Part shown: piece after piece, positions 1-64,000 of the stretch
Numbering within the stretch: the stretch's first letter is position 1
How the letters are laid out: the number at the start of each line of letters is the position of its first letter
Origin: Sphingobacterium cavernae
Lineage (GTDB): Bacteria > Bacteroidota > Bacteroidia > Sphingobacteriales > Sphingobacteriaceae
Direction: 5' to 3'
Assembly: GCF_008520265.1 (NCBI RefSeq)
Contig: NZ_VIQM01000054.1
Span: forward strand, 1-64,000
Length of the DNA: 64,000 nucleotides
The notes under the pieces: model-generated
Databases searched by the model: none
What the model saw: only the letters and a program-made list of their open reading frames with translations
What the model was told of the DNA's origin: nothing
Program-made: the position numbers and the translations under genes

Positions 1-97
1 CTGCGCTGTCATATCCTCGGTATTCTAATTTTTTTAAACCACCAATTAGGTAAGGATATGCTTGATTGTGTCCGATATATCCGACAATTCCACACAT
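1..97 (-). CDS. glmS: Glutamine-fructose-6-phosphate aminotransferase, N-terminal fragment
   Basis: Reading the minus strand from the ATG at 95-97 gives a protein starting Met-Cys-Gly-Ile-Val-Gly-Tyr-Ile-Gly and reaching a LEYRGYDSA motif before the window edge, about 32 residues. This is the hallmark N-terminus of GlmS, which makes glucosamine-6-phosphate for peptidoglycan and lipid A. Cys2 becomes the N-terminal nucleophile of the glutaminase domain once Met1 is removed. The rest of the gene lies outside the window. It is divergent from the topoisomerase IB gene. Confidence 0.9.
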
Positions 98-133
98 ATT
101 TTGTTTGTTAAGTTTTTTAGTTAATAGGTGGCG

Positions 134-141
134 CAAATATA
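134..141 (-). promoter_or_regulatory. -7 promoter box (TATATTTG) for glmS
   Basis: An exact match to the Bacteroidota TAnnTTTG box on the minus strand, 36 nt before the glmS start codon. I see no convincing -33 TTTG at the usual 19-21 nt spacing. Confidence 0.5.
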
Positions 142-322
142 TGGAAAGACAATCGATTGTTTGATGATTTAAAGCGTGTTTTAGTTAATAAAAATTTTAT
201 TAATATTTTAAATTTATTAAAAAACAATATAGAACTTGTCGAATAAATAGATGCTGATGGATCAGAACTTTTTCATTACTGATTAGTTTATAAGGTGTAA
301 GCGGATTATAAAACAGTAGCAA

Positions 323-1309
323 ATGAAATTTTATCGAATAAAACGCGGCAGGGGATTTTCTTATATAGATGCAGAAGGAAGGTCTGTGCAGGATGAAAAA
401 TTGCTTTCTTTTTTCACATCATTAGTAATTCCACCTGCCTGGACTGAGGTAGAAATTAATGCTTCGCCACGGGCAAAAGTTAGAGCTACTGGTTATGATG
501 CGAAAGGAAGGAAACAATACATTTACAACAGTAATTATAGATTGCGCCAAGAGCAAAAAAAATTTGATCGCATATTGCAGTTTGCAAATAAGTTACCACA
601 TATGCGCAATATAACCGCACAGCATTTACGAAAACGGAAGTTAGATCAAAAGAAAGTGTTAGCCTGTATGGTTCGGTTGTTGGATATAGCTTTTTTTCGT
701 CCTGGAAATGAAACCTACGCGAAGCAAAATAAAAGTTATGGGCTAACAACCTTGCGGTCAAAACATTTAAAAATTGATGGAGATAAGTTGATATTCACGT
801 ATGTGGGAAAAGCTGCTCAGCCTCAGGAGAAATTAATTGCGAACGCGCAATTGGCTCGAATTGTACGAGAGATAGATGAGCTTCCTGGTTACGAAATTTT
901 TAAATTCATCGACGAAAACGGTAACATCCAAGATGTAAAGAGCCAGCACCTAAACGCGTATATCCGTGCTATCATGGGACCTGAATTTTCTGCTAAAGAC
1001 TTTCGTACTTGGGCTGGAACTGTCATTGCTGCAATGAGTTTGGATGAATTAGGTGCTATTGAGGAGATTGATCAACGAAAATTAAACAAAAACATACGCG
1101 AAGCGGTTATAAAGGTAAGTGAGCGATTAGGTAATACGCCAGCTATAGCACGCAAGTCCTACATTGATCCTCGTATTATAGATAACTATACGAAAGGGAA
1201 AACTTTGGCTTATTTTAAAAAAGAAGTGAATAGGCTATTGAAAAGGAATCAAGATTTGTCGGTGGAGGAAATAGGTGTTCTGTGCTTACTCAAAAAAAGA
1301 CTGCAATAA
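323..1309 (+). CDS. DNA topoisomerase IB (poxvirus/bacterial type)
   Basis: A 328-residue type IB topoisomerase, which relaxes DNA through a 3'-phosphotyrosine intermediate. The N-terminal domain (about 1-90) is followed by the catalytic domain. Visible catalytic residues are Arg126 (FRPGNETY), Lys163 (TYVGKA), Arg228 (KDFRTWAGT) and the nucleophile Tyr280 (ARKSYIDP). Asn271 in LGNTP sits where viral enzymes carry His. Length matches bacterial homologues. It is first in an apparent operon, with Ku starting 12 nt downstream. Co-location with Ku and LigD suggests a role linked to DNA breaks, but that is inference. Confidence 0.93.
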   Translation: MKFYRIKRGRGFSYIDAEGRSVQDEKLLSFFTSLVIPPAWTEVEINASPRAKVRATGYDAKGRKQYIYNSNYRLRQEQKKFDRILQFANKLPHMRNITAQHLRKRKLDQKKVLACMVRLLDIAFFRPGNETYAKQNKSYGLTTLRSKHLKIDGDKLIFTYVGKAAQPQEKLIANAQLARIVREIDELPGYEIFKFIDENGNIQDVKSQHLNAYIRAIMGPEFSAKDFRTWAGTVIAAMSLDELGAIEEIDQRKLNKNIREAVIKVSERLGNTPAIARKSYIDPRIIDNYTKGKTLAYFKKEVNRLLKRNQDLSVEEIGVLCLLKKRLQ

Positions 1310-1321
1310 AAATAGATCATT

Positions 1322-2104
1322 ATGAGAGCAATTTGGAATGGAGCAATTGGATTTGGCTTAGTCAATATCCCCATAAAAGTCTACTCGGCGACAGAGTCAA
1401 GTACATTGGATTTGGATATGCTTGACAAAAAAGATTTAAATAATATTCGCTATAAGCGCGTCAATGAAGAAACGGGCAAAGAAGTAGCTTGGGAGAATAT
1501 TGTAAAGGGCTATAAAATGGAAGAAAAATATATCGTTTTGGAGGATGAAGATTTTGAAGCTGCTAGTCCTGAAAAATCAAAGATTATTTCTATCTCTCAA
1601 TTCGTAAAAGAAGCGGAAATAGATTCTGCCTTATTCGAAACGCCATATTTCTTAGAACCACAGAAGAATGGCGAGGCTGCATACAACCTATTGCTGAAAG
1701 CATTGTTAAAAACCAAAATGGGAGGAATAGGATCATTTGTAATGCGAGAACGTGAAATCTTGGCTTTGATTAGACCTTATGACAACAAAATGTTGATGTT
1801 GAATCGTATGCGTTATCCTGAGGAGTTGCGAAGTTATTCGGATTTAAATATTCCGATCAGAAAAGCAATTCCAAAAGCTGCTGAATTGAAATTGGCAGAA
1901 TCATTGATTAAATCTTTAGCTAAGCCTTTTGAACCAAAAGATTATAAAGACACCTACAATGCTCAATTGTTGAAAATCATCAAGCAGAAAGCGAAAGGAA
2001 AAAAAATCAAAGTTGCGCCAGCAAAAGAGCAAGATGCAAAAGCTTCAGACTTGATGGCTATGTTGAAAGCAAGTTTGGAGAAAGGTAAGAAAAACACAGG
2101 CTAG
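1322..2104 (+). CDS. ku: Ku protein, non-homologous end joining
   Basis: A 260-residue bacterial Ku. It starts MRAIWNGAIGFGLVNIP, the typical beta-barrel opening, and continues with the bridge and arm region (YKRVNEETGKEV, ETPYFLEP, MRYPEELR). Ku forms a homodimeric ring on DNA ends and recruits LigD. The lysine-rich C-terminus (KQKAKGKKIKVAPAKEQDAK) resembles the DNA-binding tail of other bacterial Ku proteins. It sits between topoisomerase IB (12 nt) and ligD (15 nt), so the three are probably co-transcribed. Confidence 0.96.
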   Translation: MRAIWNGAIGFGLVNIPIKVYSATESSTLDLDMLDKKDLNNIRYKRVNEETGKEVAWENIVKGYKMEEKYIVLEDEDFEAASPEKSKIISISQFVKEAEIDSALFETPYFLEPQKNGEAAYNLLLKALLKTKMGGIGSFVMREREILALIRPYDNKMLMLNRMRYPEELRSYSDLNIPIRKAIPKAAELKLAESLIKSLAKPFEPKDYKDTYNAQLLKIIKQKAKGKKIKVAPAKEQDAKASDLMAMLKASLEKGKKNTG

Positions 2105-2119
2105 AAAATTTGGTTTACT

Positions 2120-4675
2120 ATGGGGTTAGAAGAATATAACCAAAAACGAAATTTTAAGGAGACATCTGAACCCGAAGGGAAAAAATCCCGAAAGGGCAAA
2201 AAACTACAATTCGTAGTGCAACGTCATGCCGCATCGCGGTTGCATTATGATTTTAGGTTGGAGGTAGATGGTGTGCTCAAAAGTTGGGCAGTGCCCAAAG
2301 GTCCTTCGCTCAACCCGGATGACAAGCGTTTGGCGATGATGGTCGAAGATCATCCCTTTGCGTACCGGACGTTTGAAGGAACGATTCCTAAAGGAAATTA
2401 TGGGGCGGGAGAGGTTGAAATTTGGGATAAAGGATATTATGTGCCCCTTAATAAGACCAAAGGAAAACCGCAAGACAAGCTGAGGCAGGAAGAATTGGAT
2501 GATGGATCTGTGAAAATTATTCTTTATGGAGAAAAATTACAAGGAGAATTTGCGTTAGTAAAGATTAAAAATGGAGATCAAGACAATGCGTGGTTATTAA
2601 TAAAACATAATGATAAGTTTGCTGTATCAAAGAAGTACGACGCAGAAAATTATGCTGCTTCAGATTCTAAAGTGACTGCTTATCTAGGAAATAAAAGAAA
2701 AAGTAAAGGCAATTCTTCGTCCAAAGAGAAAATTATAAAACTTACCAACTCTCGCACAACTCAAGAAAAAAAACTTCCCGAAACCATCACGCCGATGCTT
2801 TGCAAAGTTTCGAAAAAACCTTTTGACGGTGAGGATTGGGCTTTTGAGATTAAATGGGATGGGTACAGAGCGATAGCTGATCTGCGTAATGACAAAACGC
2901 AATTTTACTCCCGAAACGGACTTGATTTTTCTAGAAAATTCCCTAAAATATTTAATGCACTGAAGTTGCAATCTTATGAGATGGTGCTGGATGGCGAAAT
3001 TGTAGCGTATGATTCAAGTGGCAAGCCAAGTTTCAATCGTATTCAAAATTTAGATGATGATCAACAGGCTGTCGTATTTCAAGTGTTCGATTTATTGTGG
3101 CTCAATGGACATTCTACGCAAGAGTTAACGTATTTACAACGTAAAGAATTACTGAGTGAAGCCTTGGTGGCTAATGAAGTCATCCAATATCATGATTTTG
3201 TGCTGGAAAATGGAAAAGCATTTTTCAAAGAAGCACAAAATCTAGGCTTAGAAGGGATAATAGCAAAAAAGATAGACTCGTATTATACTTCTAATGTACG
3301 AAGTTCAGAATGGTTGAAAATCAAAATTCAACAAACAGAGGAAGCTTTGATTTGTGGGTTTACAGAGGCCAAAGGGTCGCGCAATAAATTTGGTTCGTTG
3401 GTATTGGGGAAATACTTGGACGATGAGCTGGTGTTTTGTGGGCATGTTGGAACAGGATTCAAAGAGAAAGATTTGAACGAATTACACAGCAAAATGTTGC
3501 CTTTAGAACGAAAATCATCACCGTTTCAAAAAGTTCCCAAAACCAATGGTAAGACAACTTGGATCAAGCCAGAGTTGGTCGCTGAAATTAAGTTTACTGA
3601 ACTCACAAATGATCTGATTTATCGTCATCCCGTGTTTTTGCATTTGCGAGAGGACAAAGAATCTACAACAGTTTATTTTTCTGCCGATGAAGAATTAAAA
3701 ACCGCAGAAAAAAATACACCTATGAATATTTCCACTTCATCGAAGTCTTCTATTAAGAAGAGAGATGTAACCAAAAAGATTGGGGGGCAACAATTGAAAC
3801 TAACTAATCAAGACAAGATTTATTTCCCCGAATTGGAGATAAGCAAGTCTATGGTTATAGATTATTACCAAAGCATGGCAACATTTATTTTGCCACATCT
3901 CAAGGATCGTGCACAATCCTTAAATCGTTTTCCAAATGGAATTGATGGGATGAGTTTTTACCAAAAGGACGCGGCAGACGAAACCCCAAATTGGATTCCC
4001 ACACAGGAAGTATACTCGGAAAGCACGGACAAATATATTGATTACATGATTTGCAACGATAAAGCAACAATGGCTTATTTGAATAATCTAGGCTGTATAG
4101 AATTTAATCCTTGGACGAGTAAAATATCAAACCTTGATAAGCCATCTTATTTGGTGTTGGATTTAGATCCTTCGGATAATAATTCGTTTGAAGATGTAAT
4201 TGAGGTAGCCCAAGCTGTAAAGTTAATTTTGGATCAAGGGAGAATTGAAGGCTATCCAAAGACGTCCGGAAGTACAGGTATGCACATATATATTCCGATG
4301 AATGCGAAATATACATTTGATCAGGTTAAAGATTTTGGACATGTGCTGATGCAAATGGTACAACTAAAATTGCCAAAATTGACCACATTGGAAAGAAGTT
4401 TGCAAAAACGCGATAAGAGCAAAATATATCTTGATTATTTGCAAAATCGTCGTGGACAAACCTTGGCTAGTGTTTATAGCCTGCGACCTAAAAAAGAGGC
4501 GACAGTTTCTATGCCATTAACTTGGGAGGAAGTCAGGTCTGGTTTGAAACCTTCTGATTTCACGATATTCAATGCTTTGGACAGGGTGAAAGAAAAAGGT
4601 GATTTGTTCAAGCCTGTATTAGGAAAAGGTGTTGATATTTTGAAAGCAATTAAAAATTTGGAATACGAGAAATAG
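2120..4675 (+). CDS. ligD: Multifunctional DNA ligase D (phosphoesterase-ligase-polymerase)
   Basis: An 851-residue LigD with all three modules. The 3'-phosphoesterase is at about 25-170 (His36, His42 and Asp44 in the HAASRLHYDFRLE region; His78 in EDHPF). The ATP-dependent ligase is at about 220-530, with nucleophile Lys245 in EIKWDGYR. The archaeo-eukaryotic primase-type polymerase is at about 555-850, with metal ligands Asp681 and Asp683 (VLDLDP). The order PE-Lig-Pol matches other Bacteroidota enzymes. A Ser/Lys-rich linker joins the first two modules. It works with the adjacent Ku to process and seal double-strand breaks. Confidence 0.97.
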   Translation: MGLEEYNQKRNFKETSEPEGKKSRKGKKLQFVVQRHAASRLHYDFRLEVDGVLKSWAVPKGPSLNPDDKRLAMMVEDHPFAYRTFEGTIPKGNYGAGEVEIWDKGYYVPLNKTKGKPQDKLRQEELDDGSVKIILYGEKLQGEFALVKIKNGDQDNAWLLIKHNDKFAVSKKYDAENYAASDSKVTAYLGNKRKSKGNSSSKEKIIKLTNSRTTQEKKLPETITPMLCKVSKKPFDGEDWAFEIKWDGYRAIADLRNDKTQFYSRNGLDFSRKFPKIFNALKLQSYEMVLDGEIVAYDSSGKPSFNRIQNLDDDQQAVVFQVFDLLWLNGHSTQELTYLQRKELLSEALVANEVIQYHDFVLENGKAFFKEAQNLGLEGIIAKKIDSYYTSNVRSSEWLKIKIQQTEEALICGFTEAKGSRNKFGSLVLGKYLDDELVFCGHVGTGFKEKDLNELHSKMLPLERKSSPFQKVPKTNGKTTWIKPELVAEIKFTELTNDLIYRHPVFLHLREDKESTTVYFSADEELKTAEKNTPMNISTSSKSSIKKRDVTKKIGGQQLKLTNQDKIYFPELEISKSMVIDYYQSMATFILPHLKDRAQSLNRFPNGIDGMSFYQKDAADETPNWIPTQEVYSESTDKYIDYMICNDKATMAYLNNLGCIEFNPWTSKISNLDKPSYLVLDLDPSDNNSFEDVIEVAQAVKLILDQGRIEGYPKTSGSTGMHIYIPMNAKYTFDQVKDFGHVLMQMVQLKLPKLTTLERSLQKRDKSKIYLDYLQNRRGQTLASVYSLRPKKEATVSMPLTWEEVRSGLKPSDFTIFNALDRVKEKGDLFKPVLGKGVDILKAIKNLEYEK

Positions 4676-4692
4676 TTGTAAAAGCTTAAATT

Positions 4693-5343
4693 ATGGAGGC
4701 TGAATTTTTGTTAGAAATATTATACCGCACCTGCATTATGTTTGTGGTCATCTTGTTGGTGTTAAGGTTGTCTGGACGAAGGGGGGTACGTCAATTGACG
4801 CTTTTTGAAGTAGCTATTATTTTAGGGATGGGATCTGCGGCAGGAGATCCGATGTTTCAAGAAGAGGTGCCTTTGCTGTATGGTGTGACTGTTCTTTTTA
4901 CGATTTTGGTGTTATATAAGGGAGTGACCATGTTGAGTGCGCGTTGGAAATTTCTACATGAATTGCTAGAGGGGAAGTCTATGGTTATTGTTCATCATGG
5001 GATGTTTGATATCAAACATGAAAAAGATTCTGATTTCTCTCAAATGGAATTTTTTGCAGAACTTCGAAATCAATCGGTAGAACATTTGGGACAAGTACGT
5101 TATGCGTTACTTGAGACAGACGCAACATTAAGTGTTTTATTTTATCCTGACGATGATGTTAAATATGGATTGCCATTATTTCCTAGTCAATATAAAGCAA
5201 TCAAAACTTTACCCATAAATAAACCATGTGCTTGTATGTTTTGTGGTAGAGTAGAAGAAGAATTAATAGCGATAGATGCGGTTTGTCCACGTTGTCACCA
5301 CAAAGAATGGGCTTTAGCGCTGAATACTAAACGAATATCTTAG
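4693..5343 (+). CDS. DUF421 (YetF-like) membrane protein with C-terminal Cys pairs
   Basis: 216 residues. Three hydrophobic segments (about 8-25, 38-52 and 62-80) precede a cytosolic domain typical of the YetF/DUF421 family (LLEGKSMVIVHHG, FFAELRNQSVEHLGQVRYALLE). Family function is poorly defined. Beyond the usual core, the last 40 residues carry CACMFC and CPRC, a pattern like a zinc ribbon. It starts 17 nt after ligD and seems to be the fourth gene of the end-joining operon. DUF421 genes near ku/ligD suggest a stress role, but I cannot show one from sequence. Confidence 0.85.
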   Translation: MEAEFLLEILYRTCIMFVVILLVLRLSGRRGVRQLTLFEVAIILGMGSAAGDPMFQEEVPLLYGVTVLFTILVLYKGVTMLSARWKFLHELLEGKSMVIVHHGMFDIKHEKDSDFSQMEFFAELRNQSVEHLGQVRYALLETDATLSVLFYPDDDVKYGLPLFPSQYKAIKTLPINKPCACMFCGRVEEELIAIDAVCPRCHHKEWALALNTKRIS

Positions 5344-5529
5344 GTTTTAATATTTTTGGGATGATTTCCTGAATATCTCGTCATCTCCACTAAGGGAGAG
5401 AACTATATTTTAGATTTTTCTATTCGATAGCTTCGTTCGAAAGCACGTAGAATTCAGTCATTGAATCTTTTAATTTTTTTCTGTAAAAGAGTTTGTATCG
5501 TATAGTCATTTTCGAAAAGAAAAAAATAA

Positions 5530-5560
5530 TTGTATACCTGAAAATTATGTCTTATCTTTG
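5530..5560 (+). promoter_or_regulatory. Promoter of rplU-rpmA
   Basis: TTG at 5530-5532, a 20-nt spacer and TATCTTTG at 5553-5560: a textbook Bacteroidota sigma-A promoter (-33 TTTG, -7 TAnnTTTG). The predicted start near 5565 leaves a leader of about 26 nt. Confidence 0.75.
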
Positions 5561-5591
5561 CAACTCATTAAAGAAATTTAAATAAATAACA

Positions 5592-5903
5592 ATGTACGCA
5601 ATAGTAAGTATAGCAGGACAGCAATTTAAAGTTGCAAAAGACCAATATCTTTTTGTACACCGTTTACAAGGAGAAGAAGGCGCTAGTATTGAATTTGACA
5701 CAGTATTGTTGGCAGAAGATGGCGGCAAATTCACTGTAGGTGCTCCAAGTATCTCAGGTGCTAAAGTTTCAGCAACGATTTTGTCTCATTTAAAAGGTGA
5801 TAAAGTTATCGTTTTCAAGAAAAAACGTCGTAAAGGCTACAAAAAGAAAAACGGTCACCGTCAACAATTCACTAAAATCCAGATCACTGGTATCAGTTTA
5901 TAA
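5592..5903 (+). CDS. rplU: 50S ribosomal protein L21
   Basis: 103 residues starting [14 protein letters not shown] and ending with the lysine-rich [16 protein letters not shown] segment that contacts 23S rRNA. It is a component of the large ribosomal subunit and has the usual length. It is followed 44 nt later by rpmA, the standard L21-L27 pair. Confidence 0.98.
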
Positions 5904-5947
5904 TCGAATTTTTTAATCAGACGCAAGTCTTAAATTAAGATAAAGAA

Positions 5948-6211
5948 ATGGCACACAAAAAAGGTGCGGGTAGTTCTAAGAACGGCCGTGAGTCACACAG
6001 TAAGAGATTAGGTATCAAAATTTTTGGTGGTCAACAAGCTATCGCTGGAAATATCATCGTACGTCAACGTGGAACTGTTCACAATCCTGACGCTAACGTT
6101 GGTATTGGTAAAGACCATACTTTGTTCGCTCTTGTTGCTGGTACAGTTGTATTCCGCAAAAAAGCTAACAACAAATCTTACGTTTCAGTAGTTCCTGCTG
6201 AGCAAAACTAA
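5948..6211 (+). CDS. rpmA: 50S ribosomal protein L27
   Basis: 87 residues starting [20 protein letters not shown], the flexible N-terminal arm that reaches the peptidyl-transferase centre. The N-terminus has no Firmicutes-type cleaved extension. It is the second gene of the rplU-rpmA operon, with a terminator directly downstream. Confidence 0.98.
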
Positions 6212-6230
6212 GGTTTACCTAACAATATCA

Positions 6231-6268
6231 CAAAGCCGCTAAGTTTCTTCTTGGCGGCTTTTGTTTTT
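6231..6268 (+). terminator. Rho-independent terminator after rpmA
   Basis: AAAGCCGC and GCGGCTTTT arms form a G+C-rich stem followed by a run of T (TTGTTTTTT). Confidence 0.8.
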
Positions 6269-6332
6269 TAAATATTGGATTATGCTTTTGTGATAAGCCG
6301 TGATTCAACAATAATTTATGGAGGCTCTTTCT

Positions 6333-6365
6333 TTTAAGATTGAAAGTTCCTCAAAATACATTACA
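6333..6365 (+). promoter_or_regulatory. Leader motif shared with the cold-shock gene
   Basis: TTTAAGATTGAAAG (6333-6346) and AATACATTACA (6355-6365, running into the ATG) recur exactly at 9691-9704 and 9750-9760 in the leader of the cold-shock protein gene. The first block contains TAAGATTG, one mismatch from a -7 box, so it may be a promoter element or an mRNA leader element. Confidence 0.45.
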
Positions 6366-7738
6366 TGAAGACTTTCAAAGATTTAAAAGTAAGTGCGCCT
6401 ATTTTGGATGCGCTAGACAAACAAGGTTATCAAAATCCAACACCGATTCAAGAGCAGGCTATTCCTGAAGTATTAAATGGTAATGACTTGCTAGGCTGTG
6501 CGCAGACGGGTACAGGTAAGACAGCTGCATTCTCTATTCCTATTTTACAATTATTAAATAGTCATAGACCAAAAGACCACAAACGTGGAACTATACGTTC
6601 ATTGATTTTGACGCCTACGCGCGAATTAGCTATTCAAATCAACGAATCCATCGAGGCGTATGGTGAGAATCTTAAATTGAAACATGCTGTTATTTTTGGT
6701 GGTGTGAACCAATTTAGTCAAGTACAACAATTGCGTCAAGGTGTCGATATTTTAGTGGCTACACCAGGGCGTTTATTGGATTTGGTATCCCAAAAAATCG
6801 TGTGGTTGGATAAGATTGAAATCTTAGTATTGGATGAAGCGGATAGGATGTTGGATATGGGGTTTATACACGATGTAAAGCGTGTTTTATCTTTAGTGCC
6901 TGATAAGAGACAAACGTTGTTTTTCTCGGCGACTATGCCTAAGCAAATCCAAGCTTTAGCGGATTCTATTTTGCATAATCCCGTAAAAGTAGAAGTAACA
7001 CCGGAATCAACTACTGCCGAGACAATCCAACAAACATTATATTATATCGAAAAGGCAAATAAGCCAAAAGCATTATTGCAGTTGTTGAATACACGTGTAG
7101 ATAACAATGTCTTGGTGTTCTCGCGTACCAAACATGGTGCGGATCGTTTGGTGAAGTTGTTGCACAAGAACGATATTTCAGCAGCAGCTATCCACGGTAA
7201 TAAATCCCAGAACGCACGTCAAAATGCATTGGAAGCTTTTAAGAAAAAGGATATTAAAGTATTAGTCGCTACGGATATTGCGGCTCGTGGTATCGATATT
7301 GATTTGTTGCAATATGTGATCAATTATGAATTGCCAAACTTGCCAGAATCTTACGTGCACCGTATCGGTCGTTCGGGAAGGGCAGGAGCATCTGGTTTTG
7401 CGATCTCACTGTGTGACGTGGAAGAAATTCCATATATCAAGGATATTCAATATACAATTGGCTTTGAATTACCTGTAGAGGTAATGGAAGGATTGAGTAT
7501 GTCACCACAGTTCGTGCAGAAAAATCAATTTGCTGGTACGCAAGGTAAAGGCAAAAAAGGAGGAGCAAAAGAGCAACCAAAAGAAGGTGCGAAACCTGAT
7601 TTTCGCCATAAAAAGAAAACAAAACCTACAAGTAAAGAGCGTCGAAGAAATCAAGAACGAAATGCTGCAGGTGGAGGAAGCTCCAAACCCGGAGCAAGTG
7701 CTGGAGGAAATCGAAACAGATCTACTAGAACAAGATAA
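6365..7738 (+). CDS. DEAD-box ATP-dependent RNA helicase, RhlE type
   Basis: 457 residues with all DEAD-box motifs: Q motif ([10 protein letters not shown]), motif I AQTGTGKT at 46-53, PTRELA, DEAD at 157-160, SAT at 188-190, and motif [12 protein letters not shown]. The core ends near residue 375. A basic, low-complexity tail rich in Gly, Lys and Arg follows, typical of RhlE proteins that act on ribosome assembly or structured RNA. The shared leader motif with the cold-shock gene fits a role in RNA unwinding at low temperature; this is inference. Confidence 0.93.
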
Positions 7739-7743
7739 AATAG

Positions 7744-7767
7744 AAGGAAGCGAAAGCTTCCTTTTTT
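7744..7767 (+). terminator. Rho-independent terminator after the RNA helicase gene
   Basis: GGAAGC-gaaa-GCTTCC hairpin with a GNRA-type loop, followed by TTTTTT. It begins 6 nt after the helicase stop codon. Confidence 0.85.
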
Positions 7768-7796
7768 GTTTACTGATAAAATCCGTACTTTCATAT

Positions 7797-8222
7797 ATGA
7801 TACGTTTCTCTATTTTTCTTTTGTTATTGTGCTTTGGCTGTAATTCGGATAAATCATCTAATCAGCATGAAGAATACTATATGCATGTGGATGGTCGGGA
7901 TACTTTAAGGCTACGATTAGTCAGATACGAAAATAGATTCTTTGGTACATAAACCCATACAAAAGGAGGTATTGCTCCTGTAGTAGGTGAAATAAATGGG
8001 GATATAAAAGGCGATACGCTTATCGGAGATAATCACTATACACCATACCGTTGGAAGGAAAAGAAGCGTGCTCCAATTGTGCTACTTAAAAAAGGAAATA
8101 CTTATATAGAAGGTGATGGTAAAAAGATTGAATTTATGGGGGTGCTAACTTTTATAGAATGGACGTTAAAATTTGATCCACCTAAAAGAATTTATAAGCC
8201 TGTAGATAAATTTGAGGAGTGA
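7797..8222 (+). pseudogene. Small lipoprotein gene with one in-frame stop
   Basis: From the ATG at 7797 the frame encodes a lipoprotein signal (MIRFSIFLLLLCFGC, Cys15) and then YYMHVDGRDTLRLRLVRYENRFFGT. A TAA at 7950-7952 (codon 52) interrupts it. The same frame then continues without a stop for 89 codons (GGIAPVVGEINGDIKGD, later IEFMGVLTFIEW) to TGA at 8220-8222. The halves join smoothly, and one base change (TAT or TAC to TAA) would explain the break. It resembles short lipoproteins of unknown function common in Sphingobacterium relatives; that resemblance is from memory. No promoter box is obvious. Confidence 0.75.
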
Positions 8223-8283
8223 ATTGTTTTCTAGATCCAATTATTAAAATTTGCATATAGTAAAGTAATATAATAATTAATTT

Positions 8284-9328
8284 TTATAGTGTTTCCAAAA
8301 CCGCAAGCCTTTCATTGATCGATGATTGTACTTTTTTTGGTGTGATACCAGTTGTAGTATTAATGCCTTTTTTATCTCTATTACAATGAATGCAAATGTC
8401 GTCGCTTTTTTTATTAGTATTATTACAAACGCATAACCAAATTTCTTTATTTCCAAGTAAACCTTTTTCTATTCTATATTCTGCATCATACTGAAAAAAT
8501 GATAGAAGATTTTCACCAGATAGACTTTTTAAATTTGCAACTATCTCATCATTAATAATTTCAGGGTATTCATTTAAAATAAATAATGCTGCAATTTTTA
8601 GATACTTATCATTTTCGTTTAAAAATTTGATAGCTCTTGAATAATCAATTATGCCCGTTCTATTATAGCCTTTAAAATTCTATCTTTTTCCCAATAGGCT
8701 AATGATTCGTCCTTAAGTTTATTGTAAAGAATATCTTTTGATATTGAACTATTTATTATGCTGAAATAGTATAAGACCTTTTTATGTTTTTCGTATGTGT
8801 TGTATTCATCTGATAACTTACTGTAAAGAAAATTAACTAAATATGGTGCGAATTCAACGAACTTCGATTGAATAATAAAATCAAGCTCTTTTATACTTAT
8901 AGAATTTAAGGAATATCCAGTTTCTAATATTTTTTTCGCATGAACTTATCTGATAAGTATGATCCTGTAATTGTTTTATTTGATTCTAGCTCGAAGTTAT
9001 CAATTGTCGATAAGATTACTGGAGTACCCGTTGCTGTGATCATAAACATTTGTTTTCCACCTCCAGAAATTTCATCAATATCGATTGATAGACCGACTAA
9101 TCCGTTTGCCCTTCTCTTCTTTGCTTCTACTTTTAAAGCTTCGATAACATCGAGATAAATTGCACTTAGCTTTTTCTCAAATGTATCTACTCTCCCTCCA
9201 AAAAAATCCATAAAATTAGCTCCAATGTCTGAAAGCACGTTTGAACCTATTACAATATTTTTTGTTATTGGATCAAGATATTTTTTTATCGTAGAACCTT
9301 CAATACTATTGGTTGTTGTTATTATCAT
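8284..9328 (-). pseudogene. YbjQ-family (UPF0145) gene broken by two frameshifts
   Basis: The first 134 codons (9328 down to 8927) encode a YbjQ-like heavy-metal-binding fold protein (ITTTNSIEG, GLSIDIDEISGGGKQMFMITATGTPV) and stop at TAG just after a run of seven A. Shifting -1 at that run (about 8930-8936) reopens a frame for about 90 codons (ILETGYSLNSISIKELDF). A second -1 shift near 8658 gives the last 125 codons, ending with a Cys pattern WLCVC...CIHC and TAA at 8284. Restoring one A at each site yields one protein of about 345 residues. The first fragment alone is a complete YbjQ domain and might still function. Confidence 0.7.
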
Positions 9329-9390
9329 AATTTTTTTCTCAACTTTGTCATAAGTAAATTATATGAATTAATCTATCATCATTTTCGTCT

Positions 9391-9412
9391 AGCGAGGTGC
9401 TCTAACCAGTTG
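9391..9412 (-). other. tRNA D-arm-like remnant
   Basis: On the minus strand this reads CAACTGGTTAGAGCACCTCG, matching the usual D-arm and the start of an anticodon stem of a tRNA. No cloverleaf follows: the next bases do not form an anticodon or T arm. It may be a scar of tRNA-associated integration or recombination. The rest of 9329-9763 shows only the doubtful small frame and the csp leader listed separately. Confidence 0.35.
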
Positions 9413-9440
9413 AAAAACTAGAAGATTGAAAATTCATTTC

Positions 9441-9656
9441 TCAACAATATTGATAACTAAACTGATAATAGAAGTTTAATATAAATAAAAAATTGTATAT
9501 CAAATAATTAATGTTATATTTGAGTATAATCAGGCTTTGCCTTGCTTCTCTAGAACCGAATAGTTTACTCTTCTTTTTTAGTTTTCGCTTTACTTGGCTA
9601 ATGTTATCATCTAATTTGATGAAGTAACTATTTGAATTTGTTTCCTTCAAAATCAT
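9441..9656 (-). CDS. Doubtful small protein of unknown function
   Basis: A 71-codon frame. Its N-terminal half is charged (KETNSNSYFIKLDDN, KRKLKKKSK) and its C-terminal half is hydrophobic with many Tyr and Phe. A purine-rich GAAAAGAA lies about 5 nt before the ATG. I recognise no family. The composition of the C-terminal half looks like translated AT-rich intergenic DNA, so this may be a gene remnant or chance. Confidence 0.2.
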   Translation of the reverse strand: MILKETNSNSYFIKLDDNISQVKRKLKKKSKLFGSREARQSLIILKYNINYLIYNFLFILNFYYQFSYQYC

Positions 9657-9690
9657 TTAATTCTTTTCACGTTTAGTTAACGAATGATTA

Positions 9691-9763
9691 TTTAAGATTG
9701 AAAGATCTTAAAAGGAATGGCTTTATGCCTTAACAAATTTATTTATTTTAATACATTACAAAA
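9691..9763 (+). promoter_or_regulatory. Leader of the cold-shock gene
   Basis: It contains the 14-nt block TTTAAGATTGAAAG and AATACATTACA shared with the RNA helicase leader. A small hairpin (TTAAGAT, loop TGAAAG, ATCTTAA) lies at 9692-9711. An upstream ATG at 9717, right after AAAGGA, opens a 21-codon frame that overlaps the cold-shock start in another frame. These are typical ingredients of temperature-responsive cold-shock leaders, but no structure is proven. Confidence 0.45.
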
Positions 9764-9955
9764 ATGCAACAAGGAACAATAAAATTTTTCAACGAAACAA
9801 AAGGTTTTGGATTTATTACACCAAGAGATGGTGGTCAAGACTTATTCGTACACATGACAGGATTAGTTGACAACATCAGACAAAATGATGAAGTTACTTA
9901 TAATGTAGAACAAGGACGTAACGGACTAAACGCTACTAACGTACGTATAGCATAA
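9764..9955 (+). CDS. Cold-shock protein (CspA family RNA chaperone)
   Basis: 63 residues with the OB-fold cold-shock domain: RNP1-like KGFGFIT and RNP2-like LFVHMT. It starts MQQGTIKFFNETKGFGFI. The protein binds single-stranded RNA and DNA and acts as an RNA chaperone or antiterminator. It is a single-gene unit with its own long leader and a terminator downstream. Confidence 0.95.
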   Translation: MQQGTIKFFNETKGFGFITPRDGGQDLFVHMTGLVDNIRQNDEVTYNVEQGRNGLNATNVRIA

Positions 9956-9980
9956 CAATACTTCATACTGTATTATTAAT

Positions 9981-10012
9981 ATGGCTAAAACATTTTGTTT
10001 TGGCCATTTTTA
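9981..10012 (+). terminator. Rho-independent terminator after csp
   Basis: ATGGC-TAAAAC and GTTTTGGCCAT arms form a hairpin followed by TTTTTAT. Confidence 0.7.
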
Positions 10013-10041
10013 TGCAGTTTGTTTTAAAAATTTAAGTTATG

Positions 10042-10115
10042 TGGAGCATATCGGATTCGAACCGATCACCTCTTCGCTGCCAGCGAAGCGCTCTAGCCAA
10101 ATGAGCTAATGCCCC
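10042..10115 (-). tRNA. tRNA-Ala (anticodon GGC)
   Basis: A 74-nt cloverleaf on the minus strand. The acceptor GGGGCAT pairs with ATGCTCC and includes the G3:U70 alanine identity pair. The anticodon arm CTTCG-CTGGCAG-CGAAG gives anticodon GGC, and the T loop is GTTCGAATC. CCA is not encoded. Confidence 0.95.
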
Positions 10116-10127
10116 AAATTCAGAAGA

Positions 10128-12038
10128 TTATTTTTCTTCTGCAATATTAATCGTGTAGCGTATACGATCGTGTGCTGCTACTTTGGATATGAAATCAAAA
10201 TACGTTTGGTAGTCATCAACGGAATAAGTTCCGTCTTTGATTTCTAATTTACGATAATAATTTACCTTTTGCCCATCCGATGATATTTTCAACTCATATT
10301 TTCCCATCGGACTTTCAATAATTTCATTTACCGGAATTAGAAAACCTTTTAATTTTTCTTCGAAAATAAATTCAGATTCATCAATATCTGTATACCCCCG
10401 ATTTATATACAATGGATTAGCTCTGTTTCTTGATTCGGGAATATTGCGTTGTGCGTTAAAAATATTCGGTGTGAAAATATAGCTATTACCATTCTTTACC
10501 ACATAGTTGCGGATATTAACGGCAAGATTTTCTTCTAAAATAGGTGCTGCCTCCGAATTGACTTTGTAGTCGATTTTGTTGAAAGCAATATTGTTGACAT
10601 CATAATATTTCTTCAACTGTTTATTTTGATCTGGCAGGCTGTTGAACATATTGTGAAAATGATTTTCGAATTGTGATCCCGAAAATGAAGTCGCTACTGT
10701 TCCGTCTAAGCTACCGTCTTTGGATACTTTAAATTCATTTTTGCGCAGTTGTAAACTTTCAGTAGCAGGGTAGGTCTGTGTGCGCAAAACTTTTCCTCCT
10801 TCTGCTGTACAAGCCAATACAAGGCGATCATCCGTAAAATCACCCAAATACCCGAAAGGACTTTTGTTGCTCGTACATTCAAGCCAAGTGGTGTCGTTTT
10901 CAAATGGTACGCACAAAATAATATGGTTTCCATCTACGGCATTTGCAAAAGTTTCATCCAAACTTATTTTTTGATTGCCAGCTTCCACCACACAATACAA
11001 TGAAGGAATGTCTACAGCAGCTAATAACGCTTGCATATAATTTACCAACGCTTTACAGTCACCATAACCAAGTTTGTCTACATATGACGCCGGAAAGGGT
11101 TCTAAACCGCCAATTCCGATTTGTATACTGATATAGCGCGTCTTGTCTTGCATATATTTGTACAATGCCTTTGCCTTGTCTTTTGGATTGTCATATTGAC
11201 TGGCGATTTGCTTCGCTTTCTCAACTGTCGCAGCTGGTAAATCTTGCTTTCCTACCAATAATTCATCATGAATCCATTTACCTAGGTCTTTCCAATCGCT
11301 CACATTACCTCTTCTTTTGTAATATTGAAAAGTCTCGGGCACAATCTTTACAATAATTTTATTTGGATTTTCGATAGGCGAGAAGGGCTCTATTTTTCTG
11401 GCGTTTAATGCTGAAGCAGACCAAGTGTAAGTTTTTCCTTTTTCGTCAGAAGTTATATTAGCCTCTTGTTGTAGGTTTTCTACTTTGATACGCAGCTTTA
11501 GATCAGGCTTGCAACTAAATTGATACGTGCTTTTTTCTACAGCCAAATCGCTATTACGGTTGGGATACCAATACGGAATAAATAAGTTCTGCGCATGTTT
11601 GATTTCGTAGCTGTACACAATCGTGTATGGGTATACAGTCATACTAGGCGCGTAATGCTTTACACGCAGATCGCCATACATACTCACGCCATCAGTTGCG
11701 CTGTAATCTTTAAAATCTTTTTGCCCAAACTTGCTTATTTGCTTCCCAAATTCATCGTATACTAATCCTTTTATATCCTTTATGACTTTACTTTTATCGT
11801 AATAAAGCGTAAGCTGTGCATAATCTTCACCAGATTGATTGAGAATAGTAATAGCCCGTGTTACTGTTTCTGTTATATTGTTTTCAGCTTTCATGTCAAG
11901 ACTGATATGCTCATTGCGCAAAACGGCTGTAGCGCGACTTTTTAGGCTATTAGGGATAAGTTCCACCCCATAATCCTGCGCAAATAAAGCGACACCTGAA
12001 AGTATATAGCTGAGTAGGAATAATAATTTTAAACGCAT
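10128..12038 (-). CDS. DUF3857/transglutaminase-like exported protein, apparently active
   Basis: 636 residues. A signal peptide (about 1-20, ending ALFAQ) precedes an N-terminal DUF3857 beta domain and a transglutaminase-like core with an apparent Cys328 (GYGDCKAL), His372 (DGNHIIL) and Glu387 (TWLECT) triad. A further beta-rich region forms the C-terminus. Family members are periplasmic or envelope proteins whose substrates are unknown. Its ATG overlaps the stop of the upstream paralogue (TAATG), so the two are probably translationally coupled. It is the last gene of an ABC exporter-DUF3857-DUF3857 unit. Confidence 0.88.
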   Translation of the reverse strand: MRLKLLFLLSYILSGVALFAQDYGVELIPNSLKSRATAVLRNEHISLDMKAENNITETVTRAITILNQSGEDYAQLTLYYDKSKVIKDIKGLVYDEFGKQISKFGQKDFKDYSATDGVSMYGDLRVKHYAPSMTVYPYTIVYSYEIKHAQNLFIPYWYPNRNSDLAVEKSTYQFSCKPDLKLRIKVENLQQEANITSDEKGKTYTWSASALNARKIEPFSPIENPNKIIVKIVPETFQYYKRRGNVSDWKDLGKWIHDELLVGKQDLPAATVEKAKQIASQYDNPKDKAKALYKYMQDKTRYISIQIGIGGLEPFPASYVDKLGYGDCKALVNYMQALLAAVDIPSLYCVVEAGNQKISLDETFANAVDGNHIILCVPFENDTTWLECTSNKSPFGYLGDFTDDRLVLACTAEGGKVLRTQTYPATESLQLRKNEFKVSKDGSLDGTVATSFSGSQFENHFHNMFNSLPDQNKQLKKYYDVNNIAFNKIDYKVNSEAAPILEENLAVNIRNYVVKNGNSYIFTPNIFNAQRNIPESRNRANPLYINRGYTDIDESEFIFEEKLKGFLIPVNEIIESPMGKYELKISSDGQKVNYYRKLEIKDGTYSVDDYQTYFDFISKVAAHDRIRYTINIAEEK

Positions 12039-14011
12039 TATTTTGTTTGGTAATTAAATTCGTGATCAATCTGCATATGTTGAATTATTCGTGAAAATAA
12101 TTCCTTTAAGCCAAAGTATTCTTCGCTCGTATAAATCGCTTTGTTTAACATGAGTTGTTGCGTAACCGTCAATTTGTTCTCGTTAATATTACTGATGTAT
12201 TGATAACGGGCTGAATTCTCGGGTAGCGCCATATTTACTCTTTTGGGAGCTTGTTTGAATGTTAGACCTTCAGGTAATTCTATTTCAATGAAATGCTTTT
12301 CGGTATCTTTTGCACCTAAATCCACGTCATAATTACGCTCATCTAGGTTAAAAGGATTTTTGTTGATACGTGAAATAAAAATTGGGTTAAATTGCACATG
12401 ACCATTTTTCAATGGCGATGCGACATTTATTTCAACTTCGTATTCTTCGGATAGCATATGATCGGGATTGTCAACATTCTCAACTTTTGAACTTAAGATT
12501 TGCAAATGCGACTGTTTTTCGTCAAAATTTTCGGCATACTCCTCAATACTCGGGAAATTTAGAATTTCTTTACGCTTCTGCAACGCATCTAGACCATTGC
12601 TGACAATGAAGAGTGTACCTTTTAGTTTACCATCCAGATCTAATTTTCCTTTGAAAGAATATTCGGTGATGGAAATTTCTTTATTCGTCAGTTCAATCCA
12701 TTCTGAGGATTTGCGTGAGTAAATTATACGTCCTCGGCCATTGATACAGTGAAGCGGCAGTTGACCAAATCCAATCAACGGATCTGTCGCATCTACCAAC
12801 ACAAATTCATCATTTAGCTTCACAGCAGCTATGATATAATTGAAATTAGATAAAACGGGATGCAAATCATGCGGCAAGCCATTGTTTCGCGTGGAAATAA
12901 TAACGGGGTATGCTTCTAATTCTGCCGCGTTGAATGCAGCGATTAAAGCCAAATTAATATCACCGACATTTCCACTTTTGCTTTCTAATGCATCCTCTAT
13001 GCCGTGTTGGCTATATTTACCATACACATTATTTAATCGAATATTCTTGGAAATCCAACGGTGAACCTCAGAAGCACGTTGGTAATTATCCGTTACAGCA
13101 AGTATTTTAGGATCCAGTTTTTGCTTTATAAAATCAACTTTTTTGAGCTGTCCTCCAAAGCTTTTGTCGGTCATCAATTCAATATCCACGTCCTTCCAAG
13201 CCTTGGTATATTTGTCCACACCACCATTTGGATTAGCCATTTCGACCAATTCGAAATTAATAGCAGAAATATAGTTTTTTGGCGAAAGCATATATGCTTC
13301 CTCCTTGAAAGCAGGAATATTGTTCATCGTATACGTGATATTGGAGCAATCTAGACGCTGTCCCATGACAACAATACAGCCTGTTTCTCTATTAGTCTTC
13401 GTGTTTTCTAATTTTAGGGCACCCTTTAAAGTTACATTATAATTGCTCATAGACGGGATGCGCACATTGTATTCACTCCGAATTTTGGGTATATCGGTTT
13501 GAAATTCCCAACTTCTGAAATTAAAAATATCGGGTGAGACAATATAGTATTCAATCTCAATGATAGAACCTACTTTTATGTTTGGTAGGGTAAATTTAGT
13601 AAGCTTTAGAAATTCACTTTTATTTTCTGTAATGATGTTTTTGCGTTCTAATAATGTTTCGGTGATTCGCCCATTTTCCAAATTGTATGTTTTACCAGTA
13701 ACCTCTTCTGTATATTCGAAATTTTTACCAAAACTATAAAGTGGAAGAGTGAAATTGGCGTGGTCAAATCCTTCTTGGGATAATATCTTTATGCGAGCCT
13801 TGTAGCGGTGGTAGACACGTAAGGCACGGTCGCGATCGCTAATATCCAAATGCGTCTTTCCAGTTTCTAATAGCACAACTGCGACAGCGTTTGAATCTAA
13901 ATTCTCCGATGTAATATTGAAATTTCCTGCTGTTACGTTCGGAAAGTCACTTACTTGCGCGCTAGAAACTTGAAAAATAGTTAGAGCTAGAAAAAGGAAA
14001 ATTAATTTCAT
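12038..14011 (-). CDS. DUF3857/transglutaminase-like exported protein, apparently inactive
   Basis: 657 residues from the ATG at 14009-14011, chosen because it begins a clean signal peptide (MKLIFLFLALTIFQVSSAQ). The domains are the same as in the downstream paralogue. However, the nucleophile position reads GNVGDIN (Val, residue 361 when counted from an upstream in-frame TTG at 14047, or 349 from this start), and the expected His position reads NFNYIIAAV with Tyr. Asp in VDATDP remains. It is therefore probably a non-catalytic partner or binding protein. A perfect 18-bp hairpin immediately precedes the start codon. Confidence 0.87.
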   Translation of the reverse strand: MKLIFLFLALTIFQVSSAQVSDFPNVTAGNFNITSENLDSNAVAVVLLETGKTHLDISDRDRALRVYHRYKARIKILSQEGFDHANFTLPLYSFGKNFEYTEEVTGKTYNLENGRITETLLERKNIITENKSEFLKLTKFTLPNIKVGSIIEIEYYIVSPDIFNFRSWEFQTDIPKIRSEYNVRIPSMSNYNVTLKGALKLENTKTNRETGCIVVMGQRLDCSNITYTMNNIPAFKEEAYMLSPKNYISAINFELVEMANPNGGVDKYTKAWKDVDIELMTDKSFGGQLKKVDFIKQKLDPKILAVTDNYQRASEVHRWISKNIRLNNVYGKYSQHGIEDALESKSGNVGDINLALIAAFNAAELEAYPVIISTRNNGLPHDLHPVLSNFNYIIAAVKLNDEFVLVDATDPLIGFGQLPLHCINGRGRIIYSRKSSEWIELTNKEISITEYSFKGKLDLDGKLKGTLFIVSNGLDALQKRKEILNFPSIEEYAENFDEKQSHLQILSSKVENVDNPDHMLSEEYEVEINVASPLKNGHVQFNPIFISRINKNPFNLDERNYDVDLGAKDTEKHFIEIELPEGLTFKQAPKRVNMALPENSARYQYISNINENKLTVTQQLMLNKAIYTSEEYFGLKELFSRIIQHMQIDHEFNYQTK

Positions 14012-14013
14012 TA

Positions 14014-14060
14014 ATTTAAAGTATAATTGTTTGGTGAAAAATAACAATTATACTTTAAAT
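14014..14060 (-). promoter_or_regulatory. 18-bp perfect hairpin before the DUF3857 start codon
   Basis: The arms at 14014-14031 and 14043-14060 are exact inverted repeats (ATTTAAAGTATAATTGTT) around an 11-nt loop. On the transcript the hairpin ends 2 nt before the ATG at 14011, so it would cover the ribosome-binding region. It lies between the ABC exporter stop (14072) and the DUF3857 gene. It could tune translation, stabilise mRNA or act as a leaky terminator; the A+T-rich stem makes termination less likely. Confidence 0.6.
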
Positions 14061-14071
14061 ATCCATATAAT

Positions 14072-15850
14072 TTATTCTTGAGCCTGTAATAATTGTTTGT
14101 CGTAAAGATCAGCGTATTCTCCGCCTAGCGCAAGTAAAGATTCGTGGTTTCCTTCTTCCACGATTTTACCGTTTTCTAACACAATTATATGATCAGCATT
14201 TTTGATAGTTGAGATTCGATGCGCAATAAAAATGGATGTTTTGTCTTGCATAATCTTACTTAGGTTGCTCAATATTTCTTCTTCCGTTTTGGTATCTACC
14301 GCAGAAAGACAGTCGTCAAAAACTAAAATATCTGGATTCTTAATTAAAGCACGCGCAATTGAAACACGTTGTTTTTGACCTCCCGAAAGTGTAATCCCGC
14401 GTTCGCCTATATGTGTGTTGAAGCCTTCTTCAAAGCCTTTTATATTTTCGTAAACGGCAGCTTGTTTGGCGGCTGTTTCAATTTCTTCCTCGCTGTTTTT
14501 GTCCAGTCCAAATGCTATATTATTTGCAATAGTGTCGGAAAATAAAAACACTTGCTGTGGAACAAAACCAATCTGATGACGCAAATGCGCGTAATCGTAA
14601 TCTTTGATATCTATACCATCATAGCTGATTTTACCGCTATCAGTATCATACATGCGTAATAGTAGATTGGCAAGCGTACTTTTCCCAGAACCTGTTTTAC
14701 CGATTATCGCGACAGTTTGTCCCGCTTGGATATTTAAGTTGATGTTGTCTAAGGCTTTTATTCCAGTTTCTGGATAGGTAAATGAAACATTTTCTAATGT
14801 GATGTTTCCTTGTAAATCTTTGGTCACAGTGCCGTTAGGAATTTCAGATTTCGTATTCAGAAATTCATTGATGCGTTTTTGCGAAGCTGCAGCACGTTGG
14901 ATTAAAGAAGTTACCCATGCTAATGCCAATGCAGGGAATGTTAATTGGTTCACATAAATAATGAATTCCGCGATATTACCCGCTGTGATGGTGCCTTTAT
15001 TCACTTCTAAGCCTCCTATGTATACAGTTATAATTGTACTGAATCCTACCAAAAATATAATCAATGGAAAGAAAATCGCTTGCACGCGAACTAAATCCAA
15101 CGAAGTATTTCGATACACATTGCTTTCCTTTTTGAACTCTTCAATTTTTCCGGCTTCCTGCGTATAGGTTTTGATCACACGAATACCCGAGAAAGTCTCT
15201 TGAACAAATGATGAAAGTTTGGATAATTGTGCTTGAATCTTCGTGCTGCGTTGGTTAATCATTTTATTGATGAACAATATAATCACCATAATGATAGGAA
15301 TCGGTAACAGTGCATAGGTCGCTAATGTTGGATTTACATCATACATCGCGTATATCACCATTATGGATAATGTCACCGTATTAATGCTATACATGATAGC
15401 AGGACCGAGGTAATTACGTACTTGATTCACATCTTCGGTAGCGCGATTCATAAGATCACCTGTATTATTGCGTCTAAAAAATGCAAAGTCTAAAGCCTGA
15501 TAGTGCTTATAAATTTCATTTTTCAAATCATATTCAATATATCTGGAGATTAAAATGATCGATTGACGCATCAGAAATAAAAATATTCCGCGCAATAGTG
15601 CAAGCAATAAAACTATACCAGCGAAATACAATAAACTTTTTCCAAATTGATCATAAATGGATTGTTGATTGTCAAATCCATTGTATAGCTTATATAAATC
15701 TATGTTTTCTTTTACCAAATCAAATGCTTCGCGAATGACTTTAGCTGGTAGTATCCCGAAATAATTGGATATAATGACGAAAATAACGCCTGGAATAAGA
15801 CGCCATTTATATTTTATGAAATATTTATTTAGATAAGCGAGATCTTTCAT
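14072..15850 (-). CDS. ABC exporter, fused membrane and ATPase domains
   Basis: 592 residues: a six-helix exporter membrane domain (about 15-320) followed by an ATPase domain. Walker A is GKTGSGKS (384-391), the signature LSGGQ is at 488-492, Walker B is ILVFDD (508-513), and the H-loop His is 544. Asp513 replaces the usual catalytic Glu, as in MdlA/YheI-type half-transporters, so hydrolysis may be slow or the protein may need a partner. The substrate is unknown. It precedes two DUF3857 genes and probably shares their transcript. Confidence 0.92.
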   Translation of the reverse strand: MKDLAYLNKYFIKYKWRLIPGVIFVIISNYFGILPAKVIREAFDLVKENIDLYKLYNGFDNQQSIYDQFGKSLLYFAGIVLLLALLRGIFLFLMRQSIILISRYIEYDLKNEIYKHYQALDFAFFRRNNTGDLMNRATEDVNQVRNYLGPAIMYSINTVTLSIMVIYAMYDVNPTLATYALLPIPIIMVIILFINKMINQRSTKIQAQLSKLSSFVQETFSGIRVIKTYTQEAGKIEEFKKESNVYRNTSLDLVRVQAIFFPLIIFLVGFSTIITVYIGGLEVNKGTITAGNIAEFIIYVNQLTFPALALAWVTSLIQRAAASQKRINEFLNTKSEIPNGTVTKDLQGNITLENVSFTYPETGIKALDNINLNIQAGQTVAIIGKTGSGKSTLANLLLRMYDTDSGKISYDGIDIKDYDYAHLRHQIGFVPQQVFLFSDTIANNIAFGLDKNSEEEIETAAKQAAVYENIKGFEEGFNTHIGERGITLSGGQKQRVSIARALIKNPDILVFDDCLSAVDTKTEEEILSNLSKIMQDKTSIFIAHRISTIKNADHIIVLENGKIVEEGNHESLLALGGEYADLYDKQLLQAQE

Positions 15851-15860
15851 GATTTGCTAA

Positions 15861-15868
15861 CAAAGGTA
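15861..15868 (-). promoter_or_regulatory. -7 promoter box (TACCTTTG) for the ABC exporter
   Basis: An exact TAnnTTTG on the minus strand, 10 nt before the ATG at 15850, which predicts a leader of only about 4-6 nt. Confidence 0.6.
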
Positions 15869-15961
15869 AGGGTTTCGCTTTAATATTTTCATCGATATGG
15901 TTGTATTAAAGTCATACTTTCATAAATGCATCAAAAGGTAATTTTAACAAAATTTATTTCT

Positions 15962-15969
15962 TATTTTTG
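15962..15969 (+). promoter_or_regulatory. -7 promoter box (TATTTTTG) for the dehydrogenase gene
   Basis: An exact TAnnTTTG. It overlaps an in-frame TTG at 15967 and so argues that translation begins at the ATG at 16009, giving a leader of about 35 nt. Confidence 0.6.
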
Positions 15970-16008
15970 TACTGCCTTAATTGGGCATATAGATTAATAA
16001 TTTTGGTT

Positions 16009-17076
16009 ATGCAAAATTCCACTATTTTCAGTCTGATGGCTAATGCTGATCATCAGAATTTATTCTTTTGTAATGATCCGGCAGTAGGATTGAAGGCTAT
16101 TGTAGCTATCCATGATACGACATTAGGTCCAGCTATTGGCGGTGTGCGTATGCTGCCTTACGAATCGGAAGAAGAAGCTATCGAAGATGCCTTGCGTCTT
16201 TCAAAAGCGATAACTTACAAATCTTCGTTGGCGGGATTGAATTTAGGCGGTGGTTGCGCGGTGATTATTGGCAACAATCGTACGGACAAGACAGAGGTTT
16301 TAATGCGTCGTGTCGGTAAATTTATCGAAGGGCTTAACGGAAATTTTATTGCTTCAATTGACGTTGGTACAACACAGCGCGATTTGGAATACATCCATGC
16401 TGAGACAAATTATGTTGCTGGTCTTCCTACTTCGATGAATGGCGGTGGTGATACTACTGTTTTTGCAGCGAGAGGTGTTTTCTACGGTATCAAAGCTGCA
16501 ATCAAAGAATTGTATGGTGATGATTCTTTAGCTGGACGCAAAGTCGCGGTTCAAGGTGTGGGGTCTGTAGGGGAGCAATTAATAGCGATGTTGCGCAATG
16601 AGAATGCGCGTGTGTATGTTTCGGATATGACCGAAGAGCGCAATTTGAAAGTAGCTGCGAAATATAAAGCAGAGCCTATTCAATACGCAACAAGTTATGA
16701 ATTGGATGTGGATGTGTATGCACCATGTGCCTTAGGTGGAACGGTAAATCCGGATACAGTGCCTAAAATGCGTTGTAAAATCATCGCTGGTTCAGCAAAT
16801 AATCAACTCAAAGAAGAAGAAAAAACAATACAATTGTTGAAAGAACATAATATTCTATACACACCAGACTTCTTGATTAATTCAGGCGCTTTGATAAGTT
16901 GCTATTCGGAGTTAGAAGGATATGGTAATGATCGTACAGAATCGTTAATTCGCAATATATATACAGCGACACGTCATGTGTTGCAACGTGCAAGAGAAGA
17001 AAATATTACCACCTATGAGGCAGCGAAGCAATTAGCGGAAAAGCGAATTGCGGATATGTCCAAAATTAAAAGGTAA
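16009..17076 (+). CDS. Glu/Leu/Phe/Val dehydrogenase family protein with altered active site
   Basis: 355 residues from the ATG at 16009; an upstream in-frame TTG lies inside the promoter box. It has the length and motifs of leucine dehydrogenase: substrate-binding Lys71 in TYKSSLAGLNLGGG, DVGTT with Asp, and the Rossmann motif VAVQGVGSVGEQL. Such enzymes oxidatively deaminate branched-chain amino acids with NAD. The residue after GLNLGGG, normally the catalytic Lys (Lys80 of Bacillus LeuDH), is Cys83 here (codon TGC). Activity is therefore uncertain despite otherwise good conservation. It stands alone upstream of nusB. Confidence 0.85.
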   Translation: MQNSTIFSLMANADHQNLFFCNDPAVGLKAIVAIHDTTLGPAIGGVRMLPYESEEEAIEDALRLSKAITYKSSLAGLNLGGGCAVIIGNNRTDKTEVLMRRVGKFIEGLNGNFIASIDVGTTQRDLEYIHAETNYVAGLPTSMNGGGDTTVFAARGVFYGIKAAIKELYGDDSLAGRKVAVQGVGSVGEQLIAMLRNENARVYVSDMTEERNLKVAAKYKAEPIQYATSYELDVDVYAPCALGGTVNPDTVPKMRCKIIAGSANNQLKEEEKTIQLLKEHNILYTPDFLINSGALISCYSELEGYGNDRTESLIRNIYTATRHVLQRAREENITTYEAAKQLAEKRIADMSKIKR

Positions 17077-17130
17077 TAGTTTCATCTCCTTTAAAATCGT
17101 TCTTTATAAATAATTCGTTCTTATACACTT

Positions 17131-18078
17131 ATGTTAAACAGAAGACACCTTAGAGTTAAGGTTATGCAGACGCTTTACGCGTACAGTTTATCGGAGGATA
17201 AACAGGTTAAAAATTTTGAAAAGGCACTTTTCAAGAATGTAGATGAGGTAAATGAAATGTACATCTGGACATTGAATTTACTGGATGAAGTAGCAGAATA
17301 CGTAGTTTTAGATGCCGAGAGTCGTGCCGCAAAGTATTTGCCAACGGAGAAGGATAAGATTTTGACAACCAAACTGAATAGCAATACGTTTATTGAGTCA
17401 TTGCGTCAAAATAGAGCTTATCTGGAATTTGTAAAAAAATATAATGTGTCGTGGGGTTTTGATCCAGAGATTGTGCGTTCTATTTTTGCGCAGTTGAAAG
17501 ATTCAGAGGCCTATTTGGAATATTTGCAAGTAGAGGATAGAAGCATTGCCGCCGAAAAAGATATTATTAAATATATATTTAAGAAAATAATCTTAAAATC
17601 GGTTGAAATCGAGCAAGTCTTCGAAGAAAAATTTATCAACTGGACAGTAGATAAAGAAGTGTTGCAGGCAATGGTTGCCAAAACCTTCAAAAACTTTAGT
17701 TCAGAGGTGCCTTCACAGAATAAATTAGCAGATTTGACACCAAATTGGTCAGAAGATGAAGATTTCGTTGCTGACTTGTTGAAGACTACTATTCGTTATT
17801 CGGAAGAATATCAGCAGCTTATCGCTGAGAAAACAAAAAATTGGGAAGCTGATCGTATTGCGTTAATGGATACTATTTTGATGCGTATGGCGATTAGTGA
17901 ATTGATTAATTTTCCATCTATTCCTGTGAAAGTTACGATCAATGAGTACATAGAATTGTCAAAAACATTCAGTACATTGAAAAGTAATACATTTATAAAT
18001 GGTATATTAGACAAAATTCTTGCTGATTTGACCAAACAAGGTCGTATTAATAAGTCAGGAAGAGGACTAAAAGACTAA
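17131..18078 (+). CDS. nusB: Transcription antitermination factor NusB, long Bacteroidota form
   Basis: 315 residues, about twice the E. coli length but usual for this phylum. It starts MLNRRHLRVKVMQTLYAY, and the C-terminal half (about 205-310) holds the classic NusB fold (DLLKTTIRYSEEY, PVKVTINEYIELSKTFST, FINGILDKI). It binds boxA RNA with NusE for rRNA antitermination. It starts a run with the DUF1573 gene (8 nt later) and yajC. Confidence 0.93.
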   Translation: MLNRRHLRVKVMQTLYAYSLSEDKQVKNFEKALFKNVDEVNEMYIWTLNLLDEVAEYVVLDAESRAAKYLPTEKDKILTTKLNSNTFIESLRQNRAYLEFVKKYNVSWGFDPEIVRSIFAQLKDSEAYLEYLQVEDRSIAAEKDIIKYIFKKIILKSVEIEQVFEEKFINWTVDKEVLQAMVAKTFKNFSSEVPSQNKLADLTPNWSEDEDFVADLLKTTIRYSEEYQQLIAEKTKNWEADRIALMDTILMRMAISELINFPSIPVKVTINEYIELSKTFSTLKSNTFINGILDKILADLTKQGRINKSGRGLKD

Positions 18079-18085
18079 GTGAAAA

Positions 18086-18520
18086 ATGAAGAAACTATTA
18101 TTTGCGGGAACAGCATTATCCATGTTGTTTGCTTGTAATAATCCGGCTCAAAAATCAGATGAATCTAGGGATTCGACAGCTTATGAAACGAGTTCAAATA
18201 CAGCGGGAACAGGTAAAATTACCTTTGAATCTGATGTGTTTGATTTTGGAACAATCAAAGAAGGTGAAGTAGTCGAGCATACATTCAAATTCAAGAATGA
18301 AGGTAAAGAGCCTGTGATATTAGCGCAAGTAACAGCTTCATGTGGATGTACGACACCAAGTTATACGGTTGATCCTATTTTGCCAGGAAAAGAGGGAGAG
18401 ATTAAAGTAAGCTTTAACAGTGCAGGTCAACCTGGTGTGCAACAAAAAATTGTAACGGTATCCTCCAATGCAGAAAATGCAGTGACTACAGTGCAATTAA
18501 AAGGAACAGTAGAAAAGTAA
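18086..18520 (+). CDS. DUF1573 lipoprotein
   Basis: 144 residues. It has a lipoprotein signal with Cys17 (SMLFAC), a Ser/Thr-rich linker, then a single Ig-like DUF1573 domain (DFGTIKEGEVVEHTFKFKN, ASCGCTTPSY, VSSNAENA). The CGC motif is typical of the family, whose function is unknown. It sits between nusB and yajC, a familiar Bacteroidota order. Confidence 0.92.
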   Translation: MKKLLFAGTALSMLFACNNPAQKSDESRDSTAYETSSNTAGTGKITFESDVFDFGTIKEGEVVEHTFKFKNEGKEPVILAQVTASCGCTTPSYTVDPILPGKEGEIKVSFNSAGQPGVQQKIVTVSSNAENAVTTVQLKGTVEK

Positions 18521-18542
18521 ATTTAAAATTATTAATTACAAT

Positions 18543-18860
18543 ATGATATCAACTATTTTATTACAAGCTGGTGGCGGAAGCAGTTTGATGGGAATGCTAC
18601 CAATGGTATTGATCATCGTTGTGTTCTATTTCTTTATGATTAGACCACAAATGAAAAAACAAAAAGACCACAAAAAATATATCGAAGAATTAGGTGTAAA
18701 TGCTAAAATCGTGACAACTGCAGGTATTCACGGTCGTATCGTTGAAGTTTCTGACACTACTTTTTTAGTAGATGTAGGTTCTGGTGTACGTATGCGTTTT
18801 GACAAATCAGCAGTTTCTTTGGATGCTTCTAAAGCAGCGAATGCTGAGCCAAAAGCGTAA
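18543..18860 (+). CDS. yajC: Preprotein translocase subunit YajC
   Basis: 105 residues with one transmembrane helix (MVLIIVVFYFFMIRPQ) followed by a cytosolic domain (GVNAKIVTTAGIHGRIVEV). It is an accessory subunit of the Sec translocon. It lies 22 nt after the DUF1573 gene and is followed by a terminator. Confidence 0.95.
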   Translation: MISTILLQAGGGSSLMGMLPMVLIIVVFYFFMIRPQMKKQKDHKKYIEELGVNAKIVTTAGIHGRIVEVSDTTFLVDVGSGVRMRFDKSAVSLDASKAANAEPKA

Positions 18861-18882
18861 TTTTTAGTACTTAAATATAGGA

Positions 18883-18917
18883 AAGCCATTTGCAAACTTG
18901 TAAATGGCTTTTTTTAT
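18883..18917 (+). terminator. Rho-independent terminator after yajC
   Basis: AAGCCATTT and AAATGGCTT arms around a loop, followed by TTTTTT. Confidence 0.85.
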
Positions 18918-18946
18918 TGTAAATACGTTCTGTACGCTTATTTTTT

Positions 18947-18954
18947 TAACTTTG
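18947..18954 (+). promoter_or_regulatory. -7 promoter box (TAACTTTG) for the YbbR gene
   Basis: An exact TAnnTTTG ending 5 nt before the ATG at 18960, so the mRNA should begin at or within a few nt of the start codon. It overlaps an in-frame GTG at 18954, which therefore cannot be the start. Confidence 0.65.
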
Positions 18955-18959
18955 TGTAT

Positions 18960-19907
18960 ATGAAGCAACGTAGATTTTCAAAAATCCATAAGAGAAAGAT
19001 AAACATCTTTTTGCGTTGTCTCGTTATTTCTTTTATTGCTTGGCTTTTGATAGCTGTTTCCAATCAATACACGTTCACAATTAATGCAGGTATTGAATAC
19101 GTCAATATGCCTGAAAAAAGAGCGTTCCACCCACTACAATCGGATACGGTTAGTGTAAAAATAAAAATGAGTGGCTGGAATGTTTTACTTGCCAAAATGC
19201 GTGCAGATTCGACTAATATACAGGTAGATTTGAGCAGTTTGAATACCCGAAATTTTGTAGTGTTTTCCAATCAGATTGGGTTTATTAATAGGCAATTTCC
19301 AAATGAAAAGCGTGTAATCAGTGTTTCTCCTGATACATTATATTTTGACTTTTCGCGCCAAAGGCAGCGTAAAGTTCCTATAAAAGTTCCTACAAATATT
19401 AGCTTCAAAAAGCAATACGGATTCGTTGGGGAGACTAAGGTTAATCCTGCGGAAGTTACAATCACGGGGCCAACTGAAGATGTGGCAAATATTGAATTTT
19501 TGGAGACGGATACCATTAAGGGCGATTTGGTATTTACCGATATTAGAACCGTAGCACATATCAATAAGAACCATAAAACAAACATCACGATTTACCCGCG
19601 AATGACAGAATTGGTTATTCCTGTAGGTGAATTGACAGAAAAGATTATTGAGGTTCCCATCAAAATTATCAATGGTATGAAATATACATCAGTTCGTACT
19701 GTTCCTAGCAAAGTTTCCTTAACGGTGATGGTTCCGTTGAAGGATTTTGTAAAATGGACAGCGAGCGATTTTGAAGCGGTCGTAGATATGGCGAATTGGG
19801 AGGACAAGCACGTCAAAAGTTTACCAGTTCGGATTACGATGATTCCGGATTTCGTGCAATTGATAAAGTTAGAACCTCAAAACGTCGATTTTTTCGTTCG
19901 TAAATAA
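18960..19907 (+). CDS. YbbR-domain membrane-anchored protein (CdaR-like)
   Basis: 315 residues: one N-terminal transmembrane helix (RCLVISFIAWLLIAV) followed by extracytoplasmic YbbR-like repeats (QRKVPIKVPTNISFKKQYGF, EVTITGPTEDV). In Firmicutes such proteins regulate the diadenylate cyclase CdaA; no cyclase gene is adjacent here. The start is set at ATG 18960 because the promoter box covers the upstream GTG. It is followed 7 nt later by coaE. Confidence 0.85.
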   Translation: MKQRRFSKIHKRKINIFLRCLVISFIAWLLIAVSNQYTFTINAGIEYVNMPEKRAFHPLQSDTVSVKIKMSGWNVLLAKMRADSTNIQVDLSSLNTRNFVVFSNQIGFINRQFPNEKRVISVSPDTLYFDFSRQRQRKVPIKVPTNISFKKQYGFVGETKVNPAEVTITGPTEDVANIEFLETDTIKGDLVFTDIRTVAHINKNHKTNITIYPRMTELVIPVGELTEKIIEVPIKIINGMKYTSVRTVPSKVSLTVMVPLKDFVKWTASDFEAVVDMANWEDKHVKSLPVRITMIPDFVQLIKLEPQNVDFFVRK

Positions 19908-19914
19908 AACTACT

Positions 19915-20508
19915 ATGAAATCCATTAAAGTTGGTATAACTGGAGGTATTGGCTCTGGCAAAAGTTTTGTCGCAAAAATCTTTAAAACATTAGGCGTTCC
20001 TTTTTACGATGCCGATAAAGAGGCTAAGGATTTAATGGTGCGTAGTGAACTCATCAGAAATGGTTTAATAGGAGCTTTTGGCAAGGACGTTTACTTCCAG
20101 GATGGGACATTAAATCGCAAATGGTTATCTTCTCAAGTATTTAACAATCCAGAAAAATTAAAACAGCTTAATAGTATTGTGCACCCTATCGTGATACAAG
20201 ACGCTGTGGATTGGGCAAATGCGCAAACATTCTGTTACAGCTTGAAAGAAGCTGCTTTGTTATTTGAATCAGGTTCTTACAAAACATTAGATTATACAAT
20301 CTTGGTGGTCGCGCCAGAAGAATTGCGAATTGAACGTGTGATAAAACGCGATGAGGTTTCACGTGAAGAAGTACGCAATAGAATAAATAAACAAATGCCT
20401 GAGGAGGAGAAACGAAAATTAGCTGATTTTGTAATCGTTAATGATGGTATTCAGCCCCTACTTCCTCAACTATATAAAATACATAAGAAGCTAATAAGTA
20501 AATGCTAA
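19915..20508 (+). CDS. coaE: Dephospho-CoA kinase
   Basis: 197 residues starting MKSIKVGITGGIGSGKS, which contains the P-loop. Further features are the FYDADKEAKDL motif and the LID region KRDEVSREEVRNRI. It phosphorylates the 3'-hydroxyl of dephospho-CoA, the last step of CoA synthesis. Its stop overlaps the next gene by 7 nt. Confidence 0.96.
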   Translation: MKSIKVGITGGIGSGKSFVAKIFKTLGVPFYDADKEAKDLMVRSELIRNGLIGAFGKDVYFQDGTLNRKWLSSQVFNNPEKLKQLNSIVHPIVIQDAVDWANAQTFCYSLKEAALLFESGSYKTLDYTILVVAPEELRIERVIKRDEVSREEVRNRINKQMPEEEKRKLADFVIVNDGIQPLLPQLYKIHKKLISKC

Positions 20509-21455
20509 AAATAGATATTTTAGAAGATTTTTTAATAGAAAATGAGTTTGGTTATTATTGTGCGTATGGGGATTTCTATATTGATCCAAAATATCCAGTT
20601 GCAAAAGCCGTAATATCTCATGCACACGGCGATCATGCCGTAGCAGGACATACCGCTATTTATGCTACCTCAAATACAATAGCTTTTATGCAACATCGCT
20701 TTACGAAACAACCTTTGTCTTCTTATGAGGAGAAAGGATACAAGGAAAGCTTTAAGATAGGAGAGGTCGAGATAAATTTTATTCCGGCAGGACATATCTT
20801 AGGCTCGGCTCAAATATTGATGCAGTATAAAGGTGTACGTTATCTCTATACGGGTGATTACAAATTGCAAGAAGATATAACTTGTGAGCCTTTGGAATAC
20901 ATAAAAGCTGATGTATTAATAACAGAAACAACTTTCGCAGATCCTGCGGTCATACATCCCGATCCAATTGAAGAAATCAAGAAGCTTAATTCCACTTCGT
21001 TGAATATTATGCTGGGATGTTACGCCTTAGGAAAGGCGCAACGGATTACGAATCTGATTAACACCTATTGTCCGCAAAAAACTGTTTACACACATCACAA
21101 TATCGCACCTATTCATCGTATTTATGAAGAAAAAGGTTTGGTGAAACTGACTTACGAAATTTATAACCGAAAGGCTTTAAAAGATGGACAAGATAAGATA
21201 TATCTTGTGCCTCCGATGATGTTTAACAACTATTTCCGCGCGAAGAATGTGGTTCGTGTGTTCGCATCGGGATGGAAGCGTTTGCAAAATTATAACGATA
21301 TGACCTTGTTTATTTCGGATCATATCGATTGGAATGATCTGAACAACTTTATTACGAAAGTTCAACCAACTGAAATTTGGACTGTACATGGTGAAGGTGC
21401 TCACCTTAAACATCATTATGAGGGAAAAATAAAAGTTAGAAATATATTGAAATAG
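20502..21455 (+). CDS. MBL-fold exonuclease, ligase-associated family
   Basis: 317 residues. The metallo-beta-lactamase signature SHAHGDHAVAGH binds the metals, followed by PAGHILGSAQ, YTGDYKLQ and TETTFADP, as in the bacterial ligase-associated, SNM1-like DNA exonucleases. Homologues usually sit beside an ATP-dependent DNA ligase and a DEXH helicase; here it overlaps coaE by 7 nt instead. It probably acts on DNA ends or crosslinks, by family inference. Confidence 0.85.
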   Translation: MLKIDILEDFLIENEFGYYCAYGDFYIDPKYPVAKAVISHAHGDHAVAGHTAIYATSNTIAFMQHRFTKQPLSSYEEKGYKESFKIGEVEINFIPAGHILGSAQILMQYKGVRYLYTGDYKLQEDITCEPLEYIKADVLITETTFADPAVIHPDPIEEIKKLNSTSLNIMLGCYALGKAQRITNLINTYCPQKTVYTHHNIAPIHRIYEEKGLVKLTYEIYNRKALKDGQDKIYLVPPMMFNNYFRAKNVVRVFASGWKRLQNYNDMTLFISDHIDWNDLNNFITKVQPTEIWTVHGEGAHLKHHYEGKIKVRNILK

Positions 21456-21479
21456 CTTTTTGGCTATTTCAATATATTT

Positions 21480-21962
21480 CTATTCAGAGTTGTCAGCTTT
21501 TTTGGTAAAATATTGACCTAATCTTTCTCTATTTTTAAGGATTATATATCCTAAAATGCTTAAGAGTATATTTCCAATTTCAAAGTTTATTCCGAACGAA
21601 AATCCGCTCCCTGAATCACTTTCTGACTTGTTGAAATTAAATCCAAACGAATTAGCTAAGCCCCAAATTAGGCTAATAAAACCAAAAGAAACTACGAGTA
21701 AGTGAATAAAATCAGGCTTAGTAGTTTGGATTTTGTCGTCATAACCAGAAAGTAACCAATTCGCAAGCCAATCAGTTTTTACTAAGAAGAGGTAAGCAAA
21801 CAGGATTGGAATAATGAAAGTTGTGATTTGACTGCTGTTGATTGTTGGTGGAGGAGCATAAAAAACCGAATTAAAAAATCCGAAAATTCCTGTTCCGATT
21901 AAATATAAAAAATAGATTCCGAAAGCTTTTATTATGATTTTAAGCAAATTTGAAATTAACAT
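21480..21962 (-). CDS. Predicted membrane protein, unknown function
   Basis: 160 residues with about four hydrophobic segments (residues 8-30, 46-62, 85-104 and 125-141). A short Ser/Gly/Asp stretch (NKSESDSGSGF) lies before the last helix. I recognise no family. It is convergent with the MBL gene, and a weak repeat of the MBL 3' end (AATATATT) lies between them. Confidence 0.6.
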   Translation of the reverse strand: MLISNLLKIIIKAFGIYFLYLIGTGIFGFFNSVFYAPPPTINSSQITTFIIPILFAYLFLVKTDWLANWLLSGYDDKIQTTKPDFIHLLVVSFGFISLIWGLANSFGFNFNKSESDSGSGFSFGINFEIGNILLSILGYIILKNRERLGQYFTKKADNSE

Positions 21963-22089
21963 AGATTAGAAGTATTAATTGGTTGGCGTACTAAAAGTGG
22001 TAATATCTCTGCACATATCCAATTGCCACAAAACATTTTGGCTACATTTTGGTTATACAAACGTATCACATTAATAAATACTTACCAAT

Positions 22090-22209
22090 ATGAATAAATT
22101 ATTTAGAGCATTAATTGCAGGTTGGGGAGCCAAAAAAATGGGACTTGGTTGTTTCGGTACAATAATCGTATTTATCATTATCTACTATCTGTTGGGATAT
22201 TTGGGATAA
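22090..22209 (+). CDS. 39-residue membrane microprotein
   Basis: ATG at 22090 opens MNKLFRALIAGWGAKKMGLG, followed by a single transmembrane helix (GTIIVFIIIYYLLGYLG) and TAA. The pattern AGWGAKK-x-G-x-GCF followed by a helix recalls tiny uncharacterised proteins seen in many Bacteroidota; that is from memory. It sits alone between two minus-strand genes and reads as a real gene rather than chance because of its coherent composition. Confidence 0.6.
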   Translation: MNKLFRALIAGWGAKKMGLGCFGTIIVFIIIYYLLGYLG

Positions 22210-22245
22210 AATAGTTTATGGGGAATCAAGTAATTCCCCATAATA

Positions 22246-23436
22246 TTAAAGCTCTCTCACTGGTCTAATTGCCATTTTCCCAACGGAAGTATTTAAGCTT
22301 GTATTGTAATAGTAAGATGTATTATTGTAATAAAAATAATAGGCAAATCGACTAGAATTGATAATATGTGAATCTCCAGTCCAATAATAACCTCCAGCTT
22401 GATCAACGATTTGCATGTCACCTATTGAACCACTTTTTGGAAGAGCGTAACCTGTCGGAGGAAGAAATATACTATTTCCATTTAGTCCTGTGACTTTCAT
22501 ACCCAATACACCATTTAGAGTAGATCTAGTCCAAATACATTTTGATATCAGTTCAGTCTGTTCAGTTCGTGTTGGTGTCCTCCATTTATTTCCTAAGTTT
22601 TTTCTAACAATATCGTAAGTGCTTCCTGATATCGAGGTAGTATTTGGTGCATCGTAAAATGCAATTATACCATTATTGTTTACATCTCCCCACAAATACA
22701 AACCACCTGGATTATCAGAACTAGTTGCTCCATAATTAGCAGATGACCATAAGACAGAAAGCCCTAAATCAATTGCTTTATATGGTGATATTTTTCCAAT
22801 TGGAATAGATAATTCAGTTCCATCTTTGAGAGTAATTATTAAATCATTATTTAAAATTGTGAAAGAGTCAAAATAACTATTATTCTCTTCTGCTCTCGCT
22901 TTGATTGGTTTGTTAGTTAAATCTAAAATTTTATCAAAACTATTTCCAGAGTCATAGCTAACAATCCAATATCCATCAGAATCTACATTGAGTAATGGGG
23001 TAATACCGTTCATACCTGTAGCAGGAATCATATTGTCATTAATATCCTTTAGCCAGGATGTTACACCATCTATAGTTTGTGTCCAGTATAAATAACCATT
23101 ATACCAGCGTACATTTATAACAGGAGCATCTTTTCCATTTTTTCCATCTTTTCCATTGTTTAGTACTAACTGTGAATTATCTGAAAATGTTAATATAGAG
23201 CCACTTTTCAGATTTTCAATTTTTGTAATATGTTTATTTGTTTGTAAAACATTAATAATTGTTTGAATGGAATTTATACTAGTGTTAATCGCTTGAATTT
23301 GTTTCTCAATATTTTCAATTCTATTTTCTAAATTTTGGATTTTATCTCTTAATTCTGAATCATCATACTTTTCGCAAGACCATAATATAAGAGAGGTAGT
23401 TAATAAAATAGTATAATAAATTGATGAATGTTTCAT
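22246..23436 (-). CDS. Lipoprotein with coiled coil, DUF4988-like and FISUMP-like domains
   Basis: 396 residues. The lipoprotein signal carries Cys21 (ILWSC). A coiled coil follows at about 28-65 (LENRIENIEKQIQAINTSI), then a DUF4988-type region with a GKDGKNGKDAP turn and VRWYNGYLYW. The C-terminal domain (about 218-396, AIDLGLSVLWSSANYG, LYLWGD, KWRTPTRTEQTELI) belongs to the Fibrobacter succinogenes paralogous type found in surface lipoproteins. It is probably surface-exposed on the outer membrane. The function is unknown. It lies next to a tRNA array. Confidence 0.8.
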   Translation of the reverse strand: MKHSSIYYTILLTTSLILWSCEKYDDSELRDKIQNLENRIENIEKQIQAINTSINSIQTIINVLQTNKHITKIENLKSGSILTFSDNSQLVLNNGKDGKNGKDAPVINVRWYNGYLYWTQTIDGVTSWLKDINDNMIPATGMNGITPLLNVDSDGYWIVSYDSGNSFDKILDLTNKPIKARAEENNSYFDSFTILNNDLIITLKDGTELSIPIGKISPYKAIDLGLSVLWSSANYGATSSDNPGGLYLWGDVNNNGIIAFYDAPNTTSISGSTYDIVRKNLGNKWRTPTRTEQTELISKCIWTRSTLNGVLGMKVTGLNGNSIFLPPTGYALPKSGSIGDMQIVDQAGGYYWTGDSHIINSSRFAYYFYYNNTSYYYNTSLNTSVGKMAIRPVREL

Positions 23437-23486
23437 AGTTATTTATAGGTTAATTAATTGGATAGAAGTATTGTTTTGTAAATACA

Positions 23487-23522
23487 CAAAAAAAGCTTCT
23501 GAAATTTTCAGAAGCTTTTTTT
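23487..23522 (-). terminator. Terminator of the tRNA-Phe array
   Basis: GCTTCTGAAA and TTTCAGAAGC arms flanked by A and T runs on both sides. It starts just after the last tRNA in the direction of transcription. Confidence 0.8.
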
Positions 23523-23523
23523 G

Positions 23524-23596
23524 TGGTGCCAGCTGGATTCGAACCAGCGACACAAGGATTTTCAGTCCTTTGCTCTACCAACTGAGCTATGGCACC
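23524..23596 (-). tRNA. tRNA-Phe (GAA), copy 3 in transcription order
   Basis: A 73-nt cloverleaf. Acceptor GGTGCCA pairs with TGGCACC, the anticodon arm AAGGA-CTGAAAA-TCCTT gives anticodon GAA, and the T arm is CTGGTTCGAATCCAG. CCA is not encoded. Confidence 0.96.
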
Positions 23597-23637
23597 TTAA
23601 GTTTTTTATTGGAAACTGTTACTTTCAGTTTTTTTGG

Positions 23638-23710
23638 TGGTGCCAGCTGGATTCGAACCAGCGACACAAGGATTTTCAGTCCTTTGCTCTACCAACTGAG
23701 CTATGGCACC
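23638..23710 (-). tRNA. tRNA-Phe (GAA), copy 2
   Basis: Identical in sequence to the copies at 23524-23596 and 23753-23825, with anticodon GAA. Confidence 0.96.
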
Positions 23711-23752
23711 TTTAAGTTTTTGATTAAAAACTGTTACTTTCAGTTTTTGTGG

Positions 23753-23825
23753 TGGTGCCAGCTGGATTCGAACCAGCGACACAAGGATTTTCAGTCCTTT
23801 GCTCTACCAACTGAGCTATGGCACC
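23753..23825 (-). tRNA. tRNA-Phe (GAA), copy 1
   Basis: Identical to the other two copies and first in the direction of transcription. Confidence 0.96.
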
Positions 23826-23985
23826 TTTTTCAGCAACAATTTATCCTTTGTTGCGTTGCAAATGTAGCTTCTTTTTTTTAATTCTAAAACATTCCGCGCA
23901 TTTATTTTTACTTAATTTCCCAATTCCTTGATTTTGATTGAGATAAAATTACATGAAATAAACACGGTAATAAATGATTTTAGGG

Positions 23986-23993
23986 TATCTTTG
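23986..23993 (+). promoter_or_regulatory. -7 promoter box (TATCTTTG) for mnmA
   Basis: An exact TAnnTTTG 17 nt before the mnmA ATG, predicting a leader of about 12 nt. Confidence 0.6.
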
Positions 23994-24010
23994 CACTTTA
24001 ATAAATTGAT

Positions 24011-25102
24011 ATGAGTAAAAAGGGTAGAGTATTGGTCGCGATGAGTGGTGGAGTGGACAGTTCAGTTGCGGCTGTAATGTTGCACGAGCAGGGCTATGAG
24101 GTGATCGGTATTACGATGAAAACTTGGGATTATGCTAGCTCAGGTGGTTCATCAAAGGAAACTGGCTGTTGTAGTTTGGATAGTATCAATGATGCGCGAT
24201 CTTTGGCTGTCAGCTATGGTTTCCCGCACTTCATTCTAGATATACGTAATGAATTTGGCGACTATGTTATTGACAATTTTGTCGATGAATATATCGCTGG
24301 ACGTACACCAAATCCATGTGTATTGTGTAATACACATATTAAATGGGAGGCTTTGATTAAGCGTGCTGACAAATTGGATTGCGAATTTATCGCAACTGGT
24401 CACTACGCGAATATACGTCAACATGATAATGGACGCTATGTGATTTCAAAAGGTTTGGATGAACATAAAGATCAATCTTACGTTTTGTGGGGCGTTTCGC
24501 AAGAAAATTTGGCTAGAACCCAATTTCCTTTGGGGTCATTTCATAAGTCAGAAATCAAGCAAATGGCGTTGGATATGGGACAGCACGAGCTAGCAAATAA
24601 ATCGGAAAGCTACGAGATTTGTTTTGTGCCAAATAACGATTACCGTGATTTCTTACGCAACAAAAGACCTACATTGGATCAAGAGATTGGACCAGGTAAT
24701 TTTATCTTGTCTGATGGCACCGTAGTGGGGCAACATATCGGATATCCTTACTTCACTATTGGTCAACGCAAAGGCTTGGGGATCGCATTAGGTAAACCTA
24801 TGTTTGTGATTGAGATCTTGCCAGAAAGTAATTCTGTAATGTTAGGTGAAGAACATGAATTAGAGAAAACACAAGCTTTCGTTCGTAATATCAACTTGGT
24901 GAAATATGCTTCAATTGATGAACCAATGGAAGCTATTACAAAAATCCGTTACAAAGACGCTGGTGCGCAATCTATTCTGACACAACAAGGTGATATTATG
25001 CAAGTGGATTTCCCACATGCAGTGAAAGGTATTGCTCCAGGTCAATCTGCAGTATTCTACGAAGGAAACGACCTTTTAGGTGGTGGATTTTTAATGAAAT
25101 AA
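24011..25102 (+). CDS. mnmA: tRNA-uridine 2-sulfurtransferase
   Basis: 363 residues. The PP-loop SGGVDSS (12-18) activates U34 with ATP. The catalytic pair is Cys106 (NPCVLCN) and Cys204 (SYEICFVP). It thiolates U34 of Lys, Glu and Gln tRNAs. Further features are GHYAN and TIGQRKGLG. A CysCys at 53-54 (TGCCS) is usual in this phylum. It is a monocistronic unit between the tRNA-Phe array and a bidirectional terminator. Confidence 0.97.
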   Translation: MSKKGRVLVAMSGGVDSSVAAVMLHEQGYEVIGITMKTWDYASSGGSSKETGCCSLDSINDARSLAVSYGFPHFILDIRNEFGDYVIDNFVDEYIAGRTPNPCVLCNTHIKWEALIKRADKLDCEFIATGHYANIRQHDNGRYVISKGLDEHKDQSYVLWGVSQENLARTQFPLGSFHKSEIKQMALDMGQHELANKSESYEICFVPNNDYRDFLRNKRPTLDQEIGPGNFILSDGTVVGQHIGYPYFTIGQRKGLGIALGKPMFVIEILPESNSVMLGEEHELEKTQAFVRNINLVKYASIDEPMEAITKIRYKDAGAQSILTQQGDIMQVDFPHAVKGIAPGQSAVFYEGNDLLGGGFLMK

Positions 25103-25144
25103 GATCAGATAAAAATATTATTTACGATAGTTCTAAAACTATTG

Positions 25145-25183
25145 AAAAAAGAAAGCAAGCTTTTAAAGCTTGCTTTCTTTTTT
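25145..25183. terminator. Bidirectional terminator between mnmA and rimK
   Basis: GAAAGCAAGCTTT and AAAGCTTGCTTTC arms with A and T runs on both sides. The left part of rimK's last codons (KESKL and stop) lies inside the stem. Confidence 0.85.
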
Positions 25184-26095
25184 GATTATACGTTTTGGAG
25201 TTGGTTTATTTTGTTGTTTGAAATCGTATTGTCGCTCCAAATATTTGATAATTTCCGCTGCAATATCCTTATTAGTTGCTTTTTCGATACCTTCTAAGCC
25301 TGGCGAAGAATTTACTTCCAAAATAAGTGGTCCACGAGCTGATTGTAGCATATCTACACCTGCTACAGTTAATCCCATTGCCTTTGCTGCAGCAACTGCG
25401 CTTTCGCGTTCTTTGCGTGTTAATTTGATAATTTCGGCAGTTCCTCCACGATGTAAGTTGGAACGAAATTCCCCTTCTTTAGCTGTACGTTTCATCGCAC
25501 CCACTACTTTTCCGTCTACAACGAATGCACGAATATCAGAACCTTTAGATTCTTTGATATACTCTTGAATCAAAATATTATTCCCTAATCCATAAAAAGC
25601 TTCGATAACAGATGAAGCAGCTTTCTTCGTTTCGGCCAATACCACACCAATACCCTGAGTACCTTCTAATAATTTGATCACGAGTGGTGCGCCACCAACC
25701 ATGTTGATTAGATCATCTACATCAGATGCCGTACGAGCAAACCCTGTAGTTGGTAAACCTAAACCAGCGCCTGAAAGAATTTGCATACAACGCAGCTTAT
25801 CGCGAGAGCGCGTAATGGCTTGACTTGGGTTGGCAGAAATTACATCCATCACCTCAAACTGTCGTACAATCGCTGACCCATAAAAAGTTACAGAAGATCC
25901 TACTCTTGGTATAATAGCATCAATGTCATTAATGTCTTGACCTTTATAGTGAATGCTTGGTTTTCCTTGCTGAATTCCTACGTAGCATTTGCTGTGATCC
26001 ATCACAATGCATTCATGCCCACGAGCGGTTGCTGCTTCTACAAGACGACGTGTCGAATAGATGTTTTTGTTTGTCGATAAGACTGCTATTTTCAC
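25163..26095 (-). CDS. rimK: RimK-family alpha-L-glutamate ligase
   Basis: 310 residues with an ATP-grasp fold ([48 protein letters not shown]). RimK adds glutamates to the C-terminus of ribosomal protein S6. It is the last gene of an apparent purM-rimB-rimK operon and lies 60 nt downstream of the RimB-like protease. The lysine-rich tail after residue 295 overlaps a terminator. Confidence 0.92.
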
Positions 26096-26155
26096 AAAAT
26101 GATTGTTAAAGTTTTTTATTAAAACAAGAAAACTACTGGATTGGTTTTTAATTAG

Positions 26156-26587
26156 CTAGATGGAATTGGATGCCAAGTTTTTTTTGGATACATCCACAAG
26201 GAACTTTTTACTTATAAAATTACGTCCTAACAGCATGGGATAGGACATTGTTGAGCGATCACGCAATGATAATTTAATATCATATAATTGATCAAACATT
26301 CTGATTTTAGTCAGAAAAATATGTCTAGTTTCGGTTTGTCCGAAAGAGCTTTTTACAACTCTTTCGCGATGTACCGGAAATGTTATGGTGAGGATTTCAT
26401 CGGTTTCCAGATGCGGTAGTATGTGACAAGTGATGAAATGCTTTTCATTCTTCTCTGTTACTTCGTAATCCTCACAATGTAAAACTGAAGTTTCAGCTCC
26501 TGTATCAATCTTTGCCTCAATATTGTACATTCCCAATTCGGGAAGGTCAATGATTTCAGCACGTCCTATGATGAGCTTCTCCTTCAC
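26156..26587 (-). CDS. RimB-like retropepsin-type protease (Zn_protease family)
   Basis: 143 residues of the family once labelled ATP-dependent zinc protease. The aspartyl-protease motif is AKIDTGAETSVLH, with further family motifs VHRERVVKSSFGQTETRHI and YPMLLGRNFISKKFLVD. In Pseudomonas, RimB acts with RimK to control S6 glutamylation, and the adjacency here supports the same partnership. It starts 4 nt after the purM stop, so the genes are co-transcribed. Confidence 0.88.
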   Translation of the reverse strand: MKEKLIIGRAEIIDLPELGMYNIEAKIDTGAETSVLHCEDYEVTEKNEKHFITCHILPHLETDEILTITFPVHRERVVKSSFGQTETRHIFLTKIRMFDQLYDIKLSLRDRSTMSYPMLLGRNFISKKFLVDVSKKNLASNSI

Positions 26588-26591
26588 AATA

Positions 26592-27770
26592 TTATTCGTA
26601 TATAAATGTACCGTAAGGCGATGAAACTGTAACTTGTTTTTTGTCGCTAGCTTCTACGCGACCTACGATTTGTGCTGGAATCCCGAATGATTCCGAAATC
26701 GCAATAATATCTTGTGCAATTTCTTCCGAAACGTATAATTCCATACGGTGTCCCATATTGAATACTTTGTACATCTCTTGCCAATCCGTATTCGATTCTT
26801 TTTGAATCAATTCAAAAAGAGGAGGAATAGGGAACAAGTTATCTTTAATAACATGAACCTTATCTACAAAGTGAAGCACTTTTGTTTGTGCGCCACCTGA
26901 ACAGTGAACCATACCATCGATCTGTGAACGGTACTTATCCAAAATTTGTTTAATCACAGGCGCGTAAGTACGTGTAGGTGATAACACCAATTTACCTGCA
27001 GTAACTTCTTCGCCAGTTTCTGTTGTAATTTTATCTGTCAACGCTTTACCACCAGCAAATACTAAATCGTAAGGAACTGCTGGGTCAAAACTTTCAGGAT
27101 ATTTTTCTGCTATATATTTGCTGAATACATCGTGACGAGCCGAAGTCAAACCATTCGAACCCATACCTCCGTTGTATTCTTTTTCGTAAGTAGCTTTACC
27201 ATATGAAGCCAAACCAACGATGACATTACCAGCTTTGATATTGTGATTTGAGATTATTTCTTCACGTTTCATACGACAAGTAACTGTACTGTCTACGATA
27301 ATCGTACGTACCAGATCACCGACATCAGCAGTTTCACCACCAGTGGAGTAAATGCCAACGCCCATTTCACGCAATTCAGCTAATATTTCTTCCGTTCCAT
27401 TAATGATCTCAGCGATAACTTTGCCCGGAATATTGTTTTTGTTACGACCAATTGTTGAAGATAAGATGATATTATCAATAGCCCCCACACACAATAAATC
27501 ATCTAAATTCATGATGATTGCGTCTTGTGCTATACCTTTCCATACAGAGATATCACCCGTTTCTTTCCAGTATACATATGCTAAAGAAGATTTCGTACCA
27601 GCGCCATCTGCGTGCATGATATTGCACCATTGCTCGTCGCCACCTAGTATATCAGGGATGATTTTACAAAAAGCCTGTGGGTATAAACCTTTGTCGATAT
27701 TTTTTATAGCATTGTGTACATCCTCTTTCCCAGCGGATACACCTCTTTGGTTGTATTTTAAGTCTGACAT
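26592..27770 (-). CDS. purM: Phosphoribosylformylglycinamidine cyclo-ligase (AIR synthase)
   Basis: 392 residues, the long Bacteroidota form. It starts MSDLKYNQRGVSAGKEDVHN and contains MHADGAGTKSSLAY, GGETADVGDLV and HCSGGAQTKVLHF. It converts FGAM to AIR in purine synthesis with ATP. It is the first gene of the purM-rimB-rimK run. The well-conserved N-terminus fixes the start, although its promoter box lies only 7 nt upstream. Confidence 0.93.
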   Translation of the reverse strand: MSDLKYNQRGVSAGKEDVHNAIKNIDKGLYPQAFCKIIPDILGGDEQWCNIMHADGAGTKSSLAYVYWKETGDISVWKGIAQDAIIMNLDDLLCVGAIDNIILSSTIGRNKNNIPGKVIAEIINGTEEILAELREMGVGIYSTGGETADVGDLVRTIIVDSTVTCRMKREEIISNHNIKAGNVIVGLASYGKATYEKEYNGGMGSNGLTSARHDVFSKYIAEKYPESFDPAVPYDLVFAGGKALTDKITTETGEEVTAGKLVLSPTRTYAPVIKQILDKYRSQIDGMVHCSGGAQTKVLHFVDKVHVIKDNLFPIPPLFELIQKESNTDWQEMYKVFNMGHRMELYVSEEIAQDIIAISESFGIPAQIVGRVEASDKKQVTVSSPYGTFIYE

Positions 27771-27777
27771 CTTGCCA

Positions 27778-27785
27778 CAAAGATA
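27778..27785 (-). promoter_or_regulatory. -7 promoter box (TATCTTTG) for purM
   Basis: An exact TAnnTTTG on the minus strand with 7 nt between its G and the purM ATG, which predicts a leaderless or 1-3-nt-leader mRNA. Confidence 0.6.
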
Positions 27786-27845
27786 ATCAAAGCTGATTAG
27801 TATAACTAAATTTTTTACAAACTCTACTAAGGGAATTCGGAGGGT

Positions 27846-28340
27846 TTAGGTTTTGATAATTTCCCACTGTAAAAGCAATCTTTCGAGATTAAATTGTGCG
27901 TTGGCGGGACTCGTACTGGGGAAAGTAACATATTGTATATGTTCTAACTTGTCGAAATATTTTTCAAAGAGTTTTTGTGCTTTTTGACCGTTAAAAATTA
28001 CGGTAGTAATACTGGGATGTTCAGCTAAAAGTTGGTCGATGGCATTTGGAATAACTTCTGTAATTGCTGTATCCATACTGCCAGGGCGAATAGCAGAAGC
28101 ACAGACATCCCAAAGTGCGATTTGTTGTTGATGAAGTAAGGCTATCTTTTCGGAATAATCAGTAGTAAATTCTCGCTCAAAATGTGAAAATAAAACCTTC
28201 CAAAATCTATTTTGTGGATGGGCGTAATATTGGTCTTTTGCTATCGATAAATCTCCGGGTAAAGAACCTAAGATTAAAATTCTTGGTTGAGAGGGGATAA
28301 TGGGAGCAAAGGATTGTTTGAGCATTTCAATTATTTTCAA
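27846..28340 (-). CDS. Hypoxanthine-DNA glycosylase (uracil-DNA glycosylase superfamily)
   Basis: 164 residues. It opens with SQPRILILGSLPGDLSIAK and YYAHPQNRFWKVL, the catalytic-site region of DNA-deoxyinosine glycosylases, and ends with a VTFPSTSPANA loop. It removes deaminated adenine from DNA. A lipoprotein gene ends 1 nt upstream, so it is probably second in a two-gene unit. Confidence 0.88.
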   Translation of the reverse strand: MKIIEMLKQSFAPIIPSQPRILILGSLPGDLSIAKDQYYAHPQNRFWKVLFSHFEREFTTDYSEKIALLHQQQIALWDVCASAIRPGSMDTAITEVIPNAIDQLLAEHPSITTVIFNGQKAQKLFEKYFDKLEHIQYVTFPSTSPANAQFNLERLLLQWEIIKT

Positions 28341-28341
28341 T

Positions 28342-28965
28342 TTAGATTTTATTCATCTTTATATGTAATAAACCAATGAAAAACTCTTTTGAATAACGAA
28401 CAGTATCCTGATAAGAACTTTCTACATTTCTATTTAATGCTTTAAAGTCAAATCCTACTTTTTCGCTGGAAAATTGTTGAATAGTATAACCATAGGGTTT
28501 GAATATAGAGTTTATTTCATCCTTGAAGTTAGTGTAAAGTAGTATTTGATTTATTGTTGGATTTGGAGGTAATTCATTATTATCATTCTTATCAAAATAA
28601 TGCTCCACTTCTTTGCGATTAAATTCTAATTCATATTGTGACATGATTCCATCAGAAAATATGAGATTAAAAGATAATGAGTCGTGGTATGCGTTGAAAT
28701 ATTTAGGTAACATTTCTTTTAATTTTTCTAATGATTCCTTTAGTGTAATTTGATTTTGTCTTCGGATTTTGATATAATTTTTAGATATATCAAAAAGATA
28801 AACACTAGAATCGGTTGAAGGAAGCTTTACATAATGTAATCTTGAATAATCAAGTAAGCTATCCTTGTTTCGAAAATCTTTTTTTTGCTGCGATATATCC
28901 GTGTTATGTGAGTAACCACAGCTTAATAATATCCCTGTTAGAAATAGAAATAAAAAAGGTCTCAT
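28342..28965 (-). CDS. Lipoprotein of unknown function
   Basis: 207 residues from the ATG at 28965, preferred over the ATG 12 nt upstream because it starts a clean lipoprotein signal (MRPFLFLFLTGILLSC, Cys16). The rest is hydrophilic, with alternating charged helices (LKEMLPKYFNAYHDSLSFNL) and an aromatic C-terminus. I recognise no family. It sits directly upstream of the DNA glycosylase gene. Confidence 0.7.
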   Translation of the reverse strand: MRPFLFLFLTGILLSCGYSHNTDISQQKKDFRNKDSLLDYSRLHYVKLPSTDSSVYLFDISKNYIKIRRQNQITLKESLEKLKEMLPKYFNAYHDSLSFNLIFSDGIMSQYELEFNRKEVEHYFDKNDNNELPPNPTINQILLYTNFKDEINSIFKPYGYTIQQFSSEKVGFDFKALNRNVESSYQDTVRYSKEFFIGLLHIKMNKI

Positions 28966-29000
28966 AATGCTAATCATTTGAAACCTAAATATACTTAATT

Positions 29001-29504
29001 TTAACTTAACCCCTGCTTTTCTTCCATTTCAAATACAGAATCAATTTGCCATTTTAGGGGATCTTTTGAAGCTGCTACGGCTAATTTATCACAACGTTCG
29101 TTAAGTGGGTGACCAGCGTGACCTTTTACCCAAACTAATTTCACATCGTGCAATTTGTAGGACTGCATAAGACGCAACCACAAGTCTTTATTTTTCTTCC
29201 CAGCGAAACCTTTTTGCATCCAACCATACACCCATTTTTTATCAATAGCATCGATAAAGTATTTTGAATCGGAATAGATGGTGACTTTTTGTTTTATATT
29301 TTTCAATGCTTCCAAACCCACAATCACCGCCATGAGTTCCATACGGTTATTGGTGGTTTTTCGGTATCCTCCTGAAAATTCTTTTTCGATTAACTTACCT
29401 TGGAAATCAGGATTTGCGCCTGTATAGATTGTACGTAAAATCGTTCCATATCCCCCTGGACCTGGGTTTCCACTTGAAGCACCGTCTGTATATAATTCAA
29501 TCAT
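29001..29504 (-). CDS. rnhA: Ribonuclease HI
   Basis: 167 residues from the ATG at 29502-29504; an in-frame TTG upstream is part of the promoter box. Catalytic residues are Asp7 (YTDGASSGNPG), Glu56 (NNRMELMA) and Asp79 (IYSDSKYF), with the fourth Asp in NERCDKLA. The basic handle and WVKGHAGHPLNE are present. It cleaves RNA in RNA-DNA hybrids. Confidence 0.96.
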   Translation of the reverse strand: MIELYTDGASSGNPGPGGYGTILRTIYTGANPDFQGKLIEKEFSGGYRKTTNNRMELMAVIVGLEALKNIKQKVTIYSDSKYFIDAIDKKWVYGWMQKGFAGKKNKDLWLRLMQSYKLHDVKLVWVKGHAGHPLNERCDKLAVAASKDPLKWQIDSVFEMEEKQGLS

Positions 29505-29510
29505 TGACGA

Positions 29511-29518
29511 CAAAAATA
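29511..29518 (-). promoter_or_regulatory. -7 promoter box (TATTTTTG) for rnhA
   Basis: An exact TAnnTTTG on the minus strand, 6 nt before the ATG at 29504. It rules out the upstream TTG as start and predicts a nearly leaderless mRNA. Confidence 0.65.
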
Positions 29519-29566
29519 CAATTTTGCGAACGGAATAAATGATGAAGTGGATAAAATCCGAGATTG

Positions 29567-30076
29567 TTAGTATGGTATTCCGAATTTTCTTTTTAGTGGT
29601 CTAAAAATCATAGAAGTGAAAACCACTATTAGTAACCCAATAATACAGCCCACAGCAACAGAACCAAATCTATAAATCGGTGCCTCTACCATGGATGATT
29701 CATGCGGTTGTACCATAATAATGAGTAGGGCAACCAAGGCTACACGAGCCATATTCATTACATTAAATAAACGACAGATTACTATTGTAATGAATATACC
29801 AAGAAGTATAGAATAAACCGATGGTTCGAAAAGCAATAACAATCCCATAGCTACTGCTGAACCAATGAAATTGGATTTGAATCGTTCAATGGAAAGTTTG
29901 CGTGTATCTTTCTCTTCGGGAGAGATAACTAAGATAATCGATAATAAAGTCCAGAAAAGCTCGAAATCGGGAAACTCAATATACAATTGATATCCAATCA
30001 TAAAACCTATACAACATCTGATTATGTAGATAAGTAAAGGGGAGGAAACAATTCTTTTTAACAGTTTGTCAAACAT
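29567..30076 (-). CDS. FUSC-like membrane protein
   Basis: 169 residues with four or five hydrophobic segments. It resembles the membrane half of FUSC/aromatic acid exporter proteins (FWTLLSIILVISPEEKDTRK, RFGSVAVGCIIGLLI). It lacks the soluble domain and the second membrane half of full-length members, so it is a short form. The substrate is unknown. A promoter box lies 21 nt upstream. Confidence 0.75.
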   Translation of the reverse strand: MFDKLLKRIVSSPLLIYIIRCCIGFMIGYQLYIEFPDFELFWTLLSIILVISPEEKDTRKLSIERFKSNFIGSAVAMGLLLLFEPSVYSILLGIFITIVICRLFNVMNMARVALVALLIIMVQPHESSMVEAPIYRFGSVAVGCIIGLLIVVFTSMIFRPLKRKFGIPY

Positions 30077-30097
30077 TCAAGGTTTGGATTTGTACTG

Positions 30098-30105
30098 CAA
30101 AATTA
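30098..30105 (-). promoter_or_regulatory. -7 promoter box (TAATTTTG) for the FUSC-like gene
   Basis: An exact TAnnTTTG on the minus strand, 21 nt before the ATG. Confidence 0.55.
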
Positions 30106-30180
30106 CGGATTGTATAATATTTAATACAATCTAATTTGAGTTTTAGTTTCTTGATTTTAAAGTTTTGTAGTGAATTTATG

Positions 30181-30188
30181 TAGATTTG
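30181..30188 (+). promoter_or_regulatory. -7 promoter box (TAGATTTG) for the EEP-family gene
   Basis: An exact TAnnTTTG 28 nt before the ATG at 30217. Confidence 0.55.
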
Positions 30189-30216
30189 AAATACTAATAT
30201 ATCCTATCAATTCATC

Positions 30217-31011
30217 ATGCGTATTCAATTGCTACTTCTATTCGGAACAATAGTATTGTCATCTTATAATTTGTTAAATTCTAGTAAGAAAGTAGAAGTC
30301 AAAAAATTAGTTACTCTTACTTACAATATCCATCACGGTGTCCCGGAGAATTCGAAGGAAGTGAATTTGAATAATATAGCTGCAGTAATACGAAAGAGTG
30401 GTGCTGACCTCGTCGCCCTGCAAGAAGTGGATGTAAATGTGCCAAGATCAGGGAATGTCGATCAAGCTAAAGAATTGGCTAAATTGCTTGATATGCATTA
30501 TTATTTTTCCAAATCTATTGATTTTAGTGGAGGAGAGTATGGAGTTGCTATTCTGAGTAAATATCCGTTGACAAATACCCGTAATGAATTACTACCCATG
30601 CCAACTTCTGGTGAGCAACGCAGTGTGGCTATTGCAACGGTGAATTTGCCAGGCGATGTTTCTGTTGAATTTGCTTCGACGCATTTGGACTTAAATGTAC
30701 CTAACAGAACGGTACAAGTAGAACGATTGACTACTATTAGCAAAAGTTTAAACAAATCCTTTTTGATTGGAGGAGACTATAATGCTATTCCAACATCGGT
30801 TGAAATACAAAAGTTGCAAGAAGAATTCAATTTATCATGTGTGAGTTCTTGTCCATTATCGTTTCCTGTTCGAAATCCTAATAGGGCTATTGATTTTGTG
30901 GCTTTTAATAAAACAGCAGCTACTGTTCTAAGTTTGGTTGCGTCATACGCTATGACAGGGGAATATGCCTCAGATCATCTACCCGTTGTAGCAGTATTTG
31001 ACTATAATTAA
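30217..31011 (+). CDS. Exported endonuclease/exonuclease/phosphatase family hydrolase
   Basis: 264 residues. An N-terminal signal (about 1-20) is followed by the EEP fold: LTYNIHHG, LQEVDVNVPRSG (metal-binding Glu), STHLDLN, GGDYNA, and YASDHLPVVA with the catalytic His. Family members cleave phosphodiesters in nucleic acids, lipids or sugars, and the substrate cannot be told. Export suggests extracellular phosphate or nucleic acid scavenging. Confidence 0.88.
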   Translation: MRIQLLLLFGTIVLSSYNLLNSSKKVEVKKLVTLTYNIHHGVPENSKEVNLNNIAAVIRKSGADLVALQEVDVNVPRSGNVDQAKELAKLLDMHYYFSKSIDFSGGEYGVAILSKYPLTNTRNELLPMPTSGEQRSVAIATVNLPGDVSVEFASTHLDLNVPNRTVQVERLTTISKSLNKSFLIGGDYNAIPTSVEIQKLQEEFNLSCVSSCPLSFPVRNPNRAIDFVAFNKTAATVLSLVASYAMTGEYASDHLPVVAVFDYN

Positions 31012-31057
31012 AACGAAGAATCCCTTAACATCTAAAGTTAAGGGATTCTTCGTTTTA
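31012..31057. terminator. Bidirectional terminator
   Basis: An 18-bp perfect stem (AACGAAGAATCCCTTAAC and its complement) with a 7-nt loop and A and T runs, between convergent genes. Confidence 0.9.
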
Positions 31058-31699
31058 TTCTTTACTACTGATAGTTGCTTTTCCCTCTTTCCCAGGAGAA
31101 CCAGAATAAATCTGACCTTGAGGTACTCCACGAAGTCCAGGAGCAGAACGACTAATTTGGTCGTAAATATTCCTTAAGTCGGTAGATGGCGTCACGCGTA
31201 ATCCACCAGGAGTTACATCAGTGTGAATATATTTTTTTCCTTTTTTGTCTGCTGATTGTGGTGTGATTCCCTTAGGGTCATAAACTAAATTAATATTTCC
31301 AGCGTCACCATTTGGATCTGTTTTTGTGCCATTCATGGCGTCTTGTCCTCGTGCAACTATGTACAATGAACCGAGTTTTTGGAAATTAAAATCCAAATCA
31401 AAATTAGACGCATTATTTTTACCAGCCATACCACTGATAAATGCTCTGTCTCCGATCTCTGCATGCCCCACAACGATTTTAACTTCTTTTTTGCCAAAAA
31501 ATTGTATTGAGGAACGGTCTTTCATCACCAAAGTATCAATAAATAATGTCGTAGATGAGTCTCTATCCCTATCAGCAAAAACTTTCTTTTCTTTTTTATC
31601 CAAAACTAATTTGGATATTCGTTTTTCATTTGCTTGTGCGTTAACATTATTTCCCAATAATAGGGTAAGAATAAATGTTAGTAATGCTGTCCATTTCAT
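31055..31699 (-). CDS. Exported protein of unknown function
   Basis: 214 residues with a signal peptide (MKWTALLTFILTLLLGNNVNAQ). The mature part alternates beta-like segments (TLFIDTLVMKDRSSIQFFG, VKIVVGHAEIGDRAFISG) and ends in a Gly/Pro-rich region (PGLRGVPQGQIYSGSPGKEG). The middle hints at a short beta-solenoid, but I recognise no family. It starts 18 nt after the lpxB stop, so it is probably co-transcribed with it. Confidence 0.75.
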   Translation of the reverse strand: MKWTALLTFILTLLLGNNVNAQANEKRISKLVLDKKEKKVFADRDRDSSTTLFIDTLVMKDRSSIQFFGKKEVKIVVGHAEIGDRAFISGMAGKNNASNFDLDFNFQKLGSLYIVARGQDAMNGTKTDPNGDAGNINLVYDPKGITPQSADKKGKKYIHTDVTPGGLRVTPSTDLRNIYDQISRSAPGLRGVPQGQIYSGSPGKEGKATISSKE

Positions 31700-31717
31700 A
31701 AAAACTCCTTTTTTGCG

Positions 31718-32827
31718 TTAAGTCAAATATTCTACAATGAGTTTAGCTGTACGAGCAGAGGCTCCCGGATCACCTAATTTCGTCGCTAATACATCGTAAT
31801 TTTCTAAGATACTGGCGCGATGTTCGGACTTCATCAAGATTTTACCAATCTCATCTTTGATGTCCGAAGTTGTGCATTCTTCCTGTATCAATTCAATAAC
31901 AGACAGGTAATTATTGATAAGGTTTACTAAGGAAATGAATTTAACTTTTATTAACTTTCGAGCTATCCATACAGAAATCGGGTTTGCTTTATAGACTACT
32001 ACCTGTGGTACACGTAATATTCCGGTTTCTAAGGTTGCTGTTCCACTCGTTACTACTGCTGCATCTGCATTCTTTAATAAATCATAAGTTTGATCAAATA
32101 CAATAGGTATTCCTAAGTCTCCAATGTATTGTTGGTAATAGGATTTCTCAAAGTTGGGAGCTCCAGCAATTACTAATTGATGTTTGGGAAAAGAGAACGA
32201 AAGTTCAACCATTTCAGGTAATATCTCATCAATCTCCATCTTGCGACTACCCGGAAGCAGTGCAATAATGGGGGCGTCTGACAGATTATTATCTTTTCGG
32301 AAATTAGGATTAAATTCATAAGCAGAAATAGCATCAAGCAACGGATTACCTACATAATCCACTTTCATTCCAAATCGCTTGTAGAAATCTATTTCAAAAG
32401 GAAGAATACAGAACATGTGGTCGACCACTTTTTTGATTTTGTGCACACGCCCTTGATTCCACGCCCAGATTTTTGGTGAGATATAGTAACATACTTTAAT
32501 ACCATGCTTCTTCGCGAATGAAGCAATTTTCATGTTGAATCCGGGGAAATCAATTAATATTACTGTATCAGGTTTATAATCCAGGATATCTTCTTTTACA
32601 GCTTTGAGATTTTTTGAAATAGTTTTCAAATTTTTCAGAACCTCCACAAATCCCATAAAGGCCATTTGAGAAGTATGGATTAATGGTATTTGATCTGTCG
32701 CTTCTTGCATTTGATTGCCACCAACAATTTTGAAATCAGCTTGTGGATCTTCTGTTTTTAAAGCTTTAATCAAATTTGCGCCATGCAAATCCCCCGATGT
32801 TTCTCCAGCTATAATGTAATATTTCAT
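31718..32827 (-). CDS. lpxB: Lipid-A-disaccharide synthase
   Basis: 369 residues of glycosyltransferase family 19. It starts MKYYIIAGETSGDLHGA and includes DFPGFNMKIA, YYISPKIWAWNQGRV, LLPGSRKMEI and TSGTATLETG. It joins UDP-diacylglucosamine and lipid X at the inner membrane. Its presence confirms a Gram-negative envelope with lipid A. TATCTTTA upstream is one base from a -7 box. Confidence 0.96.
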   Translation of the reverse strand: MKYYIIAGETSGDLHGANLIKALKTEDPQADFKIVGGNQMQEATDQIPLIHTSQMAFMGFVEVLKNLKTISKNLKAVKEDILDYKPDTVILIDFPGFNMKIASFAKKHGIKVCYYISPKIWAWNQGRVHKIKKVVDHMFCILPFEIDFYKRFGMKVDYVGNPLLDAISAYEFNPNFRKDNNLSDAPIIALLPGSRKMEIDEILPEMVELSFSFPKHQLVIAGAPNFEKSYYQQYIGDLGIPIVFDQTYDLLKNADAAVVTSGTATLETGILRVPQVVVYKANPISVWIARKLIKVKFISLVNLINNYLSVIELIQEECTTSDIKDEIGKILMKSEHRASILENYDVLATKLGDPGASARTAKLIVEYLT

Positions 32828-32929
32828 GTAATTTTTCTTTTGAATCCTTAAAGATAAGTATTCTTTTAGGATGGATGCAGATTTGAGCTGGATTCCATAA
32901 GTCCTACTAAGAAAAATTACATTAAATCA

Positions 32930-32964
32930 AAAAAGGTCATTATTTTGTTAATAATGACCTTTTT
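32930..32964. terminator. Terminator downstream of the porin gene
   Basis: AAAAAGGTCATTAT and ATAATGACCTTTTT arms with a short loop. It is symmetric, so it can act on both strands. Confidence 0.85.
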
Positions 32965-32981
32965 AATGTGTTTTATTTCGA

Positions 32982-34196
32982 TTAAATACCTAATTCGATT
33001 TGGAATATGCCACCCCAACCATTCTTCTTGTGGTTGTTGTCGAAGATTCCATCTTTCACGGTATATGTACTATTCAGTTGAAATTTTAAACGGTGTGCTT
33101 TCATATATTTTGTTAAACCTAACTCAAATACTTCAGTTTGATCTTCAAAAGTTGAAATTTGTTGATGCGGTTTCAAGTACGTGTAGCGAGCTGCTACTTC
33201 GTAACCTTTATTCAACAGGTAAGAAGTCTGTTGGTTAACACCCCAACCTTTATAGGCGTATGTTTCTTCCGTCGGATCATCCTCCAAAACATTTAATGGA
33301 TTGTCTACATCACGGCGCATATACTCTACTTGATACGCAAATCCTTGGTACTTGAAAATGGCGTCTGCAAAACCTGTTTTCAATGTGAATGGGTTCATTA
33401 CGTATTTTCCCAATTGACCACCTTCGCGGATAGTACGGTCATTGTAGCTGTAACCACCACCGATAGATAATTTTGGCGTTTCTTCACGTTCAATATCACC
33501 TTCCGAATAATCTCCGCCATTTTCGAATTCACCTAACGGTAAAAACTCCACACGCCCTGTGTATGCTAAACCATCATCAGTAGAAAGAGCTGGTCTACCT
33601 TCACCTGTAGAAATCGCCGCTTTCGCGTTGAATGGCATATTGCCAATCTTATTACTTAAGTGAAATGTTAACCCAAAATCTCGGTCTATTGCAAAATTTC
33701 CATTTACCAACGAACGGTCAGTAAATTGCAATTGACCTGAAGAGTTTACACGCTGACGGTTTCCAGGAAGTTTATTTTGTCCAAATGAAATATAAAAATC
33801 ATCCGAAAAATTGTAGAATATTACCGCATCACGTACAATATTTGCGATACCAGTATCATCAAAGTCTTGGTCTCCGCGTGTGAAAGCTAACTGTACGGAA
33901 TAGGAAATTTTAGGTGTGTAAATATAACCATCCATACGCATACGCAGACGACGAATACGGGCGTCAAACTTGCCATTATCTTTACCATCCATTACATTGC
34001 TAAATCCTAAACGATTTTGCATACGAAAACGAAAGTTGGTGTAGAACAAGGAATCCGGAGAAGTGTATTGTATGCCTTTGAAATTTAAAATCGTAGCACG
34101 GTCATCTCTTTCTTGAGCTGATACTTGGGTTGTGCTTGAAATTGCTATAGCTGTAGCCGCAGCAAAGAAATAAGATAGCTTTTTAAAAGTTGTCAT
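32982..34196 (-). CDS. OprP/OprO-family outer membrane porin
   Basis: 404 residues with a signal peptide (ending STTQVSAQ) and a beta-barrel pattern: FRFRMQNRLGF, DARIRRLRMRMDGYIYTPKISYSVQLAFTRGD-type strands, a FGQNKLPGNRQR loop and a C-terminal strand ending FQIELGI. This is the phosphate-selective porin O/P family of Bacteroidota. A long leader of about 70 nt follows its promoter. Confidence 0.9.
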   Translation of the reverse strand: MTTFKKLSYFFAAATAIAISSTTQVSAQERDDRATILNFKGIQYTSPDSLFYTNFRFRMQNRLGFSNVMDGKDNGKFDARIRRLRMRMDGYIYTPKISYSVQLAFTRGDQDFDDTGIANIVRDAVIFYNFSDDFYISFGQNKLPGNRQRVNSSGQLQFTDRSLVNGNFAIDRDFGLTFHLSNKIGNMPFNAKAAISTGEGRPALSTDDGLAYTGRVEFLPLGEFENGGDYSEGDIEREETPKLSIGGGYSYNDRTIREGGQLGKYVMNPFTLKTGFADAIFKYQGFAYQVEYMRRDVDNPLNVLEDDPTEETYAYKGWGVNQQTSYLLNKGYEVAARYTYLKPHQQISTFEDQTEVFELGLTKYMKAHRLKFQLNSTYTVKDGIFDNNHKKNGWGGIFQIELGI

Positions 34197-34273
34197 TTCC
34201 TTAGTTAAGTTTATTAGTATACTTATATGTTAACTAATATCTATTGAAGTAGTTTGCTAACATTAAATTAACA

Positions 34274-34281
34274 CAAATATA
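34274..34281 (-). promoter_or_regulatory. -7 promoter box (TATATTTG) for the porin gene
   Basis: An exact TAnnTTTG on the minus strand, 77 nt before the ATG. Confidence 0.5.
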
Positions 34282-34392
34282 GACTTACAATCGGGAAAAA
34301 AGTAAGGAATCGCCTTAATCTAACGGAATGATAATATTTACTTAACATTAGTTTAACCTCGAATAGGTGTTCAACTAACGAATGGTAATACT

Positions 34393-34620
34393 TTAATTTA
34401 CCTCTTTTTCGGCTTCTCGGGCATCGATTTGATGTTGTTTGTAGTTCTCAATAGCATTTTTACTTGCTTTTTGTGAAACATACAGAGCAACAATAGCAAT
34501 AACTGTAACCACACTTACACCCCAAGCATATTTACGCTTATCTTGTTTTACTAACCAATACATCACAAAAATATAAGGGATAGCGAATATAATGTAAAAG
34601 ATAATACTTGGACCTACCAT
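34393..34620 (-). CDS. Small two-helix membrane protein
   Basis: 75 residues: helix 1 at about 5-22 (IIFYIIFAIPYIFVMYWLV), a basic KQDKRKYAW turn, helix 2 at about 32-48, then a charged tail. I recognise no family. It stands alone between the porin promoter and the arginine leader. Confidence 0.65.
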   Translation of the reverse strand: MVGPSIIFYIIFAIPYIFVMYWLVKQDKRKYAWGVSVVTVIAIVALYVSQKASKNAIENYKQHQIDAREAEKEVN

Positions 34621-34872
34621 GATTTTATTGTTAAAATATTACATCGCAAAATTAGAGTATTTTAAAGGATAAACAAAATTTAGAATATTCTAGGGTATCT
34701 AGCGGAAGTTGATATTTTTTAATTAAAATTTTAGTTAAATGGAAATCAAGATATTTTAAACATTTCAACGATTTATATGTCTTATTATTAGTTTGATTAT
34801 TATACTATTTAAGCAATTGATTTTTTTGAAAAAAAACTACAATTCCATTGCATAAACAAAAAAATAATTTAA

Positions 34873-34880
34873 TACTTTTG
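34873..34880 (+). promoter_or_regulatory. -7 promoter box (TACTTTTG) of the arginine operon leader
   Basis: An exact TAnnTTTG with TTG at 34848-34850, 22 nt upstream, as a possible -33 element. Transcription should start near 34886, so the leader before the first acetyltransferase gene is about 280 nt. Confidence 0.65.
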
Positions 34881-34916
34881 CGCAGTCAGATTTTAAGAAA
34901 GAAAACATTTTATACA

Positions 34917-35051
34917 ATGTATAGTTCAAAAGCCTTTTTCACTGCTAATAAACAAGTTTTTAATAAACTTGTAGCGATGGCTTTTGCATTCTATAATAGG
35001 ATGAATTGTCCAATTTTGCGATTTCGACGACCTATTCTGCCTCGAGCTTGA
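34917..35051 (+). CDS. Putative arginine operon leader peptide
   Basis: From ATG 34917, the first after the promoter, 44 codons end at TGA 35049-35051. The tail reads MNCPILRFRRPILPRA: four CGA arginine codons within ten codons just before a strong hairpin. An internal ATG at 35001 would give a 16-residue version. Position before an arginine synthesis operon and Arg codons at the stop are the signs of a ribosome-stalling attenuator. The peptide itself resembles no family I know. Confidence 0.6.
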   Translation: MYSSKAFFTANKQVFNKLVAMAFAFYNRMNCPILRFRRPILPRA

Positions 35052-35142
35052 TTTCGGAGGCAGAGCACATTAGCTTCAATCGAATTCGTGTAGCTCTACG
35101 AATTTTACAATCCTTAGTTATTCTTTATTTGCACGAGAGTGC
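35037..35142 (+). promoter_or_regulatory. Putative attenuator hairpins of the arginine operon
   Basis: CTGCCTC (35037-35043) pairs with GAGGCAG (35057-35063) across the leader-peptide stop. AATTCGT (35083-35089) pairs with ACGAATT (35098-35104), followed by TTTT. AGAGC (35062-35066) can instead pair with GCTCT (35093-35097), which competes with both. GCAC-GAGA-GTGC forms a small hairpin at 35131-35142. The alternatives fit an attenuator switched by ribosome position on the Arg codons. Confidence 0.5.
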
Positions 35143-35168
35143 GTTAATTATTAGGTCGACATCTTAAG

Positions 35169-35876
35169 ATGACAATTTCAGATTTTTTAATTATTCCTGC
35201 GACAGCTGATCATGTGATTTATGCTGATGCAATTTGTAACGAAATGTTTGAGTCTGCAAAAGCTCGTGGAACGGGTATTGCTAGACGCAAGCCAGAGTAT
35301 TTAGCGAAAAAAATGGAAGAGGGGAAGGCGGTCATTGCGTTGCATAAGGATGGACGTTGGGCAGGTTTTTGCTACATCGAAACGTGGTCGCATGGCGATT
35401 ATGTGGCGAATTCAGGTCTTATTGTGAGTCCTGAGTTTCGTAAAGTAGGATTGGCAAAAGCAATTAAAAAGCGTGTATTCGAGCTATCGCACGAAAAATA
35501 TCCAAAAGCGAAAATTTTCGGTTTGACAACGGGTCTTGCTGTGATGAAAATCAATTCCGAATTAGGGTACGAACCAGTTACTTATTCGGAGCTTACGCAA
35601 GATGAGGAATTCTGGGCGGGTTGTAAAAGCTGTATCAATTACGATATTTTGGTGAGCAAAGAACGCAAAAACTGTATGTGTACAGCTATGCTTTGGGATC
35701 CAGAAGAGAAGGCTAAAGAGTTGGAAGAAAGATTGAAGCGTAGAGCAGAAGCCAAAATACGTTTGGAAAGAATTTCGAAAAAACAATCTTTATTAAAACG
35801 TATCGAAGCAAAGTTGTGGCGCTCGACAAAGAAATTTGTGGCAACTGTGTTTCCTACACGTGCAGAAACAGCATAG
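35169..35876 (+). CDS. GNAT acetyltransferase, candidate N-acylglutamate synthase
   Basis: 235 residues. A GNAT fold occupies about 5-140 (GFCYIETW; the acyl-CoA loop region FRKVGLAKAIKKR at 90-102; MKINSELGYEPV). Four cysteines follow (Cys152, Cys155, Cys169, Cys171) in a CxxC...CxC pattern that could bind Zn or Fe-S, and then a long Arg/Lys/Glu helix (about 180-215). It is the first structural gene after the arginine leader and lies 68 nt before argG. The pathway needs an N-acylglutamate synthase and no argA or argJ is visible, so this is a good candidate; no activity is proven. Confidence 0.8.
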   Translation: MTISDFLIIPATADHVIYADAICNEMFESAKARGTGIARRKPEYLAKKMEEGKAVIALHKDGRWAGFCYIETWSHGDYVANSGLIVSPEFRKVGLAKAIKKRVFELSHEKYPKAKIFGLTTGLAVMKINSELGYEPVTYSELTQDEEFWAGCKSCINYDILVSKERKNCMCTAMLWDPEEKAKELEERLKRRAEAKIRLERISKKQSLLKRIEAKLWRSTKKFVATVFPTRAETA

Positions 35877-35944
35877 TTTATTAATTCGTACATTTGTAAA
35901 GCTTTAGCGATAAAGCATTTTACCATAAAATATAGCATAAAAGA

Positions 35945-37132
35945 ATGAAAAAAGTAGTTTTAGCATTTAGTGGTGGTTTAGATACATCGTTTTGTTGTAT
36001 TTATTTGACTAAAGATTTGGGCTTGGAAGTACACTCTGTAGTCGTAAATACAGGTGGATTTTCTGCTGAGGAATTAAAAAATATCGAAGCTCGTGCATAT
36101 GAGTTGGGAGTGAAATCACATACCACAATCGACGAGACTGAAAACTACTACCGCGAAACTATAAAATATTTGATTTTTGGTAATGTGTTGAAGAATGCAA
36201 CTTACCCATTATCAGTTTCCGCAGAACGTGTGTGTCAAGCAACAGCTATCGCGAATTATGCAAAGAAAATCGGCGCAGAATCCGTAGCGCATGGCTCTAC
36301 AGGTGCGGGTAATGACCAAGTTCGCTTTGATATGATCTTCAATACCTTGATTCCAGGTGTTGAAATCATTACGCCAATTCGTGATTTGAAATTATCTCGT
36401 GAGGCTGAAATTGAATATTTAGGTAAGCATGGTTTCCCATATAGCGCTGAAAAAGCTAAATACTCAATTAACAAAGGGCTTTGGGGTACTTCAGTTGGTG
36501 GTGCAGAGACTTTGACTTCAAACCAATACTTACCAGAATCAGCTTGGCCAACAGCTGCTACTTCTACAGAACCACAAACGGTTACAATAGATTTTGAAAA
36601 AGGTGAGCCTGTAGCATTGAATGGTGAGAAAATCGGTGCAGTAAAAGTTATCCAACAATTACAAGATTTAGCACAGCCTTACGGCATTGGTCGTGATATT
36701 CACGTAGGTGACACCATTATCGGTATCAAAGGTCGTGTAGGTTTTGAAGCTGCTGGTCCGATTATTTTGGTAAAAGCACACCATACGTTAGAGAAACATA
36801 CGTTAACAAAATGGCAATTGGCGTGGAAAGATCAAATCGCTGCATTCTATGGAAACTGGATGCACGAAGGTCAGATGCACGATCCTGTAATGCGTGACAT
36901 CGAAGCATTTTTATCTTCAGCACAAGAGACTGTTACAGGTCGCGTGATTGTGGAATTGCACCCATACCGTTTCGTAATCGTAGGTATTGAGTCAGCGCAC
37001 GATTTGATGAATAATAAATTTGGTAGCTACGGCGAGATGAACGAAGGTTACACTGGAGATGATGTAAAAGGATTCTCAAAAATCTTCGGAAACCAAACTA
37101 TCATTTGGCATAAAGTAAATAACAAAGGCTAA
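35945..37132 (+). CDS. argG: Argininosuccinate synthase
   Basis: 395 residues. It starts MKKVVLAFSGGLDTSFCCIY with the PP-loop SGGLDTS. It contains AHGSTGAGNDQVRFD and YSINKGLWGTSVGG, typical of the bacterial enzyme. It joins citrulline and aspartate with ATP, the penultimate step of arginine synthesis. Its stop overlaps the start of the next acetyltransferase gene by 1 nt (TAATG). Confidence 0.97.
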   Translation: MKKVVLAFSGGLDTSFCCIYLTKDLGLEVHSVVVNTGGFSAEELKNIEARAYELGVKSHTTIDETENYYRETIKYLIFGNVLKNATYPLSVSAERVCQATAIANYAKKIGAESVAHGSTGAGNDQVRFDMIFNTLIPGVEIITPIRDLKLSREAEIEYLGKHGFPYSAEKAKYSINKGLWGTSVGGAETLTSNQYLPESAWPTAATSTEPQTVTIDFEKGEPVALNGEKIGAVKVIQQLQDLAQPYGIGRDIHVGDTIIGIKGRVGFEAAGPIILVKAHHTLEKHTLTKWQLAWKDQIAAFYGNWMHEGQMHDPVMRDIEAFLSSAQETVTGRVIVELHPYRFVIVGIESAHDLMNNKFGSYGEMNEGYTGDDVKGFSKIFGNQTIIWHKVNNKG

Positions 37133-37578
37133 TGATTGTCCTTGGTACATTAGATAATTTACATGATTTAGTGGGCCTATTCGATCAATATAGAATTTTT
37201 TATAAGAAAGATTCTGATCTAGAAGGAGCTGCAAAATTTTTATCTGATCGTATCCTAAACAAAGAGTCTGTTATTTATATCTATTACGATAAAAATACTG
37301 CGGTAGGGTTTACGCAACTCTACCCTAAATATTCTTCAGTACGAATGGTGCGAAACTGGATTTTGAATGATCTATTCGTGCTGAAAGAATATAGAAAAAC
37401 TGGGATAGCCACTCAGTTGATCAATAAAGCTATTGAATTTGCAAAATCCAATGATGCAAATTTTGTGCAGTTAGAAACCCAAGTTGATAATCTTGTAGCA
37501 CAAGAGCTCTATCAACATTTAGGCTTTGAATTGCAGGGACCTGATGCAGAATTCCTGCTTTATAAAAAGTTTATATAA
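37132..37578 (+). CDS. GNAT-family N-acetyltransferase in the arginine operon
   Basis: 148 residues with a single GNAT domain: LNDLFVLKEYRKTGIATQLI holds the acetyl-CoA loop (YRKTGIA), and VQLETQVDNLVAQELYQHLGF follows. The substrate is unknown. It overlaps argG by one base and is followed 15 nt later by argC, so it is co-transcribed and probably translationally coupled. It may act on an arginine-pathway intermediate. Confidence 0.85.
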   Translation: MIVLGTLDNLHDLVGLFDQYRIFYKKDSDLEGAAKFLSDRILNKESVIYIYYDKNTAVGFTQLYPKYSSVRMVRNWILNDLFVLKEYRKTGIATQLINKAIEFAKSNDANFVQLETQVDNLVAQELYQHLGFELQGPDAEFLLYKKFI

Positions 37579-37593
37579 ATCTTAACTTTCAAT

Positions 37594-38613
37594 ATGAGCA
37601 AAATAAGAGTAGGAATAATCGGTTCGGCAGGATATACTGGTGGTGAATTATTACGTATTTTGATATTTCATCCCGAAGTAGAAATAGTGTTTGCAAACTC
37701 TGCTTCCAATGCTGGTAATAAATTATATGCTGTACACAACGATTTATTCGGTGATACAGAATTAGAATTTTCTTCGGATTTCCATTCGGATATTGATGTG
37801 TTGTTTTTGTGTGTGGGACATGGAGATGCCCGCAAGTTTTTGGATGCTAATCCTATTGATATTTCTGTGAAAATTATTGACTTGTCACAAGATTATAGAT
37901 TGCACGCAAACACTACTTATCAAGGTCAAAACTTTGTCTATGGTTTGCCAGAATTGAATCGTGAAGCGATTAAAAATGCACAATATATAGCAAATCCAGG
38001 CTGTTTTGCAACGAATATTCAATTGGCATTATTGCCTTTGGCTTCAAAAGGCCTTTTGCCTTCGCAAATTCATATCAATGCGACGACAGGTTCGACAGGT
38101 GCTGGTCAAAAACCAACAGCAACATCTCATTTCTCATGGCGTAATAACAACTTGTCTGCATACAAATCTTTTGAGCATCAACATTTGCAAGAAGTATCAG
38201 AGTCTTTGGATCAATTGCAAAATGGGTTTCTACCAGAATCGGAAAAATCATTATTAGAAAGAGCTGCGGAGAAAATCAACTTCGTGCCACAACGTGGAGA
38301 TTTCACGCGTGGTATTTTCTCAGCAATTTATGTAGATTCGGATTTGACAGAAGATGAAGCTTATGATTTGTATAATTCATACTATGCTTCGCATCCTTTT
38401 ACATCAGTTTCCAAAGCAAATATTGATTTGAAACAAGTTGTGAATACGAACAAATCTATCATCCATTTAGAAAAACATGGTAATAAGTTGTTGATTCTAA
38501 ATGCTACGGATAACTTATTAAAAGGAGCCTCCGGTCAAGCTGTTCAGAATATGAACTTAATGTTCGGCTTAGAAGAACGTACGGGACTTAATTTAAAATC
38601 CATAGGATTTTAA
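37594..38613 (+). CDS. argC: N-acetyl-gamma-glutamyl-phosphate reductase
   Basis: 339 residues. The NADP-binding start is VGIIGSAGYTGGELLR, the catalytic Cys137 lies in NPGCFATN, and a substrate-binding region GSTGAGQKPTATSHFSWR follows. It reduces N-acyl-glutamyl phosphate to the semialdehyde in arginine synthesis. argD, argF, argB and argH, which often follow in this phylum, are absent from the window, so the pathway genes are split. Confidence 0.95.
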   Translation: MSKIRVGIIGSAGYTGGELLRILIFHPEVEIVFANSASNAGNKLYAVHNDLFGDTELEFSSDFHSDIDVLFLCVGHGDARKFLDANPIDISVKIIDLSQDYRLHANTTYQGQNFVYGLPELNREAIKNAQYIANPGCFATNIQLALLPLASKGLLPSQIHINATTGSTGAGQKPTATSHFSWRNNNLSAYKSFEHQHLQEVSESLDQLQNGFLPESEKSLLERAAEKINFVPQRGDFTRGIFSAIYVDSDLTEDEAYDLYNSYYASHPFTSVSKANIDLKQVVNTNKSIIHLEKHGNKLLILNATDNLLKGASGQAVQNMNLMFGLEERTGLNLKSIGF

Positions 38614-38628
38614 TCCATAAAAGATTTC

Positions 38629-38664
38629 TATTTTTGTAAAGCCATCAAGACCTGTTGGCTTTAC
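38629..38664 (+). promoter_or_regulatory. sulP promoter box and 5' hairpin
   Basis: TATTTTTG at 38629-38636 is an exact -7 box. GTAAAGCCA (38636-38644) and TGGCTTTAC (38656-38664) form a 9-bp stem with an 11-nt loop directly after it, ending 8 nt before the ATG. The stem could end the upstream arg transcript or shape the sulP leader. It also covers an in-frame TTG at 38655. Confidence 0.5.
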
Positions 38665-38672
38665 TTATTTCT

Positions 38673-40193
38673 ATGGCATTTGATACATTCGATTTTTCAA
38701 AAGTAAATTTCAAGAACGAGATTTTGGCTGGGCTTACTGTTGCAATGACGATGATTCCAGAATCTTTGTCCTTCGCCATTTTAGCTGGATTGACTCCATT
38801 GATGGGATTATATGCTGCATTCTTGATGGGGATTGTAACTGCTATTTTGGGCGGAAGACCTGGCTTGGTTTCTGGCGGAGCAGGAGCCACCATTGTTGTT
38901 TTGATGGCTTTGATTGTGTCGCATGGTGTTGAATATCTGTTTGCTGCAATTATATTAGGCGGTTTTTTTCAGATTTTAGTCGGTGCATTTAAGTTAGGAA
39001 AATTTGTACGTTTGATTCCGCAACCTGTTATGTATGGATTTTTGAACGGTTTGGCGATCATTATTTTTATGGCACAAGTTCAGCAATTTAAAGTGATGGA
39101 GGATGGAGTGTCGTCTTGGATGTCAGGGACAAGTTTGTATGTGATGGGCGGATTAACGCTGCTAACAGTTTTGATCGTATTGGGGTTTCCAAAACTGACT
39201 AAAGCTGTTCCAGCTTCTTTAGTAGCAATTATTATAACAGCAGCACTTGTTTTTTTCTTTGGAATTGATACAAAAAAAGTTGTTGATATTGCTTCGGTTA
39301 GTGGATCATTACCTTCGTTTCATATACCTATGGTGCCATTTAATTTGGAGACATTAGAAATTGTGTTTCCTTATGCCTTAATCATGGCTGGTGTTGGACT
39401 GGTAGAGTCATTGTTAACTCTAAGCATGGTCGATGAAATCACGAATACGAAAGGAAATTCTAATCGTGAGGCTATGGCACAAGGCACAGCAAATATTGTT
39501 AATGGATTTTTCGGTGGGATGGGAGGCTGCGCGATGGTGGCACAGACATTGGTGAATCTGGATGCCGGTGCACGCACGCGCATAGCTGCAGTAGTAGGAG
39601 CGATGGGAATTTTGATTGTGATACTTGTGGGTGGACCTGTGATTGAGCAGATTCCAATGGCTGCTTTGGTAGGTGTAATGATGATGGTTTCTATTGGTAC
39701 ATTTCAATGGGCCTCCTTTAAAGTGCTCAAGAAAATGCCAAAATCGGATGTTATAGTGGGGATTTTGGTCGCAGCAATAACGGTGTTAAGACACAATTTA
39801 GCAGAAGCAGTTTTAGTAGGGGTAATAATTTCTGCGCTCGTATTTGCTTGGGATAATGCTAAGCGCATACGTGCACGCAAAAGTATCGACGAATTTGGAA
39901 ATAAAATATACGAAATTTACGGTCCATTATTCTTCGGATCGACCAGCAATTTTATAGAAAAATTTGACATCGAAGAAGATCCAAGTGTCGTAATTGTAGA
40001 CTTGAAAGAATCTCGAGTCGTCGATATGTCGGCTATTGAAATCTTGAATAAACTTACTGATAAATACGCAAAAGTCAATAAGAAAGTAGTCCTACGGCAT
40101 TTGAGTAAAGACAGTGTTCGTCTTTTGGAGAATGCTAAAGGAATAATTGAGGTGAATATAGAAGAAGATCCGACCTATAAAGTAATGCCGTAG
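38673..40193 (+). CDS. SulP-family anion transporter with STAS domain
   Basis: 506 residues from ATG 38673; the in-frame TTG upstream lies inside the leader hairpin. About 10-12 membrane helices (residues about 20-400) follow the SLC26/SulP pattern (AGLTVAMTMIPESLSFAILAG, GGAGATIVV, MAQGTANIVNGFFGG). A cytosolic STAS domain (about 425-506) has IVDLKESRVVDMSAIEIL. It transports sulfate, bicarbonate or similar anions; the exact ion cannot be told. Confidence 0.92.
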   Translation: MAFDTFDFSKVNFKNEILAGLTVAMTMIPESLSFAILAGLTPLMGLYAAFLMGIVTAILGGRPGLVSGGAGATIVVLMALIVSHGVEYLFAAIILGGFFQILVGAFKLGKFVRLIPQPVMYGFLNGLAIIIFMAQVQQFKVMEDGVSSWMSGTSLYVMGGLTLLTVLIVLGFPKLTKAVPASLVAIIITAALVFFFGIDTKKVVDIASVSGSLPSFHIPMVPFNLETLEIVFPYALIMAGVGLVESLLTLSMVDEITNTKGNSNREAMAQGTANIVNGFFGGMGGCAMVAQTLVNLDAGARTRIAAVVGAMGILIVILVGGPVIEQIPMAALVGVMMMVSIGTFQWASFKVLKKMPKSDVIVGILVAAITVLRHNLAEAVLVGVIISALVFAWDNAKRIRARKSIDEFGNKIYEIYGPLFFGSTSNFIEKFDIEEDPSVVIVDLKESRVVDMSAIEILNKLTDKYAKVNKKVVLRHLSKDSVRLLENAKGIIEVNIEEDPTYKVMP

Positions 40194-40270
40194 AGAATTT
40201 AAAATTAAAAGATAAAATTTAAAAAACCTTTCTCAGTTTTTAAACTTTGTTTCACTACTCACTATTTAAA

Positions 40271-40645
40271 TTAATATACTTTCGGGGCTTCTAGCAAATC
40301 TGTTACGTATCCAAGGATTTCAATTTCGCTATCACCATCTTCTAACATAGAAAATGTAAGGTAAGCGGCATAAATTTCAGCGCTAAAGACAATATGTTTA
40401 TCACTTATGATTTCATCAACGACATGTTCGTATACATGTATTCCTATGTGCGTAAGTTCATTATGAAGATTTGTGGAGATCGTATTGTGACTTTCTCCCG
40501 ATGCAAATCCTACAATAATATGAAGTATTAGTTTATCGTAGATTTTTGAATCTTCGAAATACTGTAAATACTCTTCGTAATTAAAACGCTGCTTAGCACT
40601 ATTGACAATTTTGTCCCAGATTAGGAATTCTGTTTTTGTTTGCAT
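40271..40645 (-). CDS. Conserved-looking protein of unknown function
   Basis: 124 residues from the ATG at 40645 (MQTKTEFLIWDKIVNSAKQR); longer readings add a lysine-rich stretch coded by AT-rich upstream DNA. The protein is acidic and helical, with no membrane segment or known motif (EEYLQYFEDSKIYDKLILHIIVGFASGES, FSMLEDGDSEIEILGYV). The box TATATTTA upstream is one base from a -7 element. It is monocistronic. Confidence 0.6.
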   Translation of the reverse strand: MQTKTEFLIWDKIVNSAKQRFNYEEYLQYFEDSKIYDKLILHIIVGFASGESHNTISTNLHNELTHIGIHVYEHVVDEIISDKHIVFSAEIYAAYLTFSMLEDGDSEIEILGYVTDLLEAPKVY

Positions 40646-40805
40646 AGTATAAACGTGTTTATAAGTGGTTAGATAAATATAGGTAAAAGATTTTAAATTT
40701 TTAAAAATCTTTCCATTTAATTTGTTGTAAATCAATATTCAATAGTGGAGCATAATTCAATTCGCGCGTTTATATTTTGTATTTTAGAAGCATAAATAAT
40801 AATTT

Positions 40806-41594
40806 ATGGAAATCAATTTACAAGGAAAAAAGGCTTTAGTGGGCGGTAGTACATCTGGCATTGGTAAGTCTATAGCACAGCAATTAGCCGCATGCGGAGC
40901 TAGTGTAACGTTAGTCGCACGGAATGAAGATAGGCTAAAATCTATATTGGCAACATTAGATATAACCAAAAATCAATCTCATCAGTATATTGTAACAGAT
41001 TTTTTGGATTTTGAGGTTTACAAGAAATCTATCACAACCTATTTTTCTAAAAACTCAATAGATATATTGGTGAATAACACGCAGGGACCGAATCCAGGAA
41101 CAGTTCTTGAAAAAACGGATTTCGACTATTTGCAAGCTTTCAACTTATTGTTTCAAAATGCAGTGTTTACAACTAATCTCGCTTTGCAAAAAATGCAAGA
41201 GAATGGTTTTGGACGAATAGTTAATGTATCTTCAATGACAGTGAAAGAACCTCAGGATAATTTGGTGTTATCTAATACAATGCGCACCGCTTTGGTATCT
41301 TGGTTCAAATCTTTATCTAATGCTGTTGCAAAAGATAATATTACGGTTAATTCCGTTATGACAGGTTATTTTGAAACAGAACGATTGACCAGCCTGATGG
41401 AAAACCAAGCTAAGAATGACGCTGTGAGCTTTGAAGAAATTCGAACAAAACGTATTCAATCTGTTCCAGTGCAAAGATTAGGAGATCCAAAAGAATATGG
41501 TTTTTTAGTTGCATTTCTTGCATCAGAATATGCTTCTTACCTTACAGGAGCTTCCATTCCGTTGGATGGTGGAATTGCGAAGACAATATTTTAA
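40806..41594 (+). CDS. SDR-family oxidoreductase lacking the usual Tyr-x3-Lys
   Basis: 262 residues. The cofactor motif is GSTSGIGKSIA, then NNTQGPNPG (NNAG-like) and NVSSMTVKEP. Where most SDRs have Tyr-xxx-Lys, this one reads LSNTMRTAL, with Asn and Arg. The C-terminus PLDGGIAKTIF is typical. A subfamily with such substitutions exists, so it may have different chemistry or bind rather than reduce. The substrate is unknown, and it is annotated FabG-like at most. Confidence 0.85.
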   Translation: MEINLQGKKALVGGSTSGIGKSIAQQLAACGASVTLVARNEDRLKSILATLDITKNQSHQYIVTDFLDFEVYKKSITTYFSKNSIDILVNNTQGPNPGTVLEKTDFDYLQAFNLLFQNAVFTTNLALQKMQENGFGRIVNVSSMTVKEPQDNLVLSNTMRTALVSWFKSLSNAVAKDNITVNSVMTGYFETERLTSLMENQAKNDAVSFEEIRTKRIQSVPVQRLGDPKEYGFLVAFLASEYASYLTGASIPLDGGIAKTIF

Positions 41595-41606
41595 CACAAA
41601 AAACAA

Positions 41607-41636
41607 AGCCTTCCAAATTTTTGGAAGGCTTATTTT
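41607..41636. terminator. Terminator between the SDR and SusD genes
   Basis: AGCCTTCCAAA and TTGGAAGGCT arms followed by TATTTTG. It is symmetric enough to serve both convergent genes. Confidence 0.75.
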
Positions 41637-41641
41637 GAATA

Positions 41642-43105
41642 TTAATTTCTATAACCTGGATTTTGTTGTTGATCTATGACAGGGTTAGCATTAATCTCTG
41701 CTAATGGAATAGGCAATATAGTTTTAAAATGTGATCTATCTATCGTGGCGTCGCGATGTGTTGTTATAATTCCACCTAGCGCATCATCGAAAGAAACTGT
41801 TTTGTTAAGACGCATCATATCGAAAAATCTATGACCTTCTCCTGCAAGTTCCTTAGCCCTCTCATTGCTAATCATATCTTGCGTCACTGTAGCTTCTGTA
41901 GCAGCAGGAAGGTTTGGTGATCTTTTGCGAATTTGGTTTAGATAATTAGCAGCTTTCGCTCTATCAGGAGTTGAAAGTCTCAATGCAGCTTCCGCAGCAA
42001 TAAGATATACCTCAGATAGACGTATCACTTTAATGTTTACAGCAGTTGCATTTCCTTTGCCATCACCAGCTAATGTTGTGCTTCCTGAATATTTGTATAA
42101 TGCGCCTAGTCTACCCAGTTCATCATTAATCATAATACCTTTACGAACATCGTCCGTATCTTCGTTTAATAGATTGATGAAATTTGTACTCGCCGTGAAA
42201 TACCCTAGAGCAGATGTCGTACCATGAGATTTATTTCTGTAATAAATACCTAAGGAAGTCGTTCCTAAATCACCTTCACTTGGTAACATTGCTAATTCAA
42301 AGATAGATTCAGTTCCATATTGTGCAGCCCACGAACCAACCCAGTTTGCATTTGAATATAAGCTATAAGCATTGGATGTTATAATGGATTCTGCAGCAGC
42401 TAATGCATTATTGAAATCTTCTTGGTATAAGTAAACTCTTGCTTGTAATGCTTTATTACCGTAATGATTTATGAAACCATTTGTCTTTGTTTTCGGTAAC
42501 AAATCTTCAGACGCTTTCAAATCTGCTAAAATTTGTGTGTAAACTTCTTCGACGGTATTACGTCCTAATTGATCGTCAGCGCCCAATAGTGTTGTTGTGA
42601 CAGGAACACCAAAAGATGTTTTATTCTCATTGTAGTTCTTTCCATACAACCTTACTAAATCAAAATAAATTAACGCTCTTAATGTTAATGCTTGACCGAT
42701 ATAACTATCAAAATTTTCACCTGATCCGTTTTCTTTTAAAACTTCAATTTGAGTCAATAGGTTGTTTATCTGTGCTAAAGTGTGATATCCTTGAGTCCAA
42801 ATACCCGAATAATTATTGGAAGATTCGCTATGATTGAAGGTGTATAAGTAATCGTAGCCTCTACCTTGAGATACAATAGTGAAGTCTCCGCCTTTTGTAT
42901 CAGCGTATAAAGGGAAATTACGTCCGTAATAATTTGAGTTTGATAATTTGCTCATGATACCTCTCATCATGATTTGTGCGTCAGCAGCAGTCTTTATTGA
43001 TACAGATGCATCCGCCGATTCCGTTGGTTTGACGTCTAGAAAATCACTACACGAGCTGAAAGTCAGAGTAGCAAAAAGGCAAGACGCTATAAATATATTT
43101 TTCAT
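41642..43105 (-). CDS. SusD/RagB-family nutrient-binding outer membrane lipoprotein
   Basis: 487 residues with a lipoprotein signal (FATLTFSSC, Cys19) and DFLDVKPTES after it. Typical SusD motifs are QALTLRALIYFDLVRLYG, VYLIAAEAALR, ERAKELAGEGHRFFDMMR and ILPIPLAEINANP. It caps the partner TonB-dependent channel and binds the ligand at the cell surface. It lies 17 nt downstream of its SusC partner. No glycosidase or protease is adjacent, so the substrate is unknown. Confidence 0.95.
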   Translation of the reverse strand: MKNIFIASCLFATLTFSSCSDFLDVKPTESADASVSIKTAADAQIMMRGIMSKLSNSNYYGRNFPLYADTKGGDFTIVSQGRGYDYLYTFNHSESSNNYSGIWTQGYHTLAQINNLLTQIEVLKENGSGENFDSYIGQALTLRALIYFDLVRLYGKNYNENKTSFGVPVTTTLLGADDQLGRNTVEEVYTQILADLKASEDLLPKTKTNGFINHYGNKALQARVYLYQEDFNNALAAAESIITSNAYSLYSNANWVGSWAAQYGTESIFELAMLPSEGDLGTTSLGIYYRNKSHGTTSALGYFTASTNFINLLNEDTDDVRKGIMINDELGRLGALYKYSGSTTLAGDGKGNATAVNIKVIRLSEVYLIAAEAALRLSTPDRAKAANYLNQIRKRSPNLPAATEATVTQDMISNERAKELAGEGHRFFDMMRLNKTVSFDDALGGIITTHRDATIDRSHFKTILPIPLAEINANPVIDQQQNPGYRN

Positions 43106-43122
43106 ATAAATAATTTCTTAGA

Positions 43123-46100
43123 TTAAAAACTAAAATCAATTCCAAATGTGTACGTTTTAGCAATTGGCGTTTGCCAACCTCTAGTACTGTATTGATCTAC
43201 TTCAGGATCAGCAATTTTATATTTGCTGAATGTCAATAAGTTTGTTCCGTTAAAGAATAATCTCGCATTACTTATTTTTACATTATTAAGTACTGAAGCT
43301 GGTATAGTATATGCGAAAATTACGTTCTTAAGTCTTAGGAAGCTTGCATCATACAAATGTCTGCTACTTACCTGGTTGACATCTTCTAAGTCACGACCAG
43401 TAATAACTGGATAGGAACCAGATTGTGTTTCCGGATTCCATGTATTCTCTACAAAGTCTTGTGAGTGCATGCGTTCCCAGTAATAACCGTCATCAGCTAC
43501 ATCTTTATTAGCTCCATCGTACAAGTCACCACCAATTTTGTAATTGAAATTAAGACCTAATGAAAAGTTTTTGTAATCTACATTAGAATTAATACCTCCA
43601 TAAAGCTTAGGTATAGCGTTACCTATTACTACACGTTGAGCTTTTGTATATGCGTATGTAGCACCACGTCCATTGTATTCGAAGTCGCCATTCGCATTGT
43701 TAGGATCGTTAACATACCATACATTTTTACCATTAGTCTGATCTACACCTGCCCACTCAAGTCCGTAGAATGCAAGTGTTGATTCTCCTTCACGATAAAT
43801 GAAACGAGTTCTTGCATCACCACCAGTCGGGTCATTCCAAACTATTTCTTCTCCATCATTTAATTTAATTACTTTTGAAGATAAGGTTGCTGCATTAACA
43901 CTTAACGACCATTTCCAATCGTTTTGATTAATAATATCCGATCCAAGTAAGATTTCAAAACCTTTATTGTTGATCTGACCTACGTTCTTAGTTGAAGAAC
44001 TAAATCCTGTAACTAATGATTGTGGTACACTTTGTAATAAATCTTTCGTATCACGGTTGTAATATTCTACTGTACCAAATAATTTATTATTAAATAACCC
44101 AAATTCTAAACCAAATGTTGTATTATAGTTAGTTTCCCAAGTCAAATTAGGATTAGGTGAGTTAGCTAAACCACCACCTGGCTGTTCCATATATTTATTG
44201 CCATAGGTCGCTAATGCTCTCCATGCATTATTACTTCCTGGTAAAGTACCATTCACACCATATGAACCTCTCAGTCTTAAACTGTTAATTTCTGCGATGT
44301 TTTCAATAAAACTTTCTTTTTTAATATTCCAAGCACCACCAATTGACCAAAAATCTCCCCATCTAACTTCAGGACCTAATTTTGAAGATCCGTCTTTACG
44401 ATATGAAGCTGATGCGAAATATTTCTCGTCAAAATTGTATTCTACTCTAGAAAGTGCAGAAACCATGCTATTGCCCCAACTGTAAGCTTGTGCGTCTAAT
44501 TTACCAGCTGTAGCAACAGTATAAAGCGAGGAACTTGGTAAATCTCTACCAGTGGCACGAATGTAATCGGTATTGTTTTTTTCAGCCTCAAAGCCTCCTA
44601 AGATACTTATATTGTGGAGTCCAAATGTCTTATTGAAATTGACGGTTGTACTTGATACAAGTTTTGAAAAATCAGTAGACATTTCATGTACGACACCTTT
44701 GTCCGATAATCCGTTGAAATGGTTTGCGGTATAATGAAGATGATCTTTTGTCAAAGTTCCATCATACGATAAAATTGTTTTCACCGACAATTCAGGAAGT
44801 AGCTTTAATGTTAAATATGGGCTAGCTGCAATCCTTTTAGTTTGTCCATAATTGTCCCATTCATTGTTGTGATAAACCAAATTTTGCGCTAAAGATCCAA
44901 ATCTTCCCGTAATTGGTTGTCCAGTTTTATAGTCGGTTGGGTGATAAAGTCCCCATAGTAGATTTCGACTTTGCATCAATGGGTTAGTTCCTAGATTTCT
45001 AGAGTCATTTATACCTGTCAGGTCTGTCAATGCAAAAGAAACATTGGCTCCAAACTCTAATAATGAACCAACTTTTTGTGTTAAATTGACACGGCCATTG
45101 TAGCGACTATAATCATTTAAGTTTATTCTACTTTTGTCTGTTGTGTAACCAAGTGAGGTGAAATATGAAGTGTTGTCATTTCCGCCACTAATGGATAAAT
45201 CATTTGTGTTAAATTTACCTGTACGGAAAAGCACTTTGTCCCAATCGAAATACTTACCTTCTCTGTTTTCTATACCGTCAGTCTTTCCTTTTATAGTTAC
45301 ATGTTCATACATGGAAATACCTTCGGTGGTTAATTCATAACCATGCATACCGAATCCATTACTTGTAATTGGTGCCCCCGTCCCCCAGTTGAATGAATTA
45401 AGTCGAAGAAGTGCACGTCTATTTGCTTCTTCTGCTGAGAAACCTGACGCAATGCGAGAATCATACAGGATACTATAAAGCATATTTACTTGATCTTGCA
45501 CATCTGCTTTCTCGTAATTATCAGTTGCCCACTCTGGACTAACAGCTAAAGAACTTTTAAAGTTTATTTTTGCAGCTCCAGATTTTCCTTTTTTCGTGGT
45601 GATAATTATTACACCATTTGCTGCACGTGATCCATATAATGACGCTGCCGCTGCATCTTTTAGTACAGTTACGCTCTCAATATCATTTGGATTTAATGTA
45701 TTCATTACATTATTAGAAGATCCTACATAATCTGATAATTGTGAGTTCTGTCCAGATATTACGGGTACACCATCAATTACATATAATGGTTCATTGGATG
45801 CAGTCATCGATCCAATACCTCTAATACGGATGCTTGTGGATGATCCGGCCTGACCAGAAGGCGATGTGATTTGTGCGCCAGGTACTTTACCAATTAAAGC
45901 ATCTTGAAAAGAAGTTACAGGAACATCTTTTATATCTTTAGAACCAACTGTACTCGCAGATCCAGTAAAGTTGCTTCTTTTTGTTGTACCATAAGCCACG
46001 ACAATTACTTCGTCAAGTTCTTGATCAGTTGAAGATAAGGAAACGTTAACGGTCTTGCGTCCAGATACTTTTATTTCTTGCGATACATATCCAATCGAAG

Positions 46101-46317
46101 AAACAATAAGAGTAGCATTCTGATCTGCATTCAACGTAAACAATCCGTTGGCATTAGAAGTTACCGCGACATTGGTGCCCTTGATGCTTACTGTGACACC
46201 TGATAATGGCGTACCATTTTGGTCTGTGATTTTCCCTGCTATTGGGATTTGCTGGGCATTTACAACTTGTAGTCCACAAGCCATTATGCACATGGATGTG
46301 AGTAGATGTTTATTCAT
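43123..46317 (-). CDS. SusC/RagA-family TonB-dependent outer membrane transporter
   Basis: 1064 residues: a signal peptide (ending LQVVNAQ), a carboxypeptidase-D regulatory-like domain (GKITDQNGTPLSGVTVSIKG, about 27-110), a plug (VTSFQDALIGKVPGAQI; SIRIRGIGSM; YVIDGVPV) and a 22-strand barrel. The SusC signature DAAAASLYGSRAANGVI is present. It has no N-terminal STN domain, so anti-sigma signalling is unlikely. It imports ligands with SusD. The purine-rich GGAG lies 10 nt before the ATG. Confidence 0.96.
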   Translation of the reverse strand: MNKHLLTSMCIMACGLQVVNAQQIPIAGKITDQNGTPLSGVTVSIKGTNVAVTSNANGLFTLNADQNATLIVSSIGYVSQEIKVSGRKTVNVSLSSTDQELDEVIVVAYGTTKRSNFTGSASTVGSKDIKDVPVTSFQDALIGKVPGAQITSPSGQAGSSTSIRIRGIGSMTASNEPLYVIDGVPVISGQNSQLSDYVGSSNNVMNTLNPNDIESVTVLKDAAAASLYGSRAANGVIIITTKKGKSGAAKINFKSSLAVSPEWATDNYEKADVQDQVNMLYSILYDSRIASGFSAEEANRRALLRLNSFNWGTGAPITSNGFGMHGYELTTEGISMYEHVTIKGKTDGIENREGKYFDWDKVLFRTGKFNTNDLSISGGNDNTSYFTSLGYTTDKSRINLNDYSRYNGRVNLTQKVGSLLEFGANVSFALTDLTGINDSRNLGTNPLMQSRNLLWGLYHPTDYKTGQPITGRFGSLAQNLVYHNNEWDNYGQTKRIAASPYLTLKLLPELSVKTILSYDGTLTKDHLHYTANHFNGLSDKGVVHEMSTDFSKLVSSTTVNFNKTFGLHNISILGGFEAEKNNTDYIRATGRDLPSSSLYTVATAGKLDAQAYSWGNSMVSALSRVEYNFDEKYFASASYRKDGSSKLGPEVRWGDFWSIGGAWNIKKESFIENIAEINSLRLRGSYGVNGTLPGSNNAWRALATYGNKYMEQPGGGLANSPNPNLTWETNYNTTFGLEFGLFNNKLFGTVEYYNRDTKDLLQSVPQSLVTGFSSSTKNVGQINNKGFEILLGSDIINQNDWKWSLSVNAATLSSKVIKLNDGEEIVWNDPTGGDARTRFIYREGESTLAFYGLEWAGVDQTNGKNVWYVNDPNNANGDFEYNGRGATYAYTKAQRVVIGNAIPKLYGGINSNVDYKNFSLGLNFNYKIGGDLYDGANKDVADDGYYWERMHSQDFVENTWNPETQSGSYPVITGRDLEDVNQVSSRHLYDASFLRLKNVIFAYTIPASVLNNVKISNARLFFNGTNLLTFSKYKIADPEVDQYSTRGWQTPIAKTYTFGIDFSF

Positions 46318-46505
46318 AATTTTGGTAAAGGAGTTATAAATAAATATATATAATTAAACCTAATTTTTAGAATTATTTTTCAATTTATTTAGCAAAACAT
46401 TTTTTTTATTGATTTATAATCATAAAATCTGTTGTTTTGCAGAATATATGTTTTCATTATTAATAATTTAAAGAATCATTAATAAAGTCGGTAGATTAAA
46501 TTAAA

Positions 46506-46531
46506 ATACCAAGCTTTTGTTAGCTTGGTAT
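46506..46531 (-). terminator. Terminator after the dipeptide epimerase gene
   Basis: ATACCAAGC and GCTTGGTAT arms followed on the minus strand by TTTTAATTT. Confidence 0.75.
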
Positions 46532-46541
46532 CACTTGTATT

Positions 46542-47594
46542 TTATTTCTTCAAAATTCCAATTCCTGGACGATCAGGAAGTATGCATTTTCCATTTTCTA
46601 CGGTCATGCCATCAAAGATGTCATTTCCAATTAATAAGGCTCCATCTAAGTCTGCCCAATCGACTAATGGCCCTAGTTGTGCCGCTGCTGAAATAGCACA
46701 TGAAGTTTCTGTCATACAGCCCAACATAACTTTCATATCTAATGAACGAGCTAATTCTGCCATCTGCTTTGCTTCACGCATACCTGTACATTTCATCAAT
46801 TTGATGTTGATACCAGTATAAACGCCCTGTAACTTCGGAACATCGATTAAACGCTGGCACCCTTCGTCTGCAATAGTCGGAATTGGCGAGCGCTCGGTTA
46901 ACCATGCATTTTCATCGATCATTTCTTTCGGCATTGGCTGCTCCAAGAAAACAACATTTTTTTCCTGTAGCCAATGCGCCATTTCTAAGGCTTGTTCTTT
47001 ATTCTTCCAACCTTGATTCACATCTGCACATAAAGGAACATCAGTCACCGAACGAATCGTATCGATGATCATTTTGTCCGTGTCTAATCCTAATTTTACT
47101 TTCAAGATTTTAAATTGATCCGCTTCAGCTACTTTTTTACGAATCATCTCTTCGGTATCAATTCCAATAGTATATGAGGTAGGAGGAATCAGATTTGGGT
47201 TTAATCCCCAAATTTTGTAAAACGGCTGATTCATGATTTTTCCTAATAAATCATGCAATGCAATATCCAAAGAAGCTTTTGCTGCGGTGTTCTTTTCTGC
47301 TATTTGATCGACATAGTACAGGATTTCGGCAGTTTCAAATGGAGAGGAGAATGACGTTAAATCAATTTTTCTTAAAAATTGTGTTACGCTCTCTTGGGAT
47401 TCACCCAAATAGGGAGGCATGCTTGCTTCACCATAACCAATAATGCCATCGTATTCCAACTCTGTCAATACAACCGGAGTAGTGGTACGGCTAAATGATG
47501 CGACGGTGAAAACATGACGCATCTCTAGTGTATATGGTCTGAATCTTAACGTAAATTTACCCATTCGGATAGATTCGAAATTCATTGTGTTCAT
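46542..47594 (-). CDS. L-Ala-D/L-Glu-type dipeptide epimerase
   Basis: 350 residues of the enolase superfamily: KxK motif ILKVKLG, metal ligands in CADVNQGW, FLEQPM and ADEGC, and the second catalytic Lys in INIKLMKCTGM. It epimerises the D-Glu of murein-derived dipeptides to L-Glu. It follows the NlpC/P60 gene by 13 nt; that pair parallels Bacillus YkfC-YkfB, supporting peptidoglycan-peptide recycling. Other dipeptide specificities occur in this family. Confidence 0.88.
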   Translation of the reverse strand: MNTMNFESIRMGKFTLRFRPYTLEMRHVFTVASFSRTTTPVVLTELEYDGIIGYGEASMPPYLGESQESVTQFLRKIDLTSFSSPFETAEILYYVDQIAEKNTAAKASLDIALHDLLGKIMNQPFYKIWGLNPNLIPPTSYTIGIDTEEMIRKKVAEADQFKILKVKLGLDTDKMIIDTIRSVTDVPLCADVNQGWKNKEQALEMAHWLQEKNVVFLEQPMPKEMIDENAWLTERSPIPTIADEGCQRLIDVPKLQGVYTGINIKLMKCTGMREAKQMAELARSLDMKVMLGCMTETSCAISAAAQLGPLVDWADLDGALLIGNDIFDGMTVENGKCILPDRPGIGILKK

Positions 47595-47607
47595 TGCTAG
47601 ATTTAGG

Positions 47608-48822
47608 TTAATTCGTGTAAGCCTTGTGTTCTTTTATACTTTTTATTTGCGGATCTTGTGACCCGATATATCTTTTTGCTGATACTAAAGTGCGTGTTTG
47701 AAAATCATCGTAGTTATTTGCATTCTTTAGCATCGAATTAATACGAACAGTTCCAGCTGAATGGATAAATTCGCCATTGCCAATATATAAAGCGACATGC
47801 GTGATTCGCGAAGTTTTGCCTCCAGCAAAAAATAATAAATCTGCAGGTTTTAAGTTTTTCAATGCTAATGCTTCGCTAAATTTTCCATTTTGATCTACAA
47901 TTTGAATTTCATCGCCTACTAAAACTTGTTGAGATGCGTCGCGTGGAATCACATAGCCATTCATGTAAAAAGATGTTTTTGTAAATCCACTGCAATCTAC
48001 ACCTTTTACAGATGTACCTCCCCATAAATATGGTAAACCCATCATACTTTTAGCACTGTTGATAATGTTTTCGGCAGTAAGGTCGCGAGTTTTTAACCAA
48101 TTATCGAAAGTGATGGCTTCGTCTTTTGGAATAAACGCTATTCTTCCATCGGGATATTTTACCTCGTAGAAATTTTTGTTTTCTTTTGTTAACGTAAGGA
48201 TATTACCATAAACTAAATCCGATACACGAATACTTGTTTGATCAGGTTTGGAATATGATTTACCAAATTCATTTGTGTAGATCAATTTTGGTGATTTTTG
48301 CCAATCAACAAACGTTAAAGAATCCATAGCTGTCACCGAAGATGTCGGCACCCAAGCTATGTAACCTTCTGGAGTGCGTACGCGATAATCGCTTCTAGTC
48401 TTCTGCAACAGGTCTACTTTTGTACCTAATAATACTTGTGTAGCTAACTCTTCACTATGTCCTGGTTTGCTACGCAAATTGGCTACAGAAAGCTGTATGA
48501 TACCTTGTTTTTTATCCTGAACTGATGTATCAGGAAGTAATTGATATTTTATATAAGGTGAAAATTGTTCTAATTCTTGCTTTAGAATAGGTAACACCTC
48601 TTTCTCCGTCGTCTGTATAGTGTATTTATTATTTTTGATGTCAACATTTATTAACTCTAGCAGTTTAGTTCTTTTGTCCGGTGCAAACTTTGGTTTGTTA
48701 GACTCTATGGTTTGAAGAATGGATTTGTAAATAGTAGAGTCGTTTTGCGCATTAGCTAACTGTATGCTTCCCAAGTAAAAGGCAAATGGTAAGCAAAAGT
48801 ATGTAAGTGTGTTTTTCATCAT
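47608..48822 (-). CDS. NlpC/P60 peptidase with SH3-type domains
   Basis: 404 residues: a signal peptide (ending IQLANAQ), two SH3-like regions (about 105-165, VANLRSKPGHSEELATQV; about 190-240) and a C-terminal NlpC/P60 domain with catalytic Cys in GVDCSGF, His in ITHVALYIG and His in EFIHSAG. It probably cleaves gamma-D-Glu-diaminopimelate bonds in murein peptides. The product would feed the adjacent epimerase. Confidence 0.92.
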   Translation of the reverse strand: MMKNTLTYFCLPFAFYLGSIQLANAQNDSTIYKSILQTIESNKPKFAPDKRTKLLELINVDIKNNKYTIQTTEKEVLPILKQELEQFSPYIKYQLLPDTSVQDKKQGIIQLSVANLRSKPGHSEELATQVLLGTKVDLLQKTRSDYRVRTPEGYIAWVPTSSVTAMDSLTFVDWQKSPKLIYTNEFGKSYSKPDQTSIRVSDLVYGNILTLTKENKNFYEVKYPDGRIAFIPKDEAITFDNWLKTRDLTAENIINSAKSMMGLPYLWGGTSVKGVDCSGFTKTSFYMNGYVIPRDASQQVLVGDEIQIVDQNGKFSEALALKNLKPADLLFFAGGKTSRITHVALYIGNGEFIHSAGTVRINSMLKNANNYDDFQTRTLVSAKRYIGSQDPQIKSIKEHKAYTN

Positions 48823-48941
48823 TAAATAATTGTAACGCCTAAATTAACATAAAAAAATGCATAAAATGGCAATAAATATTGTGTTTTGTTAAATGTTTTT
48901 GCGTTTTTTGTTTTATAAATAAGAAATAACGTAAAAAATAT

Positions 48942-49457
48942 ATGAAAGCGACATTTGGTGGTGGATGTTTTTGGTGTACCGAAATCATATTTCTAAATAC
49001 AGAAGGAATTAATTCAGTATTACCAGGTTATATGGGAGGTAAGAGAGAAAATCCGACCTACGAACAAGTGTGTTCGGGAGCTACAGGTCATGTAGAAGTT
49101 GTTCATTTGGATTTTGATGAAACAAAAGTTTCGTTTGAGGATTTGCTTGCAGTTTTTTTTAAGACACATGATCCTACAACCTTGAATAGACAAGGAGAGG
49201 ATGTAGGTACGCAATATCGTTCGATGGTATTTTATCATAATACTGAACAGAAGGAGCAAACGGAGAATTTTATTAAAGGTTTAGCAGAGGCAAATGTTTA
49301 TGATGATCCAATTGTGACGGCAGTAGAGGAAGCTGTGACTTTCTGGCCAGCAGAAGATTACCATGTAAATTACTTTAATCGTAATCCTGAAAACCCATTT
49401 TGTTCGGCAGTGATTGCGCCTAAGCTCACAAAATACCTAAAAACTTTTAAGAAGTAA
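48942..49457 (+). CDS. msrA: Peptide-methionine (S)-S-oxide reductase
   Basis: 171 residues with GGGCFWCTE near the N-terminus; Cys9 is the nucleophile. It has YAGG-like GYMGGKRENPTYEQVCSGATGH, the FFKTHDPTTLNRQGEDVGTQYRS region and PAEDYHVNYF. It repairs oxidised methionine. It is cytosolic, since no signal peptide is seen, and is divergent from the NlpC gene. Confidence 0.96.
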   Translation: MKATFGGGCFWCTEIIFLNTEGINSVLPGYMGGKRENPTYEQVCSGATGHVEVVHLDFDETKVSFEDLLAVFFKTHDPTTLNRQGEDVGTQYRSMVFYHNTEQKEQTENFIKGLAEANVYDDPIVTAVEEAVTFWPAEDYHVNYFNRNPENPFCSAVIAPKLTKYLKTFKK

Positions 49458-49461
49458 ATAA

Positions 49462-49500
49462 ACAACAAACGGCTAGAAAAATTTCTAGCCGTTTGTTATT
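49462..49500. terminator. Bidirectional terminator between msrA and the topoisomerase gene
   Basis: AACAAACGGCTAGAAA and TTTCTAGCCGTTTGTT form a 16-bp stem with A/T flanks. Confidence 0.9.
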
Positions 49501-52162
49501 AGAACAATCCGATTTGTCCGTCATCGCTTATTTGGATGTCGTCTGGATTGGTTATTTCTAAGGAGATGGGATTATCAGAACTTTCTGTTGATTGTTCTTC
49601 TTCTTTTTCCTGTTTCGGTGGATTAGTAAAGTCAATATCTTCTGTAAGTGCTTTTACAGATTGTACATTGTGGAATGATAAACGATTTCCTTGAGCTTTT
49701 ATCTTTTTGATGTCTATCAATTCATTCAACGGTTGATCGATAATTTCTTCCACTTGCGATTTACCTTTCAATTGTTTGATTTTTACAACTGGATTTAAAT
49801 TATTCGTCAATAAAATCAATTTAGAACCTGGTTCTTCGTTAATCAACGACACACGTTTTCCGATTTGTATATCATCAAAGACAAAACGTTTTACATAGTA
49901 TGCACCTGATTTTCCATCTTGATGAATCGCAGTATAAACATGTTCTGGATAATGTTTTTCAATACGAATCATTTTCTCATCAAAATGATTGCTTAGATCG
50001 AAATTCGAAAGTTCGTAAGTCCCGTCCTTGAATACCATTAGAATTTTGTCGTCACCGTCAAATTCACCCAAAAATTTGCCTCTTTCGTCCGCATTCAGAC
50101 GTTTTAATACATCGTCATACCAAATTTTCCGACCTGCCAATGTAGAAACACCTGCACTTTTAAACGTGATTTTTTTGACTGGATATTTAGAAACTAAATT
50201 ACCCATCGAACCTTTACCTTTGATTGCTATCTCCGCAAAATCTAGATCAAAAGTCACTTTACGCAATTTCGTGTGGGGTTTTAATTGTACAGTCACTACT
50301 TCCGCTTCCCCATTTGGATTCGCTGTGAAATACAATAGTTTCGAACCTTTTGTTTCTTTGGTTACGTCGTATTCTTTTTCACGTGTAACAGCCGTTACCG
50401 CGAAACGTTTGACATACGTATTACCCTGCGTACCGTCACGATATATAGCGTTATAAATAGTGCGTTCGTCGCCTTTCTTGAAAACAGCGACGTGAATAAT
50501 GTCTTTGCCGACAAAAACTTTGTCTTGAACTTTTACTACGCTGTATTTTCCGTCTTCACGGAATACGATGATGTCGTCAATATCCGAACAATCCGTGACG
50601 AATTCGTCTTTCTTCATGCCCGTTCCGATGAATCCTTCCGCACGATTTACGTATAGTTTAGCATTCGCAAGAGCTACTTGCGCAGCTTCTACCTTGTCAA
50701 ATACACGAAGTTCGGTTTTGCGTTCGCGACCTTTAGCATATTTATTACGCAGGTATTCGAACCAATCAATAGCATATTCCGTTAAATGTTTCAAGTTTTT
50801 CTTTACTTCCTTGATTTCATCATTTAACGTCTTCATTTGTTCATCCGATTTTTTAACATCAAATCGCGTGATGCTACTCATCGGTTTGTCGATTAGCTTT
50901 TTGTAATCTTCAGGTTGAATTTCTCGGTAGAACTGATCGAAGAAAGGAGTGAATAATGTATTTAAAACTTGAACAACGGTATCAAAATCGCCCGCATTTT
51001 CATAATCTGGATGTTTGTACATCCCTTCTTGGATGAAAATTTTCAGTAGGGAATTGAAAAATATTTTTTCTTGAAGTTCGTTAAGACGAATTTCTAATTC
51101 TCTCTTTAGAAGATCTTTTGTCTGTAAGGTGTTTTCTGTCAAGATATCATTGACACTCATAAAATGAGGCTTGTCATCTTTGATCACACAGGTATTGGGC
51201 GAAATAGAAGATTCACAAGATGTAAATGCGTATAAGGCATCAATGGTCATATCTGGAGAAATACCTGGCGCAAGATGAATCATGATTTCTACATCTTTGG
51301 CGGTATTGTCTTCAATCTTCTTGATCTTAATTTTTCCCTTATCGTTTGCAGATACAATACTTTCAATCAAACTTCCAGTAGTCGTTCCATACGGAATTTC
51401 AGTAATGGCTAAGGTTTTTTTATCACGCTCCTCTATTTTTGCGCGTACGCGAATCTTTCCACCACGCTGACCTTCATTGTAATTCGACACATCCGCAAAT
51501 CCTCCTGTCGGAAAATCAGGATATAAGTTTGGTCGTTCACCTTTTAATACTTGAATAGACCCGTCGATTAGCTCTATAAAGTTATGGGGCATAATCTTCG
51601 TCGCCAAACCCACGGCAATACCTTCTGCTCCTTGAGCCAATAGCAAAGGAAATTTTACAGGTAAAGTGATAGGCTCTTTGTTACGGCCATCATAGCTCAA
51701 TTGCCATTCTGTGGTGTCCGGATTAAACACAACATCGTTGGCAAATTTGGACAATCTTCCCTCGATATAACGTGGAGCTGCTGCCGAATCTCCTGTCTCT
51801 GGGTCACCCCAGTTACCTTGGCAATCGAGTAATAAATCTTTTTGACCCAATTGTACGATGGCATCACCAATAGAGGCATCTCCGTGTGGATGATACTGCA
51901 TGGTGTGACCTACGACATTGGCTATCTTATTGAATCTTCCGTCATCTTTTTCTTTGAAAGAATGCAGAATTCTACGTTGTACAGGTTTAAAACCATCATT
52001 TATATGCGGTACAGCACGATCCAAAATTACATAGGAAGCATAATCCAAAAACCAATTTTCATACAGTCCCGAAAGAGGGATAGTATTACTTGCTTGTTCG
52101 TTTTCAGGCGATGAATTATGATCTTGACTGTTATCTTCTGGGTTAATCGTTTCGTCAATCAT
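49499..52162 (-). CDS. parC: DNA topoisomerase IV (gyrase-type) subunit A
   Basis: 887 residues. An N-terminal breakage-rejoining domain holds Tyr132 (SAAAPRYIEGRL), followed by a C-terminal beta-pinwheel and an acidic tail. The quinolone-determining segment reads HPHGDASIGDAIV: Ala96 is at the gyrase Ser83 position and Asp100 at the Asp87 position. The missing GyrA box (Q-R-R-G-G-x-G) supports topoisomerase IV, the decatenase, over gyrase. The ParE partner is not adjacent. An N-terminal acidic extension of about 30 residues precedes the core. Confidence 0.88.
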   Translation of the reverse strand: MIDETINPEDNSQDHNSSPENEQASNTIPLSGLYENWFLDYASYVILDRAVPHINDGFKPVQRRILHSFKEKDDGRFNKIANVVGHTMQYHPHGDASIGDAIVQLGQKDLLLDCQGNWGDPETGDSAAAPRYIEGRLSKFANDVVFNPDTTEWQLSYDGRNKEPITLPVKFPLLLAQGAEGIAVGLATKIMPHNFIELIDGSIQVLKGERPNLYPDFPTGGFADVSNYNEGQRGGKIRVRAKIEERDKKTLAITEIPYGTTTGSLIESIVSANDKGKIKIKKIEDNTAKDVEIMIHLAPGISPDMTIDALYAFTSCESSISPNTCVIKDDKPHFMSVNDILTENTLQTKDLLKRELEIRLNELQEKIFFNSLLKIFIQEGMYKHPDYENAGDFDTVVQVLNTLFTPFFDQFYREIQPEDYKKLIDKPMSSITRFDVKKSDEQMKTLNDEIKEVKKNLKHLTEYAIDWFEYLRNKYAKGRERKTELRVFDKVEAAQVALANAKLYVNRAEGFIGTGMKKDEFVTDCSDIDDIIVFREDGKYSVVKVQDKVFVGKDIIHVAVFKKGDERTIYNAIYRDGTQGNTYVKRFAVTAVTREKEYDVTKETKGSKLLYFTANPNGEAEVVTVQLKPHTKLRKVTFDLDFAEIAIKGKGSMGNLVSKYPVKKITFKSAGVSTLAGRKIWYDDVLKRLNADERGKFLGEFDGDDKILMVFKDGTYELSNFDLSNHFDEKMIRIEKHYPEHVYTAIHQDGKSGAYYVKRFVFDDIQIGKRVSLINEEPGSKLILLTNNLNPVVKIKQLKGKSQVEEIIDQPLNELIDIKKIKAQGNRLSFHNVQSVKALTEDIDFTNPPKQEKEEEQSTESSDNPISLEITNPDDIQISDDGQIGLF

Positions 52163-52414
52163 CTATATTGTCTTATTTGATTGTTATACGGATTCAAGTT
52201 TTTGAATTTGGTAAAATTACGAATTTCTCTTTAATGCGTGCCATAATTAAAAATATATAAAATCTGACTAATATTCTTTATTGGTCAAAAAGTACAAAAT
52301 TATGACAGGGATTATGCACTTGGGTTCAAGAGTAGAACTTAATTTTGTCGCTGTAATATTGAGAGGTGAATACCTTTTAGTAATGAGTTATTTATTATTA
52401 AATGTTTATTCTGT

Positions 52415-53047
52415 ATGGCAAAGAGAAATTACGTTTCAAATTCTACCGAAAGTACGCGAATGTTTAAAAATGATTTTTTGGAGTCATTGACGAAGGTACA
52501 TTATTCAGTTCCGCTAATTTTCTGGATACCCGTTATTATTTATTTTATCCGTAAAGCTTATGTTGTCGGAGAGATGAGTGGTTCAGCGGTGTTTGGATAT
52601 TTTTTATTTGGATTAGCATTCTGGACATTGGCTGAATATGTTTTGCACAGGTGGGTTTTTCATTTTCATCCTAAAAGTGAGTGGGGTAAGCGTATTCACT
52701 TTATATTTCATGGCGTACACCATGATTTTCCAAAAGATCGTTTGCGTTTGGTAATGCCTTTGTCGGCAAGTATCCCTATGGCGACTATTATCTATTTGAT
52801 GTTTTATGTATTCTTTGCTGAATTTACGTTGGCTGCATTTTTTGCTGGATTTCTGTTTGGTTATTTGATTTATGACGAATGCCATTATGCGATGCATCAT
52901 GCTAATTTCAAGTCAGGATTTTTCAAAAAGATTAAAGATCATCACATGCTACACCATTATTCGGATCCTGAAAAGGGATTTGGGGTAAGTTCTGCCTTGT
53001 GGGATAAAATATTTGGGTCTGGATTTTCAAAGAAAGAAGCAAAATAA
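52415..53047 (+). CDS. Fatty acid hydroxylase superfamily membrane protein
   Basis: 210 residues with four hydrophobic segments and the di-iron histidine clusters HRWVFHFH, HGVHHDFPKD, HYAMHHANF and HHMLHHY. The pattern matches fatty acid 2-hydroxylases, which make 2-hydroxy acyl chains for sphingolipids or lipid A; Sphingobacteria contain such lipids. That substrate is inference. It stands alone and is followed by a terminator. Confidence 0.88.
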   Translation: MAKRNYVSNSTESTRMFKNDFLESLTKVHYSVPLIFWIPVIIYFIRKAYVVGEMSGSAVFGYFLFGLAFWTLAEYVLHRWVFHFHPKSEWGKRIHFIFHGVHHDFPKDRLRLVMPLSASIPMATIIYLMFYVFFAEFTLAAFFAGFLFGYLIYDECHYAMHHANFKSGFFKKIKDHHMLHHYSDPEKGFGVSSALWDKIFGSGFSKKEAK

Positions 53048-53075
53048 GAGCAATTTGCTATTGCTCTTATTTTTT
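53042..53075 (+). terminator. Terminator after the fatty acid hydroxylase gene
   Basis: AATAAGAGCAA and TTGCTCTTATT arms followed by TTTT; the stem overlaps the stop codon. Confidence 0.85.
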
Positions 53076-53104
53076 ACCCATGTGTGTGATTCTAAGAAAA
53101 TTTA

Positions 53105-55168
53105 TTATGATGGAATTTTGTTGTCTTCATAAGATTTGAAGTTTGATTTTTGAATTCTTATGGCATTCAATATTGCAAGTAATGAAACTCCCACATCGGC
53201 AAATACCGCCTCCCACATGGTCGCTAATCCGCCTGCTCCCAAAATCAAAACAGCTGCTTTTACCACAAAAGCTAATGTAATATTCTGCCAGACTACACGT
53301 TTGGTTTTCTTGCCTATTTCTATTGCTAAAGGAAGTTTTGAAGGCTTGTCATCTTGAATTACCACATCGGCTGTTTCAATAGTAGCGTCCGATCCCAAAC
53401 CACCCATCGCTATTCCTACATCGCTTAATGCGACTACTGGCGCGTCATTTACACCATCACCGACAAATGCTACAGCTTGATTTTTGGATTTAATTTCTTT
53501 GACTTTATTGACTTTGTCTTCAGGAAGCAAATCACCATAATACTGTTTGATACCTAATTTTTCTGCGACATGCGCTACTACGGAGCTTTTATCTCCACTC
53601 AACATGGTGCTGTGGACATTTAACTTTGCCAACTGTTGGATTGTATAGGTCGCATCTTCTTTGATTTGATCCGCAATAGTGATGTAGCCAATATATCTAT
53701 GGTCATAAGCAATAGCCAATGTCGTATATACTATCTGTGTAGGATCTGTATCGTAACTTACATCGTATTTATCCAAAAGCTTAAAATTTCCAACTAAAAT
53801 TTCTTTGCCCTCAATCAAAGATCGAAGACCATGACCGGGAATTTCTGTTGTTTCTTGAATCTTGATTGCATTATCCACTTCGCCTACATATTCATGAATA
53901 GCTGTTGCGATGGGATGTGTACTATGGCTTTCTACAGCATTAATCAATTTTAGCATATAATTTTGATCAATAGTCGCATCGAAGTTTATTTCTTGTACTT
54001 TAAAGACACCTTCTGTCATAGTTCCTGTTTTGTCCATGACGATGTGTTGAATATTTGCTATAGCATCAAGATAATTGGAACCTTTGAAAAGTATACCATT
54101 TTTACTGGCAGCGCCAATGCCTCCAAAATAGCCAAGTGGAATCGAAATGACTAAAGCACAAGGACACGAAATCACCAAAAATACTAATGCGCGATACAGC
54201 CATTCGTTGAATACATAATTGCTCACGAATAAAGCTGGAACCAAGCAAATCAAAATTGCTAATACTACCACTATGGGCGTATATACTTTTGCAAACTTGC
54301 GAATAAAAAGTTCTGTAGGTGCTTTTTGTGCTGTTGCATTTTGCACCAACTCCAATATTTTGCTCAACTTACTGTCTGCGTATGCTGTAGTTACCCGAAC
54401 TTGAGCTACTGTATTGAGGTTTATCATTCCTGCAAGAACGATTTCACCTTTTGTCTTGCTGTCAGGTTTACTTTCTCCTGTCAAGGCAGAAGTGTTAAAA
54501 GTAGCTGAATCTGATATAAGTTCTCCATCTAAACCTAGTTTTTCTCCAGGTTTTAGTTGTATTATAGCATCAATAGTTGCCTTGGTCGCAGGAATAGTTT
54601 TAGGAAATCCATTTTCTAATACAGTCACTTCATCGGGACGTTGATCCAAAAGTGATTGTATATTCTTTTTTGCACGTGAAACAGCCATCGTTTGGAATAC
54701 TTCACCTACAGAATAGAACAACATTACAGCTACTGCTTCGGGATATTCTTTAATAGCGAATGCACCTACAGTAGCGATTGTCATGAGCAGAAATTCTGAA
54801 AAAAAGTCGCCTTTTATGATGCTCACAAAAGCATCTTTGATAACTGGAAATCCCACTATGGCATAAGCGAATAAATACCACATAAATCGTATTGTGCCAG
54901 AAAACCAATCTTGAGGTAACCAATTGTCAAAAGCTATTGCTGAAAGTAAAAGCAAAAATGAAAGTAGAGATGGTAAAAAGAGTTTAAATATATTTTCACT
55001 CATGTGACTGTGGTCGTGACCATCATGCTCGTCATGTGTATGACTGTGAGTATGCTCTTGGGGTGATTTCTTTAACAAATCTTCCGAATTTGCATTCTTA
55101 TATATTTTGGCAGTTTGCGTGCAGCAGAGTTGTTCGCCTAATTCATTATATGTGTGTTCATGTGCCAT
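53105..55168 (-). CDS. Heavy-metal P-type ATPase (Zn/Cd/Co type)
   Basis: 687 residues. The N-terminus lacks a full HMA domain but has a CysCys (EQLCCTQT) and a His-rich stretch (HTHSHTHDEHDGHDHSH). The membrane domain carries ISCPCALV. Asp379 in DKTGTMT is phosphorylated, HSTHPIA binds nucleotide and GDGVNDAPV closes the hinge. The CPC motif and His-rich tail favour Zn/Cd export over Cu. No metal regulator gene is next to it, but a palindrome lies in its leader. Confidence 0.92.
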   Translation of the reverse strand: MAHEHTYNELGEQLCCTQTAKIYKNANSEDLLKKSPQEHTHSHTHDEHDGHDHSHMSENIFKLFLPSLLSFLLLLSAIAFDNWLPQDWFSGTIRFMWYLFAYAIVGFPVIKDAFVSIIKGDFFSEFLLMTIATVGAFAIKEYPEAVAVMLFYSVGEVFQTMAVSRAKKNIQSLLDQRPDEVTVLENGFPKTIPATKATIDAIIQLKPGEKLGLDGELISDSATFNTSALTGESKPDSKTKGEIVLAGMINLNTVAQVRVTTAYADSKLSKILELVQNATAQKAPTELFIRKFAKVYTPIVVVLAILICLVPALFVSNYVFNEWLYRALVFLVISCPCALVISIPLGYFGGIGAASKNGILFKGSNYLDAIANIQHIVMDKTGTMTEGVFKVQEINFDATIDQNYMLKLINAVESHSTHPIATAIHEYVGEVDNAIKIQETTEIPGHGLRSLIEGKEILVGNFKLLDKYDVSYDTDPTQIVYTTLAIAYDHRYIGYITIADQIKEDATYTIQQLAKLNVHSTMLSGDKSSVVAHVAEKLGIKQYYGDLLPEDKVNKVKEIKSKNQAVAFVGDGVNDAPVVALSDVGIAMGGLGSDATIETADVVIQDDKPSKLPLAIEIGKKTKRVVWQNITLAFVVKAAVLILGAGGLATMWEAVFADVGVSLLAILNAIRIQKSNFKSYEDNKIPS

Positions 55169-55181
55169 ATTGTAATATTTT

Positions 55182-55196
55182 TCACATTAAATGTGA
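55182..55196. promoter_or_regulatory. Palindromic operator candidate before the metal ATPase
   Basis: TCACATT-A-AATGTGA, a perfect 7-1-7 inverted repeat, is 13 nt upstream of the ATPase start. Its position suits repression by a metal sensor, but I cannot name the regulator. Confidence 0.5.
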
Positions 55197-55330
55197 CTTT
55201 TAGGTTTGGCGTTGATAGATTTAAATATAGCTAATCTTTTCTGAATATTGTGTGTGTCCAGGCAAAACTTAATAATTAAGTCATTTGAATATTTTACAAT
55301 TTAGTTAGTATTGCTTGCTAATATTTTTAG

Positions 55331-55338
55331 TAATTTTG
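55331..55338 (+). promoter_or_regulatory. -7 promoter box (TAATTTTG) for dinB
   Basis: An exact TAnnTTTG 22 nt before the dinB ATG. No LexA-like palindrome is seen in the leader. Confidence 0.6.
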
Positions 55339-55360
55339 AAGCCTAAGTTTGGAGTAAAAA

Positions 55361-56530
55361 ATGAATTGGCAAGATACAAAGCGTTTTGTGGCACATTTGG
55401 ATTTGGATACTTTTTTCGTGAGTGTTGAGCGATTAAAGAACCGTGAATTTGTGGGTAAACCGCTTATTGTAGGAGGTTTGAGTGATCGCGGTGTGGTCGC
55501 AGCATGTAGTTACGAAACTCGAAAATTTGGAGTACACAGCGCTATGCCGATGAAGTTGGCTTTACGTCTTTGTCCGCATGCGATAGTGGTGCGAGGTGAT
55601 TCGGATAGTTATAGTTATTATTCGCGCTTGGTGACGGATGTGGTGTCGGATACCGTCCCTGTGATGGAGAAGGCGAGTATTGATGAGTTTTATGTGGATT
55701 TGACAGGAGTAGATCGATTTTTTGGCTGTAGCCAGTTTATGATTGAACTCAAAGAGCGCATTCGCAAAGAGTCTGGTTTGCCGATTAGCTATGCGCTTGC
55801 TTCCAATAAATTGGTCAGTAAAGTAGCTACAGACGATGCCAAACCTGATGGTCGAAAGGAAATAGCGCATGGCTTAGAGAAATCTTATTTGGCTCCTTTG
55901 CATATCGAACGAATGCCCGGGATAGGGCAGAAGACTTCCGCACTGCTGCAACAAATGGGGGTAAGGACGATTAAGGTGTTGAGTGAAATCCCAGTGCCGA
56001 TGATGCAAAATTTGTTGGGAAAGAATGGAATAGATTTATCTCGAAAAGCTAATGGTATTGATCCTACACCTATTGTGCCATACTCCGAACAAAAAAGTAT
56101 TGGTACGGAAGAAACATTTCAACAAGATACGATAGATTTAAAATTTTTGAACAGTGAGATTATCCGCATGACCGAGAAGTTGGCTTTTCAATTGCGTCAA
56201 AGTGGGAAATTGACAGGTTGTATTACGGTGAAGTTGCGGTATTCAAATTTTGATACGGTGAGCAAGCAAATGGTGATTTCATATACAGCTTCGGATGCGG
56301 TATTGATTCGAAAAGCCAAAGAGCTTTTTGCTAAATTATACGAAAAACGGATGTTGGTGCGATTGATTGGCGTGCGTTTTAGTCATTTGGTGTATGGTTC
56401 GCAACAGATTAATCTTTTTGAAGATACCGAAGAAGCTGTTCGGTTGTACCAAGCCATGGATGCAATGCGTAATCGCTTTGGCGAAGAAGTGGTAAAGCGC
56501 GCGATTTCAGTTCCTAAGCCTAATAAGTAA
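55361..56530 (+). CDS. dinB: DNA polymerase IV (Y family)
   Basis: 389 residues: palm motif AHLDLDTFFVSVE with the first catalytic Asp, CSYETRKFGVHSAMP, then SIDEFYVDLTG with the second carboxylates. A helix-hairpin-helix thumb region (MPGIGQKTSALLQQMGV) and little-finger domain follow. It performs error-prone bypass synthesis. The C-terminus is short, and INLFEDTEE (about 347-355) resembles a beta-clamp-binding motif. Confidence 0.95.
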   Translation: MNWQDTKRFVAHLDLDTFFVSVERLKNREFVGKPLIVGGLSDRGVVAACSYETRKFGVHSAMPMKLALRLCPHAIVVRGDSDSYSYYSRLVTDVVSDTVPVMEKASIDEFYVDLTGVDRFFGCSQFMIELKERIRKESGLPISYALASNKLVSKVATDDAKPDGRKEIAHGLEKSYLAPLHIERMPGIGQKTSALLQQMGVRTIKVLSEIPVPMMQNLLGKNGIDLSRKANGIDPTPIVPYSEQKSIGTEETFQQDTIDLKFLNSEIIRMTEKLAFQLRQSGKLTGCITVKLRYSNFDTVSKQMVISYTASDAVLIRKAKELFAKLYEKRMLVRLIGVRFSHLVYGSQQINLFEDTEEAVRLYQAMDAMRNRFGEEVVKRAISVPKPNK

Positions 56531-56533
56531 TGT

Positions 56534-57262
56534 TTAATAAGTAAACTGATATTTGTTATCTACAACCTTAAAGTCAACTTCCTTTTTAGATTCTTGAAAT
56601 AAAAGATATCCTTTTTGGATATTTTGCCAAAAAGCATAGGTTTCCTCATCTACTTGTGATTTGTAGGTGAGCATATTTTCTTCAGTCATTTCAAAAGGAA
56701 AGATATAGACTGGAATTTGTTGTTGTCCAGCATCTTTTGCCCAAAGGGCATACAGGTAAATTTCTTTCATGAGATTATCCGTCATTGGGAGACAACCTAC
56801 AGTTTCGCATTTGCCATGAATAAAAATATCCGAACCTGTATAATGATGCGCTAAGTCATATGGATTTGGATAATCTAAACCTAATGATAGATAGAATTTA
56901 CTTTTGGGGTTAAAACGATTGATGCTATAAAACCCTTCTGGAACTTGCTTGTCGCCTTCGGCTTTTTTTGGTCCTAATATTCCAGAGCGTGCACAAATTT
57001 CATAGTGTTGTATAAGTTTGTAATTTTCTTGGCTGGTAGATTTTGCAAATAAATCTAGCCTGTCCAAATCTTTGTAAGCAACGAAAAGAATATTTAAATC
57101 TGCACGATCCAACTGGTGAGTTTTAAGATTTTCTTGCACAAGTTTACCTTTTTGGGTTAGAGCAGTTTGGATGCGGTCTTCTTCCTGAGAATTGGATGTA
57201 GGTGTATGGCAATTTGTAAGCATAAAACAGAAAATCGGTACAAATATTAGAAGCTTCATCAA
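56534..57262 (-). CDS. L,D-transpeptidase-family lipoprotein (YafK-like)
   Basis: 242 residues with a lipoprotein signal (FMLTNC, Cys18). The catalytic motif is IFIHGKCETVGCLPMTD, with the nucleophile Cys in the VGCLP block, and FYSINRFNPKSKF is typical of the YafK group. Such proteins link or unlink murein and outer membrane proteins. The start overlaps the stop of the pentapeptide gene by 4 nt. It ends 3 nt before the dinB stop on the other strand. Confidence 0.88.
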   Translation of the reverse strand: MMKLLIFVPIFCFMLTNCHTPTSNSQEEDRIQTALTQKGKLVQENLKTHQLDRADLNILFVAYKDLDRLDLFAKSTSQENYKLIQHYEICARSGILGPKKAEGDKQVPEGFYSINRFNPKSKFYLSLGLDYPNPYDLAHHYTGSDIFIHGKCETVGCLPMTDNLMKEIYLYALWAKDAGQQQIPVYIFPFEMTEENMLTYKSQVDEETYAFWQNIQKGYLLFQESKKEVDFKVVDNKYQFTY

Positions 57263-57825
57263 GTGATACGTAATTTATATTTTGTCAACAGATTAGGAAG
57301 ACTTTGTATAGAAAATTTTGCGCTAGCGACACGATTTGCTTCGGGATCAAGTTGGAAATTATATGCTGTAGAAAAATCAGCTTTCTCCAAATTACTTTGA
57401 TAAAAAGTTGCACGTTGCAAATCGCAATTGTCAAAAATTGCTTCTTTTAATAGCGTGCTTTCAAAATCTACTTCGTGTAGACGGCAAGATTTGAATTTTG
57501 TTTTATTAATTTTCAATCCAGCAAAAGAACAATGGTCGAGTATGCTTTCTACAAATGAAAAACCAATATTGAAAAGATTTGCTGTGTGAAATTGTAAACC
57601 CAATATTTTGCAGTGCATAAACTTGCAATCTTGAAACATTGTGTTTTCAATTTTAGCTAAACTTAAGTTACAATTCTCAAAAGTGCAGTCAATGAATTTT
57701 ATTCCGTTTAATACTGTAGCTTCAAAATTGCAGTGTTCAAATCGGCAATATTCATATTCTGCAATTTCAATGCTTTCTTTTTGAAAGTCTATTTTCTGAA
57801 ATGATTTATCTTCTATTAAGTTCAT
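57259..57825 (-). CDS. Pentapeptide-repeat protein
   Basis: 188 residues made mostly of A(D/N)LxF-type repeats: FEHCNFEATVLNGIKF, FENCNLSLAKIENTMF, DHCSFAGLKI, ANLFNIGFSF, SNLEKADFS. These form a right-handed beta-helix. Qnr-type members protect topoisomerases, but no such link is visible here beyond a topoisomerase gene 5 kb away. It lies between a Crp-type regulator (7 nt) and an L,D-transpeptidase (overlapping), so the three are one unit. Confidence 0.88.
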   Translation of the reverse strand: MNLIEDKSFQKIDFQKESIEIAEYEYCRFEHCNFEATVLNGIKFIDCTFENCNLSLAKIENTMFQDCKFMHCKILGLQFHTANLFNIGFSFVESILDHCSFAGLKINKTKFKSCRLHEVDFESTLLKEAIFDNCDLQRATFYQSNLEKADFSTAYNFQLDPEANRVASAKFSIQSLPNLLTKYKLRIT

Positions 57826-57832
57826 TCAAAAT

Positions 57833-58405
57833 TTATAAATAAGCCACTTCTTTGCGAATACGACTCAATGAAGTGTCCGTAATACCTAGATAAGTTGCAA
57901 TATGTTTTAATGGTGCTTGTTTGATGATCTGTGGTTTCTCCTGAATTAATTGCAAATACCGTTTGGAAGCAGGCTCGGTGATAATTTCTGTTGCTCGTTT
58001 TTTGCTCAAATATAATTCATAAGACATCCAAGCGCGCCCCCATTCGCGCATAGCGGGTATTTTGTGAAACAATTCTTGAAAATCGTCATAACTAATCTTG
58101 TATAAACTGCAATCCGTCAAACATTGAATGTATTCTTGGGAGGGCACTCTTGGGAAAATCGATGCTACATCAATTACGACTTCATTATTTCCTTTAAAGT
58201 CTGTTGTGATTTCATTGCCTTCATAATCGTACAAATAAGCACGAACTAATCCCGACTCGATGATATAATATTCATCTTGAATTTTTCCTTTTGAGAGTAA
58301 CAATTCTCCCTTATGGGCTGTGATTTTTTGATGTGCTTGTGCAATTAACTCAAAATCTGATGCTTCAAATAGCGGATGTTGGTAGACTTGTTTGAGGATG
58401 TCCAT
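57833..58405 (-). CDS. Crp/Fnr-family transcription regulator
   Basis: 190 residues. A cyclic-nucleotide-binding-like beta-barrel (about 15-110, GELLLSKGKIQDEYYIIESG, FKGNNEVVIDVASIF) is followed by a helix-turn-helix ending APLKHIATYLGITDTSLSRIRKE. There are no Fnr-type Cys ligands, and the cAMP site Arg-Ser pair is not evident, so the signal is unknown. It heads the Crp-pentapeptide-L,D-transpeptidase unit and probably regulates it. Confidence 0.9.
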   Translation of the reverse strand: MDILKQVYQHPLFEASDFELIAQAHQKITAHKGELLLSKGKIQDEYYIIESGLVRAYLYDYEGNEITTDFKGNNEVVIDVASIFPRVPSQEYIQCLTDCSLYKISYDDFQELFHKIPAMREWGRAWMSYELYLSKKRATEIITEPASKRYLQLIQEKPQIIKQAPLKHIATYLGITDTSLSRIRKEVAYL

Positions 58406-58452
58406 TTTTAGTTTAAAATAATTCCTTTACAATTTAGGAAAAATCCTATAAA

Positions 58453-60147
58453 TTAAAACGGGTCTGCTACTTCAAATTCAATTATTTGCTTTGTCGTGGG
58501 ATGTACAAATTGAATGTATCCTGCGTGAAGATGTAATCTATCAGCTCTTTTTCCATACAAATCATCACCTACAATCGGCGTATTCAATCCTTTGTTGTGC
58601 GCGGAATGCACTCGCAATTGATGCGTTCTTCCGGTAAGTGGAAAATAGTGAATTCTTGTTTTACCATTTTCAATTGCTACGACGTTGAATTTTGTTTGGG
58701 CAGGTTTTCCGTACTCGTAGCAAACAACTTGTCGTGGTCTATCTTCTAAATCAACACGCAAAGGCAAATCAATTAGTCCTTCTTCTGGTGTAATAATGCC
58801 ATCTAATAATGCCGTATAACGCTTTTGAATGGTATGCTGTATAAACTGATCTTGTATAAATTGATGGGCTTCCTTGTTTTTTGCAATAACCAAAATTCCC
58901 GAAGTCGACATATCCAATCTGTGAATGATGACGGGACCTGTTATTTCTGGATTTCTTGTCAGAATACGTGTTTGCACACTATCTTGGACATTTATTCCTG
59001 GAACAGAAAGAAACTCTGCGGGCTTGTTTACCACAATAATATCGTCATCTTCGTAAATAATTTCGATATCGACATCAGAGGCTGGATTTTCTAACATTGG
59101 GTTCGGATCAACGTCCAACCCTTGTAGCATATGTCCCAAGATTGGTTCACATTTACCGCGGCAAGAAGGGTAGAAATATTTGTGCTTACGAACCTCTGAA
59201 CCCAGAGGAGCACCCCACCAAAATTCTGCTAAGCAAATAGGTTTTAGATTATGGAGATAAGCATACTGTAATAATTTAGGCGCAGCACATTCGCCTGCGC
59301 CTGCAGGTGGCAACATTTTTATAGCTTCTTCAAAAATATCCAACACCGCAAGTGTTTCACCTTTAGCATTTAAGAAATGGTATTGATCAAACAATCTATT
59401 TTGCAGATTTGATGATTTAGATTTTCTACTTTCTTTCTTTTCTTCTATCTCTTGAATCAACAGATTCAGCTCATTTTCTATAGCAGCTAATCTATTTTTG
59501 CAAGTGATTTTCAACACATCGTATTCGTGCTGGTCACGGTAACTTTGTTTGATTAAATCTTGTTCTAATTCTTGATAAGTATCTGCGTCTAACACTTCTT
59601 TTTGTGCAGTACGAGTGGATTTACGTTCGGCTTTATTCTTTTTGTGTAAGGCGCGTGCTTCCGCGAGATCTTGCTCATTTTGCTTTTTGCAAAGTTCGGC
59701 TTGCTGTTTTAATTCTGCAATCTTTGGATTTCTCTCCAATTTTTCAATTTCGCGATTTAACGCATTGATAGTTGCTTCTTCGAGTAAGAAAAATCCTTCC
59801 GGATCGAGCATATCAAAAATCGGCGGAATAAAATAGCGGTGTTGATTTGTGCCGGCAAGTTTTCCGGAACAAGCCGCGAGGTAATTCAATTTTCCTTCTT
59901 TGTCCTCCACAACCAAAACGCCAAACATTTTACCAATTACTAACCCTTCTTGACCATCATTCAATCCAAAATTGTGGTCAAAGTCTTGCTGCGTCTCTAA
60001 ATACTGCTGAACTTCCTCAGCGGCAATGACGCTAAGCGGATGCGGTTCGTAGCAAAAAGGGAATGTGAATTTTTCGGGTTTTGCAATGGAAGTAATATCT
60101 CGTCGGAATGTATGTAAAAATGGAGTGCTCGAAGCCATTGTTGTCAT
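58453..60147 (-). CDS. RluA-family pseudouridine synthase with long N-terminal region
   Basis: 564 residues from the ATG at 60145-60147; the promoter box at 60159-60166 excludes an upstream in-frame ATG. About 300 N-terminal residues are family-specific (FGLNDGQEGLVIGKMFGVLVV, PPIFDMLDPEGFF) and include a charged coiled coil (about 145-250). The catalytic domain follows: DDDIIVVNKPAEFLSVPG, RLD motif with the catalytic Asp (IIHRLDMSTSG) and FPLTGRTHQLRVH. It isomerises uridine in rRNA or tRNA; the target is unknown. Confidence 0.88.
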   Translation of the reverse strand: MTTMASSTPFLHTFRRDITSIAKPEKFTFPFCYEPHPLSVIAAEEVQQYLETQQDFDHNFGLNDGQEGLVIGKMFGVLVVEDKEGKLNYLAACSGKLAGTNQHRYFIPPIFDMLDPEGFFLLEEATINALNREIEKLERNPKIAELKQQAELCKKQNEQDLAEARALHKKNKAERKSTRTAQKEVLDADTYQELEQDLIKQSYRDQHEYDVLKITCKNRLAAIENELNLLIQEIEEKKESRKSKSSNLQNRLFDQYHFLNAKGETLAVLDIFEEAIKMLPPAGAGECAAPKLLQYAYLHNLKPICLAEFWWGAPLGSEVRKHKYFYPSCRGKCEPILGHMLQGLDVDPNPMLENPASDVDIEIIYEDDDIIVVNKPAEFLSVPGINVQDSVQTRILTRNPEITGPVIIHRLDMSTSGILVIAKNKEAHQFIQDQFIQHTIQKRYTALLDGIITPEEGLIDLPLRVDLEDRPRQVVCYEYGKPAQTKFNVVAIENGKTRIHYFPLTGRTHQLRVHSAHNKGLNTPIVGDDLYGKRADRLHLHAGYIQFVHPTTKQIIEFEVADPF

Positions 60148-60158
60148 TTGTTGAACCA

Positions 60159-60166
60159 CAAAATTA
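60159..60166 (-). promoter_or_regulatory. -7 promoter box (TAATTTTG) for the RluA-family gene
   Basis: An exact TAnnTTTG on the minus strand, 11 nt before the ATG at 60147. Confidence 0.6.
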
Positions 60167-60287
60167 CTAAGAAAAATCCATTGCTGAACTATTGAAAATG
60201 GGTTTTTCATTATGACAATTTTATGTCTTGAAGTATTGTATTTTGGGTATGATAATGGCTAAATTAGAGCTGTTAAAGCAACTACTT

Positions 60288-61250
60288 ATGGCATTTGAGA
60301 AAGTACAATTTGGACAATCAGACTTACAAATAATCCCTTTAATTTTTGGTGGAAATGTATTTGGATGGACATTAGATGAGCAAGATTCTTTTGAAATTCT
60401 GGATGATTTTATTGACAATGGTTTTAATGCGATTGATACGTCCAATAATTATTCCCATTGGGTGAAAGGTAACACGGGAGGGGAGTCCGAAGCCATTATT
60501 GGTAATTGGCTTTCGAAAAAAGGAGGTCGTGACAAAGTCGTTTTGATGACAAAAGTTGGCGGAAGGTTTGGTTATGAATCAAAATTCAACGTGCAAGGTG
60601 CATATATCAAAGAGCAAGTGGAACATTCGCTTCGTCGTTTCCAAACCGACTATATCGATGTATATCAAACGCACTATGATGACGAGGTGACGCCTATTGA
60701 AGAGACTTTGCGCGCATATGAGGATTTAGTCAAGGAAGGCAAGGTGCGTTATATAGGTGCTTCGAATATCAGTCCAGAGCGTTTAGTGGAAAGTTTGGAC
60801 TTGGCGACGGCAAAGAGTTTACCAAGTTACATTTCTTTGCAGCCTGAATACAATTTATTCGATCGTGCAAAATTTGAAAATCTTTACCAAAAATTAGCAT
60901 TGGAAAAGCAGATAGCTGTTATTCCATATTATTCTTTGGCGAGCGGTTTTTTGAGTGGGAAATATCAGTCCAAAGAAGACTTTAACCAATCTGTTCGCGG
61001 GAAGGGAATTCAAGACAAATATTGGAATGATCGCGGAAGAAGAATTGTTGCGGCACAACAGGAACTTGCCGAACAATATAATGTTTCACCTTCGGCTATT
61101 GCTTTGGCTTGGTTATTGGCTCAACCATCCATTACAGCACCAATTGCTAGTGCGACGAAGTTTGAGCATACAGATGCCTTTGTTGATGCGCTCTATATCA
61201 AATTGGCTGATGAAGATATTCAAAAATTAAATGAAGCAAGTACATATTAA
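60288..61250 (+). CDS. Aldo/keto reductase
   Basis: 320 residues from the ATG at 60288 (MAFEKVQFGQSDLQI); ATGs further up give a non-family extension. The catalytic tetrad is Asp and Tyr in IDTSNNYSHW, Lys in MTKVGG, and His in VYQTHYDDEV. The NADPH site near the end is PIASATKFEH. The substrate is not clear. It is followed 12 nt later by dps, suggesting an oxidative-stress unit. Confidence 0.9.
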   Translation: MAFEKVQFGQSDLQIIPLIFGGNVFGWTLDEQDSFEILDDFIDNGFNAIDTSNNYSHWVKGNTGGESEAIIGNWLSKKGGRDKVVLMTKVGGRFGYESKFNVQGAYIKEQVEHSLRRFQTDYIDVYQTHYDDEVTPIEETLRAYEDLVKEGKVRYIGASNISPERLVESLDLATAKSLPSYISLQPEYNLFDRAKFENLYQKLALEKQIAVIPYYSLASGFLSGKYQSKEDFNQSVRGKGIQDKYWNDRGRRIVAAQQELAEQYNVSPSAIALAWLLAQPSITAPIASATKFEHTDAFVDALYIKLADEDIQKLNEASTY

Positions 61251-61262
61251 AAGTTATACATT

Positions 61263-61733
61263 ATGAAAACAAATATTGGAATAAAAGAGAAGGATACTGC
61301 AGCTGTTGCAGAGATTTTAAATAAATTGTTAGCAGATCATAACGTGTTATATACAAAAGCTAGAAATGCACATTGGAATGTTGTAGGTCCAGATTTTCAT
61401 GCGCAACATTTATTTTTCGAAACAATTTATGATGCTTTGGCTGAAACTATCGATGAAATTGCAGAACGCGTACGTGCCATTGGGCATTATGCTGTAGGTT
61501 CTTTAAAAGAATTTTTGGATCTAACGCAACTTTCAGAGGAAAAACCAGCAAAAAATGATAGCCAAAGTTATATCAAAGCACTATTGAATGATTTCGAAAG
61601 TATTATCATTTCTATTCGCGGAAATATAGAAACAGTTGAAAAACATGGCGATGCTGGAACGGAAGATTTCTTAGTCGGCATTATGGAAACGCATGAAAAA
61701 ACAGCTTGGATGCTAAGAGCGCATTTACAATAG
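61263..61733 (+). CDS. dps: Dps ferritin-like DNA protection protein
   Basis: 156 residues. The intersubunit ferroxidase residues lie in NAHWNVVGPDFHAQHLFFE and IDEIAERVRAIG. Dps forms a 12-mer that oxidises Fe(II) with peroxide and shields DNA. It is encoded 12 nt after the aldo/keto reductase and ends in a strong terminator. The N-terminal tail is short. Confidence 0.94.
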   Translation: MKTNIGIKEKDTAAVAEILNKLLADHNVLYTKARNAHWNVVGPDFHAQHLFFETIYDALAETIDEIAERVRAIGHYAVGSLKEFLDLTQLSEEKPAKNDSQSYIKALLNDFESIIISIRGNIETVEKHGDAGTEDFLVGIMETHEKTAWMLRAHLQ

Positions 61734-61770
61734 AAAAGAGAGGTACATCCTCTCTTTTCTATTGTAAATA
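61725..61770. terminator. Bidirectional terminator after dps
   Basis: TTTACAATAGAAAAGAGAGG and its exact complement surround a short loop; the dps stop codon lies in the stem. Confidence 0.85.
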
Positions 61771-61773
61771 GTT

Positions 61774-62181
61774 TTATTTTTTCGCTTCTATCATTACAGT
61801 GCCTGCAGCCATATCGTGCAGCGCACGTCTTCTGTCATCATTATGTATCGTTAAAAATGAAATCCATCCCAAAAGTACCTTTACTATAAAACGAATAAAT
61901 GCCTGAAAAAAATTAATTTTACTATCCAAATCTTCATTCTTTCGGACATTAATTCCTTTGATTCTATTTCCAATTGTACCACCTAAAGTTTGTAAAGTTG
62001 GTTCATATAAAATGAAAACAAATAGTAAAGCAAAACCTCGTAGCCAATCAGGAAAGTTCATTGAATCGCTGATTTGAGAAAATACAAAAATTAAGATCAT
62101 AATAACACCAAAGTCAATGACACTAGATTGAATTCTGGTTAGCAAAGTGGGAAATTCGCATTCTTCTTGTATTTCTTCCAT
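61774..62181 (-). CDS. RDD-family membrane protein
   Basis: 135 residues from the ATG at 62181 (MEEIQEECEFPTLLTRIQSS); a longer reading adds an unlikely N-terminus. RDD features are RIQSSVIDFGVIMILIF, QTLGGTIGNRIKGI and RALHDMAAGTVMI, with three or four helices. The function of the family is loosely tied to membrane transport. It is convergent with dps. Confidence 0.85.
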   Translation of the reverse strand: MEEIQEECEFPTLLTRIQSSVIDFGVIMILIFVFSQISDSMNFPDWLRGFALLFVFILYEPTLQTLGGTIGNRIKGINVRKNEDLDSKINFFQAFIRFIVKVLLGWISFLTIHNDDRRRALHDMAAGTVMIEAKK

Positions 62182-62348
62182 ATATTTAGGTTTTATATTA
62201 ATAAGATTTGTAAATCTAACATAGTAACTTTCTATTAAGTTAATGTATTTAATTTCATAGGTGGTGATAAATTTAAATAGCATAATCCCCCAAAATTCCG
62301 TTAATTTGTAGCTTCATTAATTTGTAAATAACCTTACAACAATATAAT

Positions 62349-63551
62349 ATGATTATTCAACCACGTGTAAGAGGTTTTATATGTTTGACGTCACATCCGG
62401 AAGGAACGGCGCAAAATATCAAAAACCAAATCGAGTATGTAAAATCAAAAGGAAAAATTGCTAATGGACCTAAGAAAGTGCTAGTGATTGGCGCCTCTAC
62501 AGGCTTCGGTTTGGCATCGCGTATTTCAGCGGCATTCGGATCTGATGCAGCGACAATTGGTGTATTTTTCGAAAAACCAGCTGCACCAGGCAAACCTGGT
62601 ACTGCAGGATGGTACAATTCTGCTGCTTTCGAAAAGGAAGCGCATGCAGCAGGTCTTTATGCAAAAAGTATCAATGGTGACGCATTCTCAGACGATGTGA
62701 AAGCGAAAACTATCGAATTGATAAAACAAGATTTAGGACAGGTGGATTTAGTTGTGTATTCATTAGCATCTCCACGTCGTACGCATCCTAAAACGGGTGT
62801 GGCTCATGCTTCAGTTTTGAAGCCTATTGGTGTGCCATTTACGGATAAAACAGTAGATTTCCACTCGGGTGTTGTATCTGATATAACCATTAATCCAATT
62901 GAGAATGATGAAGATATCGCGAATACAGTAGCTGTAATGGGTGGTGAAGACTGGAAATTCTGGATCGAAGAATTGAAAGCTGCTGGCGTATTAGCAGAAG
63001 GTGTTAAAACTGTTGCATATTCCTATATTGGCCCTGAATTGACATATCCAATCTACCGTAATGGTACGATTGGTCGTGCAAAAGATGATTTGGAAGGTAC
63101 TGTTCCTGCATTGAATGATCTTTTAGCTGATCTTAATGGTGTATCTTATGTTTCTGTTAACAAGGCATTGGTTACACAATCCTCATCCGCTATTCCAGTT
63201 GTTCCTTTGTATATTTCATTGTTGTATAAAGTGATGAAAGAAAAAGGTATTCACGAAGGTACAATCGAGCAAATGCAACGTTTGTTTGCGGAGCGCTTGT
63301 ACACTACGGATGGCGAAGTTGCTGTAGATGGAAAAGGCCGTATCCGCGTGGACGATTGGGAAATGCGCGAAGATGTACAAGAAGAAGTGGCTAAATTGTG
63401 GAAGCAGACAACTACCGAAAATCTAGAAGAAATTTCAGATATCAAAGGTTACCGTGATGAGTTTTTCCACTTGTTCGGTTTTAACTTCCCTGAAGTAAAC
63501 TACGAAGCAGATTCAAACGAAGTAGTTAACGTACCAAGTATCGAAGGATAA
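62349..63551 (+). CDS. fabV: FabV-type enoyl-[ACP] reductase
   Basis: 400 residues. It starts MIIQPRVRGFICLTSHPEG and has the NADH motif VLVIGASTGFGLASR. The FabV catalytic pattern Tyr-x8-Lys appears in IYRNGTIGRAK. It reduces enoyl-ACP in fatty acid elongation, and FabV enzymes are often resistant to triclosan. The size is normal. It is monocistronic and has its own terminator. Confidence 0.95.
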   Translation: MIIQPRVRGFICLTSHPEGTAQNIKNQIEYVKSKGKIANGPKKVLVIGASTGFGLASRISAAFGSDAATIGVFFEKPAAPGKPGTAGWYNSAAFEKEAHAAGLYAKSINGDAFSDDVKAKTIELIKQDLGQVDLVVYSLASPRRTHPKTGVAHASVLKPIGVPFTDKTVDFHSGVVSDITINPIENDEDIANTVAVMGGEDWKFWIEELKAAGVLAEGVKTVAYSYIGPELTYPIYRNGTIGRAKDDLEGTVPALNDLLADLNGVSYVSVNKALVTQSSSAIPVVPLYISLLYKVMKEKGIHEGTIEQMQRLFAERLYTTDGEVAVDGKGRIRVDDWEMREDVQEEVAKLWKQTTTENLEEISDIKGYRDEFFHLFGFNFPEVNYEADSNEVVNVPSIEG

Positions 63552-63570
63552 TTTCGATAATAAATTATTT

Positions 63571-63608
63571 GCAAAAGGTCAGTAACATATTGTTATTGAC
63601 CTTTTGTG
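63571..63608 (+). terminator. Rho-independent terminator after fabV
   Basis: CAAAAGGTCA-gTAACA and TGTTA-TTGACCTTTTG arms form a long hairpin followed by TGTTTT. Confidence 0.8.
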
Positions 63609-63702
63609 TTTTAATATGTTAACATGCTGTTAAATACCTTGTATGATTAGTGTTACTGGAAAAATTTCTCCTTATATTTAATATACTAATCAATTTTATA
63701 TT

Positions 63703-64000
63703 ATGAGAAAACTTCTGTTACTCGTATTTGTGTTTTTAAGTCATCAAATAAATGCGCAAATTCCAAAAGATTTACAAGGATATTGGCAATTCAAAGTGGA
63801 TAAACCAGGTGATTGGAATGGGTTTGAAATTGGGGAAGATTATATTGAAAGTTTCTATCAAATCTATAAAGTAAGATCAGTAGAAAAGATTGATGGTAAG
63901 ATTTTATTGGCATTGGATGCTCCAAATAATATCGTCTATGAGTTTCTAGAAAATGCTGGTCCACAACGGAACGTGAAAATTAGTACACGTAAAGATACCA
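63703..64000 (+). CDS. Exported protein of unknown function, N-terminal part
   Basis: From the ATG at 63703, 99 codons are open to the window edge. A signal peptide (MRKLLLLVFVFLSHQINAQ) precedes IPKDLQGYWQFKVDKPGDWNG. The mature start recalls the N-terminal domains of Bacteroidota thioredoxin-like or hydrolase proteins, but I cannot place it. TATATTTA at about 63674, one base from a -7 box, could be its promoter. Confidence 0.7.
   Translation, partial: MRKLLLLVFVFLSHQINAQIPKDLQGYWQFKVDKPGDWNGFEIGEDYIESFYQIYKVRSVEKIDGKILLALDAPNNIVYEFLENAGPQRNVKISTRKDT

Follow-up and report, generated by a model that had tools for sequence, protein, structure and literature searches.

In the trpL, hisL and leuL attenuators, a short leader carries codons for the product of the pathway and its stop codon falls within the first hairpin or beside it, and erm-type translational attenuators respond to a macrolide. 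In the LEU element of actinobacterial leuA, a run of leucine codons and the leuA start site form a stem that encloses a pseudoknot, its authors favouring a protein and citing mutations against codon sensing (PMC1262725). In Salmonella, ribosome pausing in orf34 (speFL) without arginine keeps the downstream speF expressed, with involvement of Rho and RNase G (PMC6386406), and in rbfL of S. aureus Arg codons sense arginine shortage at the level of translation, the target being a biofilm regulator (PMC13009471). Among the Bacteroidota, the phylum of the locus described here, the Bacteroid-trp motif (RF01692) is a cis-regulatory leader of an amino-acid operon (PMC2864571). A study of F. psychrophilum suspected leader-peptide attenuation at amino-acid operons and names pheA and hisG elements, an arginine leader being absent from its main text (PMC9723704).

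We analysed a stretch of 64,000 nucleotides from Sphingobacterium cavernae (contig NZ_VIQM01000054.1, positions 1 to 64,000; hereafter the window), in which a leader region precedes an arginine operon (Table 1). A preliminary description, prepared from the letters of the window, had proposed an exact promoter box followed by a 44-codon frame and the gene order GNAT, argG, GNAT, argC. The gene order was borne out by profile matches, and the box indeed fits TAnnTTTG, which precedes the frame in 63 of the 64 leaders compared within the genus versus a chance expectation of 4%. The TTG element recurs at the same 22-nt spacing in 48 of these leaders, and a ATTGCATAAAAG..TTTACTTTTG promoter block is kept in the genus alignment. 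An orthologue of the first GNAT gene was found in 92/94 same-genus and 178/201 family genomes, and argG comes next at all 80 named loci. In two genomes of the genus (G069 and G084) the GNAT gene is absent and the leader element was likewise not found. The second GNAT belongs to a different subfamily from the first, and overlaps the argG stop codon. The reading we favour, and hold to be probable, is that the leader would be a ribosome-mediated arginine attenuator, acting mainly on translation initiation through a base stem, P1.

Table 1. Features of the leader region and the downstream operon (window coordinates).
Feature	Position	Strand	Remarks
TTG, upstream promoter element	34848-34850	+	22 nt 5' of TAnnTTTG box
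TAnnTTTG promoter box, TACTTTTG	34873-34880	+	Bacteroidota type
Leader peptide frame	34917-35051	+	ATG 34917 to TGA 35051, 44 codons, MYSSKAFFTANKQVFNKLVAMAFAFYNRMNCPILRFRRPILPRA
Arg35 codon, CGA	35019-35021	+	Arg in 66/66
Arg37-Arg38 codons, CGA CGA	35025-35030	+	CGACGA in 66/66
P1 base stem, 5' strand, CGACCUA	35028-35034	+	Arg38, Pro39, first base of Ile40
P2 hairpin, 5' arm, CUGCCUC	35037-35043	+	99% of cells paired
Arg43 codon, CGA	35043-35045	+	Arg in 66/66
P2 loop, GAGCU	35044-35048	+	Proposed kissing partner of P3 loop
P2 hairpin, 3' arm, GAGGCAG	35057-35063	+	Leader stop codon inside loop
P3 hairpin, 5' arm, AATTCGT	35083-35089	+	Many compensatory changes
P3 loop, AGCUC	35092-35096	+	Proposed partner of P2 loop
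P3 hairpin, 3' arm, ACGAATT	35098-35104	+	Followed by TTTT
P4 hairpin, GCAC/GUGC	35131-35142	+	Pairs 35131-35134 with 35139-35142
P1 base stem, 3' strand, UAGGUCG	35152-35158	+	11-17 nt 5' of GNAT start codon
P5, small start-codon hairpin, CAUC/GAUG	35160-35171	+	Adjoins P1
GNAT-family acetyltransferase, operon gene 1	35169-35876	+	Weak Pfam Acetyltransf_1
argG, argininosuccinate synthase	35945-37132	+	TIGR00032 above cut-off
Second GNAT acetyltransferase	37132-37578	+	PF00583
argC, N-acetyl-gamma-glutamyl-phosphate reductase	37594-38613	+	TIGR01850 above cut-off

The leader frame was recovered in all 66 same-genus leaders and is exactly 44 amino acids long in 65 of them, a length that holds despite the highly variable N-terminal part of some 29 residues. 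The peptide ends in LRFRRPILPRA* in the window, and PxLR[FL]RRPILPRA or a near variant terminates every one of the same-genus peptides. As described previously, four of the last ten codons are CGA (starting at 35019, 35025, 35028 and 35043); among the Arg codons in long ORFs of the window the CGA share is 12%. Arg35 is encoded by all six Arg codons across the 66 leaders (CGA, CGC, AGA, AGG, CGG and CGT), and such invariance of the residue over six codons implies that selection acts on translation of the frame. Further afield, the frame was found in 79 of the 80 named loci, covering Sphingobacterium, Parapedobacter, Daejeonella, Mucilaginibacter and relatives, with RRPxMPRx or RRRxxxPRx kept in other genera. 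Using dinucleotide shuffles, the Arg enrichment reached z = 27.6 among the family's other genera; in other families of the Bacteroidia the sequence is looser, with Arg as the most enriched residue of the upstream frames (z = 10.9). Profile searches of the leader peptide against Pfam and NCBIfam yielded no match. Judging from these alignments, the leader peptide is conserved across Sphingobacteriaceae as a peptide family. As is general for ribosome-mediated amino-acid attenuators, whose leaders abound in codons for the product, a short translated Arg-rich frame lies 5' of a biosynthetic operon, and the earlier suggestion of an Arg-codon leader ahead of arginine genes is upheld by the conserved Arg codons of relatives. 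It is very likely that this Arg-codon leader peptide acts as a regulator.

How the peptide would stall a ribosome can be read in more than one way. The C-terminus, PxLRxRRPxxPRx, might itself halt the ribosome, possibly in response to arginine or to a metabolite related to it, with no role for hungry Arg codons. Congruent with such nascent-chain arrest, Pro32, Leu34 and the RRP/PR pattern are kept as amino acids, the former two with synonymous changes among the 66 same-genus leaders, the length is fixed at 44 residues, and RRPxxPR persists in genera with a different downstream RNA. On the other hand, peptides of other families share mainly Arg richness, and the codons for ILPRA also make up the arm and loop of P2, which are conserved, so that the RNA accounts for part of the peptide conservation. 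We regard arrest by the nascent chain as unlikely. As a separate observation, Pro32 and Leu34 (35010-35018) are conserved outside any RNA helix, hinting at some contribution of the nascent chain.

The RNA itself provided the evidence for how the favoured codon-dependent attenuator could operate. None of 100 shuffles folds as well as the 300-nt leader (z = -3.6), and an alignment of 64 distinct leaders was exploited for the fold. The tested structure, comprising P1-P4 and a loop contact, pairs in 92.5% of cells, with double changes in 166 cells, and its covariation score of 0.289 compares with 0.163 +/- 0.006 for shuffled and 0.025-0.061 for slid versions. With no structure supplied, RNAalifold recovered the P1 core, P2, P3 and P4, with compensatory change at 14 of 21 pairs. 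Conserved Arg codons and stems covarying in relatives, the check proposed in the preliminary description, were hence both found, although that description had missed the base stem P1 and the pairing between the loops of P2 and P3.

P1 joins the Arg-Arg-Pro codons to the region just before the GNAT start codon, a placement that points to control of translation initiation. Its core also emerged from single-sequence folds, and a UA pair is replaced by CG in 10 sequences and by UG in 6 more (for example, CGACCUA/UAGGUCG becomes CGACCCA/UGGGUCG), the CG changes falling largely in one clade and thus representing few independent events. Most P1 pairs display no compensatory change. In one divergent leader of the genus (L162) the stem is absent, and beyond Sphingobacterium, Parapedobacter and the Olivibacter group it was not evident, being weak or absent in the other genera compared. 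The 7-bp hairpin previously placed at the end of the frame, with the stop codon in its loop (CTGCCTC/GAGGCAG), corresponds to P2, where a GC pair is changed to AU in 10 sequences (for example, CUGCC/GGCAG to CUACC/GGUAG), and P4 exhibits compensatory changes at all four pairs (such as GCAC/GUGC to AUAC/GUAU). Between P2 and P3 we propose a kissing-loop contact: the loops pair in 94% of cells, an A-U to G-C double change is present in 9 sequences, probably of one clade, and an equivalent pairing is readable in the leaders of Parapedobacter and the Olivibacter group. At the start codon, a P5 stem of at least 4 bp including the AUG was detected in 59/66 Sphingobacterium leaders and in all 9 and all 5 leaders of two further genera, the expectations from shuffled spacers being 16.7, 3.5 and 1.8, respectively. 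A covariance model built from the genus matched the element in genera that had not been used for it (Parapedobacter and the Olivibacter group, E 1e-4 to 1e-10), and within the genus located a single copy per genome, at the GNAT leader position. A search of the window against Rfam returned no family above cut-off, Bacteroid-trp included, and a match to RefA9 at chance level only.

The preliminary description had instead placed a transcription terminator and antiterminator here, as in classical attenuation, where the second hairpin (35083-35104) or P4 would terminate and a stalled ribosome would favour the antiterminator. Its elements are present in the window: AATTCGT/ACGAATT is followed by TTTT, AGAGC can pair with GCTCT (35062-35066/35093-35097), and UUAAUUAUU directly follows P4; U-tailed hairpins also precede the gene in some related genera. 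Neither the U-run nor the AGAGC/GCTCT pairing is conserved, however, the former being restricted to the nearest relatives of the window and a few others, and the latter, as a candidate antiterminator, to the nearest relatives. U-tailed hairpins of -6 kcal/mol or below were found in just 5 of 66 same-genus leaders (mean -2.1), which offers no conserved intrinsic terminator of the trpL type in the genus, and a scan of the window gave 1 terminator-like site versus 1.4 expected. The terminator was rejected for the genus, where classical transcription attenuation is a rather unlikely account. Daejeonella and related genera (L054, L055, L070-L077 and L175-L177) combine the same peptide with a different downstream RNA, in which AAAGACTA..TAGTCTTTTTT and UCCG..CGGA-UUUU hairpins, terminator-like but weak, lie beside the gene. 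The output of the leader may have changed between these genera and Sphingobacterium.

Returning to control of initiation by a stalled ribosome, a ribosome covers about 15 nt on each side of its P-site. By coordinates, the 5' strand of P1 lies wholly or partly under a ribosome positioned at each of the four Arg codons, so the codons are placed such that stalling would disrupt a conserved helix. We then calculated the energy needed to open -20 to +12 of the GNAT gene, with and without removal of the RNA covered by the ribosome. For free Sphingobacterium RNA this opening cost is 11.3 kcal/mol; placing a ribosome at Arg35, 37, 38 or 43 brings it to about 7, a decrease seen in 62 of 66 leaders. The corresponding change is from 13.0 to about 9 kcal/mol in Parapedobacter (lower in 9/9), and in the Olivibacter group the outcome is equivocal, the cost being lower in 2/5. 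The mean drop is 4.5, as opposed to -0.04 +/- 0.41 for leaders shuffled with an intact start site. Averaged over the start region, the unpaired probability is nearly the same in the two states and is uninformative, which is why the opening energy with its shuffled-leader control was used. Duplex energy between the leader tail and the start site was rejected as a test, considering that dinucleotide-shuffled CGA-rich tails keep the complementarity, leaving it without power. With P1 blocked, the start region is also able to form an extended P5 hairpin.

Since the opening cost falls with a ribosome on the Arg codons, the prediction is that the start site becomes exposed when charged tRNA-Arg runs short, and we infer the following sequence of events. 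Transcription would start near 34887 and the 44-codon leader would be read first. With plentiful arginine, ribosomes would pass the Arg codons and depart, allowing the RNA to close, with P1 formed, the stop codon in the P2 loop, the P2 and P3 loops kissing and P5 holding the AUG; the start site would then be hidden and the operon low. Conversely, with charged tRNA-Arg scarce, a ribosome would wait at one of the four Arg codons and cover the P1 5' strand, and from Arg38 onward the P2 arm as well, freeing the start site for production of GNAT-argG-GNAT-argC. Effects on mRNA decay or through Rho could follow.

Such effects might alternatively be the primary output, with the RNA shielded by translation of the leader, and Rho access or mRNA stability depending on whether ribosomes stall. 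The layout of Salmonella orf34, with two consecutive Arg codons and a strand of the leader facing the ribosome-binding site of speF, is indeed close to that of P1 (PMC6386406), yet a conserved P1 next to the start codon is explained directly by initiation control, and we find a Rho-dependent or decay-coupled mechanism quite improbable. The multi-helix fold, with its loop-loop contact and a base stem that reaches the start site, might suggest a metabolite-binding riboswitch that overlaps a reading frame by chance. This is highly improbable, given synonymous switches at Arg35 that mark the frame as selected for coding, a peptide that occurs beyond the lineages with the RNA fold, and no Rfam match.

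Control by a leader may also be related to the distribution of ArgR. The ArgR family was absent from all 41 same-genus genomes searched, with positive control genomes yielding matches. Clear argR genes were identified in other GNAT-bearing Bacteroidia (G327:C6, G367:C1, G489:C1, G539:C9 and, from another sample, G400:C57), in each case immediately 5' of the GNAT-argG operon, in the slot equivalent to 34870-35168 of the window, which in other families is occupied by the Arg-rich frame. A clear ArgR accompanied 0/36 loci with an Arg-rich frame versus 4/24 without (Fisher p = 0.02), an association that is suggestive only, as three of the four ArgR cases stem from one family. ArgR and the Arg-rich leader frame look mutually exclusive in GNAT-bearing Bacteroidia. 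Tentatively, and with somewhat less confidence than we would need to favour it, a class-wide Arg-codon leader may replace ArgR at the head of the operon in many Bacteroidia, having evolved in Sphingobacterium and two related groups into a self-contained switch of translation, with the Arg codons as one side of the stem that covers the start site and kissing loops as its lock, and with other outputs possible in other lineages.

The view that no Arg-codon leader has been described in Bacteroidota agrees with our search of the searchable literature, which found none; few subscription journals and preprints are covered there, and absence from it is not proof. Attenuation as such is not new in the phylum, considering the suspicion raised for F. 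psychrophilum. On comparative sequence evidence, the element is real and conserved, and very likely a form of leader-peptide attenuation that the searchable literature lacks; its peptides make up a family kept throughout Sphingobacteriaceae. Shine-Dalgarno pairing is weak in Bacteroidota, and we found no description in the searchable literature of ArgR-free control of arginine synthesis in the phylum; a switch that acts on the start site and consists of leader codons is therefore informative. The element would represent a second example, beside LEU, of regulatory codons doubling as the strand that closes the start of the next gene, and is conserved enough for direct study in species that can be cultured, Sphingobacterium multivorum among them.

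Compared with known systems, the element shares with trpL, hisL and leuL a leader peptide with product codons and a stop codon in the first hairpin, but lacks their conserved terminator, the predicted output being translation initiation. In this it resembles the erm-type attenuators, as a ribosome stalled in the leader is predicted to uncover the start site that follows, although the signal would be amino-acid shortage and not a macrolide. Bacteroid-trp and the flavobacterial leaders serve other pathways, and rbfL has the opposite sign, its stalled ribosome blocking the start site that would here be freed. With orf34-speF it has in common a short leader in which two Arg codons adjoin and an RNA hiding the downstream start site; there, however, the setting is a polyamine gene of gammaproteobacteria, with Rho and RNase G, and the DUF2618 peptide (HIRRT..HIMM) is dissimilar, no DUF2618-type peptide or downstream speF being present at our locus, where the argG operon follows. 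Similarly to the LEU element, the run of regulatory codons, for arginine instead, forms a base-stem strand at the start site of the first gene, with a putative pseudoknot inside the base stem and no terminator. LEU differs in concerning leucine, Actinobacteria and pairing of a Shine-Dalgarno box, and the peptide and operon are unrelated, with arginine codons and the argG operon here in place of leucine codons and leuA. By analogy, then, the nearest architecture is that of the LEU element, and the nearest functional parallel is orf34-speF.
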